Source: a virus
Direction: 5' to 3' (one strand)
Virus record (IMG/VR): IMGVR_UViG_3300021356_000024
Coordinates: 1 to 52,672 of that record
Length of the DNA stretch: 52,672 nucleotides
Below are positions 1-52,672 of the stretch, in pieces. Under the pieces are notes generated by a model. The model did not search any database. It was not told the origin of the DNA and saw only the letters and a list, made by a program, of their open reading frames with translations. The translations under genes and the position numbers were made by a program. Numbering within the stretch: the first letter of the stretch is position 1; each line of letters opens with the position of its first letter.

Positions 1-51
1 TAAAAAGTCACAAAAAGAGAATATGTAATAAAATCAATGACTTACGGTAAA

Positions 52-69
52 ACTTTTTTTAAAAAAAGT
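52..69. repeat. Perfect AT-rich palindrome upstream of early promoter
   Basis: The sequence ACTTTTTTTAAAAAAAGT is a perfect 18-bp palindrome ending two bases before the -35 box of the promoter at 71-99. The position fits an UP-element-like A/T tract or an operator for a dimeric regulator. Which of the two it is cannot be told from sequence. Confidence 0.5.
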
Positions 70-70
70 C

Positions 71-99
71 TTGACATGGTTCGCCGGTTGTGCGATAAT
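71..99 (+). promoter_or_regulatory. Sigma70-type early promoter
   Basis: TTGACA at 71-76 is followed after exactly 17 bases by GATAAT at 94-99. The first start codon downstream is at 130. It is one of four promoters in the window with a perfect -35 box and a 17-bp spacer, so it most likely serves host RNA polymerase early in infection. Confidence 0.85.
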
Positions 100-129
100 A
101 CTACCGTATTGTGATGAGAGAAGTGTGAT

Positions 130-294
130 ATGGAGTTTTTAGTTGGCCTTTTTTTGATCTTTTTGGCGATGTTGCCTGTGATCATTCCGGCTGGCATCGT
201 CGCTTGGTTGCTGATCAAAATCTTTCCTTGGTTGATGAAAGTGATCGGTTACGGAACTCTCGTTGTGTTGTTGTTTTATTTTGTTTTGGTTTAA
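130..294 (+). CDS. Small two-segment membrane protein
   Basis: A 54-residue protein, almost entirely hydrophobic, with two likely membrane segments (about residues 2-28 and 38-54) separated by a short stretch with lysines. It is the first gene after the promoter at 71-99, so it is likely expressed immediately after infection. A weak purine-rich site (GAGAGAAG) lies upstream of the ATG. No family is recognised. Such small early membrane proteins in phages often act on the host envelope, but that is only a possibility here. Confidence 0.6.
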   Translation: MEFLVGLFLIFLAMLPVIIPAGIVAWLLIKIFPWLMKVIGYGTLVVLLFYFVLV

Positions 295-303
295 GGTAGT
301 AAA

Positions 304-561
304 GTGATAGAGGAAGATATAAAGCAGTTAAAGAGCATGATTATCAGTCACGACTGGTATTACCACTATTCTGATGATCATCGTTATTATGTGAAAGGAC
401 GAGACAGTTGGCGAGACATTTGTAGTTTTGCTCAAGAAATTGGCGAACAAGGTGAACTTATTCTGAAGTCTGCAATTGATACTTTTGAGTCTGCTCAGTT
501 GAGCGAAGTGCCTGTCGACCTTTCTGAGTTGATCAAACAAAACTGGGGAGACATAGTTTAA
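304..561 (+). CDS. Hypothetical protein, 85 aa
   Basis: Soluble acidic protein of 85 residues starting at a GTG, with an AGGTAG-like ribosome site just upstream. It lies 9 bp after the preceding membrane-protein gene, and its stop codon overlaps the next start by one base, so it sits inside a tightly packed early operon. Tyr and His are dense around residues 14-30. No family is recognised. Confidence 0.6.
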   Translation: MIEEDIKQLKSMIISHDWYYHYSDDHRYYVKGRDSWRDICSFAQEIGEQGELILKSAIDTFESAQLSEVPVDLSELIKQNWGDIV

Positions 562-782
562 TGAACTCTTTATTTTCACTTAAAGAAATTATCGAATTTC
601 GCAATTACGTATTGTCTTTTTATGCCTACGATGGCATTTATCCCATCAATGGCCTGACCGTTTCAACCGTCGAGTCTGCCATTGAGAACCTAATCAACCA
701 GTATGATGAATTCGGCATTAGCTTTCACGGCGACACTATTGACCGTGAACGTGTTCGTGATATCATCTTGGCTGATAAATAA
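561..782 (+). CDS. Hypothetical protein, 73 aa
   Basis: A 73-residue soluble protein whose ATG overlaps the preceding TAA by one base, so it is probably translationally coupled. No recognisable motif or signal peptide is seen. It is part of the early operon driven from 71-99. Confidence 0.55.
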   Translation: MNSLFSLKEIIEFRNYVLSFYAYDGIYPINGLTVSTVESAIENLINQYDEFGISFHGDTIDRERVRDIILADK

Positions 783-804
783 GATTCCTACTAAGGAGGA
801 AGAT

Positions 805-1167
805 ATGAAAAAAGTAATCACTGCAAGTTTGGCTGCTCTCGCTCTTGGCGCTTCTATGAATGCAGCCGCGTGGGGAGACAAAGAGCAGGGTATCGTGATC
901 GGTATCGTTGGTACTGTCATTGGTGCGGAGATTCTTCAGAATCATCGTAATCATGGCCCTCATACTTCACATCACTATCCTGTCTATACAGGTCCCGCGC
1001 ATGGCGGATATTCTCAAAGTGGTGTACTGAGTGCCTATGAGCGCGGTCTGCAACAACGACTTGAGAACGAACGCCGTCGATACAGTATCGATCAGAATCT
1101 CCGAACGATTCAAGATCGTGCAGAGTGGCGTGCTTATCGGTGTGGTATCAATCCCGCAGAGTGTTAA
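805..1167 (+). CDS. Secreted (periplasmic) protein with signal peptide
   Basis: A 120-residue protein. The ATG at 805 is chosen because it follows a strong AAGGAGGA site and begins a classic signal peptide: MKK, a hydrophobic core of Ala and Leu, and a likely cleavage after the Ala run near residue 20. A longer reading frame upstream lacks such a site and overlaps the previous gene. A short hydrophobic Gly/Val/Ile stretch follows at about residues 28-42, then a His-, Gly- and Tyr-rich region, then a charged Arg- and Glu-rich helix. It ends with two cysteines in the last 12 residues. Export to the periplasm is the only supportable role. Confidence 0.75.
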   Translation: MKKVITASLAALALGASMNAAAWGDKEQGIVIGIVGTVIGAEILQNHRNHGPHTSHHYPVYTGPAHGGYSQSGVLSAYERGLQQRLENERRRYSIDQNLRTIQDRAEWRAYRCGINPAEC

Positions 1168-1170
1168 TCA

Positions 1171-1250
1171 ATTTGGCGGAGAATGCAGTGGAAGGGTGGC
1201 ACCCTGAAACCGCCCAAATAGCTGAAATGAATATGGACCCCACTGCATTC
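1171..1250 (+). promoter_or_regulatory. Possible structured RNA (H-type pseudoknot) in an intergenic leader
   Basis: Within the 105-bp gap between two genes, ATTTGGCGG (1171-1179) can pair with CCGCCCAAAT (1210-1219, one bulged C), and GAATGCAGTGG (1181-1191) pairs perfectly with CCACTGCATTC (1240-1250). The four strands alternate, which is pseudoknot topology. A mini-hairpin AGGGT/ACCCT (1193-1205) lies in the loop, and GGGTGG (1194-1199) could alternatively pair with CCGCCC (1210-1215), so two exclusive folds are possible. A purine-rich ribosome site and the ATG at 1273 follow. It could be a 5' leader control element; a read-through terminator is less likely because only four T follow the stem. 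Confidence 0.5.
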
Positions 1251-1272
1251 ACCTTTTGAGAGAGATTATATT

Positions 1273-1746
1273 ATGAGTTTTGCCAAGTTACAGGAAAATC
1301 TGCGTGCTGAAGGTTGGTTCGTTGAGTGGAATATGCCTTGTTGCCAAACGTGTGCATGGGCTGAAGTTGACCACGACGACCTAGAAAAGGTACTTTTCAA
1401 TCACTCACAGGACTGTGAGATTGAAAGCGAGTACGAAGACTGCTACTACTGCGGTGGTGAAGGTGGCATGTGGCTCGAAGAAGGTACCGCAGATGAAGAA
1501 TGGGATGATTGTCCCGAGTGTGGCGGATCTGGTGAAGAGTACTCTTCTGCACCGGCCGATGCCGACACATCTGTTTCTGGTTTCATATGCAATACTCCTG
1601 AGATGCAAGATGGCAGTCACTTCTGTTACGCCGGTGATAAAAAAGGCGTTGAAAACCTAAAATCAATTTTACCCATCATTGAACAGTCTGGTTGTGCGTA
1701 TGACTGGAATGGCGATGGTGCGGCCCGCATTTACATTTCATGGTAG
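1273..1746 (+). CDS. Cys-rich protein with DnaJ-like zinc knuckles inserted in a DUF6891-like fold
   Basis: 157 residues. The N-terminal part has a CCQTCAWAEV motif (near residue 23) and a histidine followed by SQDCE (near residue 44). The C-terminal part has a conserved-looking Tyr-Asp-Trp and GDGAARIYI ending. Together these resemble the DUF6891 family. Between them sit two CxxCGGxG zinc knuckles (about residues 57-63 and 78-84), the pattern of the DnaJ zinc-binding domain. The protein is therefore probably a metal-binding protein in which a zinc module interrupts another domain. The family assignment is from memory of motifs; its biochemical role is unknown. Confidence 0.6.
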   Translation: MSFAKLQENLRAEGWFVEWNMPCCQTCAWAEVDHDDLEKVLFNHSQDCEIESEYEDCYYCGGEGGMWLEEGTADEEWDDCPECGGSGEEYSSAPADADTSVSGFICNTPEMQDGSHFCYAGDKKGVENLKSILPIIEQSGCAYDWNGDGAARIYISW

Positions 1747-1755
1747 GAAATCCAT

Positions 1756-2136
1756 ATGAATACAATTCAATTGAATCTTGACATATTAGAGTTAGAAGCA
1801 AAACTCAGAGGCGTTGAAGAGATAGTTAAACGCATTCGTGAACAAACCGTTGGCGTTGACTATGACGTTGAAAAAAAATCACTGAAAGAACACATCGAAA
1901 TGCCTTATCCAGATGATGTCATTGAGATTGCACAAGATAATCAAATTAGTTTGAACTTCAATCTTGACCCGAATGTGAATGTAGGTTATACTGGTGAAAT
2001 GGATCCTTTTATGCCTTCTGCTAGCGATGTAGAATTTCCTGACGGATGGACAATTACTCTGAGCGATGAAGAGTTGGCGAAACTTGGTGTAACGATGACG
2101 GATGTTAAAGATGAAAATTCTGAAGGAAATAACTGA
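1756..2136 (+). CDS. Hypothetical protein, 126 aa
   Basis: Acidic soluble protein of 126 residues. The first 45 residues look like an amphipathic helix rich in Leu, Glu and Lys, probably a short coiled coil. The middle is Asp- and Pro-rich. A TAGGAAA ribosome site precedes the ATG. The gene lies 9 bp behind the zinc-knuckle gene and is overlapped by the next gene. No family is recognised. Confidence 0.55.
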   Translation: MNTIQLNLDILELEAKLRGVEEIVKRIREQTVGVDYDVEKKSLKEHIEMPYPDDVIEIAQDNQISLNFNLDPNVNVGYTGEMDPFMPSASDVEFPDGWTITLSDEELAKLGVTMTDVKDENSEGNN

Positions 2137-2311
2137 TTGGTCTGGTCTTGAGTATAACGTCAAGAATCATACCTACGCAATTAATGACTCCGGTAAGTGT
2201 GTTGCTTATCGGCGCACTGGCACAAAAGAGTGGTTGACCTTTTCGAAACCCAAATCTTTCAGCCGATCTCACCGTAAGTTTGTGACATTGAAGGAGGAAT
2301 TCAATGAGTGA
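2102..2311 (+). CDS. Hypothetical basic protein, 69 aa
   Basis: A 69-residue lysine-rich protein overlapping the end of the previous gene by about 35 bp in another frame. A second in-frame ATG at 2111 would shorten it by three residues; neither start has a strong ribosome site. No family is recognised. Confidence 0.5.
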   Translation: MLKMKILKEITDWSGLEYNVKNHTYAINDSGKCVAYRRTGTKEWLTFSKPKSFSRSHRKFVTLKEEFNE

Positions 2312-2561
2312 TAAGTATGACTGGCCTAAAATCTACAAGGCCGAAGAAAACCTTGAACAACAAATCAATGAATCGGTATTTGATCATATCTGCTGGTTTT
2401 TTGATGTTGAAGATGTGTCCGAGTTGACTGAAGAACAATATGAGGAAGTTGTTGCCTTTCGTGAAGAATTGAACGAATATAGTCCTATGCAATGGGGATT
2501 TTCAAACTTCATACAGTATTGGGAGAACGAATCGCCAAATTCAGAATGGAACTCTGCATGA
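2304..2561 (+). CDS. Hypothetical acidic protein, 85 aa
   Basis: An 85-residue acidic protein with a very strong ribosome site (AAGGAGGAATTC) before its ATG, overlapping the previous gene by 8 bp. It is rich in Glu, Trp and Phe. High predicted translation and small acidic size are typical of early phage host-interaction proteins, but no function is recognised. Confidence 0.6.
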   Translation: MSDKYDWPKIYKAEENLEQQINESVFDHICWFFDVEDVSELTEEQYEEVVAFREELNEYSPMQWGFSNFIQYWENESPNSEWNSA

Positions 2562-2767
2562 AGGACCTATACGAACGTTACGGTTTGATTCGAAACCGAA
2601 GTTACAACATTCGCACAGAACCAGTGAACGATATTATCACTGATAGGGTTCTTGTGCTCGACCTAATTGAAAATAACGAAGTAGTTGACAGCAGAACTTT
2701 TCCTGATAAAAGTTATTATTACTATGAATCAGCCGGTGAAAACTGGATGACAGGAGTGTTAAGTTGA
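2558..2767 (+). CDS. Hypothetical protein, 69 aa
   Basis: The start at 2558 is chosen because the ATG forms an ATGA overlap with the preceding stop; a longer frame exists but would overlap the previous gene by 70 bp. The 69-residue protein has a run of four Tyr near its C-terminus. No family is recognised. Confidence 0.5.
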   Translation: MKDLYERYGLIRNRSYNIRTEPVNDIITDRVLVLDLIENNEVVDSRTFPDKSYYYYESAGENWMTGVLS

Positions 2768-3348
2768 ATATATTCCCCTTGGAGTATATGCCAAATCAAA
2801 AGATTCCTTGTCCTATTGAATCTGCCATGGCACAGTGCGACAAACACGTGGTCAAGATGCCAACTGAATCTGGTCAAATGTTGTCTACCGTGCATCGTAT
2901 GCTCGACGGCAAACTAGAAATGCGGCCTTCTAAATCAGGCAAACGCATGGTCAAATACTGGGATTTATTCGAAGGTCGTGATGACCTTGAAGCAGAAATG
3001 ATTTACTACAAGGCGGTGCATATGGGACATCCTTGCACTGTCTGGTCTATGCAGACCGAAGATAATTACAGGTGGCACTGGGAACATTTCTATGCCTTGT
3101 GTCAAGAATACACCTATCGATATGGCAAAATTCACGGCGCAGAAAAAGTTTTGTGGCCGTTGCGAACACCGCCCAGAAATATTCCCAAGGGTCCTCTGAC
3201 AAAGATGCCTTTGGCGATGAAGTCAAATCCAGAATGCATGAAGGATGACGTTGTAGAGTCTTACCGTCTTTTTTATCAAACAAAACAAGAACGATTCTCT
3301 ATGACATGGAAGAATCGTAAAACTCCTGAGTGGTTTCAAATTGCCTGA
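2764..3348 (+). CDS. Conserved phage protein with CDKHVVKM and HPCTVW motifs
   Basis: About 194 residues, starting at a TTG that overlaps the previous stop. Two motifs stand out: CDKHVVKMPTESGQMLSTVH (from about residue 26) and HPCTVW followed by an Asn/Tyr/Trp segment (about residue 87). The C-terminus has an aromatic WF pair. I recall this arrangement from a widespread phage protein family of unknown function. The invariant Cys, Asp, His and Lys suggest an enzyme, possibly acting on nucleic acid, but that is inference. It closes the first early block just before a late-promoter-like box. Confidence 0.6.
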   Translation: MNIFPLEYMPNQKIPCPIESAMAQCDKHVVKMPTESGQMLSTVHRMLDGKLEMRPSKSGKRMVKYWDLFEGRDDLEAEMIYYKAVHMGHPCTVWSMQTEDNYRWHWEHFYALCQEYTYRYGKIHGAEKVLWPLRTPPRNIPKGPLTKMPLAMKSNPECMKDDVVESYRLFYQTKQERFSMTWKNRKTPEWFQIA

Positions 3349-3349
3349 C

Positions 3350-3357
3350 GATAAATA
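3350..3357 (+). promoter_or_regulatory. T4-type late promoter box GATAAATA
   Basis: GATAAATA sits immediately after the stop of the preceding gene and 38 bp before the 3395 start. With T4 spacing, transcription would start near 3363, giving a leader of about 32 bases. The same box recurs at 39207 and 46797, and TATAAATA at 9741 and 15160, always before virion or late-type genes. Confidence 0.6.
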
Positions 3358-3394
3358 GTTGTGAATATCCGCAACGCTTATCGGAGTACCGAAG

Positions 3395-4777
3395 ATGGCA
3401 AATCTTTCTGGTGGTAAATATATCACTTTTGAAAAACCGTATCTTGAAATGCTTGCCGAGAAAATCGACGCAGGCGATGATGTCAAGTTTGATGGAAACG
3501 TTTCTCAGAAAGTCAATAAGACTAAAGATGTCAAGAAATTCCTCACGGCTGTAAAAAACAAAAATGAAATCAATGTCGCCAGTGTTCTGAAGATTGGCAG
3601 CAGTTTTTCTCCTCTGTTCAACGGTTATCGTTGGACTGAAATCGACAAAGGCCAATTCACCAAAAAAGGTGGATCTGACGGTCAGTCTACAGCACAACAA
3701 GAACGTGCTTCTCTATACGCAATTCAAGTCGGTATCGAAAACAACGGATACACCGATCAAAAGAAATTCATGCAACTGTATCGTGAAGACTTGAGAGAAC
3801 TTTATCCCGCCATGAATGAAGAGTGGGAGAATACTTTCTTCCAACAACAACTGACAACCTATCGACAGGTTGGTAATACCAAGTACAAACACTATTCACG
3901 TGACGGCGGTTTCATGGACTACATATCGGCGTTATGTAAATCGATGTATGGTATTTCCCAGAAAGATACGTGGAATCCCGCCGACATCTGGTTGGTTTCC
4001 GATTTGAGCGCGGTGAAGAGACAGTTAGATAAGGCCGTAAAAGACAACACGACCTCTCTTCAAGAATTCAACGCCATTCTCCGAGATATGTTTCATGAAA
4101 GAAAAATTATCGGCATTTCTTTGAAGTTGATGTCTGGCAAAACTGCGAAGTGGGAACTAGTCAACCTTGAAAACGCAGACATGTTCGATGACGATACATA
4201 TACTTTTGAATATGATTCTGCTGAACTGAATTTGAAAATGAAAACGGACAAAGAATTCATTAACACAGATTCAAAAATTACTATGAAAGGAAAAACGCAG
4301 ACGATTAAGTTTCAGATTCGACAGAACAGTGCCGGCTTTAACAACCTGAAGATCGAAGGAACGGATGTCGGTTCTTCTGCCGCTCGTCTCGGTAAGGTGC
4401 CTCTCGACATGGCGTCCTCAGTCTTTTCTGGCGCAGGTCTAGAATCAAGTCGTTGGAGAAATCACAGAAATTATCCGAAGACTGCCGAAGAATATGCAAA
4501 TGAACAGAGAACACATGAAGCGAGATTCACAAAGTTGAAAGCAACAAACAAAGTAAACCTCGGCGGTGTGTCTACTGCAAAACAGTTTTCAGAAAATATG
4601 ATTGCTGTTTACTCTGAAGGCAAGGCAGACATTGCAATGAGTAAGTTGATGCAGTTAGATTTGCTCAACGAGATTTTTTCTTTGAGAGGAAAAAAACTAG
4701 ATAACTTTTTGACTGGCCTTGCCTTCCTTGCACAGAAGAAAGGTTCGGTCTTTGGTCCTTTTGCGAAACTGTATTGA
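3395..4777 (+). CDS. Conserved T4-like marine phage protein, 460 aa
   Basis: 460 residues. The central block has a conserved-looking PADIWLV motif (near residue 192) followed about 45 residues later by IIGISLK and then KTAKWE. In this order an acidic residue followed by a lysine on a strand recalls the PD-(D/E)xK nuclease core, but the match is loose. A later segment, SSAARLGKVP (near residue 329), resembles a motif I associate with structural proteins of marine T4-like phages. It is first in a late operon whose next five genes overlap end to start. Alternatives are a virion protein or an operon-linked nuclease; confidence in either is low. Confidence 0.65.
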   Translation: MANLSGGKYITFEKPYLEMLAEKIDAGDDVKFDGNVSQKVNKTKDVKKFLTAVKNKNEINVASVLKIGSSFSPLFNGYRWTEIDKGQFTKKGGSDGQSTAQQERASLYAIQVGIENNGYTDQKKFMQLYREDLRELYPAMNEEWENTFFQQQLTTYRQVGNTKYKHYSRDGGFMDYISALCKSMYGISQKDTWNPADIWLVSDLSAVKRQLDKAVKDNTTSLQEFNAILRDMFHERKIIGISLKLMSGKTAKWELVNLENADMFDDDTYTFEYDSAELNLKMKTDKEFINTDSKITMKGKTQTIKFQIRQNSAGFNNLKIEGTDVGSSAARLGKVPLDMASSVFSGAGLESSRWRNHRNYPKTAEEYANEQRTHEARFTKLKATNKVNLGGVSTAKQFSENMIAVYSEGKADIAMSKLMQLDLLNEIFSLRGKKLDNFLTGLAFLAQKKGSVFGPFAKLY

Positions 4778-5349
4778 TGAGAATTTGGTTTGCGAAGACA
4801 ATGACAAAGTTTTTTCGGTTCTTTGCCGATACATTCTTTGCCAAACGATACGGTCATAGAGCAGTCGTATTAGAGACTGTTGCAGGCGTACCGGGTATGG
4901 TTGCAGGTATGCTTGTACACTTACGCAGCCTGCGACGAATGGAAAAAGGCAACGGCACAATGATACATGAAATGTTGGCCGAGGCAGAGAATGAACGTAA
5001 ACACCTCATGTTCTTTATTGAGTTGGTGCAACCAAACTGGTTTGAAAGGTGGTTAATCGTAATTGCACAGTGGATATTTTGGCACTACTATCTTGTCATG
5101 TATCTGTTATCACCAAAGACCGCACACTTGATGACACACTACTTTGAGGAAGAGGCAGTCAAGAGTTACACAAATTATTTGGAGATGATCAGAAACAAAC
5201 AGCTGGCAAATCCACCTGCGCCGTTAAGTGCTATAAAGTATTACAATCTAAAAGACAGCGCTCGTTTGTCTGACATGATAGAGTGCATTCGAGCTGACGA
5301 ACAAAAACACGCAGATGTTAACCTAAGGTATTCTAATGTTAAAGTATAA
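4777..5349 (+). CDS. Alternative oxidase (AOX/PTOX family) diiron quinol oxidase
   Basis: A 190-residue membrane-bound di-iron quinol oxidase that would pass electrons from quinol to oxygen without proton pumping. All six expected metal ligands are visible: Glu in LET (E33), Glu and His in NERKHL (E73, H76), Glu in the EEEA motif (residues 124-126), and Glu and His in RADEQKHADVN near the C-terminus. The LETVAGVPGMVAGMLVHLRS segment and the aromatic hydrophobic helix at about 92-111 are typical of the family. It is slightly short but looks complete. The ATG overlaps the preceding stop (TGATG) and the next gene overlaps its end by 14 bp, so it is translated within a late operon. Cyanophages carry the related plastid-type oxidase; this one looks like the bacterial AOX type. 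Confidence 0.92.
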   Translation: MRIWFAKTMTKFFRFFADTFFAKRYGHRAVVLETVAGVPGMVAGMLVHLRSLRRMEKGNGTMIHEMLAEAENERKHLMFFIELVQPNWFERWLIVIAQWIFWHYYLVMYLLSPKTAHLMTHYFEEEAVKSYTNYLEMIRNKQLANPPAPLSAIKYYNLKDSARLSDMIECIRADEQKHADVNLRYSNVKV

Positions 5350-6565
5350 TCAGTTTATTGTAGAGTCCAAGAACACACACATGGAACACATCGAAGATTT
5401 GATGTTTAACGAAGGTGTGGCTGGTACGAGAAAGGCAATCAACTTTTTACGTGATCTACGAGACATGTTGTCTGGTCATTCGAAGACCAGTATTTCTCGC
5501 ACAGTGAAATGGGATGGCGCACCCGCTGTTTTTGTTGGTGTCGATCCAACTGACGGTAAATTCTTTGTTGCTAAGAAAGGAGTGTTCAATAAAAATCCAA
5601 AGGTGTATAAGACACCCGAAGATGTTAAGGCCGATACAAGCGGTGATCTACAGAAAAAACTTCTGATTGCACTGGAAGAATTTAGTAAGTTAGGTATTAA
5701 GAGTGGCGTTTACCAAGGAGATTTGATGTTTACTAAGGGAGACGTTGCTAGGGAAAAGATCGATGGAGATTCTTATTTTACTTTCCAACCTAATACTATT
5801 GTTTACGCTGTTCCTGTCGGTTCTCCGTTGGGCAGACAAATATCCAGAGCAAAGATTGGTGTGGTCTGGCATACTACTTATACAGGTAATTCTTTTGAGT
5901 CTATGTCTGCAAGCTTTGGCAAAGATATAACGTCGAAGTTTAATTCTGTGTCTTCTATCTGGCAAGACGATGCAACGTATCGTGATGTTTCCGGTAATGC
6001 CACATTCACGCAGTCAGAAAACACACACATCTCAACCATCATCTCAATGATCGGCCGAGAGTTTAAAAAGACAAACGGCCGACTGTTAGACGAATTCAAG
6101 AATGATGATGAACTGCGAGAAAGAACAAAGACTTTTAACAACACATTCATTCGTGCAGGCAAGCGTTTCAATCCTAAAACACACACGAAAGGATTGATGG
6201 ACTATATTCACGATTACTACCAGAAACAAATCGATACCAAGAAACAACAAAAGACAAAAGACCAGTGGAAAGAAAAACAGAAAGTTGCTATGTCCGTTTT
6301 CACTAAGTATAGTAAACGAGACATAGATCAACTGTGGAAACTGTTTGTTTTGTTGGTCGAAGCGAAAGAGATTATTGTTGACAAGATGAATCAGGCGAGT
6401 GGATTAGGAACATTTCTCAGAACACGCAACGGTTTTAAAGTCACTGATCAAGAAGGATATGTCGCCATCGACCATCTGAGTAACGATGCTGTGAAAATTG
6501 TAAACCGTATGGAATTCTCAAGGGCAAATTTCTCAGCTGATGTAATTAAAGGCTGGGAGAAATAA
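5336..6565 (+). CDS. KxDG nucleotidyltransferase (ligase-like) phage protein
   Basis: 409 residues. Residues 58-61 form KWDG followed by APAVF, matching motif I of covalent nucleotidyltransferases (DNA and RNA ligases, capping enzymes), where the lysine is adenylylated. A later GVYQGDLMF (about 124-132) looks like the motif III acidic strand, and TIVYAVP and KIGVVWH (about 150-180) could be motifs IV and V. The C-terminal half is helical and lysine-rich. I believe it belongs to a phage family named DUF6267. Ligase activity is not established. It overlaps the oxidase gene upstream and shares a base with the next gene. Confidence 0.65.
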   Translation: MLKYNQFIVESKNTHMEHIEDLMFNEGVAGTRKAINFLRDLRDMLSGHSKTSISRTVKWDGAPAVFVGVDPTDGKFFVAKKGVFNKNPKVYKTPEDVKADTSGDLQKKLLIALEEFSKLGIKSGVYQGDLMFTKGDVAREKIDGDSYFTFQPNTIVYAVPVGSPLGRQISRAKIGVVWHTTYTGNSFESMSASFGKDITSKFNSVSSIWQDDATYRDVSGNATFTQSENTHISTIISMIGREFKKTNGRLLDEFKNDDELRERTKTFNNTFIRAGKRFNPKTHTKGLMDYIHDYYQKQIDTKKQQKTKDQWKEKQKVAMSVFTKYSKRDIDQLWKLFVLLVEAKEIIVDKMNQASGLGTFLRTRNGFKVTDQEGYVAIDHLSNDAVKIVNRMEFSRANFSADVIKGWEK

Positions 6566-7086
6566 TGCCATCGACACTGACGATTCGAAAAAAAGTAGAT
6601 GACAAAAAGACTATATGGGTACACTCTGCGGATTTGTTTGAGTCTATTCATACGTCCAGAGTAGTCACTGCTAAAGAACTTTCTGATATACTCAAGGAAG
6701 GAAAAATTATTTTAACTCAGAGAAAAAACTTTCTCTCTGATGCCTCGTTTCGCAACTTAAAATTTTTCTTCTCAAAACTTTCTGACCGTAAACCTATTCC
6801 TGTAATCTGTCCAGAAGAACAGTTTTCTCGGTATTGCAAGTCTGATAGAGAACTGAAAGATGAATGGAAGAAAGTATTCGGCGCAGTCGTTGAGACTGGC
6901 GGTTCACGTATCTTCAAACCAGACAATTTTCTTGCGCCTTTAACAAAAGAACATCAATCACTTTTAATTAATACGCCTATCTTCAACCATGATGACTGGT
7001 TCTATACCGCGTTTAACTTATTGACTAAACGCAGAATCGATTATTTCATGGTTTGGCATGAGAACAACTATCATCTAATATCATGA
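6565..7086 (+). CDS. Hypothetical protein, 173 aa
   Basis: Starts within the stop of the ligase-like gene (TAATG) and is overlapped by the carbamoyltransferase start (ATGA), so it is co-translated with both. It is basic and Phe-, Lys- and Asp-rich; no membrane segment or metal motif is obvious. Given the strict co-translation it may be a partner of one of its neighbours. No family is recognised. Confidence 0.6.
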   Translation: MPSTLTIRKKVDDKKTIWVHSADLFESIHTSRVVTAKELSDILKEGKIILTQRKNFLSDASFRNLKFFFSKLSDRKPIPVICPEEQFSRYCKSDRELKDEWKKVFGAVVETGGSRIFKPDNFLAPLTKEHQSLLINTPIFNHDDWFYTAFNLLTKRRIDYFMVWHENNYHLIS

Positions 7087-8957
7087 AACCATGGATTGCC
7101 GTGAGCCTTGCAGGCCACGATAACAGCATTACTATCTACGACAATGGTAAATTCTATATGTTTGAATTTGCTAAGGTCTCTGGTATCAAACACCATCATT
7201 TTTCTTGGAAAACACATCCCGAATGGTATGAAGAACGAAAGGTCGGTGAAGAGGTCTATTCGAATATGACCTTTAGAAAATTGTGGGTGAGAGACCCGAA
7301 AAATCCGAATGACCATCGGCTGAAAGAGGTGTGTGACAACGAAATCAGAATTAACAATGAAACTGTGCAAAGGGTTTTAGAACTTGCTGAAGAACAATAC
7401 GGAATCAAAAACGATTTTGAGTACTGCATTTATAAAGGCACGTTTGTAAATCCATTCACAGGTTCACATACATTTGCCTTGAATCAATATAAAAATTTTG
7501 AAGACTTAGAAAATCCTATGGAAGAGTATGAGTTTTATTTTGATACAAAATTAATCAAGTGCGACAACTGGGTTATGTCGAAGTGTTTTCACCATAAAGC
7601 ACACTATTACGTGGCCGCTGTTCAATCTCCTTTTGATAACACATATGCCTGTATCACAGTAGACGGTGGTGGCGACGATGTTGCAACTGTCTGTCACGTA
7701 GTCAAAAACGGTAAATATGGTTTTGCAGAACGAGAAAGATTCTGGGGTCACACTTGGTTGAACTTGAACAGATTCACACAGAATTTCGCAACACCAAACG
7801 CTGGTGTTTTTGTTAAAGGTACTCAGAAAGTTTATCCGCCTCCAGTGAACTTAGCGAATGGTCTTGACTTTGCTGGTAAATTTATGGGATTGGCCGCATA
7901 TGGTGAAGTCGATGAAGGTCTCTATGATATTTTTAGAAAGGCGTTTCTCTATCCCACAACCACCGGATGTCCAATCAAACCATACCTGTTGAATGAAGAA
8001 CTCAAGAAACATAATATTGGTTGTGATCCTGGTAAATCCGTTCTCATGGACTATATCAAAGAAAATAAAATCAATGATGCGAATATGGCCGCTACGGTTC
8101 AAAAAGCATTTGAAGATGACTTCATTGACTTCATCAAGGAAGAAAACGACAAGTTAGGATTAGAATACCACAAAAATCTAATGTTGTGCGGCGGCGTGGC
8201 ATATAACGTATTATTGACTGAGAGAATTAAAAACGAATTAGGTTACAATGTTTACGTGCCTTCTGTGTGTGACGATGCTGGACTGTCACTTGGTATCTTG
8301 ATAAACGAATTGACTGAACACGGACTATATGATGTGAATAAAAAGAAAGTTGATCTCACATTCAGTGGATTCGATATCACAGATAAAAAGAAATTGACAC
8401 AGTATAGAAAACCGAAGAACAGTAGTGTGTCTGAGATTCATGATATGTTACGCAAAGGAAAAGTTATTGGTCTGATACAAGGCAGATGCGAAACAGGACC
8501 TAGAGCGTTGGGCCGAAGGTCGATACTTTGTGATCCTACTTTTCCCAATATGAAAGATATCGTGAATAAAATTAAGAACAGAGAATACTATCGACCGTTC
8601 GCACCTGTATGTACGTATGAAAGTTTTGAAAGATACTTTGATAGTCCTTCAAAAGAAAATCTTGAGTCGATGAACTTTGCTGTCAAAGTAAAACCCGAAT
8701 GGCAGAAAAAATTAAAACCGATTACTCACGCTGACAACACTGCGAGAGTGCAGACGGTTCGAAAACAAAACAATGCTTGGTTCTGGAACTTTCTAAGAGA
8801 CTATGATGGTGTGTTGCTAAATACTTCATTCAATCGATCCGGTAAACCCACGTTAAACTCACTAGAAGACGCCTTTTGGATTTTAGACAACACGGCGCTT
8901 GACGCCTTTGTTTACGTGAACGGAAAGAATATATTGCTTTGGAGAAAGGATGTCTGA
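7083..8957 (+). CDS. O-carbamoyltransferase (NodU/TobZ family)
   Basis: 624 residues, a full-length two-domain carbamoyltransferase. The N-terminal ASKHA-fold domain has GHDNS (11-15) and HHKAHYYVAA (about 169-178) followed by the DGGGDD nucleotide-binding loop. The C-terminal YrdC-like domain has GRCETGPRALGRRSILCDP (about 467-485), RPFAPV, and SFNRSGKP (about 582). These are family signatures of enzymes that move the carbamoyl group of carbamoyl phosphate, through a carbamoyl adenylate, to a hydroxyl. The substrate cannot be read from sequence: a glycan, a small molecule, or a hydroxymethylated base are possible. It overlaps the genes on both sides, including a sulfotransferase-like gene. 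Confidence 0.9.
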   Translation: MKPWIAVSLAGHDNSITIYDNGKFYMFEFAKVSGIKHHHFSWKTHPEWYEERKVGEEVYSNMTFRKLWVRDPKNPNDHRLKEVCDNEIRINNETVQRVLELAEEQYGIKNDFEYCIYKGTFVNPFTGSHTFALNQYKNFEDLENPMEEYEFYFDTKLIKCDNWVMSKCFHHKAHYYVAAVQSPFDNTYACITVDGGGDDVATVCHVVKNGKYGFAERERFWGHTWLNLNRFTQNFATPNAGVFVKGTQKVYPPPVNLANGLDFAGKFMGLAAYGEVDEGLYDIFRKAFLYPTTTGCPIKPYLLNEELKKHNIGCDPGKSVLMDYIKENKINDANMAATVQKAFEDDFIDFIKEENDKLGLEYHKNLMLCGGVAYNVLLTERIKNELGYNVYVPSVCDDAGLSLGILINELTEHGLYDVNKKKVDLTFSGFDITDKKKLTQYRKPKNSSVSEIHDMLRKGKVIGLIQGRCETGPRALGRRSILCDPTFPNMKDIVNKIKNREYYRPFAPVCTYESFERYFDSPSKENLESMNFAVKVKPEWQKKLKPITHADNTARVQTVRKQNNAWFWNFLRDYDGVLLNTSFNRSGKPTLNSLEDAFWILDNTALDAFVYVNGKNILLWRKDV

Positions 8958-9765
8958 TAAAGTTACAACAGATATGACTGTGTTTGGTCTGCAACGCAGT
9001 GGTACAAATTTTCTTGAACAATTAATTCGTAGAAACATGAATGGTGCGACCGTGATCAACACGTGGGCAAAAGGTATCTGGAAACATATCTACGACATCG
9101 AAAATAACACACCATTTTCTGATGATAATAATAATTTGAAAAGACGTATACTCGGCCACTGGGGCGGCCAATACAAGTATGACTTGTTACTTCAACAAAA
9201 AATTTTGCCGATTTATATTCACAAACATCCGTATAGTTGGTTAGAAAGTATCGTCAATAAATCGGTTGACATCACAAAGGTATATCCTCAGATAAGTGAG
9301 AATCAGACAAAGAACACTTATTTTCAGTTTGAGAATATCAACCTGATCAGCGCAACAAAGTTGTGGCAGGCACACACTAAATACTGGTATAGTAAAAAAC
9401 AAAAAGATTTGTTTCCTATCTACATTCTCAGTTATGAGAACTTGATACGTGATGAGGCCTCGACACGGCACCACGTTGATGCGATTGCTACTTTCTTTGG
9501 AAAGACCTGCAAGCCGACAAAACAGAACTTGCCGATTGATATACCAGAGAAAGTAGGTCAGTCAGATAAATTTACTGAAGAAAAAAGACAACGTTACAAC
9601 GAAGTGAGAGTAACACACTTTAGTTGGGAACACATTCAAGAGATAAATAAACATTTGGACCGTAATTTTGTTCGTAATATCTGCGGTTACACTCTGTGGA
9701 ACGACGAAGAAACTTACTGGAAACATAAGAAACCAATTGTTATAAATAAAGATGACAAACAATAA
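8950..9765 (+). CDS. Sulfotransferase-like P-loop protein
   Basis: 271 residues. FGLQRSGTNFLE at residues 12-23 is the 5'-phosphosulfate-binding loop of PAPS-dependent sulfotransferases. HKHPYSWLESIV (about 90-101) fits the second PAPS contact, where an R/K-x-P-x-x-W/S segment is usual. The start overlaps the carbamoyltransferase stop by 8 bp. It probably sulfates a carbohydrate or small molecule, perhaps the same acceptor as the carbamoyltransferase; that link is inference from operon structure. A late promoter box lies inside its 3' end. Confidence 0.75.
   Translation: MSDKVTTDMTVFGLQRSGTNFLEQLIRRNMNGATVINTWAKGIWKHIYDIENNTPFSDDNNNLKRRILGHWGGQYKYDLLLQQKILPIYIHKHPYSWLESIVNKSVDITKVYPQISENQTKNTYFQFENINLISATKLWQAHTKYWYSKKQKDLFPIYILSYENLIRDEASTRHHVDAIATFFGKTCKPTKQNLPIDIPEKVGQSDKFTEEKRQRYNEVRVTHFSWEHIQEINKHLDRNFVRNICGYTLWNDEETYWKHKKPIVINKDDKQ
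9741..9748 (+). promoter_or_regulatory. T4-type late promoter box TATAAATA
   Basis: An exact T4 late consensus inside the last codons of the sulfotransferase-like gene, 91 bp before the 9832 start. Predicted transcription start is near 9754, which places it after the ATG of a 27-codon reading frame at 9752 and argues against that peptide. Confidence 0.6.
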
Positions 9766-9831
9766 CACATTGTACAGTTTAGGCTACGGCAGACCTGTGC
9801 GACTAAGGATAAGGTTAAGGCAAACTCCACA

Positions 9832-11580
9832 ATGAAAGACGATAATACTCCTATCGAGGATCTGGGCACTCCTCAAACAAGTGAAACCTCTATTGTATCC
9901 GAAGACGCAAGGTCTGCCGTTGTCCTTTCTTTTGGCCGATTAAATCCTCCCACCTCCGGTCACCAGAAACTTGTTGATAAAATAGTATCGGTTGCTCGTC
10001 GTAAGAAAGCAACGCCGATGTTGTTTATGTCACAATCACAGGACAAAAAGAAAAACCCTCTCTCATACGCCGACAAAGTAAAGTACGCTACAAAAGCATT
10101 TGGTAAGATCGTGCAAAAGTCCAAGGCACGTACTATCATTGAAGTACTGAAAGAACTCACAGGCAAGTACGATGAAGTTACTATCGTAGTTGGCGGCGAC
10201 AGAATTGAAGAGTTTAAGAAACTAATTTCAAAGTACAACGGCAAAGACTATAACTTTAAGAACATTGATTATATGTCCGCTGGCGAACGTGACCCAGACG
10301 CAGATGACGTAACAGGTATGTCTGCATCAAAACTCAGAGGTCATGCTGTTGCGGGCGAATATAAACAATATCGTGCCGGTTTGCCCCGTCGATTCTCGGA
10401 TAGAGATGCGAAGGAAATGTATAATAAAATACGTAGTGCAATGGGTATTTCAGAAGAGATGACATTGCAAGAGGTATTGACCTTTCAACAGCGCATGAAG
10501 AAAAAAATGATGATGCGCCGAATCAAAGGTCGTATCAAGCGTGGTCGTCTCATTGCCAAAAGGCGTTTAGCCAGTCCAGAAAAACTCAAGACCCGATCTG
10601 CCAAGAAGGCTCGTCAGATTATGCGCTCGCGATTGGCCGGCGCACAAGGTAAAAAGTATAATCAATTGCCTTACAGCGCTCGAATGCAGATCGATAAGAA
10701 ACTCAAAAACAAGCAAGCAATCATATCTCGTCTCGCTAAGCGACTGTTGCCAAAAGTACGTGCAGCAGACCGCGCTCGACTCGCAAAACTACGTTCAGGC
10801 GGAACAAAGAAAGAATCATTTGATGTAGAGTACATCCGTTCTGTTGATGAAGTTTTACGCCGAATCGAACGTGAACAAATCTCCGAAGCAGTAGAGAAAA
10901 ACCTGCGAAAGAAAAGTGAGAAGTATGGTGTATCGATCAGTCAACTAAAAGAAAAGTATATCGGCTTCAAGATGGGATACATTGACACCGATGCACAGAC
11001 TGCCGAACAACAGGCCTTTAATTCTTTGAATGTGATGTTAGCAAATGAACAGAAGACACGTATGCAAGAAGCATATGATTATCACATTCAGGAAGGCATC
11101 TCGTTTGTCGAAAACGTTTATCGTGTTGGTTCAATGAACTACTTTAAACTGATCGAAGAAGCAAAGAAACGATTTGAGGCAGGTGAATATAATCCTGATC
11201 CTTTTGAAGCAGAGTTTTTGCAAACAGATATTGGCGAGTTTGCCATGTATGAAGGCGAACACGTACCTCTCGACTGTCCGATGGAAGAACCAATTGCAGA
11301 GGAAGAAAAGAAGCCTCTTGGTAAACCCATGCGTGGTGGTCCCAAAAAGTTTTATGTTTACGTAAAAGATCCATCAACAGGCAATATTAAGAAAGTTACT
11401 TTCGGCGATACTACTGGCCTGAAAGTTAAGTTAGACGATCCTAAGGCACGTAAATCTTTTGCTGCTCGTCATCAATGTTCAACACAAAACGACCGAACTA
11501 AGGCGGCATATTGGGCATGTAGATTGCCACGTTATGCGAAACAATTAGGCCTATCAGGCGGTGGTAATTTCTTCTGGTGA
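9832..11580 (+). CDS. Cytidylyltransferase-like protein with basic middle and C-terminal phage domain
   Basis: 582 residues in three parts. Residues about 27-200 are a nucleotidyltransferase fold: FGRLNPPTSGHQKL carries the HxGH-type substrate motif (here SGH), VVGGDR is the central strand, and GMSASKLR matches the ISSTxxR motif of NMN adenylyltransferases and related enzymes. The middle (about 215-330) is extremely rich in Lys and Arg and could bind nucleic acid. The C-terminal end (RKSFAARHQCS and YWACRLPRY) matches a small domain I know from phages as DUF5872. It follows a late promoter and lies among virion-type genes, so it may be packaged in the virion. The nucleotide substrate is unknown. 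Confidence 0.75.
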   Translation: MKDDNTPIEDLGTPQTSETSIVSEDARSAVVLSFGRLNPPTSGHQKLVDKIVSVARRKKATPMLFMSQSQDKKKNPLSYADKVKYATKAFGKIVQKSKARTIIEVLKELTGKYDEVTIVVGGDRIEEFKKLISKYNGKDYNFKNIDYMSAGERDPDADDVTGMSASKLRGHAVAGEYKQYRAGLPRRFSDRDAKEMYNKIRSAMGISEEMTLQEVLTFQQRMKKKMMMRRIKGRIKRGRLIAKRRLASPEKLKTRSAKKARQIMRSRLAGAQGKKYNQLPYSARMQIDKKLKNKQAIISRLAKRLLPKVRAADRARLAKLRSGGTKKESFDVEYIRSVDEVLRRIEREQISEAVEKNLRKKSEKYGVSISQLKEKYIGFKMGYIDTDAQTAEQQAFNSLNVMLANEQKTRMQEAYDYHIQEGISFVENVYRVGSMNYFKLIEEAKKRFEAGEYNPDPFEAEFLQTDIGEFAMYEGEHVPLDCPMEEPIAEEEKKPLGKPMRGGPKKFYVYVKDPSTGNIKKVTFGDTTGLKVKLDDPKARKSFAARHQCSTQNDRTKAAYWACRLPRYAKQLGLSGGGNFFW

Positions 11581-11586
11581 TTCTAT

Positions 11587-11859
11587 ATGAAACCTTACAG
11601 ACAGACTCAATTCAATATTGATGATAATTCTTTTTATAGAATTTTTGATATGGATATCGAAGATCCTGAGTTGGTGTGGCACCGAGACAAAACTAACCGA
11701 GAATGTTATGTTGTAGAAGGTGAAGGCTGGATGTTTCAGTTTGAAGATGAACTGCCTTTCACAATACGAGAAGGCGACACAATACACATAAGTCGTATGG
11801 ACTACCATCGTTTGATTGCAGGTCAATCAAGACTAGTACTTAAAATATACGAGAGCTAA
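11587..11859 (+). CDS. Small cupin-domain protein
   Basis: 90 residues forming a single cupin barrel: CYVVEGEGWMFQFED gives the first cupin motif, and FTIREGDTIHISRMDYHRL the second, with a His in the position usual for a metal ligand. The first motif lacks the usual pair of His, so metal binding is uncertain. It lies 6 bp after the cytidylyltransferase-like gene and 2 bp before the next, so it is co-transcribed. Small cupins in phages are often sugar or amino-acid epimerase-like or purely structural. Confidence 0.75.
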   Translation: MKPYRQTQFNIDDNSFYRIFDMDIEDPELVWHRDKTNRECYVVEGEGWMFQFEDELPFTIREGDTIHISRMDYHRLIAGQSRLVLKIYES

Positions 11860-11861
11860 GA

Positions 11862-13454
11862 ATGAAAAGTTTCAAAGAAGCAAGAGGCGATGGCCAACAC
11901 ACCAGATCGGCGAAAGAAAGAATCAAAAGAGAACGTCGAAGTGATGCACAGAAGTTTGATCGTATCCTAGATCGAGCGGCCGTTGCAGATGCAAAGGAAC
12001 GTGCTGCAGTTTCTAAGCCAAGAATGGAAGAAACTCAGGTTGATGAAGTATATAAAGTACCTGCTGGTATGAAGTTTATCGCTTCCTATGTTTACAAAGA
12101 CGCGAAAGGCAAAGACCACACTCACAGACATCTACGCAAAGGAACCAAGATGACTGATCCTGTTGTTGTCTATATTGACGGCAAAGAGTGGAAGACTTTT
12201 GATCGTTTTACAAAGGCAAAGCAAGCCGCGATTAATCACATCAAGACGATGAAAGAAGAAACACAGATTGATGAACGCCGCAATGCTGGCCAGTCTGCGA
12301 CTGGTTATGATATCTATCATAAGACATATTCTGACGCAATGCAACACGCATACGCTCATGCGAAAAAGAAACACGGTGTAACGGTTCGGTCCAGTGAAAT
12401 AGATAGAAAAGTCGCCATGGGTCCACGTAAACCTTCTACTGGCAAAACCGTTTCTCACATTTTAAAAACAGACTCAAGAAAAAATTTACATGTTCAGGTT
12501 TACAACACTGGCAAGTCATATGAACTGAATATGTACGTTGAAGATGTCAGATCATACACTCAACAACCAGACGTTGATCGGTTTCTTGACCGTGTGATTA
12601 ACAAGTCAAAGTATAAGAAAGCAATCCGTTTTTATCTTGACCTGCGTAAGAAAAATCCAGGTAAGGCAAAAGAGAATGCAATCAAGGCCTCTAAGATTAC
12701 AGGCGGTGACTTCCGCAATCTTGAAAAAGTCTTTCATGATATGATCAAGAAAGGCAAACTGCCAAAACATCTCGCATGGCGCAAAGACCTTGTGGAGAGA
12801 ATTGCTTACGTTGTAGAACAAGTAAAGACAATCAAAGTTGGTGAAGATGTTTTTGGTGCTGATGAAGCACACTACATCCTTGTCAAAGAAAGAAAAGTAA
12901 TGGCACGTGGCAGCAAGAAAGAAATGTTGTCTCGTTGTCAGAAAGAAGGCGGCCGAGTTTGGTTGTCAACAAAAGATGTGGGTGATATTGTCGAAGGCGT
13001 TGCTCAGGATCCCGATATCAAAGATAAGAAAGGGACGCAACCTAAGAAATATTATTCAGGAATGAAAAAGTCCACGAAGTCTAAAAGAGACGCACACTTT
13101 AAGAAAGGTGCGAAGATGGACGATGACAATCCTGAGGCATACAAGCCTGCACCCGGTGATAAAGGCGCTAAAACCAAGCCGTCTAAATACACCACCAAAT
13201 TTAAAAAGATGTATGGTGAAGAAAACATCGAAGAGTCTGCTGAAGCTGGCCTGAAGAACAAAGCAGAGAAAAGTGGAATCTCAGTAGGAATATTGAGACA
13301 AGTTTATAAGCGTGGCGTTGCTGCGTGGAGAACAGGTCACAGACCAGGCACTACACCTCAACAGTGGGGCATGGCGAGAGTCAATTCGTTCATCACCGGC
13401 GGCAAGACACGCAGAACTGCGGATGCCGATTTGTGGAAAAGAGTAAGGAAATAG
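11862..13454 (+). CDS. Virion-associated-type protein with DUF5824 C-terminus
   Basis: 530 residues, strongly basic and modular. The N-terminus (MKSFKEARGDG) resembles the leader-like start common in marine T4-like virion proteins. The middle includes a KDHTHRHLRKGTKMTDP segment and helical blocks. The C-terminal 70 residues (GLKNKAEKSGIS, YKRGVAAWRTGHRPGTTPQQW, RVNSFITGG) match the DUF5824 domain found in phages and large DNA viruses. It ends 22 bp inside the methyltransferase gene. A capsid-internal or DNA-binding role is plausible but unproven. Confidence 0.7.
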   Translation: MKSFKEARGDGQHTRSAKERIKRERRSDAQKFDRILDRAAVADAKERAAVSKPRMEETQVDEVYKVPAGMKFIASYVYKDAKGKDHTHRHLRKGTKMTDPVVVYIDGKEWKTFDRFTKAKQAAINHIKTMKEETQIDERRNAGQSATGYDIYHKTYSDAMQHAYAHAKKKHGVTVRSSEIDRKVAMGPRKPSTGKTVSHILKTDSRKNLHVQVYNTGKSYELNMYVEDVRSYTQQPDVDRFLDRVINKSKYKKAIRFYLDLRKKNPGKAKENAIKASKITGGDFRNLEKVFHDMIKKGKLPKHLAWRKDLVERIAYVVEQVKTIKVGEDVFGADEAHYILVKERKVMARGSKKEMLSRCQKEGGRVWLSTKDVGDIVEGVAQDPDIKDKKGTQPKKYYSGMKKSTKSKRDAHFKKGAKMDDDNPEAYKPAPGDKGAKTKPSKYTTKFKKMYGEENIEESAEAGLKNKAEKSGISVGILRQVYKRGVAAWRTGHRPGTTPQQWGMARVNSFITGGKTRRTADADLWKRVRK

Positions 13455-13969
13455 GTCCTTTTTTTAGTGAGGAATATAGAGACTATATAACCGAGATACA
13501 CAAAAAAATTCCTCACTGGGGAAGAACGAGAAAAAGGTTAGTTAGATTCTATAAATTTCTTCACGATGAAAGAGTTACAAGTTTCGTAGACTACGGATGT
13601 GGTAAAGGCTGGTTAGAACAGTTTTTGGATCCCATGCCAGTATCAAGTTACGATCCGATGGTTGAGGAGTTTAGCAATCCTGACTATAAGTCACAAGGAT
13701 GGCTAGTGTGTTTAGATGTACTTGAACACGTAGAAGAAAAATATTTAGATAACGTTTTGCGACACATTTATAGAAGTTTTATACACAAAGCGTTATTTTA
13801 TATTTCATGGGCGGATACTGATATCTTCCCAGACGGAACAGATGCACATATCACCAAACACGATTTTCATTGGTGGTATTTGCGACTAACAAAGTATTTT
13901 GTGGTTGAACAAATTGAACTGAAGCACGCTGACATGGGTGCTTTTTACATTGTAACGAAGAGAAGGTAA
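13433..13969 (+). CDS. SAM-dependent methyltransferase (class I)
   Basis: 178 residues from the GTG at 13433. SFVDYGCGKGWLEQF is the glycine-rich SAM-binding motif I, and LVCLDVLEHVEEKYLDNVLRHI is the usual post-motif helix of small-molecule and methionine-dependent methyltransferases. The start is uncertain: an upstream ATG at 13325 in the same frame would overlap the previous gene by 130 bp, so the GTG with a 22-bp overlap is preferred although its ribosome site is weak. The substrate is unknown; the neighbours suggest glycan or small-molecule modification. Confidence 0.75.
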   Translation: MEKSKEIGPFFSEEYRDYITEIHKKIPHWGRTRKRLVRFYKFLHDERVTSFVDYGCGKGWLEQFLDPMPVSSYDPMVEEFSNPDYKSQGWLVCLDVLEHVEEKYLDNVLRHIYRSFIHKALFYISWADTDIFPDGTDAHITKHDFHWWYLRLTKYFVVEQIELKHADMGAFYIVTKRR

Positions 13970-13974
13970 TTATA

Positions 13975-14259
13975 ATGGATTTTGAAAACACGAAGAAGCA
14001 TCAAGGCTTGATGTCTGCTGTCCGTGATATCATGATGAAGAATCAAGATTTGCGAGCACAAGAACTAGAGAAACAATACGGTCATTACGGTAAAGAGCCT
14101 GAAGTTGAACAACAGGCCGCACCAGAGGTAGAAGTGCCTACTGAACCTGTTGTCGATGCAGAACGAGACGCAGGCGCCGAGATGGTCGATCCAGATACAG
14201 TAACAGGAGCTGAGAGTGAGTCAGGAGAAGGATCAGAACCAGAACAACCAACTGGATGA
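13975..14259 (+). CDS. Acidic low-complexity protein, 94 aa
   Basis: The first 45 residues form a charged helix; the rest is disordered and rich in Glu, Pro, Val and Gly. An AAGGTAATTATA site precedes the ATG. It resembles a small scaffold or linker-type virion protein more than an enzyme. The following gene starts inside its last 44 bp. Confidence 0.5.
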   Translation: MDFENTKKHQGLMSAVRDIMMKNQDLRAQELEKQYGHYGKEPEVEQQAAPEVEVPTEPVVDAERDAGAEMVDPDTVTGAESESGEGSEPEQPTG

Positions 14260-15157
14260 AGCGAAGTACGCTGTCACGGTTGATACGTTGCCCAAGTTTT
14301 ACATGGACGCAGAAAGTCCAGGTAAGGTTGCGATTGCCTTGCGTAAATTGCTGAAGAAATCTTCCTCTATCATTGACATCGAAAGAGTGACACCTACGAA
14401 GATGAAACAAGATTATAGGGAGAGAGTTGTGGGTAAAGACGAACTCGACGAACAGTTTACTGTTAAGTATGCCAAGCGAAAGACCGGCCCAATCAAACAA
14501 GAGAAGTTTAAGAAACTTGATGACGCAAAAGAGTTTCTTGCAACAGTACGTGCCGCAGGCATGAACGGTCTGATCTCTAAAAACGGCAAGCCAATCAAAG
14601 AAGCGGCTGAAGACAAAGAACCTGCCTCGCCTGACGAAATGTCAATGGCGTTGAAGCAGGCTGAGTATATCGGATACGTTGCACGTGAAGTCAAAGAACA
14701 CCTTCAAGGTAAAAAAGAATTTCCAGAGTGGATGCAAAACAAACTGACCAAGTTGCACACCAATGCTGAATCGATGCACTCTGCATTAGGTTCTCACGGT
14801 CCAGTATCCGAACAGGTAATTGACGAAAAGTCTGTATCTAAGGCGCAACAGAAGTTAATGGCTATGGCGCTTGCATATAAGCGAGGCGAAATGGACGATG
14901 CTTCTGACACAGTTAAGAATCTTGCGAAGTCTATGTCAGAGAAGGACCTTGAAGATTTTGCAAAAACAAAACACAAGGGTCTACCTGATAAAGTAGAGGA
15001 ATCTGAAATGAAAAACTTTAAAGAATTCGTTGCAGAGAAAAAAGAACTTTCACCTGCACAGAAAAAGCATCTTGACCAAGACAACGATGGCGACATCGAT
15101 GGTAAGGATTTTGAGAAGCTCCGTTCCAAGAAAAAGAAAGATGGTGACGAAGAATAA
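14216..15157 (+). CDS. Virion-type protein with DUF3008-like and EF-hand-like segments
   Basis: 313 residues from the GTG at 14216, chosen because AGGAGCTGAGA lies just upstream; the next in-frame ATG is about 30 codons later. The middle segment EYIGYVAREVKEHL followed by FPEWMQNKLTKLH is common in marine T4-like phages. SKAQQKLMAMALAYKRGEM through KTKHKGLPDKV (about 205-265) matches DUF3008. Near the end LDQDNDGDIDGKDFEKL is a perfect EF-hand-type calcium loop, the dockerin-like pattern. It is the last gene before a new late promoter. Confidence 0.7.
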   Translation: MSQEKDQNQNNQLDEAKYAVTVDTLPKFYMDAESPGKVAIALRKLLKKSSSIIDIERVTPTKMKQDYRERVVGKDELDEQFTVKYAKRKTGPIKQEKFKKLDDAKEFLATVRAAGMNGLISKNGKPIKEAAEDKEPASPDEMSMALKQAEYIGYVAREVKEHLQGKKEFPEWMQNKLTKLHTNAESMHSALGSHGPVSEQVIDEKSVSKAQQKLMAMALAYKRGEMDDASDTVKNLAKSMSEKDLEDFAKTKHKGLPDKVEESEMKNFKEFVAEKKELSPAQKKHLDQDNDGDIDGKDFEKLRSKKKKDGDEE

Positions 15158-15159
15158 AT

Positions 15160-15167
15160 TATAAATA
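15160..15167 (+). promoter_or_regulatory. T4-type late promoter box TATAAATA
   Basis: An exact late consensus 3 bp after the preceding stop and 35 bp before the 15202 start; the predicted transcript would begin near 15173. With the terminator at 15508 it isolates a single gene, suggesting a very abundant late mRNA. Confidence 0.75.
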
Positions 15168-15201
15168 CACTCACCTTGTATAACAATAAGAGGAAACTAA
15201 A

Positions 15202-15495
15202 ATGGCACTTTGGGGCACGTTAGATCAAGCAGATAATGCACCTAAGTTTACTACTACAGCAGCGTCTGGAAACACAGGTTCCCAAGACTTTGGTACAGTG
15301 GTATTTGGTGTTGATGTAGCAGAAGCACAGGAAGTACGAGACGACAACAACGGCGGTGTTGCTCCTGGTTGGGTACGCAAAACAACTGGTACTGGAGGCC
15401 GAAGTGGCCGCGTCCAGCACGAAACGTTGGTTGCTATGTCTAATCAAGGCGGTATTACTACTGACGCTGAAGACGTTGAATTCCCTGACGCTTAA
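15202..15495 (+). CDS. Small abundant virion-type protein
   Basis: 97 residues starting MALWGTLDQADNAPKF, with a central APGWVRKTTGTGGRSGRV segment followed by ETLVAM. This pattern is conserved in marine T4-like phages as a small structural protein. It stands alone between a perfect late promoter and a strong terminator, with a good AGAGGAAAC ribosome site, which fits a product needed in many copies, such as a capsid decoration or accessory protein. The exact virion position is not known to me. Confidence 0.7.
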   Translation: MALWGTLDQADNAPKFTTTAASGNTGSQDFGTVVFGVDVAEAQEVRDDNNGGVAPGWVRKTTGTGGRSGRVQHETLVAMSNQGGITTDAEDVEFPDA

Positions 15496-15507
15496 TTTAA
15501 AATAATA

Positions 15508-15533
15508 AACCCCCCGACAGGGGGGTTATTTTT
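15508..15533 (+). terminator. Strong rho-independent terminator
   Basis: AACCCCCC / GGGGGGTT stem of 8 bp with a GACA loop, followed by ATTTTT. It ends the single-gene late unit at 15202. Confidence 0.9.
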
Positions 15534-15542
15534 CGGTAGATT

Positions 15543-15929
15543 ATGATTACACTTTCTGAGTCCAATTTTTTGTTATATGCGGCGGCGAACTACAACGCAC
15601 AATGTTACGACACCGACGAGTTTTATGATGACCTGAAAAGATTCAAGTACATCAAAAGACTCTTTTCTCGGTACGTAGACAAAAAAGAACTCAAAGAAAG
15701 ACTGATATTGAATCACATGATTACGTTGTATAATGTGTTTGAATATCGAGCTTGCACACGGATGTTGTTTCATAAAATAGATGACAAGCACTGGCATCTA
15801 TTAAAAACATTTTTGATCTTCATGGAAAGGATGCCTGACCACATTGAAGGTATCAGAGAAAAAGAAATAATTAGGGCATCGGATATCGGTGTCGATTTGA
15901 ACATTGCCAAAACGCTGAGGCGATTATAG
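15543..15929 (+). CDS. Conserved T4-like phage protein, 128 aa
   Basis: An all-helical protein starting MITLSESNFLLYAA, with FYDDLKRFKYIKRL, LKERLILNHMITLYNVF and ACTRMLFHKI segments. I recognise these as a short protein strongly conserved among marine T4-like phages (family name DUF7207, from memory). It lies just after the terminator and before a cluster of other small virion-type genes. The function is unknown. Confidence 0.7.
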   Translation: MITLSESNFLLYAAANYNAQCYDTDEFYDDLKRFKYIKRLFSRYVDKKELKERLILNHMITLYNVFEYRACTRMLFHKIDDKHWHLLKTFLIFMERMPDHIEGIREKEIIRASDIGVDLNIAKTLRRL

Positions 15930-15940
15930 AGGATTGAAAA

Positions 15941-16084
15941 ATGGCAAAGAGAGTGGGATTGGGTATGGCTGCGAACATCACGCCAACCAACAAAGGCACA
16001 AGCATTGGCCGCAAAAATATTAAAATGGCATCGATGAATAAAAACCGCAAACGTAGTTTTAAAAAGTATAGAGGTCAAGGTTAA
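15941..16084 (+). CDS. Small basic conserved phage protein, 47 aa
   Basis: A very basic 47-residue peptide starting MAKRVGLGM and ending RKRSFKKYRGQG, preceded by AGAGGATTG. The C-terminal SFKKYRGQG is shared with small proteins in other marine T4-like phages. Its TAA overlaps the next ATG by one base. The charge suggests binding to DNA or RNA, perhaps inside the capsid. Confidence 0.7.
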   Translation: MAKRVGLGMAANITPTNKGTSIGRKNIKMASMNKNRKRSFKKYRGQG

Positions 16085-16683
16085 TGGCAAAAGGCGTTTT
16101 CGACATTGCAGCTATCTACATGTTTCTGAAGCGCCTAGTCACGCCTTTCGAACAATGGGACGCTTATAAGACCGGACTGATCGACAAAGACGGCAAAGTA
16201 ATAGTACCAAAGAACGAGAGAACTCAGGAACAAAACAAGTCATACGGGTATTTTGACCGACTCGTAGCCAACCTGAAAAAGTTGATGGCAAAGATTCCAG
16301 GCGGCAAGACACGTATTGCGTCTTTTGCAGCTGCACTACTTTTGTTGAAAGAAAAAAATCTTGATCCAGATGATATCGATTATCTGGAAGAGTGTTTGAA
16401 CCACTACATGAAAGAGGCGACATTGCTCTACGAAGAGGTGCCTACTGTAAGTGCAAGTGGTGGTCAGATTGCAGGCATTGGTGTTGGACCAAAGGGTGAA
16501 CCCGGACTGACACCTGCACAGGTTAAGAAGCACAAACGAAGAGTGAAGAAAACCAAAGAGCAACTGAAGAAAGCCGTAAATGAAAAGTGGTCTGAAAAAT
16601 ATAAGAGATCGATTGATTGCGAAAATCCTAAAGGATTCAGCCAAAAAGCTCATTGTCAAGGAAAGCAAAAAAAGAATGCTTAG
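16084..16683 (+). CDS. Conserved virion-type protein with PKGFSQKAHCQG tail
   Basis: 199 residues. FLKRLVTPFEQWDAYKTG near the N-terminus and YFDRLVANLKKLMAKIPGGK (about 56-75) followed by TRIASFAAALLLLKE are strongly conserved in marine T4-like phages. The C-terminal region is basic and ends in ENPKGFSQKAHCQGK, a short motif repeated at the ends of several phage proteins. It is joined to the previous small basic gene by a one-base overlap and is overlapped by the spanin gene at its end. It is likely a virion or assembly protein. Confidence 0.7.
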   Translation: MAKGVFDIAAIYMFLKRLVTPFEQWDAYKTGLIDKDGKVIVPKNERTQEQNKSYGYFDRLVANLKKLMAKIPGGKTRIASFAAALLLLKEKNLDPDDIDYLEECLNHYMKEATLLYEEVPTVSASGGQIAGIGVGPKGEPGLTPAQVKKHKRRVKKTKEQLKKAVNEKWSEKYKRSIDCENPKGFSQKAHCQGKQKKNA

Positions 16684-17098
16684 TTTATTGACTGGAGGAC
16701 TGAAAGGTCCTATGACTATGGTTATGATCGCAGTGCTTGCTTCCGCAGCAGGCGCCGCAGGTCTTTACTATTGGTCTACACAGAAGGAATTACGTGACCT
16801 CAGGCAAGCGAATACAACACTGACTGTACAATTGAACAGTGTACAACAGGCTGCTGAAGAGAGTCAACGTGCGTTTGACAATGCAATGGCTTCAATGGCA
16901 ATTTTGCAAGAAAAGCAAGGCGAATTGCAGATCAGACTGAAAGATGCAACACAGTACAATACGACACTGATCAATAAGTTAAGAAAACACGATCTTACCT
17001 ATTTGTCAAAGAGTAAACCCGGTTTGATAGAGAGACGAGTGAATGATGCAACACAGAAAATATTTTCTGAGTTTGAGTCTATTACTGCTACTGATTAG
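16676..17098 (+). CDS. i-spanin-like inner-membrane lysis protein
   Basis: About 140 residues from the ATG at 16676, with a single N-terminal membrane segment (about residues 12-32) followed by a long Gln-, Glu- and Leu-rich coiled coil facing the periplasm. This is the architecture of Rz-type i-spanins, which fuse inner and outer membranes at the end of lysis. The decisive context is that the lipoprotein gene at 17043 starts inside its 3' end in another frame, like Rz/Rz1. A longer in-frame start at 16580 would overlap the previous gene by 100 bp and is not chosen. Confidence 0.75.
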   Translation: MLSLLTGGLKGPMTMVMIAVLASAAGAAGLYYWSTQKELRDLRQANTTLTVQLNSVQQAAEESQRAFDNAMASMAILQEKQGELQIRLKDATQYNTTLINKLRKHDLTYLSKSKPGLIERRVNDATQKIFSEFESITATD

Positions 17099-17435
17099 TG
17101 GTTGTAGTACTGTCAAACAACCAGATCCGATTGTCGTAACAAAGACACAGTACATTAAGCAAGAAGTGCCTATTCAACCTAGGCCTGACGCAATCAAACT
17201 GAATAGCGTCTATTTTCATGTGGTGACTGAGGACAACTTACAAGATTTTATAAATAAATTCAAAGAAAAAGAAGGTGAGTTGGTTTTCTTTGCACTGAGT
17301 GTGCCTGATTATGAGAACATGTCCTTGAATATCGCTGAATTAAAGAGATATATCGAGCAACAAAAATCTCTTATTATATACTATGAAGAGGGAGTCAGTA
17401 TCGAATTGCCTGATGCAGACGACCAACCGGAGTAA
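17043..17435 (+). CDS. o-spanin-like outer-membrane lipoprotein
   Basis: 130 residues beginning with a lipoprotein signal: a hydrophobic core ending LLLLISGC with the lipidated Cys near residue 21. A periplasmic domain follows with VVTEDNLQDF, LVFFALSVPDYENMSLNIAELKRYI and IIYYE segments that I recall from spanin-type lipoproteins of T4-like marine phages. The start overlaps the i-spanin gene by 56 bp. It should partner the i-spanin in disrupting the outer membrane. A second ATG one codon later is equally possible. Confidence 0.75.
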   Translation: MMQHRKYFLSLSLLLLLISGCSTVKQPDPIVVTKTQYIKQEVPIQPRPDAIKLNSVYFHVVTEDNLQDFINKFKEKEGELVFFALSVPDYENMSLNIAELKRYIEQQKSLIIYYEEGVSIELPDADDQPE

Positions 17436-17459
17436 ATACAACGTATAATAGAGGTTGAG

Positions 17460-17747
17460 ATGTCTGCCGAACAAGACACAAGACTGGATCGAATTGAAAA
17501 AAAGATAGATGATCTTTCTACAGCGATGATCTCGCTTGCACGAGCCGAAGAGAAGCTCATTGCAATCGAAAAACAGGCGTATGCCACCTACGAACGTATG
17601 AACAAACACTCCAACAAACTAGATGAGTTGGACGAACAGGTTCATGACAACACCCGCGTTATTGGTCTAATAGGAAAAGTATTCTGGCTGGTCGTAACAC
17701 TTGCTACTGGTGCCACTGTAGCGATGTTGACTGGCGTTTCTGGTTGA
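17460..17747 (+). CDS. XhlA/holin-like protein with C-terminal membrane segment
   Basis: 95 residues. The first 70 form a heptad-patterned coiled coil (LDRIEKKIDDL through LDELDEQVHDN), and the last 22 are a single hydrophobic helix. This matches the hemolysin XhlA family layout, often paired with holins. Together with the two spanin genes upstream it suggests a lysis cassette; no endolysin is recognised nearby. A sigma70 promoter overlaps its last codons. Confidence 0.6.
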   Translation: MSAEQDTRLDRIEKKIDDLSTAMISLARAEEKLIAIEKQAYATYERMNKHSNKLDELDEQVHDNTRVIGLIGKVFWLVVTLATGATVAMLTGVSG

Positions 17748-17772
17748 CAACAACAAACTCCAACGATATAAT
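17744..17772 (+). promoter_or_regulatory. Consensus sigma70 promoter with hairpin at the transcript start
   Basis: TTGACA (17744-17749), exactly 17 bases, then TATAAT (17767-17772): a perfect consensus promoter for the primase operon. Immediately after it, TGAGA (17774-17778) and TCTCA (17784-17788) can form a hairpin with a 5-base loop at the expected mRNA 5' end. Confidence 0.9.
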
Positions 17773-17809
17773 GTGAGATGTAGTCTCAAAGAATTGGTGG
17801 AGCTTTATT

Positions 17810-18820
17810 ATGTGGTTAGACCACAAGTATATCGGATTGGTCAGCGGTCGTCTAGACCGTTTTAAGAGAGTCAATCCAAAAACATATAACTTCCGTTGCC
17901 CTATCTGTGGCGACTCTCAGAAACACAAACACAAGGCCCGAGGTTTCTTTTTCGAAAAGAACGATGGCGGCTTCCTTTATCACTGTCACAACTGCAACAT
18001 CACACTTGGTCTGGATAAATTTCTAGAACGTATCGACCATCGTATATACAAAGAGTATATACTTGAAAAGTTTGGTGACAGAAAAGGTGTGAATCACGAC
18101 AAAACCGATGTAGAACTCTTTGCAGATAAGATGAAGAAGCCGAAGTTTATCAAGTCAACGGCTCTTTCAAGCATCAAAAAGATATCTCAACTTGCATACA
18201 ATCACCCCGCGAAACTGTACGTACAGAATCGAAAGATTCCCAATCCGTATCACGCTAAACTATTCTATGCACCCAAGTTTAAAAAATGGGTGAATACAAT
18301 TATACCAGACCAATTTGAGAATATCAAGAATGATGAGCCTCGACTGATCATTCCTTTTCTTGACGAAAATAAAAATCTGTTTGGCTTTCAAGGTCGATCA
18401 TTTGATCCAAAGGCGCAACTACGTTATATAACAATCATGATCGACAAGTCAAAATCAAAAGTGTTCAATCTTGATACCTGTGATCGATCAAAGACACACT
18501 ACATATTTGAAGGACCCATTGATGCCATGTTTGTCGGAAACTCAATGGCCATGGCAGGTGGCTCAATTGACTGGGACCTTGTGAATGAGAACTCTGTGTT
18601 TGTTTATGACAACGAACCAAGATCAAAAGAGACGGTCGATAAGATACACAAAGTGGTTGATAAGATACACAAAGTGTGTATATGGCCAGATCAAATAAAA
18701 CAGAAAGATGTGAATGAGATGGTACTAAATAACATTTCCAACGTCACATCTATCTTACGTGACAACACATATCATGGACTTTCTGCCATGAACCGACTAG
18801 CGAACTGGAGTAAAATATGA
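17810..18820 (+). CDS. 61: DNA primase (T4 gp61-like)
   Basis: 336 residues. The N-terminal zinc-binding domain has CPICGD (about 29-34) and CHNC (about 59-62). The TOPRIM domain shows IFEGPIDAMFVGNSMAMAGG (about 229-248) and VFVYDNEP (about 260-267), the acidic metal-binding pairs. It makes RNA primers for lagging-strand synthesis with the phage helicase. It is the first gene behind the promoter at 17744 with a GGTGGAG ribosome site. Residues 276-289 are an exact double of VDKIHKV, reflecting a 21-bp tandem duplication. Confidence 0.93.
   Translation: MWLDHKYIGLVSGRLDRFKRVNPKTYNFRCPICGDSQKHKHKARGFFFEKNDGGFLYHCHNCNITLGLDKFLERIDHRIYKEYILEKFGDRKGVNHDKTDVELFADKMKKPKFIKSTALSSIKKISQLAYNHPAKLYVQNRKIPNPYHAKLFYAPKFKKWVNTIIPDQFENIKNDEPRLIIPFLDENKNLFGFQGRSFDPKAQLRYITIMIDKSKSKVFNLDTCDRSKTHYIFEGPIDAMFVGNSMAMAGGSIDWDLVNENSVFVYDNEPRSKETVDKIHKVVDKIHKVCIWPDQIKQKDVNEMVLNNISNVTSILRDNTYHGLSAMNRLANWSKI
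18635..18676 (+). repeat. 21-bp in-frame tandem duplication inside primase
   Basis: Two adjacent 21-bp units (18635-18655 and 18656-18676) differ at one base; the shared core is GATAAGATACACAAAGTG. They encode VDKIHKV twice, just before the CIWPD segment. Confidence 0.9.
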
Positions 18821-19029
18821 GCACATTCCTCTCCGAGTATTCTGATCCTGACACCAAACGAAAGGCGACAATTTCACGTGACAATTATCACCTTGTGGTT
18901 GATTTCAAGGAAAACGGCAAACTCATCAAAACGGAACTTGTAACGTTGCCTGTTGGACCACAAGAGTCTCAGGCCGCATCACTCAGCAAGGCTGAATTCT
19001 TGGCGGAAGATTTTGTTCTGAAAAAATGA
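18817..19029 (+). CDS. Hypothetical protein, 70 aa
   Basis: A 70-residue soluble protein overlapping primase by 4 bp (ATGA) and the oxygenase start by 4 bp. It has alternating strands of Val, Asp and Lys, looking like a small beta protein. No family is recognised. Confidence 0.6.
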   Translation: MSTFLSEYSDPDTKRKATISRDNYHLVVDFKENGKLIKTELVTLPVGPQESQAASLSKAEFLAEDFVLKK

Positions 19030-19712
19030 TAAAATTTAAACCAGAAGGCGTGCATGGTCGTATAGGTTATCCAACGACCATGGAAGACATTCGTTGTCTC
19101 AACGCCGCAGGACATGCTAATTTTGGAACGTGGCACTATCGATCTTTTTTGAAAGACTTGGTAGAACGTTATAAAGAATTGCCGGTGCGTGAAGACGCCA
19201 GAATGTATAACATTTTCGGCACGACTCGTTACTGGACCAGTCAATCACCACGTTATAATAATTATTTTAAAAAAAGATTGCAAGGAACAATCTTTAAACA
19301 CAGTATACATTATATACTAGAATACAAACCGGGAGGATTTACATCAAGACACGTAGACCCAGAAGGTAGAATCTCAACGATCACTTTATTAAAAGATGAA
19401 AACTTAATCGGAGGAGATACAATCTGGGACCGAAGAGAGTATGTACCAGAGTCACTTATAAAAGAGAACGCTTTTAGTGAACAACAGTATATTGAGGCCG
19501 CAGAAAATGATGAAACGTTTGTACATGCGCCAAATATATTTTGTCCTGTTGTGATACCAATGGAACCAGGAGTGACATACGCATTCGGTGAAAAGACATA
19601 CCATTCTGTAAGCGAAGTAAAACAAGGTCGCAGACTAGTATTAGTTGAATGGTTGTACTATGACGCCGATAAAATCAAACTTCACCAGACGGAGAAAGCA
19701 CCGGCTGAGTGA
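19026..19712 (+). CDS. 2-oxoglutarate/Fe(II)-dependent oxygenase
   Basis: 228 residues with the facial triad of the family: H109 and D111 in RHVDPEG, and H193 in KTYHSV, followed by the 2-oxoglutarate-binding Arg in GRRLVLVEW (about 203). The layout matches prolyl-4-hydroxylase-like oxygenases. These hydroxylate proteins, small molecules or, in some phages, nucleic acid bases; the substrate here is unknown. It overlaps the previous gene by 4 bp and lies in the primase operon upstream of ribonucleotide reductase. Related oxygenases are frequent in marine T4-like phages. Confidence 0.85.
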   Translation: MIKFKPEGVHGRIGYPTTMEDIRCLNAAGHANFGTWHYRSFLKDLVERYKELPVREDARMYNIFGTTRYWTSQSPRYNNYFKKRLQGTIFKHSIHYILEYKPGGFTSRHVDPEGRISTITLLKDENLIGGDTIWDRREYVPESLIKENAFSEQQYIEAAENDETFVHAPNIFCPVVIPMEPGVTYAFGEKTYHSVSEVKQGRRLVLVEWLYYDADKIKLHQTEKAPAE

Positions 19713-19725
19713 ACGAGGAGTCTAT

Positions 19726-19947
19726 ATGACGGATATGCAGTACACAATCGTCACGTTCGGACTTATCTTTATATCATTTCACGTGGGGTACATCATAGGT
19801 AAGAGAACTGGATTATTAGAAGGTTTTTCCGAAGGCGCGGCCCAATCAGTAGGCAGTATGTTAGAAGCCCTTTCAACGCAATTCGGTCTAACCCTAAACG
19901 CCGACATAATTTGCAAGGAAGTCGAGGAAGAGGAAGAAAACTCTTGA
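19726..19947 (+). CDS. Single-pass membrane protein, 73 aa
   Basis: The ATG at 19726 is chosen for its ACGAGGAG site; an upstream in-frame ATG would lie inside the oxygenase gene. Residues about 5-25 are one hydrophobic segment, followed by a Gly-rich stretch and an acidic tail of Glu. No family is recognised. Confidence 0.6.
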   Translation: MTDMQYTIVTFGLIFISFHVGYIIGKRTGLLEGFSEGAAQSVGSMLEALSTQFGLTLNADIICKEVEEEEENS

Positions 19948-19972
19948 TCATCTTGTATAAGTATGTTAGACT
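19944..19972 (+). promoter_or_regulatory. Possible sigma70-type promoter for nrdA
   Basis: TTGATC (19944-19949), 17 bases, then TAGACT (19967-19972). Each box matches consensus at four of six bases, so it is weaker than the other early promoters, but its place in the only gap before the ribonucleotide reductase genes makes it plausible. Confidence 0.45.
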
Positions 19973-20008
19973 ATTCAAACAATACACAATTTAACAAATG
20001 AGTGAACA

Positions 20009-22288
20009 ATGGAAGTATATGTAATAAAAAGAAGCGGTAAAAAAGAACCCATTGATCTTGATAAGTTTCACCGTGTTGCAGGATTTGCCTGTGATAATAT
20101 TGCCGGTGTGAGTGCGTCTCAGTTAGAAATCAAGACACATCTTCAAATCTACAACAATATCAAGACCTCTGACATTCAAGAGATGCTGATTAAAGCGGCA
20201 TCCGATCTTATCACAGAAGACACGCCGAACTACCAGTACGTTGCTGGCCGTTTGATCAACTACGGTCTACGAAAGGAGGTCTACGGTCAATTTCGTCCGA
20301 AGAGTCTTGCTGATCATATTCAAGGCTGCGTAGATTCGGGATACTATGACCAGAAACTTCTGGACGACTACTCAAAGGAAGAGTTGTTCACTCTAAATTC
20401 ATATATAAACCATGACAGAGATTTAAATCTTACCTACGCTGCAATGGAACAAATGCGTGGTAAGTATCTTGTCAAGAATCGTGCAACAGGTCAGATATTC
20501 GAAACGCCTCAAATGGCCATGATGTGTATCGCTATGACACTGTTTGCCGATTACAAAGATGACAGACTGAAGTGGGTCAAAGACCTCTACGATGCGATCA
20601 GTACTTTTGATATTAGTCTGCCTACACCAATTATGGCGGGAGTACGAACGCCTCAACGTCAATTTTCGTCTTGCGTACTGATTGAGACGGATGACTCACT
20701 GGATTCTATCAATGCTACAGCTTCCTCTATTGTCAAGTATGTTTCGCAGAAGGCGGGAATTGGTGTTGGCGCCGGTCGCATTCGTGCTCTGGGTTCTCCT
20801 GTTCGTAATGGGGATACTAGTCACACTGGCGTTATACCTTTCTTTAAGTACTTTCAGTCTGCTGTCAAAAGTTGTTCACAAGGTGGTGTCCGTGGCGGCG
20901 CGGCTACCATCTATTACCCCCTATTTCACTACGAGGTAGAAGACCTTTTAGTACTGAAGAACAACAAAGGCACCGAAGAGAATCGTGTGCGACACATGGA
21001 CTATGGTGTGCAGTTTAACAAGGTGATGTATGAACGATTACTGGAAGGAAAGAACATTACTCTGTTTAGTCCTGATGATGTGCCTGACCTTTATGACGCA
21101 TTCTTTGAGAACACGGACAAATTTAGAGAACTCTACGAACAATATGAACGTAAGACCTCTATACGCAAGAAAAGTATACCGGCAGCAGACCTATTCTCTG
21201 CATTTGTCCAAGAACGAAAGGACACTGGACGTGTTTATCTGATGAATGTTGACAATGCGAACGACCACGGTTCTTTCAAAACGGACCTTGCACCGATTCG
21301 ACAGTCAAACCTTTGTTGTGAAATCAATCTACCAACAAAACCCTTGAATCACATCGATGATGAAGAAGGTGAAATCAGTCTGTGTACTTTGGCCGCGATT
21401 AACTGGGGCAAGATTCGAACACCGCATGACTTTGAAAAACCTTGTACACTCGCAGTGCGAGCGCTAGATGCACTTTTAGACCTGCAAGATTATCCCGTCA
21501 AGGCAGCTCATATCAGTACAATGAATCGACGACCTCTCGGTGTTGGCATTATCAATTTCGCACACTGGTTGGCCAAGAATGATACGGACTACCAAGAACC
21601 GAATCTTGATTTGATTCATGAGTTTGCAGAAGCATGGTCGTACTACCTGATTAACGCATCGGCCGATCTTGCAATCGAAAAAGGTGCATGTCTAAAGTCA
21701 AACGAAACTAAGTACCATGACGGCATCATGCCAATCGATACGTATAAAAAAGATGTTGACGCACTGGTAGGACCCACGTATCATATGCCTTGGAAGATGT
21801 TGCAAAACAAGTGTAAGAATAACGGTATCAGAAATTCAACATTGATGGCATTAATGCCGGCCGAGACCTCTGCACAGATAAGTAACAGTACAAACGGCAT
21901 CGAACCACCTCGTTCACTTGTCTCTGTGAAACAATCGAAAGACGGTGTACTGAAGCAGGTTGTTCCAGAGTTTCGTCGTTTGAAGAATAAATACGATCTC
22001 TTGTGGGATCAGAAGTCGCCTGAAGGTTATCTCAAGATCATGGCGGTACTACAGAAGTTTATCGACCAAGGTATTTCTGTAAACACAAGTTACAATCCAT
22101 TACACTATGATGAGGAAAAGATTCCTCTGAGTGAAATGTTGAAACATATATTAATGTTTTACAAGTATGGCGGCAAACAACTTTATTACAATAACACCTA
22201 CGATGGTGCAGGCGAGATGGAAGACAGAGAAGAACCTACTGCCTTGGCCGAACCAGAGGACGAAGATTGCGATTCTTGTAAAATCTGA
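20009..22288 (+). CDS. nrdA: Ribonucleoside-diphosphate reductase, large subunit (class I)
   Basis: 759 residues, full length. The N-terminal ATP-cone (VIKRSGKKEPIDLDKF) should carry the overall activity switch. FSSCVLIETDDSLDSI holds the first active-site Cys and SNLCCEINLPTKPL the second; the C-terminus ends DCDSCKI, the shuttle cysteine pair that takes electrons from glutaredoxin. The enzyme reduces ribonucleotides to deoxyribonucleotides together with NrdB (23697). A glutaredoxin gene at 25650 completes the set. No intron or intein interrupts it. The downstream gene overlaps it by one base. Confidence 0.97.
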   Translation: MEVYVIKRSGKKEPIDLDKFHRVAGFACDNIAGVSASQLEIKTHLQIYNNIKTSDIQEMLIKAASDLITEDTPNYQYVAGRLINYGLRKEVYGQFRPKSLADHIQGCVDSGYYDQKLLDDYSKEELFTLNSYINHDRDLNLTYAAMEQMRGKYLVKNRATGQIFETPQMAMMCIAMTLFADYKDDRLKWVKDLYDAISTFDISLPTPIMAGVRTPQRQFSSCVLIETDDSLDSINATASSIVKYVSQKAGIGVGAGRIRALGSPVRNGDTSHTGVIPFFKYFQSAVKSCSQGGVRGGAATIYYPLFHYEVEDLLVLKNNKGTEENRVRHMDYGVQFNKVMYERLLEGKNITLFSPDDVPDLYDAFFENTDKFRELYEQYERKTSIRKKSIPAADLFSAFVQERKDTGRVYLMNVDNANDHGSFKTDLAPIRQSNLCCEINLPTKPLNHIDDEEGEISLCTLAAINWGKIRTPHDFEKPCTLAVRALDALLDLQDYPVKAAHISTMNRRPLGVGIINFAHWLAKNDTDYQEPNLDLIHEFAEAWSYYLINASADLAIEKGACLKSNETKYHDGIMPIDTYKKDVDALVGPTYHMPWKMLQNKCKNNGIRNSTLMALMPAETSAQISNSTNGIEPPRSLVSVKQSKDGVLKQVVPEFRRLKNKYDLLWDQKSPEGYLKIMAVLQKFIDQGISVNTSYNPLHYDEEKIPLSEMLKHILMFYKYGGKQLYYNNTYDGAGEMEDREEPTALAEPEDEDCDSCKI

Positions 22289-23046
22289 TGGCATTTTTAG
22301 TACATAATCTACCACCGATTCCAGTACTTGTCAGAAAAGAATATCTCTATGATCTAGAAAAGGGTCACGGCGAGTATACGCCTGGTATTTGGGTATCGGT
22401 CAAGTCTGTACAAGGCAAGGCACTCTATTTTGAGACCTTGCTGACAGACTATGGTGCATTGTACGACAAACTGCCGTTGTCTGCATTTGTTTGGAAGGAA
22501 GATCACGGTGATCTGCCACTAGATACATTGCAATTATGGGATTGTTTCGATTATCATATCACTGTGATAGAAAAACCCATACTGTCAAGATGTGAGTATT
22601 TCGGTAAAGACAAACAGATGCACGCTGGTGAGTATATGTTTACAATAGACAATGCTCATCCAGACAACAATGTTCTTGATCAAAATTTCAGTGAACATGA
22701 TCCAGAACACAAGTCGTTTAATATTATAAAACTAGATAATGGTCAATTCGCGGCACAACCAAATAATCGTGTTCGTTGGTTTGACTCTAGTTTAACATTA
22801 GATAAACCCTTGATACCAGATTTTAAGGTCTGTACTCAAAACTACTGTGTTGAGACTGAACCTAAATGGAGTGTTGGCCACACCGATGAGTGGCAATATA
22901 AAACTAGAGATGAAGAAAACTTAACCTTAGAGAATGAAAAAGATGAACAACGACAATACAAACAATCTGCCGCTGCCAGAGAACACCACAGACGAGCAAA
23001 GTCTCTTCGCGCCAGACGAAATAAAAAACAGCAAGAGAATATTTAA
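22288..23046 (+). CDS. Conserved phage protein between nrdA and nrdB, 252 aa
   Basis: 252 residues. The N-terminus begins with a hydrophobic Pro-rich strand; the body is rich in Asp, Trp and Tyr; the last 40 residues are very basic (Arg, Lys, Gln). It starts within the nrdA stop, so it is co-translated with it. The 3' end overlaps the next gene by about 100 bp in a different frame, and both frames look coding. No enzyme motif is recognised. Confidence 0.65.
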   Translation: MAFLVHNLPPIPVLVRKEYLYDLEKGHGEYTPGIWVSVKSVQGKALYFETLLTDYGALYDKLPLSAFVWKEDHGDLPLDTLQLWDCFDYHITVIEKPILSRCEYFGKDKQMHAGEYMFTIDNAHPDNNVLDQNFSEHDPEHKSFNIIKLDNGQFAAQPNNRVRWFDSSLTLDKPLIPDFKVCTQNYCVETEPKWSVGHTDEWQYKTRDEENLTLENEKDEQRQYKQSAAAREHHRRAKSLRARRNKKQQENI

Positions 23047-23302
23047 ATCTGCTACGCCTAAGGGTACCATTGATTGGTACGTGAAATGGGCGAGTAGCAT
23101 TATCATTCTCTGCGCTATTACAGTCCGCGCTTCTGGTGTACAAGAATTGATGTGGCTTGATATGTTGTTATCTTGGATCGGTGCGTGTGGTTGGTTTGTC
23201 GTATCTTGGTTGTGGAAAGATAGAGCACTGATTCTTTTAAACGGCGTCATTGGTGTTATGTTATTTGGGGGATTGATTAACTGGTTCTTTGGTCCGGCAT
23301 GA
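22943..23302 (+). CDS. Multi-pass membrane protein
   Basis: About 119 residues from the ATG at 22943 (another ATG at 22934 is possible). The first 45 residues are polar; then three hydrophobic segments follow (about residues 48-62, 68-88 and 92-116), rich in Trp and Leu. It shares about 104 bp with the preceding gene in another frame, which is unusually long. No family is recognised with confidence. Confidence 0.6.
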   Translation: MNNDNTNNLPLPENTTDEQSLFAPDEIKNSKRIFKSATPKGTIDWYVKWASSIIILCAITVRASGVQELMWLDMLLSWIGACGWFVVSWLWKDRALILLNGVIGVMLFGGLINWFFGPA

Positions 23303-23700
23303 GATTTTTTCAAGGGTTTATTGTAGGCTCTATATTCTTTGCGGCGATGTCGCAGGCCTATAACTGGATGCCCACAAAACCAAAAGCGAAAGGTTATGCC
23401 GCTGATGGTTATTATTTTGAAGAAAAAGAATATGTCAAGGACACTATGACCGTTCAGATGGTCATTGCAGAAAATCGAGCTGAATGGACTCGGTTCGTAA
23501 GAGCCAAAGTTGGTGATGAAGCAGAACCTAGATTACTAGGTGCATTCGCAGCCTTGCAGCAAGATGAAAATAGTTGTACAATATATGCAAGGGACCCAGA
23601 ATGGTTGTATGAACCTGAGTTTATCGGCCATGAACTATTACACTGTTTCTATGGTGACTTCCATAAGAAACAAACAAAGCAAAGGAGCTTTTTGCAGTGA
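23299..23700 (+). CDS. Exported zincin-like protein with HELLH motif
   Basis: 133 residues with an N-terminal hydrophobic signal segment (about 4-20), then a soluble domain containing GHELLH at about residues 110-115, the HExxH zinc-protease motif, with another His seven residues after it. The spacing is one residue longer than in metzincins. It is likely a small periplasmic metallopeptidase or a relative that has kept only the zinc site. It overlaps nrdB by 4 bp. Confidence 0.65.
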   Translation: MRFFQGFIVGSIFFAAMSQAYNWMPTKPKAKGYAADGYYFEEKEYVKDTMTVQMVIAENRAEWTRFVRAKVGDEAEPRLLGAFAALQQDENSCTIYARDPEWLYEPEFIGHELLHCFYGDFHKKQTKQRSFLQ

Positions 23701-24755
23701 CCGTTTTTAACACAAAGAAAATAGACGCAACGAGTCAACCCGCATTTTTTGGTGACTCGGTGAATATTGCTCGTTATGATAAGCAACGTTATGCAATTTT
23801 TGAAAAACTTACTGACAAACAGTTGGGGTTTTTCTGGCGACCTGAAGAGGTTGATATCAGTCGAGACAGTAAAGACTTTAAATCGCTGACAGACCACGAA
23901 CAACACATCTTTACAAGCAACCTCAAGCGACAGATTCTACTTGACTCTGTACAAGGTCGTGCGCCTGTCGAGGCTTTCTTGCCAATCTGTTCTCTGCCAG
24001 AACTTGAGAACTGGATTCTCACATGGTCTTTTTCAGAGACAATTCACAGTCGAAGTTACACACACATCATTCGTAACATCTATAATGATCCTTCAACAGT
24101 GTTTGATGAGTTGTTGGACATTCAAGAGATTGTTGACTGCGCTGGATCGATTTCGAAGTATTACGATGAGTTAATTTCTTTCAAAGGAAATGAATACGAT
24201 CACAAGAAAGCTTTGTGGATGTGTTTGAATGCCGTCAACGCACTTGAAGGTATTCGTTTCTATGTTTCTTTCGCATGTAGTTGGGCATTCGCCGAACTGA
24301 AAAAGATGGAAGGCAATGCGAAGATTATCAAGTTGATTGCACGTGATGAAAACATTCACATGGCATCAACGCAACAGATGATCAAGTTGTTAAAGAAAGA
24401 AGATTCAGATTACGCAAAGATCGCTGAAGAGACTCAAGATCAGGTCAAACAAATCTTTGCAGAGGTGATTCAACAGGAAAAAGATTGGGCCAAGTATCTG
24501 TTCAAAGAGGGTACAATGATCGGTCTCAACGAAGAATTATTAAACGAGTACGTTGACTGGCTGGGCAACAAACGCATGTATGCAATTGGACTGTCCAACG
24601 AACGAGGCGGATCTGATCCTCTGCCTTGGACTCAGAAGTGGATTTCTGGTTCTGAAGTACAAGTTGCCCCACAAGAGACGGAAATAACCTCATATATAAT
24701 CGGTGGTATCAAAAAGGATATTGACGAAGACACCTTCAAAGGTTTCTCTTTATGA
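23697..24755 (+). CDS. nrdB: Ribonucleoside-diphosphate reductase, small subunit (class I)
   Basis: 352 residues from a GTG that overlaps the previous stop and follows AAAGGAGC. The diiron site is visible: SFSETIHSRSY (about residues 110-120) gives Glu, His and the radical-forming Tyr with E. coli-like spacing, and ARDENIHMAST (about 214-224) gives the later Glu and His. It generates the tyrosyl radical for NrdA. The C-terminal tail (DTFKGFSL) should dock on NrdA. Confidence 0.97.
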   Translation: MTVFNTKKIDATSQPAFFGDSVNIARYDKQRYAIFEKLTDKQLGFFWRPEEVDISRDSKDFKSLTDHEQHIFTSNLKRQILLDSVQGRAPVEAFLPICSLPELENWILTWSFSETIHSRSYTHIIRNIYNDPSTVFDELLDIQEIVDCAGSISKYYDELISFKGNEYDHKKALWMCLNAVNALEGIRFYVSFACSWAFAELKKMEGNAKIIKLIARDENIHMASTQQMIKLLKKEDSDYAKIAEETQDQVKQIFAEVIQQEKDWAKYLFKEGTMIGLNEELLNEYVDWLGNKRMYAIGLSNERGGSDPLPWTQKWISGSEVQVAPQETEITSYIIGGIKKDIDEDTFKGFSL

Positions 24756-24949
24756 AAGAGGTCGTCTTTACTCATTTGACAACCGGAGAAACAGTAGTCA
24801 AGAGGATTAAAATGCTTGGCTCGAACTACAACAATCCACAAAGCAACAAAATGGTTGTGTGGAGTTATACCGATGACTGTTATATGGACATAGAGAAGTC
24901 ATCGATTATCGAAGTAAAGGATTTAAATGATGAGGAAGAAAACAATTAA
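24752..24949 (+). CDS. Hypothetical protein, 65 aa
   Basis: A 65-residue protein overlapping the nrdB stop by 4 bp, with alternating beta-like segments and an acidic tail. No family is recognised. It and the next gene are nested between nrdB and a nuclease. Confidence 0.6.
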   Translation: MKEVVFTHLTTGETVVKRIKMLGSNYNNPQSNKMVVWSYTDDCYMDIEKSSIIEVKDLNDEEENN

Positions 24950-25100
24950 TTGTCTTTCATGCGAAGTAAAGACAGACGTTATCATTAGACAGTCAAACTA
25001 CGAAGACGATGATATCGAAGTTGAATTCTGCCCCATTTGCAGTGCATCAATTGAAGATGTTGACTACACAATCGACGATGATGAATCGGAAGAATGGTAG
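24930..25100 (+). CDS. Small zinc-ribbon protein, 56 aa
   Basis: 56 residues, starting at the second of two adjacent ATGs (24930). CLSC near residue 8 and CPIC near residue 34 make a four-cysteine zinc ribbon in an otherwise very acidic chain, with about 16 Asp and Glu in the second half. Such ribbons often contact nucleic acid or RNA polymerase. It overlaps the genes on both sides. Confidence 0.65.
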   Translation: MRKKTINCLSCEVKTDVIIRQSNYEDDDIEVEFCPICSASIEDVDYTIDDDESEEW

Positions 25101-25507
25101 GTGAATGGTTATATAATGGACAGCCACTGCAAACAGAGGACGTTGAAGACTATGTTGGCATGGTTTATTTGATCGTAAATAAAAACACTGGCAAGAGTTA
25201 TATTGGCAAAAAGTTTTTCTGGGCAACCAAAAAGTTGCCGCCTCTCAAGGGTATGAAAAGAAAACGAACAAAGAGAGTAGAGTCGGACTGGAAGAAATAT
25301 TACGGTTCGAACACACAGTTGACGAAAGACCTTGAAGAAAAAGGTTTTGACAATGTAGAACGTTATGTGTTAAGATTATGTAAGACAAAAACAGAATGCG
25401 CCTATTATGAATTGGAAGAACAAGTGCTTCGCAATGTACTCTTCACCGAAGAATACTACAATGAATTCATAGGCGTTAAAATAAACGGTAGAAATTTAAG
25501 GGAGTAG
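25094..25507 (+). CDS. GIY-YIG-type nuclease
   Basis: 137 residues. GMVYLIVNKNTGKSYIGKK (about 22-40) is a GIY-YIG domain core with the two Tyr motifs in modified form (VYL and YIG); W..YYGSN (about 69-76) and a later Glu in ELEEQVL (about 111-117) match the usual order. It may be a free-standing homing-type or degradation endonuclease. No intron flanks it. The start overlaps the previous gene by 7 bp. Confidence 0.75.
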   Translation: MVGEWLYNGQPLQTEDVEDYVGMVYLIVNKNTGKSYIGKKFFWATKKLPPLKGMKRKRTKRVESDWKKYYGSNTQLTKDLEEKGFDNVERYVLRLCKTKTECAYYELEEQVLRNVLFTEEYYNEFIGVKINGRNLRE

Positions 25508-25511
25508 TGTT

Positions 25512-25643
25512 ATGTTAGACGCACTTTTTTGGATCGCAGTTGGAGCATTCATTGGCTGGAATATGCCGCAACCTGCATGGGCAAAGTTTGTAACCGACAA
25601 GATTGTTGGTTTTGTTAAAGGAATTCCCGCTGACAAGGAATAA
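25512..25643 (+). CDS. Small membrane-associated protein, 43 aa
   Basis: A 43-residue peptide starting MLDALFWIAVGAFIGW, with one short hydrophobic helix and a polar C-terminal part. A GGGAGTAG site lies before the ATG. Too short for firm classification. Confidence 0.5.
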   Translation: MLDALFWIAVGAFIGWNMPQPAWAKFVTDKIVGFVKGIPADKE

Positions 25644-25649
25644 TATATA

Positions 25650-25901
25650 ATGAGTAGTGATAAAGAATTTGTTATTTACTCTTTGCCGTCTTGCATGTAT
25701 TGTGATTCGGCAAAGACACTTCTATCATCGAAAGGCCGAACGTATGAAGAGTATATGATCGGCTCAGATATCTCACGTGATGATTTTGTTGAACAGTTTC
25801 CAGATGTAAGGTCTGCGCCTCTGATTTACAAAGACTATGAACGTGTTGGTGGTTATGATGATTTGGTTAAATTGATGGCGACAGAGGCAGAGAATGGCTG
25901 A
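25650..25901 (+). CDS. Glutaredoxin
   Basis: 83 residues with the redox-active CMYC pair at about residues 15-18, the cis-Pro segment SAPLIY and the GGYDDLVKLM glutathione-site helix: a complete thioredoxin-fold glutaredoxin. It most likely reduces the phage ribonucleotide reductase, whose genes are just upstream. Its end overlaps the glycosyltransferase start by 8 bp. Confidence 0.93.
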   Translation: MSSDKEFVIYSLPSCMYCDSAKTLLSSKGRTYEEYMIGSDISRDDFVEQFPDVRSAPLIYKDYERVGGYDDLVKLMATEAENG

Positions 25902-26916
25902 GATTATTAACGGTGAATTTAAATTCATCGAAGAAAACAAAAATTCATTTGGTGGTACAGAAAGGTTAACACAGAAACTTGTTGAGATTATTCCACAGGA
26001 AATTCTTAAAGAGTTTCAGATTATCTCTTCACGTGTGCGTAACGAACTAGACGAATCAAAGATTCGAATCTTTTGGGCACATGATCTACCCACCGACACA
26101 TCATCCGCATTTCTAAGTGATAAGGCAACACACGAATCTTTTCATAAGTTTGTGTTTGTGTCTAACTGGCAAATGCAGGCCTACATGAACACCTTCAACC
26201 TGCCTTGGTCGAAGTGTTGTGTCATGAAGAACGCAATCGATCCGTTTACAGAAGAATGTGTAAAACCTGATCCGAAAGAAGAGTTGCGTCTGATCTACAC
26301 CTCGACACCACAACGCGGACTGCACATTCTTGTGCCTGCTGTTGCACATCTCGCCAAACAGTATCCTCATATTCACTTGGATGTTTTTTCTTCATTCAAA
26401 ATTTATGGTCGTGATGATGACGATGCGGCATATACAGAACTGTATCAACAGATTGAAGAACATCCTAACATGACGTATCATGGTTTTCAACCGAACGATG
26501 TTGTACGTGAACACGTTGCAAAGGCACACATGTTTGTATATCCGTCGATTTGGGCAGAAACCTCATGTATGTCATTGATGGAGGCCATGGCCGCTGGTTG
26601 TATTTGTGTACACAGTAATTATGGTGCCTTGTTTGAAACAGCTGCCAATTGGACGCAAATGTATCAGACAAATGAGAATGTTAATCAGCATGCCGGTACA
26701 CTGGTCAAGTTGTGTGAGACCATGATTGAGAATATTAATGATGAAGGTATTCAGAGTCGGTTGCCTGCTCAGTCAAACTATGCGAACATCTTCTATGGTT
26801 GGCCTGCACGTAGATACGAGTGGGAAGGATTGTTGCGAAACCTCATCAATGCTTATCCGCCAGAAGAACGATCAATTCCTGTTTTCGAAGAGATGTTTGA
26901 GATCAATACAGGATGA
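25894..26916 (+). CDS. Glycosyltransferase (GT-B, family 4-like)
   Basis: 340 residues. FGGTERLTQKL near residue 19 starts the N-terminal domain, and FVFVSNWQM (about 87-95), TSTPQRGLHIL (about 137-147), then PSIWAETSCMSLMEAMAAG (about 215-233) give the donor-binding EX7E-type segment. It would transfer a sugar from a nucleotide sugar. The acceptor could be DNA, a virion protein or the host envelope; nothing in the sequence decides. It is unusual as a direct neighbour of glutaredoxin. Confidence 0.85.
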   Translation: MAEIINGEFKFIEENKNSFGGTERLTQKLVEIIPQEILKEFQIISSRVRNELDESKIRIFWAHDLPTDTSSAFLSDKATHESFHKFVFVSNWQMQAYMNTFNLPWSKCCVMKNAIDPFTEECVKPDPKEELRLIYTSTPQRGLHILVPAVAHLAKQYPHIHLDVFSSFKIYGRDDDDAAYTELYQQIEEHPNMTYHGFQPNDVVREHVAKAHMFVYPSIWAETSCMSLMEAMAAGCICVHSNYGALFETAANWTQMYQTNENVNQHAGTLVKLCETMIENINDEGIQSRLPAQSNYANIFYGWPARRYEWEGLLRNLINAYPPEERSIPVFEEMFEINTG

Positions 26917-27239
26917 CAAACGTAATACCTTTTCCGCTAGACAGACGGCAGAAAGAACAAGAAGACCGTGAGTGGGATGAAATTGTTGAACAGGTGCGTA
27001 TAATCGATGAACGCACCGAGATGGTTGTAACAGAACTCATGGAAGAGTTGTTAGTCGATGAACCAGACATCGTAGAGGATAAATACCTGTATGATGTATC
27101 TTTTGTTTATGAGTGTGTTCGATCACTGTTGTTGAAACAGAGAGAACTTCACCACCCTATACAGGCTCTCGCATCTAACATTTACGAGGCCGACAACCAG
27201 TCTATTGAGAATCCGTTTCAATACGAGTTTGATTTTTAG
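26913..27239 (+). CDS. Conserved-type phage protein, 108 aa
   Basis: 108 residues, starting with an ATGA overlap. The N-terminal MTNVIPFPLDRR is a common opening in small marine phage proteins, and the rest is helical and acidic, ending NPFQYEFDF. No specific function is recognised. Confidence 0.6.
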   Translation: MTNVIPFPLDRRQKEQEDREWDEIVEQVRIIDERTEMVVTELMEELLVDEPDIVEDKYLYDVSFVYECVRSLLLKQRELHHPIQALASNIYEADNQSIENPFQYEFDF

Positions 27240-27242
27240 TGG

Positions 27243-27271
27243 TTGACATCATTAGGTAATTATACTATCAT
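27243..27271 (+). promoter_or_regulatory. Sigma70 promoter with hairpin at the transcript start
   Basis: TTGACA (27243-27248), 17 bases, TATCAT (27266-27271). CATGG (27269-27273) and CCATG (27278-27282) form a short dyad overlapping the -10 box and start site. It drives the RNase H and PhoH operon. Confidence 0.8.
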
Positions 27272-27298
27272 GGTAGTCCATGGTATAGGTATAAGAGA

Positions 27299-28138
27299 AT
27301 GATAATTTTAGATTTGAACCAAGTAATGATTTCAAATCTGATGGCTTCCTTGAAGCACTCTGATTTGAATGAAAATTTATTAAGACATATGATACTAAAC
27401 TCTATTCGTTTGTATCGTAACAAGTTTTACTCAAAGTATGGCGAACTGGTGATTGCCTGTGACGATAAAGATTATTGGCGCAGAAAAATGTTCCCTTACT
27501 ACAAAAGTAACCGCAAGAAAATGCGTGAACAGTCTGATCTCGACTGGACGGAAATCTTCCGTGTACTCAACATGGTGCGTGATGAACTCAAAGAATTCTT
27601 CCCGTATCCCACCATTCAAATATCGTCCGCTGAGGCAGATGATATTATCGCTAGTATCTGTAAGAAATACGGCCGACAACTAGGCGGCGATCCTCTCCTG
27701 ATTCTATCAGGCGACAAAGACTTTCAACAACTTCAAAAGTACGCAAATGTAGATCAGTATGATCCTGTACGAAAGCGCTGGCTCAAGTGTAATGACCCAG
27801 CAGGTTTTCTCATGGAACATATTTTTCGTGGTGACACCAGTGACGGTGTGCCAAACATACTAAGCGCAGATGACACCTTTGTATCTAATGCTCGTCAACG
27901 TCCTTTAAGAGCGAAGAAAATGGATGAGATGATACGTCAAAGTATCGCAGATTGGCCAGAAGATTTGCAAAGAAACTACTACCGCAACAAGCAGATGATT
28001 GACCTTGACCTTGTACCAGAAGACATCTACGAAGAGGTGATGTCTCAGATGAACCAAGAGAAAGATCGATCAAAACTGTGGAACTATTTTATTAAGAAAA
28101 AGTTAAAAAACTTAACTGAATGCATATCGGAGTTTTAA
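27299..28138 (+). CDS. rnh: RNase H / 5'-3' exonuclease (T4 rnh-like)
   Basis: 279 residues of the FEN-1-like family that removes RNA primers and adjacent DNA from the lagging strand. Acidic metal-binding residues are visible in MIILDLNQ (start), VIACDDKDYWRRKMFPYYKSNR (about 50-72), SSAEADDIIASI (about 107-118), LSGDKDFQQL (about 140-149) and FRGDTSDGVPN (about 178-188). It is the first gene after the promoter at 27243. Confidence 0.92.
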   Translation: MIILDLNQVMISNLMASLKHSDLNENLLRHMILNSIRLYRNKFYSKYGELVIACDDKDYWRRKMFPYYKSNRKKMREQSDLDWTEIFRVLNMVRDELKEFFPYPTIQISSAEADDIIASICKKYGRQLGGDPLLILSGDKDFQQLQKYANVDQYDPVRKRWLKCNDPAGFLMEHIFRGDTSDGVPNILSADDTFVSNARQRPLRAKKMDEMIRQSIADWPEDLQRNYYRNKQMIDLDLVPEDIYEEVMSQMNQEKDRSKLWNYFIKKKLKNLTECISEF

Positions 28139-28139
28139 G

Positions 28140-28559
28140 ATGGGACTACCATTAGTAAGTGACATTCTAGAACAGGTCGAAAAGACCTCTTCAAGGAAAG
28201 AGAAAGTGAAAATTCTACAGTACCATGGTAAGAATCCGGTGTTGATCGAATTTTGCAAATATGTTTTCGATGACAACATTAAGTTTGATCTGCCTGAGGG
28301 TGATCCACCCTACGAGACAGATAAGTTTGTTGACGAAAACCAATCTGGTCTCTATCAACAGTTGAGGAAGTTTTATCTCTTTTTAGAAGGCGGCAATCCC
28401 AACCTGCGGCCTGTGCAGAGAGAAAGACTATTCATCGAACTGATAGAGTCTATTCATCCTAAAGAGGCCAAACTTGTACTTTCGGTGAAAGACAAAAAAT
28501 TCCCTTACAAGGGCATCACCAAGAAGTTGATTCAGGAGGCCTATCCCGGTCTAGTATAA
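28140..28559 (+). CDS. Conserved phage protein (DUF6433-like), 139 aa
   Basis: 139 residues, starting MGLPLVSDILEQVEK with a lysine-rich helix and containing LPEGDPPYE (about 52-60), typical of a T4-like phage family I know as DUF6433. The C-terminal part has KKFPYKGITKKLIQEAYPGL. It lies one base after RNase H. It may have a replication-related role because of its conserved place, but none is proven. Confidence 0.7.
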   Translation: MGLPLVSDILEQVEKTSSRKEKVKILQYHGKNPVLIEFCKYVFDDNIKFDLPEGDPPYETDKFVDENQSGLYQQLRKFYLFLEGGNPNLRPVQRERLFIELIESIHPKEAKLVLSVKDKKFPYKGITKKLIQEAYPGLV

Positions 28560-28570
28560 AGGAGTATGAT

Positions 28571-28744
28571 GTGAGCAAGACAAACAAAGATAAAAACACT
28601 ATGTTTGATTTTGTAGATCCACTGAAGAAAAAGAAAAGAAGGAACCAGACACGTAAAGGTGAACAACGCTTCAATGAGAAGCGGTTGAATAACGCCATTC
28701 GCTCAAATAATATTGATGATTTGATGAACTGGCAGTCGTTTTGA
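28571..28744 (+). CDS. Small basic protein, 57 aa
   Basis: 57 residues from a GTG at 28571 behind AAAGGAG. Two upstream ATGs run straight into stops and are excluded. It has a cluster of KKKKRRN at about residues 19-25. No family is recognised. Confidence 0.5.
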   Translation: MSKTNKDKNTMFDFVDPLKKKKRRNQTRKGEQRFNEKRLNNAIRSNNIDDLMNWQSF

Positions 28745-28757
28745 AAAACTAGGAAAA

Positions 28758-28764
28758 CTAAATA
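28758..28764 (+). promoter_or_regulatory. Weak late-promoter-like box CTAAATA
   Basis: CTAAATA seven bases before the 28771 start codon resembles late boxes in marine T4-like phages, but it is shorter than the other boxes here and may be only ribosome-site spacer. Confidence 0.3.
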
Positions 28765-28770
28765 CTAACA

Positions 28771-29004
28771 ATGCCTACCTACACTTTCCTCAATAGTGAT
28801 ACGGGAGAGGAATTCGATATTGTTCTCCGTATCGCAGAGTTAGATGATTACAAACGTGATCATCCACAACTATCTCTCGTACACCGATCCGCGCCACGTA
28901 TACACCGAGATTCTGGTAAACAAAAACCAGATGAAGGGTTTCGTGACGTTCTTAAATCCATCAAAAAAGCTTCAGGGAGGGGTAACCACATAAACACCTT
29001 TTGA
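28771..29004 (+). CDS. FmdB-like small protein lacking the cysteines
   Basis: 77 residues: MPTYTFLNSDTGEEFD opens like FmdB zinc-ribbon proteins, then APRIHRD and GFRDVLKSIKKASGRGNHINTF. I recall this frequently next to phoH in marine phages. The zinc cysteines of the family are missing. Probably a small regulatory or structural partner; not proven. Confidence 0.65.
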   Translation: MPTYTFLNSDTGEEFDIVLRIAELDDYKRDHPQLSLVHRSAPRIHRDSGKQKPDEGFRDVLKSIKKASGRGNHINTF

Positions 29005-29063
29005 TATGTTGGCGAGTAAGTTTAGTACTCAAAACCTAAAACAACAAAAACAAGGGTTCACAT

Positions 29064-29834
29064 ATGGCACTTTCAAAGAAACAGAGGAGATCGTTAAGAA
29101 GGCAGGGTATACTTGACGAGCGAGACTCCGTTCCACAGAGAGGTATGAAATTAAGTGAAATAAGTCCTAAGACTACCAATCAGCAACTAACGTTTGAAGC
29201 ATACGATGCTGACAAACACATCCTTCTACACGGTTCACCCGGGACCGGCAAAACATTTCTCAGTTTATATCTTGCACTGTTTGATCTATTCGAATACGAC
29301 CACAACACAAGAGACAAAATTGTAGTCATTCGATCCGCAACACCATCGAAAGAAATAGGTTTCTTACCTGGAAAAGAATCCGAAAAGATGGCCAACTACG
29401 AAGCACCCTATAAAGATATTGCTGCTGAACTGTTTAACAGAGGAGACGCTTACGATATTCTGAAGACTAAGAACCTGATAGAATTTCAATCAACATCCTT
29501 CCTTAGAGGACAGACACTTGATAACGCTATCATAATTTTAGACGAAGCACAGAACCTAACTTACATGGAACTAAAGACTGTGCTGACCAGAGTAGGAGAC
29601 AATTCAAAGATTATTATATGTGGCGACTTGTACCAAGACGATTTAACAAGCGCTAGATATAACCAAGAGTCCGGTTTATCCCGCATCATGAAAATATTTG
29701 ACCGTATGGATTGCATGGAGAGGATAGAATTCGGAATAGACGATATTGTACGAAGTGGATTTGTTCGTGAGTTTATCATTGCCGAACACGAACTTGGTAC
29801 ATATAATCCTAGGGAGATGCTAAGAGCAGTATAA
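29064..29834 (+). CDS. phoH: PhoH-family P-loop ATPase
   Basis: 256 residues. Walker A HGSPGTGKTFLSL (about 56-68), a GFLPGK motif typical of PhoH, Walker B IIILDEAQN (about 159-167) and ICGDLYQDD (about 191-199). PhoH is an RNA-helicase-like ATPase common in marine phages and linked to phosphate stress in bacteria; its role in phages is not established. It is preceded by AAGGG and lies in the RNase H to ThyX operon. Confidence 0.95.
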   Translation: MALSKKQRRSLRRQGILDERDSVPQRGMKLSEISPKTTNQQLTFEAYDADKHILLHGSPGTGKTFLSLYLALFDLFEYDHNTRDKIVVIRSATPSKEIGFLPGKESEKMANYEAPYKDIAAELFNRGDAYDILKTKNLIEFQSTSFLRGQTLDNAIIILDEAQNLTYMELKTVLTRVGDNSKIIICGDLYQDDLTSARYNQESGLSRIMKIFDRMDCMERIEFGIDDIVRSGFVREFIIAEHELGTYNPREMLRAV

Positions 29835-29840
29835 AATGAA

Positions 29841-30515
29841 ATGAATGAAAAATTTAGTTATGAGTTACTTGATGAGAAGAAACTCACACGTGTAAATGAG
29901 AATGGGAAAAGACTGTATGTGACCGAAGACGGAAACAAATATCCCTCGGTCACTACAGTCTTATCTTATTTGAGTAAAAAAGGTATCGCTAAGTGGCGTG
30001 CAAGAGTTGGTAATGAAGAAGCAAACCGAATCTCTACACAGGCCGCAAGGGCCGGCACTGCCATGCACCAAGTGGCAGAAGATTATGTGTTAGGTGTGAA
30101 AAGAGACAAAGAACCTAATCCACTGGCAGTCGCCGCATTCAACCAAGTCAAACCTCTTTTAGATCAAAACGTTTCGACCATTTATGGTGTCGAATTACAA
30201 ATGCACTCAGACGAACTCAGAGTTGCTGGTACTGCTGATCTGATTTGTAAGTACAATGGCAGAAACACGGTACTTGACTTCAAGACCTCTCGCAGACCGA
30301 AGACATACGATCATATCACCAATTACCTCATACAGGCCGCCACGTATGCAATCATGGTTGAAGAAAGATATGGTTTAGAAATAGACCAGTACGCCATTCT
30401 TATGGCAGTCGGTGATGGATCAACGCTTGACTTTGTTGGTGATATAGAATACCATAAACAGATGGCGAGACAGTTTTTCAATTTATATAATAAAGGTATG
30501 TTAAAAGATGTATGA
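29841..30515 (+). CDS. RecB-like PD-(D/E)xK exonuclease
   Basis: 224 residues. SVTTVLSYLSKKGIAKW (about 34-50), GTAMHQVAEDYV (about 73-84), AGTADLICKY (about 132-141), VLDFKTSRRPK (about 147-157) and YLIQAATYAIM (about 164-174) give, in order, the metal- and DNA-binding elements of the RecB/Cas4-like nuclease fold, with GTAD and DFKTS forming the D and ExK-type residues. It may process DNA ends in recombination or host DNA breakdown. The next gene overlaps by 8 bp. Confidence 0.9.
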   Translation: MNEKFSYELLDEKKLTRVNENGKRLYVTEDGNKYPSVTTVLSYLSKKGIAKWRARVGNEEANRISTQAARAGTAMHQVAEDYVLGVKRDKEPNPLAVAAFNQVKPLLDQNVSTIYGVELQMHSDELRVAGTADLICKYNGRNTVLDFKTSRRPKTYDHITNYLIQAATYAIMVEERYGLEIDQYAILMAVGDGSTLDFVGDIEYHKQMARQFFNLYNKGMLKDV

Positions 30516-30882
30516 ATATAATGCCAAGGTAATTAAATGGGTAGACGGTGATACCGTCGATGTTGATATTGATTTAGGATTCGGTATCATTTATGCCAAT
30601 CAACGTATTCGGTTGCATGGTATCAATGCGCCTGAGACTCGCACCAGAGACCTTGCCGAAAAAGAGAAAGGTTTGATTGCAAAAGAGTACGTTAATCGAA
30701 TGGCTCCCGTAGGATCAGAAATTATACTCAAGACACACCTTGATAAGAAAGGAAAGTTTGGTCGTATTCTGGGCGAAGTGTTGATTCACCAAGAAAGACC
30801 CGGCGTACCAGATACGTATCTGAATCTCAACAGTCATATGTTACAAGAAGGAATTGTACGTGTTTATGGAGCAAAAGCATGA
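30508..30882 (+). CDS. Staphylococcal-nuclease-like (thermonuclease) protein
   Basis: 124 residues of the SNase OB fold. WVDGDTVDVDIDLGFG (about 11-26), IRLHGINAPETR (about 33-44) with the catalytic-type Arg and Glu, KKGKFGRILGEV (about 81-92) and the C-terminal Asn/Met/Leu/Gly strand. No signal peptide, so it would act in the cytoplasm, possibly on host RNA or DNA. It overlaps the genes on both sides. Confidence 0.92.
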   Translation: MYEYNAKVIKWVDGDTVDVDIDLGFGIIYANQRIRLHGINAPETRTRDLAEKEKGLIAKEYVNRMAPVGSEIILKTHLDKKGKFGRILGEVLIHQERPGVPDTYLNLNSHMLQEGIVRVYGAKA

Positions 30883-31601
30883 AGATGAGCGGACCAAAAG
30901 TAAACGTTGTTAGTTACTCGCAACCAGATGACTGGTTTGCATCCCGTAATTTTGTTGAGGGTGGAATTCCCAGTGATACTGATCTAGTAGACTTGGTGGC
31001 ATTTTGCGCCAGAGTTAGTAATCCTACTAACCAGAGCAACACAAAGACCAATGAGAAGTTGCTCAAGTATTTGATCAAACACAAACACTGGTCTCCCTTT
31101 GAAATGGTATCAGCCTGTTTAGAGATCGACACCACACGTGACATTGCTCGACAGATTCTACGACATCGATCTTTTTCTTTTCAAGAATTTTCTCAACGAT
31201 ATGCAAATCCCGAGGACATGGGTGACATGTTCGAATTGCGAGAAGCACGGTTGCAGGACGAAAAGAATCGACAGAACTCTATTGAGACCGATGATGCAGA
31301 CCTAAAAGTTGATTGGCTATATCAACAAGCAAAAGTGATTCAACAGGCCAAGGAATCGTATGCATGGGCACTAGAACATGGTATTGCAAAAGAACAGGCA
31401 CGTGCTGTGTTACCCGAAGGACTGACACGATCCCGCATGTATGTGAACGGCACACTGCGTAGTTGGATTCATTATATCGAATTACGTGCTGCGAACGGTA
31501 CACAGAAAGAACACATTGAGATTGCGAAGGCCTGCGCTAAAGTTATCTCTGAAATCTTTCCACTAATAAAACTTGACGGTGATGTAGTTGGCTTCCTCTA
31601 A
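30879..31601 (+). CDS. thyX: FAD-dependent thymidylate synthase
   Basis: 240 residues. The signature RHRSFSFQEFSQRY (about 93-106) is the ThyX motif RHRxxSxxxxSxR, and LPEGLTRSRMYVNGTLRSWIHYIELR (about 178-203) is the catalytic and dimer segment. It converts dUMP to dTMP with FAD, NADPH and methylenetetrahydrofolate, complementing the phage ribonucleotide reductase. Overlaps the thermonuclease gene by 4 bp. Confidence 0.97.
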   Translation: MKMSGPKVNVVSYSQPDDWFASRNFVEGGIPSDTDLVDLVAFCARVSNPTNQSNTKTNEKLLKYLIKHKHWSPFEMVSACLEIDTTRDIARQILRHRSFSFQEFSQRYANPEDMGDMFELREARLQDEKNRQNSIETDDADLKVDWLYQQAKVIQQAKESYAWALEHGIAKEQARAVLPEGLTRSRMYVNGTLRSWIHYIELRAANGTQKEHIEIAKACAKVISEIFPLIKLDGDVVGFL

Positions 31602-31953
31602 TATCAAAAGACGATACGACCACTGGTTACCTAAACTTTTGAAAGTACATGGCATTGTACTTTACCCATACATGTTTTTTGCCTTGACAAAAGACCAGAT
31701 GATGAGTTATCCTAAGAGATCATGGTCACCAAATTATTCTGAAAAACTTTATCGACATGAGTGGATTCATGTAGAACAGGTTCGACGAATGGGTTGGTTT
31801 AAATTTTATGCAACTTACCTGTTTAGAATGATCGGCAAAAATAGGTTCACGCACCCATATGAAAAAGAAGCATATGGTCGGCAGAAAGATCCTTGGACTG
31901 ACGAGATTCGACAGGCATGGAAGGAAGATTTTGATGACGAAGTTAATTGGTAA
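31588..31953 (+). CDS. Small zincin-like protein with HEWIH motif
   Basis: 121 residues from a TTG that overlaps thyX by 14 bp. RHEWIHVEQVRR at about residues 56-67 is an HExxH zinc site, followed by an aromatic helix and HPYEKEAY, a pattern seen in short M56- or DUF-type peptidase-like domains. Activity is unproven; the whole protein is only the zinc helix pair plus flanks. Confidence 0.6.
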   Translation: MASSNIKRRYDHWLPKLLKVHGIVLYPYMFFALTKDQMMSYPKRSWSPNYSEKLYRHEWIHVEQVRRMGWFKFYATYLFRMIGKNRFTHPYEKEAYGRQKDPWTDEIRQAWKEDFDDEVNW

Positions 31954-32350
31954 GGTAATCGATCACGCCGAAAGTTTCTTACTACTATTCATTGTTGCCG
32001 GCACCGTATGGGCGGCCGGTTTCGATATCATTCACATGTTCGGCAGTCAAGGCAAAATGGCCTTGGGTGACTTGTTTATGTTGTTCATATATGCCGAGAT
32101 TCTAGGAATGGTCGGTGCGTTTTACAAAAGTCACCGAATCCCTGTCACACTACCCATCATCATTGCAATCACTGCTTTGACCAGAATGATACTACTGCAA
32201 ACAAAAGGCGAACAGTCGCTTGATATCTTGTTTGAGGCTGGTGGTATCTTCATTCTCGCGGTCTCCGCGTACATACTCAGTTACAAGGACAAACTGTCAC
32301 TTGAAAAAGAGTCTCTCCGTAAAAATGTTAAGGAAATCAAGAAGTTATAA
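31934..32350 (+). CDS. PsiE-family phosphate-starvation membrane protein
   Basis: 138 residues from the ATG at 31934; a longer frame upstream is rejected because it would lie mostly inside the previous gene. Four hydrophobic segments (about 12-33, 47-66, 71-92, 96-117) with the conserved VTLPIIIAITALTRM stretch match PsiE. In bacteria psiE is induced by phosphate starvation; here it shares an operon with phoH. It overlaps the previous gene by 20 bp. Confidence 0.85.
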   Translation: MTKLIGKVIDHAESFLLLFIVAGTVWAAGFDIIHMFGSQGKMALGDLFMLFIYAEILGMVGAFYKSHRIPVTLPIIIAITALTRMILLQTKGEQSLDILFEAGGIFILAVSAYILSYKDKLSLEKESLRKNVKEIKKL

Positions 32351-32436
32351 GCTATTGATTTCCTTGCTTATTCTAAAAAGTTATTTACTTATAAAAAAAT
32401 AATCTAAAAAACCATGAAAAAAGCGCTGTTTTGGGC

Positions 32437-32464
32437 TTGTGCTGGTCCATGGTTCCTGTATAAT
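32437..32464 (+). promoter_or_regulatory. Sigma70-type promoter with 8-bp dyad over the ribosome site
   Basis: TTGTGC (32437-32442), 16 bases, TATAAT (32459-32464). AATTACTC (32462-32469) is complementary to GAGTAATT (32490-32497); the hairpin would hold the purine-rich GAGAGAG ribosome site of the gene at 32501. It heads the block of tiny accessory genes. The gap 32351-32436 before it shows only A/T-rich sequence. Confidence 0.65.
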
Positions 32465-32500
32465 TACTCCGTAATCTGATGAATAGAGAGAGTAATTGAT

Positions 32501-32782
32501 ATGGCACGAATTATTTACCAAGATTCTTTTGACCGCGATGGTCTTGAAAACGAAATCGACTTCAACCAAGCACTGCGAATCATCAAAGGTTTCATGGGAA
32601 CCGACGATACTCTTGATGCTCTCAAAGGTTTTGAGAAGCGTTACGAGAAAGCAGAAAACGAATTGATGAATGGTGAAAGTATTTACGACGACCTCGATTA
32701 TGAGTGGCGATATGAGATATTCTCTTACAATCTTCTGATCGAAGGTTTCTCTAAATTGTTTGCGCCTAAGGAAGCCGCGTAA
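32501..32782 (+). CDS. Hypothetical acidic protein, 93 aa
   Basis: First gene of the accessory early block. 93 residues, helical, Asp- and Glu-rich. The ribosome site GAGAGAG could be masked by the leader hairpin. No family is recognised. Its stop overlaps the next start. Confidence 0.6.
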   Translation: MARIIYQDSFDRDGLENEIDFNQALRIIKGFMGTDDTLDALKGFEKRYEKAENELMNGESIYDDLDYEWRYEIFSYNLLIEGFSKLFAPKEAA

Positions 32783-32958
32783 TGATTGAATCTGTTGAAC
32801 AGTTTTTGGCGAGAGGCGGCAAGATTGATGTCTTGCCTCCTCAAAAGGAGAAGAAATCGTTGAGCATGTCTCGCAAGATGGGTTTCAACGAATCACAGTA
32901 TAATGTTGGTCGTAAGAAAGTTTTGGCACGCCAACTTGCAAATAGGAAAGCAGCATGA
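32782..32958 (+). CDS. Hypothetical basic protein, 58 aa
   Basis: 58 residues, basic C-terminal half (GRKKVLARQLANRKAA). One-base overlap with the gene before and 4-bp overlap with the gene after. No family is recognised. Confidence 0.55.
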   Translation: MIESVEQFLARGGKIDVLPPQKEKKSLSMSRKMGFNESQYNVGRKKVLARQLANRKAA

Positions 32959-33131
32959 GTGAAGTAGCATGGTACGCGGTCGGTTCGACCGGCGAAAAGG
33001 TTTTAGATGTGGTCGAATCTGCCATTGATGGCATGATCACCGACCAACAGTTTATCAATAAGTTGTATGCGCTCGGTCTAAATGATCAGGAGATCATGAC
33101 CGTTTTTTCTGAGAACGTTTTAGGAGTTTAA
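32955..33131 (+). CDS. Hypothetical protein, 58 aa
   Basis: 58 residues starting MSEVAWYAVGSTGEKVLD, helical; ATGA overlap with the previous gene. The gene ends one base before the next ATG. No family is recognised. Confidence 0.55.
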   Translation: MSEVAWYAVGSTGEKVLDVVESAIDGMITDQQFINKLYALGLNDQEIMTVFSENVLGV

Positions 33132-33132
33132 C

Positions 33133-33372
33133 ATGGGTTGGAATCTTGAGGGTTTACGTGTTGTAGCTGGTTACCTTGACGGTGCCGTAACCGTTACAGG
33201 TCTTGTTACGCACAGCCGCGTCAAGTATGGCGGCGGTGTATCTCACCACGTCCAGTTGGACGAAGGTTTTGCGTGGCGCAATGATGCCGGCAAAGTAGTT
33301 GTCAGCCGTCCCGCCGGTGATACCGTCATCGTCGGTCATGCGAATGTGACCCGCGTTATGGAGGCCGCGTAG
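33133..33372 (+). CDS. Small beta-rich conserved phage protein, 79 aa
   Basis: 79 residues made of short strands: a Val/Thr-rich VTVTGLVTHSRVKYGGGVSH core that I recall from small proteins of T4-like phages (DUF7247-like, from memory). A TAGGAG site overlaps the previous stop. No function is known. Confidence 0.6.
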   Translation: MGWNLEGLRVVAGYLDGAVTVTGLVTHSRVKYGGGVSHHVQLDEGFAWRNDAGKVVVSRPAGDTVIVGHANVTRVMEAA

Positions 33373-33374
33373 TG

Positions 33375-33509
33375 ATGGTTTTACCTGTTTTGTTATTGAC
33401 TGCGTGGTTTGTCTACGTAGAAGTTGAGATGCCTAACCGCACCAACGAATGTCCTTACAATGAGTATGCTTGTGAGACCGAGGAGGCCGAGAATGGTGAC
33501 GCCAGCTGA
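33375..33509 (+). CDS. Small single-pass membrane protein with acidic tail, 44 aa
   Basis: 44 residues: one N-terminal hydrophobic segment (about 2-17) then an acidic tail with two cysteines (NECPYNEYACE). It overlaps the following gene by 17 bp in another frame. Confidence 0.5.
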   Translation: MVLPVLLLTAWFVYVEVEMPNRTNECPYNEYACETEEAENGDAS

Positions 33510-33699
33510 TCTGATTCAACAGATCGAAGACCGCATTTACAATTTGCGTAAAGAGTCTGAGACGATTCTGCGAGAGAGTCCGACTACGTTCAATGTCGCC
33601 TACCTTGAAGGCGTCGAAGAGTTAGCGAACTCAATTGAAGCTGCCATCTATGAGTATGGCGAAATGATATCTGCACAAAATGATGAGGCAATGAATTGA
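33493..33699 (+). CDS. Hypothetical protein, 68 aa
   Basis: The ATG at 33493 is chosen because GGAGGCC lies just before it; a longer frame from 33424 would lie inside the previous gene. 68 residues, helical, acidic. No family is recognised. Confidence 0.55.
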   Translation: MVTPADLIQQIEDRIYNLRKESETILRESPTTFNVAYLEGVEELANSIEAAIYEYGEMISAQNDEAMN

Positions 33700-34301
33700 T
33701 GTTAGATTGGTCTGATGAAGAAAGAGACGCTTACAAAGCTTATGAGAGAAAGAAAGAACTATTCTATAGGCGTGGTGGTCGTAATTCTTCACGTGATTCA
33801 GAGCGCAGTAAAACCTATCGTTCAGAGTGGGCGTTTCAATCTAAGATGGGAAGCGGTAAAGAATTTAAAACCATCAAAGAAGCGCAAAAGTATGCCGATA
33901 AAGTAACCAAGTCTGTGACTTGGGGAAAGGTGACTCGCAAGAACGGCGGCGTTGGAGTCAATAAGACTCGCCTTGAATATGCCGCCTCTCGCCGCAACGG
34001 CACCACGGCAGGTTATGCCTTTATTGGTGGTCGAATCAAACTGTACAGTAGTGGCATGAATGAATACACGCTGTTGCACGAACTGGCACACCAAGCAGGT
34101 TACATGCACCACGGTCAAGGATTCCGTCAGTGTTTGGTCAAGTTAGTATCACGATTTATGGGTCGAGATGCCGCTAAGGCACTCAAGGCAGAATTCAAAG
34201 AACGCAAGTTGAGGATGACTGTGCCTAAGATCAAAGAGCCTGAGGTGTGGTTGAAATCTTATCGACGAATGAAAGAGTTGCGAGCAAGAAAAAACTCTTG
34301 A
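33699..34301 (+). CDS. SprT-like zinc metallopeptidase
   Basis: 200 residues. The central ARLEYAAS- and GGRIKLYSS-type strands lead to LLHELAHQAGYMHHGQGF (about 125-142), where HELAH is the zinc-binding helix and the later His after GYMHHG supplies the third ligand, as in SprT-like proteins. The C-terminus is basic. It probably cleaves or processes a protein in the cytoplasm. The ATG overlaps the preceding stop; a TTG one codon earlier is also possible. Confidence 0.75.
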   Translation: MLDWSDEERDAYKAYERKKELFYRRGGRNSSRDSERSKTYRSEWAFQSKMGSGKEFKTIKEAQKYADKVTKSVTWGKVTRKNGGVGVNKTRLEYAASRRNGTTAGYAFIGGRIKLYSSGMNEYTLLHELAHQAGYMHHGQGFRQCLVKLVSRFMGRDAAKALKAEFKERKLRMTVPKIKEPEVWLKSYRRMKELRARKNS

Positions 34302-34326
34302 CAGAAATTACTGGAGATAGTAAAGT

Positions 34327-34521
34327 ATGAAGAAGAGTGACGCAAATCGTTTTGGTCCGAAAAAGATCAAAGTTGGTGATGCGATTAAATTTACCTATCA
34401 CGGTGATCCTTTTGAAGGCACCGTGGTTCAAAAACTGGCGGCACAGATGATTGTGGATGTAGATGATGTGCCTCAGTTTTTCCTTTATTCTAATCAACGT
34501 CAGATGGAGAAGTTGAAATGA
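34327..34521 (+). CDS. Small SH3-like protein, 64 aa
   Basis: 64 residues, beta-rich: KVGDAIKFTYHGDPFEGTV looks like a KOW/SH3-type nucleic acid or protein-binding barrel. A GGAG site lies upstream. The fold is inferred only from residue pattern. Confidence 0.5.
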   Translation: MKKSDANRFGPKKIKVGDAIKFTYHGDPFEGTVVQKLAAQMIVDVDDVPQFFLYSNQRQMEKLK

Positions 34522-34685
34522 AAAAGAAAAACGTGCAAGCACGCCGTGCTGTTGCCTTGGCTAACCTAAAGAGCGCCAAGTTTTTCCCGAAGACAATGCG
34601 AGACGGCAAAGAACGTTCGCAAGAGAAGTGGGAGGAGAAGCGACAGCTTCAAATTGAAATTCTTGAGAAGAGGTTGGCGTTATGA
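34518..34685 (+). CDS. Small basic protein, 55 aa
   Basis: 55 residues, Lys/Arg-rich and helical; overlaps the previous stop by 4 bp and the next start by 4 bp. No family is recognised. Confidence 0.55.
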   Translation: MKKKNVQARRAVALANLKSAKFFPKTMRDGKERSQEKWEEKRQLQIEILEKRLAL

Positions 34686-35122
34686 GAGTCGAAGTAACCA
34701 ACCGTCACAAAAAGAGTTTCGAAGAAATCGAAATGTTTCGAAACAGTGAGACCGGCTGGATCTGTACAATCACCAGCGGTTGGCGCCGAGGCACGGTTCG
34801 ATTTGACATTGAGTCCATGGATGACCTAAATATTGACGAAGAGTGTGGTCCAGATTCAGCAGATTATGAACTTGATGCAACCGCGTTTGAAGAGTTTGAA
34901 TTTATCGATTCATACGATGGTTGTTGGACTGATATCAGTGTATATCATCCTACTCTAAAAGAAGAGGAAGAGGATGACATGCAAGAGAAAGTCGAAGAAG
35001 CATGGGATGAAGACGGTTTCATGGGCCTTGAAGAGTTGGGATTTGTCAGCGAACAATACGAGGCGATGTTTTATGGTCCCGTTGATGTCGAAGAAATCCT
35101 TGATAGGGACAAGTATCTCTAA
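34682..35122 (+). CDS. Hypothetical acidic protein, 146 aa
   Basis: 146 residues with a beta-rich N-terminal half and a strongly acidic C-terminal half (EEEEDDMQEKVEE). Such acidic tails can mimic DNA, which would fit an anti-restriction or host-protein-binding role, but there is no direct evidence. It ends the tightly overlapping tiny-gene block. Confidence 0.55.
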   Translation: MRVEVTNRHKKSFEEIEMFRNSETGWICTITSGWRRGTVRFDIESMDDLNIDEECGPDSADYELDATAFEEFEFIDSYDGCWTDISVYHPTLKEEEEDDMQEKVEEAWDEDGFMGLEELGFVSEQYEAMFYGPVDVEEILDRDKYL

Positions 35123-35131
35123 GGAGAAACT

Positions 35132-35167
35132 ATGAAGCAGACCAAGGAAAGATGTTACGACATCTGA
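35132..35167 (+). CDS. Possible 11-residue leader peptide
   Basis: MKQTKERCYDI, starting behind the strong AAGGAGAAAC site at 35120-35129. It ends after, and out of frame with, the ATG of the lipoprotein protease at 35152. It could couple translation of that gene or be spurious. Confidence 0.35.
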   Translation: MKQTKERCYDI

Positions 35168-36699
35168 CCTTATTATCGATTTTATTTTTGGCAGCCTGCG
35201 GTAGTGATGACGCCAGTGAAGAAACAACACCAAACTACCCAATATCAGGTACCGTTATTTCAGAGAGTTGCGATGGCACTACTCTCATCCAAGAAATCGC
35301 CGATGGTGTCGGCGGTTCCTCACAACAAGAAACGCCAGAGTCCGAACAATGCGGTTACGTAGCACCGCCGGCCGAAGGCACAATTTTAGATGAGTACTGT
35401 GAAGAATATACACTTGTAACTGTAAAAGCTGATGGAAACGGCGGTGAGACATATTCATACGATGAAGAAAATGAAGAAATATGTGGTTATGAACCTCCAC
35501 AATTCGCTCCAGCAGGTACACCAGAAGGTGAACCATACTGTGCGAATTCTCTAGCACAGGACAGATTTCTTGAACTCTTAAACACCGTGAATCACTTTTT
35601 AGATAATGATCTTTTACAAGACTATGCTGATGGTGAAGGCGGCACTTATACTGAGCGAGTCGAACATATATCGCAACAGTGTTTGGTTCAAATGGAACCA
35701 CCGCCTGAATGTCCAACAGACGCAACAGATACAGGTGATTCAAGATACGACTACATGACTTGTGATGGTATCAAACAGAGAACGAGTACAGACTTTGCCT
35801 ATGCAGATCAACACGAAGGCACGGCTGTTGTTGACATACTGATTGTTTATGATACTAAGTTAACGCATCAAGACCGCGGTGAAAGAACACGTGATGAGTT
35901 TATACTTGATCAGATTTTTCACGCCAACCATATGTTCGAAGAGTCAGGTGCTGATATTGCACTGAGACTGGCCGGCATCATTGATGTTAACGTAGAACCT
36001 GGAGACCTTTATAGGCAGTATCGATCATTCTTCAACGCACGTGATGAGTTTGCCGATATAGACAAGTGGCAGTTAGACGCAAACGCTGACATTGCATTTT
36101 TGTTTAAAAAGAAAGAGGAAGATCCTATTGCGTGTGGTGTTGCACAGCTTGACGGCACACGTGGTTTACAGTATACTAGGGGCATTACACAGTGTTACGA
36201 TAACAGTACCTTTCAAGAGGCCGAAAACACACGATACTATGAAAGGGCAAACGAAACATTTGTACATGAAGTCGGACACATATTTGGCCTAGAACACGAA
36301 AAGGAAGATGCTAGTCTCGGATTGTTTGAATACAGTTATGGATATAATCTACCCGGTTACAATCCTCAGAAAGCGAATCCAGAATACGAAGGCATATATG
36401 GTGGTTACGGTACGATTATGTCATACGCTGATCTTGCGACTGGCAGATTCTCCGATCCAACTGTGTCTTGCACCTTTCCTGAAGAGGCAGGTGAATACGC
36501 TGGGAAATCAGTGCAATTAGGAACCAATGGTGGTTGTTTCTGTTTAGATCCAATTGAAGAACAACCGCCTGAAACAAACGCCGTCGAACATTTACGTAGA
36601 GTGAGATGGGTAATGAGTCAGCTGGCAGAGAATGATCATGAACTACGATTTAACATGCCAGCAATTTTTGATCAAGGAATAAAACCATGTCTGTTTTAG
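35152..36699 (+). CDS. Lipoprotein metzincin metalloprotease with adhesin-like repeats
   Basis: 515 residues. The N-terminus MLRHLTLLSILFLAACG is a lipoprotein signal with the lipobox Cys at residue 16. Residues about 30-175 hold two clear and one degenerate repeat of the pattern G-T-(V/I)-...-C-...-ADG-x-GG-...-CGY, a module I associate with phage tail and baseplate adhesins. The rest is a protease: HEVGHIFGLEHE at about residue 372 is the complete metzincin zinc motif HExxHxxGxxH, and GTIMSYAD at about 421 is the Met-turn. It would be tethered to the outer membrane or cell surface. Its start codon follows AAGGAAAG inside the leader peptide. Confidence 0.85.
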   Translation: MLRHLTLLSILFLAACGSDDASEETTPNYPISGTVISESCDGTTLIQEIADGVGGSSQQETPESEQCGYVAPPAEGTILDEYCEEYTLVTVKADGNGGETYSYDEENEEICGYEPPQFAPAGTPEGEPYCANSLAQDRFLELLNTVNHFLDNDLLQDYADGEGGTYTERVEHISQQCLVQMEPPPECPTDATDTGDSRYDYMTCDGIKQRTSTDFAYADQHEGTAVVDILIVYDTKLTHQDRGERTRDEFILDQIFHANHMFEESGADIALRLAGIIDVNVEPGDLYRQYRSFFNARDEFADIDKWQLDANADIAFLFKKKEEDPIACGVAQLDGTRGLQYTRGITQCYDNSTFQEAENTRYYERANETFVHEVGHIFGLEHEKEDASLGLFEYSYGYNLPGYNPQKANPEYEGIYGGYGTIMSYADLATGRFSDPTVSCTFPEEAGEYAGKSVQLGTNGGCFCLDPIEEQPPETNAVEHLRRVRWVMSQLAENDHELRFNMPAIFDQGIKPCLF

Positions 36700-36959
36700 A
36701 TCCTTTTGAAAATCTGGAGGTGCTTGCAGTGGCAAAATACCAAGTTTTAAGAAACGACCTAACCGATGATGACTATCGATCAAGTGCCTGTACAGCTTTG
36801 TTCGAAGAAAAGAGTGAAGCAGTCGAGTGGGTACAGAAGGCGCTGGCCAATTGGCCGCGTCATGAATGGGATGGTGAACAGTGGATGGCTGCATGTTTTG
36901 ATGAGAAAAATACTTGCACCACGCAATTTGTCATCCAAGCTGTTGTTCGGTATACATAA
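36687..36959 (+). CDS. Hypothetical protein, 90 aa
   Basis: 90 residues; overlaps the protease gene by 13 bp and has AAGGAATAA before its ATG. It contains two Cys and a beta strand at the end (FVIQAVVRYT). No family is recognised. Confidence 0.6.
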   Translation: MSVLDPFENLEVLAVAKYQVLRNDLTDDDYRSSACTALFEEKSEAVEWVQKALANWPRHEWDGEQWMAACFDEKNTCTTQFVIQAVVRYT

Positions 36960-36988
36960 ATTTTTTTCATTTATTTTGAAGAAAACGC

Positions 36989-37017
36989 TTGACAATTGAT
37001 TATTTTTTTGAGATAAT
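36989..37017 (+). promoter_or_regulatory. Sigma70 promoter with hairpin at the transcript start
   Basis: TTGACA (36989-36994), 17 bases with a T-tract, GATAAT (37012-37017). AGAGTG (37026-37031) and CACTCT (37038-37043) form a 6-bp hairpin with an A6 loop close to the expected mRNA start. It drives the DUF932 gene. Confidence 0.88.
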
Positions 37018-37072
37018 TATTCCATAGAGTGAAAAAACACTCTCTGATCTCAACTTGATAGGAAACTATATT

Positions 37073-38077
37073 ATGTCGCATGAAATTGAAATCGTTAACG
37101 GTCAGGCGCAGATGGCATACGCTGGCGAAGTACCTTGGCATGGCCTTGGTGTGAAAGTCGGTGATAACCTGTCTGCAAATGAAATGATGAAGGCCGCGGG
37201 TCTTGACTGGAATGTAGAACGCCATGATCTCTTCACCGAGATTGGCGGCGAACAAGTCAACATTCCTGCCAAAAAGGCACTGGTTCGTTCCTCTGATGAC
37301 AAGGTTCTTGATGTCGTTGGTAAGGACTGGATTCCTGTACAGAACGAAGAGGCGTTTGAGTTTTTTGAGTCTTATGTGAAAGCAGGCGGCATGACAATGC
37401 ACACCGCTGGTTCACTCAAAGATGGTCAACAAATCTGGGGTCTCGCTAAAGTGAACGAGTCTTTCAGTCTGTTTGGCGGAAAAGACGAAGTAGAATCTTA
37501 CTTGCTTCTGTCTAATCCTCACAACTACGGCAAAGGTGTTGATATTCGTTTCACACCGATCCGTGTAGTGTGTAACAACACACTTTCAATGGCACTTGGA
37601 GGAAAAGCAACTCTGGGTATTTCTTTGAATCACCGCGCTGAGTTTAATCCTGAGAAGGTACGTGATGCGTTGGCTGAGGCGTCTAAGAAACTGGACACCT
37701 ACAAAGACATGGCCGATTTCTTGTCACGTAAAAAGTTTAACGAAGAGCGTTTGTTCGAATACTTCACACGTGTTTTCCCCAAAACAACCAACAAAGCAGG
37801 TTCTGTCAGCTTTGATGAACTCATGAAGTCCTTCAAAGCAGGCGAGAAAGTTGCGTCACGCAATGCTCTACGAGCGATGGAAGTTGTCGATACACAACCT
37901 GGTGCAAACCTTGGACGTGGTACTTGGTGGTCTGCCTACAACGCAGTTACCTTTATGACCAACCACGAATTGGGACACAATCCCGATACCAGAATGCAGT
38001 CAGTGTGGTACGGTAGCAACAAAGATCGTAACATTGAAGCGCTTGGGCTGGCAGTCGAATACGCTGAGGCTGCCTAA
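37073..38077 (+). CDS. DUF932 phage/plasmid-type protein
   Basis: 334 residues from the ATG at 37073, which follows TAGGAAAC; a start six codons earlier has no site. AYAGEVPWHGLGVKV (about 15-29), then PIRVVCNNTLSMAL (about 161-174) and ATLGISLNHRAEFN (about 177-190) are DUF932 signatures, a family found in phages and plasmids with unknown activity. It stands alone between its own promoter and a strong terminator, so it is probably made in quantity early. Confidence 0.88.
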   Translation: MSHEIEIVNGQAQMAYAGEVPWHGLGVKVGDNLSANEMMKAAGLDWNVERHDLFTEIGGEQVNIPAKKALVRSSDDKVLDVVGKDWIPVQNEEAFEFFESYVKAGGMTMHTAGSLKDGQQIWGLAKVNESFSLFGGKDEVESYLLLSNPHNYGKGVDIRFTPIRVVCNNTLSMALGGKATLGISLNHRAEFNPEKVRDALAEASKKLDTYKDMADFLSRKKFNEERLFEYFTRVFPKTTNKAGSVSFDELMKSFKAGEKVASRNALRAMEVVDTQPGANLGRGTWWSAYNAVTFMTNHELGHNPDTRMQSVWYGSNKDRNIEALGLAVEYAEAA

Positions 38078-38082
38078 CGTTT

Positions 38083-38126
38083 GGCGGCACGGGGCCATGG
38101 CAAGACATGGCCCGCCGCCTTTTTTT
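38083..38126 (+). terminator. Strong rho-independent terminator
   Basis: GGCGGC...GGGCCATG paired with CATGGCCC...GCCGCC (38083-38119), separated by a small loop, followed by seven T (38120-38126). It ends the DUF932 unit. Confidence 0.95.
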
Positions 38127-38145
38127 AATCAAAAGGAGAAACAAG

Positions 38146-38364
38146 ATGTTGGACTATGTTATCAATCTTTTGCAAAAACTGTTTGGTAGCGTTGAAAATG
38201 TTGTGGTCGAGGTCGAAGAGAATGTAGTGCCTGATTTTGAGGCAATGCCTAAGATGACCAAGGCACAGATCGAAGAGGATGCTCGTCAGTACGGTATCGA
38301 ACTTGATCGTCGTCAGACCAAGGCAAACATGATTCAACAATACAAAGACATGGTAGGTGCTTAA
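38146..38364 (+). CDS. Small protein with SAP/HeH-like C-terminal helix pair
   Basis: 72 residues from the ATG at 38146 behind AAAAGGAG. The C-terminal half, KAQIEEDARQYGIELDRRQT, is a helix-extended-loop-helix pattern (HeH/SAP-like) that often binds DNA in phage proteins. The N-terminal half has a hydrophobic valine-rich patch. It precedes the late co-activator gene. Confidence 0.6.
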   Translation: MLDYVINLLQKLFGSVENVVVEVEENVVPDFEAMPKMTKAQIEEDARQYGIELDRRQTKANMIQQYKDMVGA

Positions 38365-38365
38365 T

Positions 38366-38620
38366 ATGGTATCTAGCAGTGATGATGCTTCACGATCAAA
38401 GGCGGTGAATGATTTCATTGTTGAGATTGAGTCTATGCAATCCTCGGATCACGTAGACTACATGGACGCCATACTGTGTTACTGTGAAAAGCATAACCTT
38501 GAAATTGAGACCGTTGCCAAGTTTGTTCGAAACAACGCAATACTCAAGGCCAAGGTTCAGGAAGAAGCCGAGAACTTGAACATTCTAGAGAAGACTTGCA
38601 GACTGCCTTACGATGACTGA
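38366..38620 (+). CDS. 33: Late transcription co-activator (T4 gp33-like)
   Basis: 84 residues. SDHVDYMDAILCYCEKHNLEIE (about 28-49, given as motif start and end) followed by a leucine-rich helix and the end KTCRLPYDD matches the gp33 family of marine T4-like phages. In T4, gp33 joins RNA polymerase to the sliding clamp for late transcription. The late boxes found in this window (TATAAATA or GATAAATA) are its expected targets together with a gp55-type sigma factor, not seen here. Confidence 0.75.
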   Translation: MVSSSDDASRSKAVNDFIVEIESMQSSDHVDYMDAILCYCEKHNLEIETVAKFVRNNAILKAKVQEEAENLNILEKTCRLPYDD

Positions 38621-39191
38621 TTTTGACGTTTACCAATTATACCGTTCGATATCATTACACTTCAGTACGAGTTATGATTTCTTTCGGTACAACGGTAAGA
38701 GCAACGTATCAAAATCAAAGTACGACCTAAGGAATGACAGGTACTATTATCAGAAGTTGGCGAAAGCACAATTTCATAGTGGCGACCTGAAACAGTTTCT
38801 TGCTTGTAATTTTTTTCGTGAAGATAACATTTGGGTTGGAAATATATTTGATGAAAAATATAAAGACAACCACAATGCGACACAGAAAAGATTGCAGTCT
38901 CTAGAATACATTTTTAAAACCGAGATGTCTCAGTTTGATAGTCTGGACGAAGCATTTGTTGTGAACAACGGCCAATGGCCGAAGATTCTTGAAGCATACA
39001 AATGGGATGATGTGAGTCCAGAAACCATGTTAATTGTAATGCAAACCGCTAGGTGTTTTGATTACTGGTCACAGAAAATATCAGAACACATTTTATGGCC
39101 TAGATTGCGTAACAGATTGGAAAAGTATAGTCCGTTTGTTTCGATTGATGTACCTAGGTTCTCTGTAGTCCTACATGAGCTTGACAAATAA
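38613..39191 (+). CDS. 59: Helicase loader (T4 gp59-like)
   Basis: 192 residues, starting FDVYQLYRSISLHF, with FRYNGKSNVSKSKYD and YYYQKLAKAQF followed by LACNFF (about 68-73): the N-terminal gp59 fold. It loads the replicative helicase (gp41) on gp32-coated forks. Overlaps the previous gene by 8 bp and precedes gp32, with which it works. Confidence 0.88.
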   Translation: MTDFDVYQLYRSISLHFSTSYDFFRYNGKSNVSKSKYDLRNDRYYYQKLAKAQFHSGDLKQFLACNFFREDNIWVGNIFDEKYKDNHNATQKRLQSLEYIFKTEMSQFDSLDEAFVVNNGQWPKILEAYKWDDVSPETMLIVMQTARCFDYWSQKISEHILWPRLRNRLEKYSPFVSIDVPRFSVVLHELDK

Positions 39192-39206
39192 CGTCTGGTG
39201 GAGTAG

Positions 39207-39214
39207 GATAAATA
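39207..39214 (+). promoter_or_regulatory. T4-type late promoter box GATAAATA
   Basis: The box lies 15 bp after the helicase-loader stop. Transcription would start near 39220, giving a leader of about 64 bases before gp32 at 39284. The leader could hold a translational operator as in T4 gene 32, but no clear pseudoknot is visible. Confidence 0.55.
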
Positions 39215-39283
39215 GAACATATTATGAAATATGTGGATAAGCTGAACAATACACTGTCATACATTGAATACGAGGAAATACTC

Positions 39284-40204
39284 ATGACAAATTCTTTTGC
39301 ACAACTGAAGAAGAGCCGCTCTTCTCAATTCGAAAAACTCGCCAACGCTGTAGAAAAGGCGTCTTCAAACACACAACAAAAATCCTCTGGCGATGACCGG
39401 TTCTGGAAACCCACAATCGATAAAGCAGGCAACGGTTCTGCAATCATTCGATTCCTTCCCGCACCTCCAGGTGAAGATGTACCATTCGCTCGATACTGGG
39501 ATCACGGCTTTCAAGGTCCCGGTGGTTGGTATATCGAAAAGTCTTTGACCACCCTCGGTCAAGACGATCCGGTATCAGAGTACAACTCTAAGTTGTGGAA
39601 CTCTGGCATTGAAGCGAACAAAGAAATTGCACGTAAGCAAAAACGCCGACTGCACCACGTTTCAAACATTATGGTCGTAAGCGACCCGGGTAATCCCGAC
39701 AACGAAGGTAAAGTCTTTCTGTACGAGTACGGTAAGAAAATCTTTGATAAGCTGAACGACATGATGCATCCTCAGTTTGATGATGAGGATCCCATCAACC
39801 CGTTTGATATGTGGGAAGGTGCAAACTTCCGTCTACGTATTCGCAACGTAGAAGGTTATCGTAACTACGATAAGTCCGCATTCGATTCTCCGTCAGCAAT
39901 CAGCAATGACGATGAAGAACTTGAAAGTATCTGGAACACTCAGCACTCTCTCACTGAGTTTACCGATCCTTCCAACTTCAAGTCTTACGCTGATCTGCAA
40001 CAGCGTCTTGCGAAAGTATTAGGTGAAACCGCACCTACTACGACTGCCGAGACCGAGACGGCGGATGATGTCCAACCTGCTTGGACCCCACCCGCTGAGA
40101 CTGCACCCGAACCTGCGGTTGCAGAATCACCAAGCGATAACGTAGTCAACTTTGAAGATGAAGATGAGTCGCTCGACTTTTTCAAAAAGTTAGCGAACGA
40201 GTGA
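39284..40204 (+). CDS. 32: Single-stranded DNA-binding protein (T4 gp32-like)
   Basis: 306 residues from the ATG at 39284, behind GAGGAAA; an in-frame ATG at 39224 lacks a site. The N-terminal LAST-like part (KSRSSQFEKL) is for cooperative binding. The OB-fold core contains FWKPTIDKAGNGSAIIRFLP (about 39-58) and GANFRLRIRNVEGYRNYDKS (about 181-200). The C-terminus is acidic (EDEDESLDFF) and should contact partner proteins. The cysteines of the T4 zinc site are absent, as in marine relatives. Ends at a strong terminator. Confidence 0.92.
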   Translation: MTNSFAQLKKSRSSQFEKLANAVEKASSNTQQKSSGDDRFWKPTIDKAGNGSAIIRFLPAPPGEDVPFARYWDHGFQGPGGWYIEKSLTTLGQDDPVSEYNSKLWNSGIEANKEIARKQKRRLHHVSNIMVVSDPGNPDNEGKVFLYEYGKKIFDKLNDMMHPQFDDEDPINPFDMWEGANFRLRIRNVEGYRNYDKSAFDSPSAISNDDEELESIWNTQHSLTEFTDPSNFKSYADLQQRLAKVLGETAPTTTAETETADDVQPAWTPPAETAPEPAVAESPSDNVVNFEDEDESLDFFKKLANE

Positions 40205-40224
40205 TAACAGCTTGGGAAGCGACA

Positions 40225-40250
40225 GGGGGCCGCAATGGCCCCCTTTTTTA
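40225..40250 (+). terminator. Rho-independent terminator after gp32
   Basis: GGGGGCC (40225-40231) pairs with GGCCCCC (40237-40243), loop GCAAT, then TTTTTTA. The convergent minus-strand gene ends in its T-tract at 40248. Confidence 0.92.
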
Positions 40251-40505
40251 TACTTCAAATCTACCGCCGATAGTCAATTCAACCTTGTCAACACCCGTCA
40301 TTTGATAGTATAGAAATTCTGTGTCACAGGAATATAACCATTCACTTTTTACTGGACTATCTACGACTACTTTTCTTTCTTTTGCCCAACATGTAACAAT
40401 TGGATGAGGAGACAATATCGTTTCTTCTCTAGGCACCACACTAATTATTTTCTTTTCAAAATCCACAGCAAGCATCACATATACTAATACTGTGTAAACT
40501 CCCAT
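40248..40505 (-). CDS. Small protein downstream of tape measure, 85 aa
   Basis: 85 residues starting with a hydrophobic strand (MGVYTVLVYVMLAVDF), then beta-rich with two Cys. The ATG overlaps the tape-measure stop by one base, so it is the last gene of the minus-strand tail operon. Probably a small tail or baseplate assembly protein; no family recognised. Confidence 0.6.
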   Translation of the reverse strand: MGVYTVLVYVMLAVDFEKKIISVVPREETILSPHPIVTCWAKERKVVVDSPVKSEWLYSCDTEFLYYQMTGVDKVELTIGGRFEV

Positions 40506-43500
40506 TAGGTTGATCCTGTACTGAAGAATTTATCTTTTGCTTTGTAACTTGGTCTTGCTGATCCAGCAAATCCTCTTTCATTTTGGCCTGTACTTCCTGG
40601 AGTTTCACCGCCTCTGGCCGCAGGAGAACCCGTTCGTTTTGTTCTTGGGTTGAACGGCAACATCATAGGAATAATTTTTGTTGTAGCAGCCTTTATATTC
40701 GAAATCGTAGGATTCTTCACTGCTTGTTGAATTCTTCCCGCTTGAGACATTGCAGTGCGAATCTTGTTACCCGTTTCACCAGAAGGCAAATTTCTCCTGA
40801 CAGATGTTTCTATATTGCCAAGTGTTGGATTTTCAATGACACGTGCAACGTCTCGCATCTTTGAGATGTTACCCGCTTGACCAGGTCCCGCAACTTTTCT
40901 TAAAATTCTTTCTGCGGCGCCGACTGAAGGATTCTTGATTGCATTCGCAACACTCTCAGCTTCACGCATTACCTGTCTTGCGTTACCGACACCGGGAATT
41001 GCCAACTCTCGGCCTGCTTCACCGACAAGATACTTGCCTGCGTTTTTAATGAAACCACCAAACTCTCTGCGGCCGTCAAGCAACGTCTTGGTCGTATCGG
41101 CAGGTATGATCACACCGTCTTGAGCGGGAACCATCAACTCAGGTCCTTCTTCACCCACAAGATAGTCGCTGCCGTCTTCTACAGGTCCGCCTTTGGCTCT
41201 TGTCTGCATTACAGTGGTTAGACCACCACCAAACATCTTTTGACCGGTTGTTCCCTTAAATGAGTCTGCATTACCGTACTCACGTATTCTCAACCTTTGT
41301 TCGCGGTTACCGCGAATTTGCGTGGCGCTAATGTTATCAACCGCAACTCTTCCTTTCGGTGAAATTTTTTGATAATAATTACCCTCATCACCATTCAGTG
41401 ATAAGTCACCTTTTCCAGGGTATCCATTCTTGATAATCCAACCACTGGGCATTCCTGGTATTTGTTTGCCTTCTCCTATTTCTGAGAATGTTGCCCATTC
41501 ATCAGGACCACCAAACTGAATCATTTCTGGTCCGGCGCCACTGCCTGTCCAGTTGCCAGCAATAATTCTTTCGGCATCGAACTGAATTCTTCCGCGATCT
41601 TCACCCGCGGCTGCACGTGCTCTCAACGATTCTTTTCTTTGTGTTTTGATTGCATTATGATCAGCAGAGTAAGCACGTTTGATTGCAAGTATCTTATCTG
41701 CGTATCCTTCGGGCCTGAATGCTTCTACGCCTTGTTCGCCTGTCAGATACACCTGACCTTCTTCAACAGGACCACCTTCTGCTCTGGCTTCAATGCCTGA
41801 AAGATATTTTTTTATTTCCTCAGTCAGTAGATAACCGTTAACATTTCCTTCAAAATTTCTTGGAAGCAAATTTCTGTCTTGGAGAAATTCGACTTTTTCA
41901 ATTGTATCGCTGGGCAAAGCTCTAGAGAAATCAATGTTTGTGCTGGCTTTTGCGGATCGTAATTCTTTGTGTTTCGCATCTTCATCGGCATCATCATACA
42001 CTTTTTCTTCATCGAATCCCATGTCGTCCATGACCATTTTAAATGTGCCACGTTCTTCACTGTTAACCCAAGACGTATAGGCCTGTTTTGCTTCTTGCGC
42101 TTTGATCTGCAACTTTCTTAACGATTGATCGACTTGATTGATTTGTCGTCCAGGTTTTTGACCGTCAATGGCTCGCACATCTTTCGTCGGTTTAAGACCT
42201 TCTATTTCACGGCCGCGTTTCGTCGGTGTAGGACCTTCTATCTTACTGACATCTTTCGTCGGTGTAGGACCTTCTATCTTACTGACATCTTTCGTCGGTG
42301 TAAGACCTTCTATTTCACGTCCACGCTTGCCTTCTGTTTTGGGTGTTGCGCCTTCTGCCTGAGGGAAAGGATCTGGATTACCCATCGCAGCGGCTGCTGA
42401 TCTTGCTGCATTAATTTTTTGTAATTCTTTCTCTGAGAAGTCTGTGCGAGTTTCGCCATTAACTTCTACATCTACGCCACCAACTTTTTTCGTAAACGTC
42501 TGTTCTTCACGGCGTTGACGATCAGTTGGTCGACCATCGATTGCACGAACATTTTTCGTCGGTTTAAGACCTTCTATTTCACGGCCGTATTTTGTTGACT
42601 TGACTGCTTCTTTGGCTTCTTTGGCCGCTTCTCTAAACTTGTCGGCATCTTGCATGTTGTTGGTTAACAGATCCGCAAATTCTTTATATTCACCTTCACT
42701 TAATTCGCTTTTAGCCGTTGCAATCAAACCGGCGCCGGCCGTTCGAATCATTTCGTCATCTACGGACTTGTATTGTGCATACGTGGTAATATTTTCTGCG
42801 ACATAGTACAAAGCATTTTCGTCTGTACCAATACCTTGTGTTGCTTGCACTGCGATTTCCGAGAGTGTCGCATCTTCACCGTACTCTGCCTTAATCTCAG
42901 GTACAGTAGCGACTCTATCGATCAGAACATCTGGTGTGACAAGATCAATGAAGAATTGTTTTGCAGCGTCAATTGCTCTGTCTGCCAGTTTTCCGAATGC
43001 ATCACGATCACCCATGCCGAAATCATAGAATGCGTTTATAATATGTTCGATGCCTAAAAGATCATACACCGCAGGACCCAAAATGATACCAATCAGAAGA
43101 CCGGCAAGGCCGCCTGCAATGTTACCTAAAACTGGAAATACAGAACCTGCAACAGTCAAGATGAAAGTCATCAAGTAAGGAGCACCAAGTCCTCTTGCGA
43201 GTCGATTTAGTTGTGCCTTGTTACTCTCATGAAACTCTGCTACGGACATGAGACCAAGTGTGAATCGATCTAACACCTTTAACATGAAGGTGATGGCTTC
43301 TGCAATCAGATACCATTTTAGTACGCTCTTGGCACCGCTTGATATTTTTTCAACTACTGACGCGGGAAGTTTGGCAGCAAGCGCATTGATTTTTGCCGCC
43401 ATAGAATCAGATGCTTTAGCGATAGCATCAAAGATACCCTTCATTTTCATGAGGCCAGCACGCCACTTATTTGCAGTTGCAAGTGTGTTACCGGCCGCAG

Positions 43501-44404
43501 GTAAGGCCGCTTGTACTGTAGTTGCTACTTTAGTACCTGTTGAGACCGCTGATGTAAGTGCGGGTACTGCGGAAGGAGTGGCTACTTTTACGGTGCCTTG
43601 TGCAACCGCACCCATCTTATTCATAAACTGTGCTGATTGAGCAACCTTTGTTGACGCACCGGCGGCCATACCGGCGGATGCAGCAATACCTCTAGTTGCT
43701 GCTTCAAAGGTCGTGTCCATGACAGGAATTGCATATTCTACGAAGGTGGCAATTTCGTCACCAAAACCCATAACAAGCCCAGCGACACTGCCGGTAATTG
43801 CATAACCTACTGCTTTAGCAATTTTCGCAAATAAAGATTCCGCTTTGTCTTTGGTGTCATGATACGCTTGTTTCGCATCTTTCAGGTATGAGAAAGCGTT
43901 TTTATTCTCAACGTCATCCTCGTCCTCTTTTCTTTTTCGACGAAGATTTTCTTTTCTGTCGTCTTCAGTCTTTTTCTTGACTGCTTCGGTTAACTTAGCA
44001 ATTATTTTGTTTTGAGTGTCGACCGAAGATTCTAACGAAGCGACTCGCTGAATGATTAGATTGAGATGTTCTGCGTAAAGACCTTCATTAGGTCCTTCTT
44101 TTGGTATGATTTTTTCTTCATCGACACTAACTTTGCCGACAGCAGGAAGTCCTGTGACAGGAACATATCCCGGTCCTGCGGCTGCGCCGCCGCTGCCTGC
44201 GCCGCCTGATCCTGATCCGCCTGAGTTACCCGAGACATCATCACCACCCATCATAAAATCTGCAGCTGCTCCGAATATTGCGCCACTGCCGCCAGTTTTA
44301 GCTATTCTCTTTAGAAAACCGTCTTTCGCGGATTTTCCAGTAGAACCAGCAACATCTTTAGCTTTCTTTGCAGTTTTGCCTAATCTAGCAAGTATTGGTA
44401 ACAT
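40505..44404 (-). CDS. Tail tape-measure protein
   Basis: 1299 residues, the largest gene in the window. Typical tape-measure content: long coiled coil and charged helices, hydrophobic segments able to cross a membrane (about residues 200-225 and 408-445), and YLVGEEGPELMVPAQ (about 1085-1099) plus related YLTGEQGVEAFRP and YLVGEAGRELAIP copies, a signature of phage tape measures. A 12-residue tandem repeat lies at about 690-745. It is preceded directly by a tail-assembly chaperone with a -1 frameshift signal, the usual order. T4 gp29 is about half this length, so the tail may be longer, if length scales. Confidence 0.87.
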   Translation of the reverse strand: MLPILARLGKTAKKAKDVAGSTGKSAKDGFLKRIAKTGGSGAIFGAAADFMMGGDDVSGNSGGSGSGGAGSGGAAAGPGYVPVTGLPAVGKVSVDEEKIIPKEGPNEGLYAEHLNLIIQRVASLESSVDTQNKIIAKLTEAVKKKTEDDRKENLRRKRKEDEDDVENKNAFSYLKDAKQAYHDTKDKAESLFAKIAKAVGYAITGSVAGLVMGFGDEIATFVEYAIPVMDTTFEAATRGIAASAGMAAGASTKVAQSAQFMNKMGAVAQGTVKVATPSAVPALTSAVSTGTKVATTVQAALPAAGNTLATANKWRAGLMKMKGIFDAIAKASDSMAAKINALAAKLPASVVEKISSGAKSVLKWYLIAEAITFMLKVLDRFTLGLMSVAEFHESNKAQLNRLARGLGAPYLMTFILTVAGSVFPVLGNIAGGLAGLLIGIILGPAVYDLLGIEHIINAFYDFGMGDRDAFGKLADRAIDAAKQFFIDLVTPDVLIDRVATVPEIKAEYGEDATLSEIAVQATQGIGTDENALYYVAENITTYAQYKSVDDEMIRTAGAGLIATAKSELSEGEYKEFADLLTNNMQDADKFREAAKEAKEAVKSTKYGREIEGLKPTKNVRAIDGRPTDRQRREEQTFTKKVGGVDVEVNGETRTDFSEKELQKINAARSAAAAMGNPDPFPQAEGATPKTEGKRGREIEGLTPTKDVSKIEGPTPTKDVSKIEGPTPTKRGREIEGLKPTKDVRAIDGQKPGRQINQVDQSLRKLQIKAQEAKQAYTSWVNSEERGTFKMVMDDMGFDEEKVYDDADEDAKHKELRSAKASTNIDFSRALPSDTIEKVEFLQDRNLLPRNFEGNVNGYLLTEEIKKYLSGIEARAEGGPVEEGQVYLTGEQGVEAFRPEGYADKILAIKRAYSADHNAIKTQRKESLRARAAAGEDRGRIQFDAERIIAGNWTGSGAGPEMIQFGGPDEWATFSEIGEGKQIPGMPSGWIIKNGYPGKGDLSLNGDEGNYYQKISPKGRVAVDNISATQIRGNREQRLRIREYGNADSFKGTTGQKMFGGGLTTVMQTRAKGGPVEDGSDYLVGEEGPELMVPAQDGVIIPADTTKTLLDGRREFGGFIKNAGKYLVGEAGRELAIPGVGNARQVMREAESVANAIKNPSVGAAERILRKVAGPGQAGNISKMRDVARVIENPTLGNIETSVRRNLPSGETGNKIRTAMSQAGRIQQAVKNPTISNIKAATTKIIPMMLPFNPRTKRTGSPAARGGETPGSTGQNERGFAGSARPSYKAKDKFFSTGST
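42182..42319 (-). repeat. 36-bp tandem repeats in tape measure
   Basis: About four 36-bp units (42182-42217, 42218-42253, 42254-42289, partial from 42290), the middle two identical. They encode a 12-residue unit of the type EGPTPTKDVSKI. A further copy of the unit is at about 42554-42588. Confidence 0.9.
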
Positions 44405-44410
44405 ATTTTC

Positions 44411-44602
44411 CTACCAAGGTATATTGTCTTGTGGTGTTGATGCCTCTTTCGCTTTTTCATTCATCATGTTTATGTAAACGTCTCTTTCAAACGGTATCAT
44501 GTTTTCAATCTCCGTCAGCGAGAAGTCTGCACTTTGTGACATATCGAACATTGTCTGATACATCGTAATCAAATTTGTGTAACTCAGGCTAATGCGAAAA
44601 AA
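44411..44602 (-). CDS. -1 frame extension of the tail-assembly chaperone (frameshift product)
   Basis: After the slippery TTTTTTC at 44602-44596, the -1 frame stays open for 61 codons to a TAG at 44411, overlapping the chaperone stop. It contains FSLTEIENMIPFERDVYINMM, a pattern I associate with the T-part of tail chaperones. Shifted ribosomes would make a 294-residue fusion (233 shared residues plus 61). An ATG at 44563 could also start a separate 50-residue protein. The tape-measure ATG follows 6 bp later behind AGGAAAAT. Confidence 0.75.
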   Translation of the reverse strand, partial: FFRISLSYTNLITMYQTMFDMSQSADFSLTEIENMIPFERDVYINMMNEKAKEASTPQDNIPW

Positions 44603-45294
44603 TCTTCTAATTGTCTAAAAACCACTTTCTTCTCTGTTCCCTCAGAATTGGTGTAGTTGACTACATGTTCAATTCTAGGAATTGCTTCAAAGAAACTTTC
44701 GATTTTCTTATATGTGTCGAGAGGAAGATTATCAATGAATTCTTCCTTTTCTTTCTCAGAAACTTCTTTCCAAGAATAAACGTCTTCCTCATCATACACT
44801 GTGTCAATGCAGTGTTTGATCGTTTCGAAACCAATCTCAGTGACCGTTTCAAGGTTGGCCAACCTCTCAGCGATTGTGGGATTCGGCCAACTTAAAGTCA
44901 GACCCATGTTATCACCGAATGTAACGGTGTTATTGACCTCTTCTGGGTATGTGACTTCAACTTCATTGAGATCGACCTCAAGATCATAGAGAATGCCGTC
45001 ATTACTATCTTGAACCTGAAACTTAACGATGTTGTCAATAGAAACCGCACGTAGTTTCAGAAAAATATATTCAAGATCAAATAATGTTGCATCGTCAACA
45101 CTGAAATCGGGATTGATCACACAGTTGTTTACAATCTGCTTCACAGCTTGAAACATATCTTTGCGTTCACCCGACTCTCTAGCCATCATGAGAATCTTTT
45201 CTTCCTTCACAACAAAAGGACGATAATTCAAAGTCTTTTTATTCGAAGGTTGTGTCAACTCAAACGATGCGGTTTGAATCTTAGGTAATGCCAT
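44584..45294 (-). CDS. 26: Tail-assembly chaperone / baseplate protein (T4 gp26-like)
   Basis: 236 residues starting MALPKIQTASFELTQPS, with KEEKILMMARES (about 29-40) and LFDLEYIFLKLRA (about 68-80), matching the T4 gp26 / T4_baseplate family. The place directly before the tape measure and the slippery DFF codons near its end suggest the lambda gpG role: coating the tape measure while the tube polymerises. An AGGTGAAAAATT site precedes the ATG. Confidence 0.82.
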   Translation of the reverse strand: MALPKIQTASFELTQPSNKKTLNYRPFVVKEEKILMMARESGERKDMFQAVKQIVNNCVINPDFSVDDATLFDLEYIFLKLRAVSIDNIVKFQVQDSNDGILYDLEVDLNEVEVTYPEEVNNTVTFGDNMGLTLSWPNPTIAERLANLETVTEIGFETIKHCIDTVYDEEDVYSWKEVSEKEKEEFIDNLPLDTYKKIESFFEAIPRIEHVVNYTNSEGTEKKVVFRQLEDFFALA

Positions 45295-45311
45295 AATTTT
45301 TCACCTCAAGT

Positions 45312-45839
45312 TTAACTTACTTTCCAATCAGTATATTTGTATGATACTGCCAATTTTAATGTGTCATCTGAAGAACCCCATGACATCTGCATTTGATCTA
45401 CAGACAATGGGAATGCTTCGTTAAGTGTAATGGTCTTTTTCAGTGCGCCAGTGTTGTGGTCGTACATTTGAATTATTAAAGGTCGAGCATACTCTTCAAG
45501 ATAATATGCAGTGTATTGCTTATCGCCTTTGTAATCTACAACTTTATTGGCCCACTCGTAGAAATCTTGATAGACGCTGTAATCGGCGTCCAGTGTATGC
45601 ACCATTGAAACTTCTTGTGGGTTGAATGCATAAGGAAGTGTGTACATTCTTCCGTTGCCGTATGGTTTGTAATTGTCAACACTCATCCATGCGGCACCGG
45701 GTGCTGATATCGATTCTGTTCTCAGACTAATTTCTCGACCACTGCCGGCTGCGGGTGTTACAATACAGTCGTAACTGTGTGCGCGAGCAAAACCTTTACT
45801 CGCAACCTGTGATTTAAATTGTGATACATCGAATGGCAT
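45312..45839 (-). CDS. Tail tube-type protein (T4 gp19 family)
   Basis: 175 residues. The beta-barrel pattern, IVTPAAGSG, then SAPGAAW (about 47-53), and the end FPLSVDQMQMSWGSSDDTLK with a final strand of Tyr/Lys/Tyr/Trp fits the gp19-like tube fold. It may be the main tube or a tube-initiator paralogue; in T4 the tube gene lies next to the sheath, which is not in this window. Its ATG overlaps the previous stop. Confidence 0.72.
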   Translation of the reverse strand: MPFDVSQFKSQVASKGFARAHSYDCIVTPAAGSGREISLRTESISAPGAAWMSVDNYKPYGNGRMYTLPYAFNPQEVSMVHTLDADYSVYQDFYEWANKVVDYKGDKQYTAYYLEEYARPLIIQMYDHNTGALKKTITLNEAFPLSVDQMQMSWGSSDDTLKLAVSYKYTDWKVS

Positions 45840-46432
45840 TATAGCATCCTCTTAGAATCTGTCCAGACTCTACTCTTTTTACCTTTCTTAAATCTTTCTG
45901 TTGGCAACATCAACGCAGTATCCCAGTCTTCCGCAGGCACATACAAAAATCTCGACCTAACATGTGTGTTTAGATACTTTTTAACACATGGTTTGAAGTA
46001 ATTGAATTTGCCCGCGGCATTTAACAGACCGTAACTTGCTCTTAATTTTTTGGAATCTCGCACATTGTCTTGCATTGCGATTGAATACAATCTGTCCATC
46101 AACCTCGCACGATACAAGTGCGGTAGATAATGTAGATTCATTCCAAGAAACCCATCTGGATATCTATCCATCACAAATATCAATGGAAATCTATCGTAGT
46201 AGGGTAGTGTGTCTTTGTGTTTCGGATCATAGAAGTACATATACATTCGACCAACATCTTTCATGGTGATGTTGTTGTACAGTCTTTCTCGGTTACGCAT
46301 TTCTTTCTGTACATTTACAGCCGAGACCTGTTGTGCTCGATCACGGTACCAATCTCTCGCTTCTTCTGAACCTACTTTGACACCGGCCGCTTTGCCTTCA
46401 GCCGCAATTTTCTGAAAGATATATGTTGCCAC
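45839..46432 (-). CDS. Conserved T4-like protein next to gp4, 197 aa
   Basis: The GTG at 46432 is chosen: it overlaps the gp4 stop and follows TTAGGA; an ATG 45 bp upstream would overlap gp4. The family core is MYFYDPKHKDTLPYYDRFPL and GFLGMNLHYLPHLYRARLMDRLY, seen in marine T4-like phages and probably structural or packaging related. The C-terminus is basic. A GATAAATA box on this strand lies at 46528-46521, inside gp4. Confidence 0.65.
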   Translation of the reverse strand: MATYIFQKIAAEGKAAGVKVGSEEARDWYRDRAQQVSAVNVQKEMRNRERLYNNITMKDVGRMYMYFYDPKHKDTLPYYDRFPLIFVMDRYPDGFLGMNLHYLPHLYRARLMDRLYSIAMQDNVRDSKKLRASYGLLNAAGKFNYFKPCVKKYLNTHVRSRFLYVPAEDWDTALMLPTERFKKGKKSRVWTDSKRML

Positions 46433-46881
46433 TATTTGATTCCTAATTCGTGTTCGGTCATAATCATGAATTTCCATCCACGATTATCGCAATACTTTTT
46501 TGCTGCATCCCACTTGCTTTTATTTATCGCCCACGACTTAACTTCATATAAATAACTTTTGGTCATCTTTTTTTGTGGTGTGGGTTCTTGAGTCTGTTTG
46601 TAGGGTTTTACCTCAATCACGACAGTTTCTATCTTTCCTGACTGATTTTTCATCTTCACCCAAAAATCGGTGAAATATCTATGCACTCTGCCGTCTAAAG
46701 GTGATCGATAAGGTATAACTAATTCTTCACTGCCCCACTGTAAAACATCTGGGTGTTTGTCTAAATATACCATAAGACGTAGCTCCCAACTACTACGATA
46801 AATAATGTTAGTGGGATCACCGCGGTATTTCTTGGGATTATTGGGTTTGAAGTAACCCTTGTACGTTTTGACCATAAGCAT
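46432..46881 (-). CDS. 4: Head completion protein (T4 gp4-like, TnsA/nuclease fold)
   Basis: About 149 residues. YKGYFKPNNPKKYRGDPTNI, SSWELRLMVYLD (about 30-41), then YRSPLDGRVHRYFTDFWV (about 58-75) and VVIEVKPYKQTQ (about 87-98). The Glu in SWE, Asp in TDF and ExK in IEVK mark a PD-(D/E)xK-type nuclease core, as known for T4 gp4. It acts late in head completion before tail joining. The start could be 46881 (with AGGTCC seven bases upstream) or 46875 (possible leaderless start, see finding). Confidence 0.88.
   Translation of the reverse strand: MLMVKTYKGYFKPNNPKKYRGDPTNIIYRSSWELRLMVYLDKHPDVLQWGSEELVIPYRSPLDGRVHRYFTDFWVKMKNQSGKIETVVIEVKPYKQTQEPTPQKKMTKSYLYEVKSWAINKSKWDAAKKYCDNRGWKFMIMTEHELGIK
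46521..46528 (-). promoter_or_regulatory. Possible minus-strand late promoter GATAAATA
   Basis: GATAAATA read on the minus strand inside the gp4 3' region, about 90 bp before the 46432 start. It could give extra transcription of the tube, chaperone and tape-measure genes. It lies in coding sequence, so chance occurrence is possible. Confidence 0.4.
46797..46804 (+). promoter_or_regulatory. T4-type late promoter box GATAAATA for baseplate operon
   Basis: The box is on the plus strand inside the minus-strand gp4 gene, about 95 bp before the 46900 start. Since only 18 bp separate the divergent start codons, the plus-strand promoter must lie in gp4, and this is the best candidate. The leader would be about 90 bases. 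Confidence 0.55.
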
Positions 46882-46888
46882 ATTTATA
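46881..46888 (-). promoter_or_regulatory. Late promoter box TATAAATA overlapping gp4 start
   Basis: A perfect TATAAATA on the minus strand whose last A is the A of the ATG at 46881. With T4 spacing the +1 base would be 46875, the A of a second in-frame ATG, so the mRNA would be leaderless. It may equally be a coincidence of the ribosome-site spacer. Confidence 0.4.
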
Positions 46889-46899
46889 GGACCTAATAA

Positions 46900-48153
46900 A
46901 TGGCAAATACAACAATATCGGTTAACTCTCTTAAAGACGTTAGCCCAAGTGCCGGTCAACTTAAAACAAATCTATCGAATCGTCAAAAAGCTCAGTTAGA
47001 AGTACTGAACGGTCTTCCCGGTTCTGTCGGCCGACCCGGTAGAATCACTGGTTCTGTCTCAAACTCACTGTCTGGTGCGAATAAGACCACGGTCGGTACA
47101 ATGAGCGCCGCCGCATCACTCGCAGGCGCACTTGACAACGCTGGTATTCACAACGATGTGACTCGACGATTGTTGACAGAAAAGGTGTCACCTGCTCTCA
47201 ATGCAAAAGTTGGTATCATTGATCGATCAAACAAGACACCGACTGACCTGAGTATTAAATCGAATCGTCTGCCAAGTATTGCACAAAAGAGTGCTACTGA
47301 GAAAATGGACGAGACACGTATTCGATTGATGGGTGAAGGCGACCTTGGTTATCAGGGTACCGCATTCCCACCTGATCTGGCGGCTAGAACTCCTGCATTT
47401 ATTATGTTACACTTTCACACATATACACGTGGTAATGCCTTCAGTAAGGGTAGTCTCAGTGGCGGTACAAAAGTATTCTTGCCTCTGCCAGAAAACTTTC
47501 AACAGATTTTTGCGATTCAGGCAGACAGTAAAGACCTGACCTCGTTTTCGCCTATGATGAAAGGCGCGCTTGAAAATGGCGGCGCAGATTTCTTAGGTAA
47601 TAAAACGGCCGATCAAGCTTATGAAAGTATCAAAGAAATGGGATCAGCGTTTCTAGACGAAATGAAAAAGGAAGAAAATGCGGTTAGAGATGAGGCCAGA
47701 GCCATCGCCGCTCGTGCTGCAATTGGTGCGTCATCATCTGTCGGCGCAGAAGGTTTGGCCGCGGCCGCCCAAGCTGCTGTAGGTTCGATACCAAATCCAC
47801 ATCCGACTGCATTCTTTCAAGGCATACCATTGCGTCGATTCTCATGGCAATGGAAATTTGTACCACGAAAACAAAGTGAGGCAGACGCACTGCGTTCTAT
47901 TTTAAAAACAATTAAGAAAGAGATTTTGCCAGAGGCCTCGGGTGGTTTCTTGAACTCGCCTTCATTCGTACAACCTTCAGTTGAAGGCCAAAACAAGCTC
48001 GATATCAAATTTAAGAAAAGTATGATTACGCAATTCAGTATCAACTATACCGCAGAAGGCACCTCTGCTTTCTTCCATGACGGATCACCTGTATCTGTAC
48101 TATGTGGTATGGAATTCACTGAGATGGAACTTTTCTTGAAGGGAGATTTGTAA
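46900..48153 (+). CDS. Baseplate tail-tube cap protein (T4 gp48/gp54-like)
   Basis: 417 residues. The N-terminal half is Ala- and Ser-rich; the middle gives PAFIMLHFHTYTR (about 166-178) and the C-terminal half contains NPHPTAFFQGIPLRRFSWQWKFVP (about 302-325, given by ends) and LRSILKTIKKEILPEAS, the gp48/gp54 signature. These proteins sit on the hub and start tube growth. It has AGGACC before its ATG, overlapping the gp4 ribosome site on the opposite strand. It leads an operon of baseplate genes. Confidence 0.82.
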   Translation: MANTTISVNSLKDVSPSAGQLKTNLSNRQKAQLEVLNGLPGSVGRPGRITGSVSNSLSGANKTTVGTMSAAASLAGALDNAGIHNDVTRRLLTEKVSPALNAKVGIIDRSNKTPTDLSIKSNRLPSIAQKSATEKMDETRIRLMGEGDLGYQGTAFPPDLAARTPAFIMLHFHTYTRGNAFSKGSLSGGTKVFLPLPENFQQIFAIQADSKDLTSFSPMMKGALENGGADFLGNKTADQAYESIKEMGSAFLDEMKKEENAVRDEARAIAARAAIGASSSVGAEGLAAAAQAAVGSIPNPHPTAFFQGIPLRRFSWQWKFVPRKQSEADALRSILKTIKKEILPEASGGFLNSPSFVQPSVEGQNKLDIKFKKSMITQFSINYTAEGTSAFFHDGSPVSVLCGMEFTEMELFLKGDL

Positions 48154-48154
48154 G

Positions 48155-49147
48155 ATGTCATCGAAAGATTTGTACAAAGATTCGCCTTACTTTAAAAAGT
48201 TTCCTGTTGTAGACTACAAAGGTAATGTTGCACTTGATCTATTGAAAAGGGTCGATATCAACTCACAGGTGCAAAATTTCTATAACGCCTTCTATGCTTA
48301 TACAATGAACCGAGATGATCGTGTTGAAGACGTTGCATTCAACTACTACGATGATGTTGATTATGACTGGATCATTTATATGGCAAACGATGTCGTTGAT
48401 CCTTACTACGATGTTCCTTTGAACAGTGAGAACTTTGATAAATTTCTTATCAAAAAATATGGCACAATAGAGACTGCACAGACAAAAATCTTGTACTACA
48501 AATCCAATTGGGCCGGTGATGATACAATACTTTCATCTTCTGGTTACGAGGCATTGAGTACTAACTTTAATCCTGATGGTCGAAATGATACGAGTGTTCT
48601 GCCTGATGCAGTGGGTAACCCACGCAAATACTGGAAGGCAATTGAAAACAACGCTGGTGTCATTGGTTATCAACGAAACGATGTAGACATCATTGTTACG
48701 ACAAACAGAATAGAAACTTACACCATCGAAAACGCTAACGGAACATTTGTCGAAGGTGAACGATTGCTTGCTGTAGATGATGCAACTCTGCGAGCAAACT
48801 ACAAATCATCGAACACGACCAATATGATCATCGACAGTATCGAAGGTTCTTTCTGTTCTAATGCAGACTTCAGTGTACGTGGTTATGAATCAGGTGCAAC
48901 AGTCACAATCAAGGCACACTCTGCTGGCGCAAGCGAAGCGACGATCAATCAGTTGGCCGCTTTGACAGTCGCAGATAACGGACCCATCATTACACACGTG
49001 ATACCGAAAGTCGAAACACAATACTTTAAACCAGTAACAGCATTCGAACATGAAGAGGAATTGAACGAGAAAAAACGAGATATATATTTGATCGAAGAAG
49101 GATATAAACACGATCTGAACCAACAACTCAAAGATATACTCTCTTAA
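48155..49147 (+). CDS. 53: Baseplate wedge protein (T4 gp53-like)
   Basis: 330 residues. The N-terminal part SPYFKKFPVVDYKGNVALDL and DDVDYDWIIYMANDVVDPYY (about 64-83) with NFDKFLIKKYGTIE (about 91-104) corresponds to the T4 gp53 LysM-like wedge domain. A C-terminal extension of about 130 residues is longer than in T4 (196 aa there), and ends with a charged helix. It lies one base after gp48-like gene. Confidence 0.82.
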   Translation: MSSKDLYKDSPYFKKFPVVDYKGNVALDLLKRVDINSQVQNFYNAFYAYTMNRDDRVEDVAFNYYDDVDYDWIIYMANDVVDPYYDVPLNSENFDKFLIKKYGTIETAQTKILYYKSNWAGDDTILSSSGYEALSTNFNPDGRNDTSVLPDAVGNPRKYWKAIENNAGVIGYQRNDVDIIVTTNRIETYTIENANGTFVEGERLLAVDDATLRANYKSSNTTNMIIDSIEGSFCSNADFSVRGYESGATVTIKAHSAGASEATINQLAALTVADNGPIITHVIPKVETQYFKPVTAFEHEEELNEKKRDIYLIEEGYKHDLNQQLKDILS

Positions 49148-49150
49148 ATT

Positions 49151-50428
49151 ATGGCCTCCAAGAACGTTGAAACAGGTGAATTAGAGGTAGTCGGAAATAA
49201 AATCACGATTACTACCTTTACTGGCGGAAACCCTCAAAACATCCATCACCTTGTACAAAGTTTTGATATTTACGAATCGCTTGATAACAATTGTATCACG
49301 GCGGATTTTATCGTATATGATGGTGTTGAATTGACCAACTATCTTCCCGCGGCCGGCGAAGAAAAGATTTCTCTATCAATTAAAACACCTTCACGTAAAA
49401 CCTGTACGTATAATTTCTTTGTGCATACCATATCTGGTATGAGTGCTACTAATGATGCTCAACATAAGACATATCGTTTTCAATGTGTGTCGATGGATTA
49501 TCTAAACAACTCATACATGAAGATCACCAAAAGATATACTGACAAAAAATATGACGAAGCAGCAAACGAAGTATTGAAAGTAGATTTTCCTGTCAGTAAA
49601 GGCCTTGAAGTGGAACCTACAAAAGGTAAGTTTGATTATGTGGTCAACAACGTGCGGCCGTTTCAGATTATGGATTTATTGTGTGAACGTGCCGTGCCAT
49701 CAAATGACTCTCATGCCGGCAGTAACTATGTTTTCTATGAAGACAACGAAAAATATTATTTCGTAACACTAGAACACCTGATTGAGACACGAAAGGGCAA
49801 GGCCGAAGGATTTACTTTTGTTTACGATACAGGCAACAGGTTTGAAGATTTTGATAAGGTCGTCAACGTTCGAAATATTCTCAATTACGAGGTATATGAT
49901 CTAGGTAAATCAGTAGACAAGGTTCTTGCTGGGGCACAAAGAAATCAGGTTAGAGAGTTTGACATCTATCACGGCGATTATTTTGTGAAAGAAGAATATA
50001 CAAACACTTCTGACTTTAAGAAATTCCAGAAGACAGACAAGAACATTGACCTAAACAGTGCCGCCTATTCTGGTTCAGTAGAAGGTATGCCTGCTCGTAC
50101 AATGATGGCAGTGAAAGACGGACTGCGACCTGAGATGGAACACAATAAGAGTATACCAAAAAAGAGAGCATTCGAATCAAAGATTGCCCAACACGGTATG
50201 AAGATACAGGTATACAACGACACAAATTTATTGCCTGGTGATGTTGTAAAGTGTAAAGTGCCTGAGATTGCGTTTACAACACAAGGCCGAAAAGAACAGG
50301 AAGTATACTCGGGAAATTATTTCATACAAAATATGAGACTAACTGCAACTAAGAGATCGGACGGCCTTGTAGAGGGATTTCATATTCTAGACTTACGACG
50401 ACCGAACTTAGGTAAAGAGATAGGATAA
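49151..50428 (+). CDS. 27: Baseplate hub protein (T4 gp27-like)
   Basis: 425 residues. The order of strands and the segments SFDIYESLDNNCITADFIVYDG (about 35-56, by ends), KTYRFQCVSMDYL (about 104-116), RPFQIMDLLCERA (about 168-180) and GNYFIQNMRLTATK (about 386-399) fit the gp27 / gpD-type hub fold that forms the trimeric socket of the spike. It is just upstream of the gp5-like spike gene, its partner. Confidence 0.8.
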   Translation: MASKNVETGELEVVGNKITITTFTGGNPQNIHHLVQSFDIYESLDNNCITADFIVYDGVELTNYLPAAGEEKISLSIKTPSRKTCTYNFFVHTISGMSATNDAQHKTYRFQCVSMDYLNNSYMKITKRYTDKKYDEAANEVLKVDFPVSKGLEVEPTKGKFDYVVNNVRPFQIMDLLCERAVPSNDSHAGSNYVFYEDNEKYYFVTLEHLIETRKGKAEGFTFVYDTGNRFEDFDKVVNVRNILNYEVYDLGKSVDKVLAGAQRNQVREFDIYHGDYFVKEEYTNTSDFKKFQKTDKNIDLNSAAYSGSVEGMPARTMMAVKDGLRPEMEHNKSIPKKRAFESKIAQHGMKIQVYNDTNLLPGDVVKCKVPEIAFTTQGRKEQEVYSGNYFIQNMRLTATKRSDGLVEGFHILDLRRPNLGKEIG

Positions 50429-50429
50429 A

Positions 50430-51986
50430 ATGGCAAATTATCAATTAGGCGAATCATTTCGCTGGTTTATTGCAAGAGTGATTGACATAAACGATCCAGA
50501 AAAACTGGGTCGAGTGAAGATTCGTGTGATTCATGAACAGACGGGTGAGTTAGGTAAAAAGAAAAAGACATTTGGTATTCTTGATGAAGACCTGTTATGG
50601 GCATATCCTATCTCTGCAATACAATCTGCTTCTCTCTCATGGAAAAAAATTACCGAACTAGAGAAGTTTGAAACACCTGACTGGATTGATGCTGTTGGTC
50701 TTTCACCGACAGGCCTTGCAGTCTCATCATATGTTTATGGTTTCTATCTTGATGGTCATGAGGCAAATATTCCTCTGATCTTTGGTACTTACCACAAGAT
50801 GTCACGATATCCAGAACCACCACCAAGTAATGCACCCGTTGACGGTGAAGAATCATTGTTGCAGATGGAACCACCACAAGGCGAGACATTCTTTTATTCA
50901 GATATCGCCGCACTTGCAAAAGGTTTCTATGAAGACCCGCAACGACCTGAAGTCAATGGTCCCGGTCAAACACTACCAAAAGATCCACACACAGTCAGCA
51001 CACTTTGGGGTCAGCCAGAAGGTAAAGCACCCGTAGATGAACCGCCGTCTGCATACGCCACAGTTTATCCGTATAACACAACATACACCACAAAATCTGG
51101 TCATGCCATCGAAATGGATGATACCCCTGGATCAGAACGAATTCATATCTGGCATAAATCTGGTTGTTACGAAGAAATCTCAAACGGACCACCCGGTGAG
51201 AATACAGACCAAGACGGCGCAAAGAAAGATCCAAATTATCCCAAGGGTCCCGTCGAATACGTATACACCACAGCCGGCGGTATTACAGAACCTAGTTGGT
51301 CAGGTCGCCGCAATATTGTCACGAATGATAACTATAACTCAACGATTCGAAAAGATAAGAACGAACTCATTCAACGTGACCATAACGTAGAGATTGCAAA
51401 TACACAGATCACTCGACTCGGTGCGACTACATTTATCTCCTCTGGTTATGGTTCACCGACAGGCAACCGAGATCCAGAAGACGGTAAGACATATGCTGAT
51501 GGTGGTCTTGATAAAGGTTATTTGTACGTTGACACAAAAGAAACGGCCGTTCACACCGTCGATAAGAACTTCCTAATCTCCGTCAATAAAGGCGGACCAG
51601 ATGGTGAGTATCGATTCTCTGATGATGAAAAAGGTAACTATCGATTAGAAGTTGCAAACAATGCCAATGAAGAAATTGGCAATAATCACATCGTCACGAT
51701 TGCAAACAACCAGAATATCACCATTGGCAATAACCAAACTGTTTCAGTCGGTGCAAACTGTACAGTCTCTATTGCTGATCATTGTACCGTATCAATTGGT
51801 CAAAACTGTACTATCATCGTGGGTGGTAATGCAAGAGTCACCGTCTCAGGTCAAGCCGATGTATCAGTCGGTGGTAATATGAGTGTGACTGCCGGCGGTA
51901 CTGCTCGAATCGCATCAACCGGTGCCATGGACATTACCTCGTCCTCTGCGATACGAATGTCTGCACCAACAATTGATCTGAACTAA
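50430..51986 (+). CDS. 5: Tail spike/needle protein (T4 gp5 / VgrG-like), no lysozyme domain
   Basis: 518 residues. The OB-fold N-terminus has ARVIDINDPEKLGRVKIRVI (about 15-34), typical of gp5. A Pro-rich linker follows and the C-terminal 110 residues form the triple beta-helix needle: short repeats such as IGNNQTVSVGANCTVSIA, then GGNMSVTAGGTARI (about 485-498), ending in SAPTIDLN. The lysozyme domain found in T4 gp5 is absent, as in marine T4-like phages. A helical region about 260-330 also has ETKSGHAIEMDDTPGSERI-type VgrG sequence. It is one base after gp27. Confidence 0.87.
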   Translation: MANYQLGESFRWFIARVIDINDPEKLGRVKIRVIHEQTGELGKKKKTFGILDEDLLWAYPISAIQSASLSWKKITELEKFETPDWIDAVGLSPTGLAVSSYVYGFYLDGHEANIPLIFGTYHKMSRYPEPPPSNAPVDGEESLLQMEPPQGETFFYSDIAALAKGFYEDPQRPEVNGPGQTLPKDPHTVSTLWGQPEGKAPVDEPPSAYATVYPYNTTYTTKSGHAIEMDDTPGSERIHIWHKSGCYEEISNGPPGENTDQDGAKKDPNYPKGPVEYVYTTAGGITEPSWSGRRNIVTNDNYNSTIRKDKNELIQRDHNVEIANTQITRLGATTFISSGYGSPTGNRDPEDGKTYADGGLDKGYLYVDTKETAVHTVDKNFLISVNKGGPDGEYRFSDDEKGNYRLEVANNANEEIGNNHIVTIANNQNITIGNNQTVSVGANCTVSIADHCTVSIGQNCTIIVGGNARVTVSGQADVSVGGNMSVTAGGTARIASTGAMDITSSSAIRMSAPTIDLN

Positions 51987-51987
51987 C

Positions 51988-52672
51988 ATGCCAGAAAAAA
52001 CAGAACATGAAATTAAACTAGTGATCACACCTTGGGCAAATAACGACTCATGTAATGTAAAAGTGTGTGAGTGTATTACCCAAGGTTGGAACGTTGAAAC
52101 ATCCTCTACTCTCGACTATGAGTTTGAAGTTTCGCCTGAAATTCCTCCAGTGGTGAATACTGAAGTCGATGAGTTTTTTGCAAACGGCGATCCAAATCCA
52201 GATTACATCGTTGAAGAAGGTCAAGAGGCCGTCTACGAGACCAGAACTGCCGTTGCCATTGTCACCAGTGCAAACGTCATTGGTATTGATGATGTAACCG
52301 CAAACGAGAAATGCAAAGACCCTTACGTAGCAGGTTGTAATCCAGATGGATCGGCTATTAAGTACGAAGACATCGTGGTCAATCCACAAAAGATGCAAGC
52401 ATATGCTAAGTGGAAGTATTTACAAGAATACTATTTTCCTAATAATCAAATCGAATGGACTACCCGACCTGATCAAACCTTTCCGCCTCTATCCGAAGAA
52501 GGTGTCAATGTAGACCAGTTTCTTTATTACTGTGCAAACACTGAACTGCCACTAGGTAATACCCAGATTCGGGAATACATGAGAATCGAATTAGATAATG
52601 CTCTACAAGTGAATGGCGAATTATCAATTTGTGAATGCAATATCTGTGTCGTCGGTGAGGCGAAATGGGAAG
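51988..52672 (+). CDS. Partial Cys-rich baseplate-type protein (runs off window)
   Basis: Open from the ATG at 51988 to the window end (228 codons shown). It has CNVKVCECI near residue 22 and ICECNICVVG near the visible end, with paired cysteines, and an acidic middle with Pro. It lies one base after the spike gene, so it is likely part of the baseplate or needle module. No family is recognised, and the C-terminus is missing. Confidence 0.6.
   Translation, partial: MPEKTEHEIKLVITPWANNDSCNVKVCECITQGWNVETSSTLDYEFEVSPEIPPVVNTEVDEFFANGDPNPDYIVEEGQEAVYETRTAVAIVTSANVIGIDDVTANEKCKDPYVAGCNPDGSAIKYEDIVVNPQKMQAYAKWKYLQEYYFPNNQIEWTTRPDQTFPPLSEEGVNVDQFLYYCANTELPLGNTQIREYMRIELDNALQVNGELSICECNICVVGEAKWE

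Follow-up and report, generated by a model that had tools for sequence, protein, structure and literature searches.

The window analyzed here is a 52,672-nucleotide stretch of viral DNA (IMG/VR record IMGVR_UViG_3300021356_000024). On its minus strand, a gene at 44584..45294 encodes a 236-residue protein of the gp26 family (T4_baseplate), a predicted short tail assembly chaperone. The protein matches PF12322 with 183.3 bits against a cut-off of 24.5 (E = 6.6e-54) and phrog_150 with E = 5e-58, which agrees with the gp26 assignment made in the initial annotation. Upstream on the same strand lies a gene for a gp19-like tail tube protein (45312..45839; phrog_45, E = 1.7e-18). Downstream, also on the minus strand, a 1299-residue protein encoded at 40505..44404 is the likely tape measure, judged from its position and from weak PHROG tape-measure matches (best E = 8e-5). 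A tRNA scan found none, and an Rfam search returned no match.

The minus-strand 3′ end of the gp26-type gene reads GAA GAT TTT TTC GCA TTA GCC TGA. It contains the slippery heptamer T TTT TTC (44602-44596) in X XXY YYZ phase, as the initial annotation had described, and the 0-frame TGA (44586-44584) follows 9 nt past the heptamer rather than the 12 bases given there. After a −1 slip, the frame continues as CGC ATT AGC CTG AGT... and runs without a stop through 61 codons until a TAG at 44413-44411, which is 6 nt upstream of the tape-measure ATG (44404). The predicted fusion thus comprises 233 + 61 = 294 residues. The open frame, its position directly before the tape measure and the size of the fusion had all been proposed from the sequence, and each was borne out by the coordinates.

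The 61-codon tail (44411..44596, minus strand) is homologous to the C-terminus of gp51. A 53-residue open reading frame within it (44411-44572) matches phrog_634, annotated as a baseplate hub assembly catalyst, with E = 3e-15. The tail also matches columns 250-281 of phrog_150; this family therefore includes proteins that carry both parts in one chain. By these homologies, the −1 frame is a genuine coding sequence.

AlphaFold2 models of gp26 and gp51 were both confident, with mean pLDDT values of 92.8 and 89.8, respectively. The top PDB match of the gp26 model in Foldseek was the HK97 tail assembly chaperone (Protein Data Bank 2ob9), a non-significant hit (E = 0.59, probability 0.20-0.28), and any likeness of the modeled fold to known chaperones is only suggestive. 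Foldseek returned no match for the gp51 model, and a sequence search of the PDB with the gp26 profile gave nothing relevant. A match to phrog_4336, annotated as a tail assembly chaperone, was obtained with E = 0.0014 for the window's protein alone among 59 members.

Conservation of the slippery site and the tail

The heptamer by itself is no evidence for frameshifting, because TTTTTTY is common in the window (53 occurrences, with 66 expected from shuffling); the case is carried by conservation. All 80 viral contigs retrieved with the window's gp26 have TTTTTTC or TTTTTTT in phase together with a −1 tail, at least two of these tails being cut by a contig end. The window's two closest loci (L001 and L002) do not differ from it over 892 nt and come from the same phage, and no independent close relative was seen. 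We then considered a wider set of 187 gp26-type open reading frames in 191 loci. An in-frame T TTT TTY followed by a −1 tail was present in 174 of the 174 loci with one intact gene, where the tail is complete in 169 and cut by contig ends in 5, and where "intact" leaves out IME-SM1 and VP-1, single-gene loci that lack the heptamer. Carriers of the site include cyanophages, rhizobial, Caulobacter, Stenotrophomonas and methylotroph phages, Aeromonas phage 65 and the Vibrio schizo-T4 phages. The initial annotation had proposed a comparison of TTTTTTC and the −1 frame in related phages as a check, and no locus with one intact gene has lost TTTTTTY or the frame.

For a less redundant view, 50 representatives with less than 70% amino acid identity were drawn from the 174 loci. 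Their heptamer is TTTTTTC in 38 and TTTTTTT in 12, and the preceding codon ends in T in all 50. The tail has a median dN/dS of 0.16 across 165 pairs of relatives, as expected of a sequence under purifying selection. By these comparisons, the joint conservation of heptamer and tail in the 174 loci is far beyond chance.

The remaining 13 gp26-type open reading frames belong to the two-gene phages, to VP-1 (two copies of one sequence) and to IME-SM1. In the Stenotrophomonas phage IME-SM1 (locus L088, around 2238-2260), the run has five T instead of six, so that gp26 is annotated with a shifted end. Because its relative Bhz51 (L101) has the full site, the missing T is probably a homopolymer sequencing error. 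In the Ackermannviridae Vibrio phage VP-1 (L092, 2200-2417), the gp26-like gene ends GTT TTT CGC TAATG, and from its TTT onward the −1 tail seems to keep register in the alignment, suggesting either a GTTTTT-type site like the one reported in Vandenendeviridae or reinitiation at the ATG.

The two-gene phages without the heptamer are T4, Aeromonas phage 31, Krischvirus, Proteus phage P4-3 and the RB43 group. T4 gp26 and gp51 each match PF12322 along almost its full length (9e-64 and 4e-52), and by this comparison they are paralogues; gp51 consists of the short domain and then continues into the tail. T4 makes the same two protein forms, with the same tail on the long one, but from two separate genes without a slippery site. 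Genes 26 and 51 are divergent neighbors in T4 and its allies, whereas in RB43 (L095, 2001-3294; also L187-L191) they stand in tandem in the same direction, with the long gp51 first and the short gp26 second. Aligned by eye, gp51 of the T4 and RB43 types has the tail fused in frame at the point that the slippery site occupies in the other phages; the junction in the latter, aligned in the same way to T4 gp51, reads ...D-F-F-R-I-A-L-S-H-D-S-L-E-N-Y-Y-S-T-N-F.... In one further locus (L200, 2482-3255), a T4-type gp51 appears to be split into two overlapping open reading frames, perhaps through a sequencing error or because the gene is mutated.

In a tree of 63 proteins, one branch (99/97) sets the frameshift group apart and another (100/100) the long forms, in a topology whose root is not fixed and which has several long branches. 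As each group keeps to its own side of a branch, one change of layout suffices.

Predicted stimulatory elements around the heptamer

We looked for stimulators against a null in which the protein was kept and synonymous codons were resampled. In the 21 nt before the heptamer, binding to the anti-Shine-Dalgarno sequence was above expectation in the relatives (mean z −1.04, Stouffer Z −7.4), whereas control blocks gave a mean z of 0.03. The signal peaks at 8-mers starting 14-16 nt upstream, and a Shine-Dalgarno-like element is present in most relatives. Downstream structure was likewise above expectation, with z of −1.74 over codons 3-28 compared with −0.45 for the control, and the probability of opening a base pair jumps at +7 nt (0.87 versus 0.56 under the null).

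The window itself has no clear counterpart of either element. Its predicted Shine-Dalgarno-like binding is −2.2 kcal/mol, compared with −1.7 expected and a mean of −6.2 in the relatives, and its open-pair probability at +7 is below the null, with no clear stem. The efficiency of frameshifting in the window is therefore uncertain. Its signal may be simpler and perhaps weaker than that of the relatives, or its stimulator may be of an unrecognized type.

The partner of the stem differs by lineage. Local hairpins are predicted in S-PM2 (13 bp), P-HM2 and IC12, and the main marine clade is predicted to form a long-range helix in which the codons of ALSHD pair with those of PWERE, the tail's two most conserved motifs. 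In this helix, 8.36 of 11 pairs form against 7.08 expected (Stouffer 6.7) under an expected-codon null that does not keep dinucleotides; registers slid by whole codons gave −0.1 to 0.4. One pair of third codon positions covaries (U-A in 15 sequences, C-G in 12), with p = 0.0002 in a 24-sequence subset, from shuffles that ignore kinship. Because the sequences whose folds pointed to the helix overlap with those tested, these tests do not give independent evidence for it. An RNAalifold consensus over the mixed set gave no common structure, probably because the lineages use different stems. We regard the ALSHD-PWERE helix as likely and go no further than that, given the non-independent tests, the lack of a consensus from RNAalifold and the z of up to 0.4 in control slides.

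On balance, we lean towards a model in which the T4-like chaperone frameshift is driven by the conserved T TTT TTY together with an internal Shine-Dalgarno-like element some 10 nt before it and a stem that opens about 7 nt after it and is built differently in different lineages. In the marine clade, the stem would be the ALSHD-PWERE helix, so that the coding sequence of the long form would control its own synthesis.

Proposed ribosomal frameshifting and alternative routes to the tail

Site, reading frame, homology and conservation together support the G/GT-type −1 control that the initial annotation had proposed for this T4-like tail, and the gene very probably makes both a short and a −1 frameshifted long tail assembly chaperone. 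Most ribosomes would stop at the TGA and release the 236-residue gp26-type protein. A minority would slip back by one nucleotide on T TTT TTC, with tRNA-Phe re-pairing in both sites, and would read 61 more codons to give the 294-residue gp26-gp51 fusion. By analogy with lambda gpG and gpGT, both forms would then act on the tape-measure protein and the tail tube during tail assembly. We infer the slippage on the ribosome, its rate and the chaperone role. For two protein products, T4 and RB43 lend indirect support, as they encode the short and the long form in separate genes.

A different reading, and the one found in database annotations, makes the gp51 tail a separate small protein that is started independently or by coupled reinitiation where the frames overlap. 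S-PM2, Cr30 and other phages do have gp51 annotated as a separate open reading frame, often at an ATG near the gp26 stop, and the window offers a TTG (44572) and an ATG 8 and 11 codons into the tail. However, conservation of the tail begins within its first few codons, and a separate start would lose this conserved beginning. Among the 50 representatives, 39 lack an ATG in the first nine tail codons, and 26 lack any of ATG, GTG and TTG in the first 14. The annotated gp51 is accordingly shortened, to about 30 residues in P-HM2 (L087), 47 in Melnitz (L086) and 39 in phi-Grn1 (L091), as expected when annotators must find a start codon. A separate start also accounts neither for the heptamer nor for the in-frame fusion in gp51 of T4 and RB43, and we consider it very unlikely.

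The same −1 product would arise if RNA polymerase slipped on the T run, so that a minority of transcripts carried an extra U. The site is indeed a run of T, with seven T in 12 of the 50 representatives, but the other 38 have only six, which is short for polymerase slippage. Moreover, the run never departs from T TTT TTY phase, and the relatives add the Shine-Dalgarno-like element and the stem at +7, which are stimulators of a ribosomal event. Transcript slippage therefore seems very improbable as the source of the tail.

That the heptamer merely reflects a Phe-Phe C-terminus in a T-rich genome, with the tail unrelated or decayed, fits the frequency of TTTTTTY in the window but is refuted by conservation: the site is found in 50 of 50 representatives and T TTT TTY in only 14 of 207 (6.8%) other Phe-Phe pairs of the same loci (TTT TTY in 27%), and the tail belongs to a known family with the low dN/dS given above.

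Relation to known frameshifts

The frameshifting favored here for the window parallels the lambda G/GT system in yielding a short form and a −1-extended form, in lying just upstream of the tape measure and in placing the heptamer close to where the short frame ends. The lambda heptamer is G GGA AAG, unlike T TTT TTC. The stimulators predicted in the relatives resemble those of Escherichia coli dnaX, where an internal Shine-Dalgarno-like element lies about 10 nt before the heptamer (A AAA AAG) and a stem follows it; the window differs in having no clear example of either.

A 2010 review of T4 described gp51 as essential and of unknown function (PMC3004832), and a 2016 review made T4 the exception ("except T4") to the conservation of G-T type frameshifting across long-tailed phages (PMC5009743). 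More recent papers credit Vladimirov, Gautam and Davidson (2022, Virology 566:9-15) with identifying the tail chaperones of T4-like phages (PMC10885494, PMC12846349). One of them attributes to that work the poly-T slippery sites in the TAC-N genes of T4-like phages (PMC12846349), and the other reports from it that some T4-like phages have instead a short gene and a separate long gene in fused form (PMC10885494). We had considered frameshifting as new to T4-like phages, an idea that we rejected, as the 2022 study, according to the papers that cite it, already describes it.

The TAC-N/TAC-NC pair of those accounts would be the same gene family as gp26/gp51, and it shares the poly-T slippery site. 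The window's gene lies directly upstream of the tape measure (itself assigned by position and weak PHROG matches), with a slippery site shortly before the short frame ends and a conserved extension, as such a pair should. Our finding is a further instance of the published arrangement. In the literature, where the 2022 study was covered through the papers citing it, we found no report of the stimulators, and these alone may be unreported.

The window thus adds one more phage in which T4-type tails appear to obey the general rule of making two tail chaperones, one short and one long. The same rule extends to T4, the exception of the 2016 review, as its genes 26 and 51 look like split equivalents of the two forms. 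Our results also bear on annotation. Many phage records, including those of P-HM2, Melnitz and phi-Grn1, treat gp51 as a gene of its own, in some cases with its beginning cut off, and our comparison suggests that it is more likely to be the frameshift extension of gp26.
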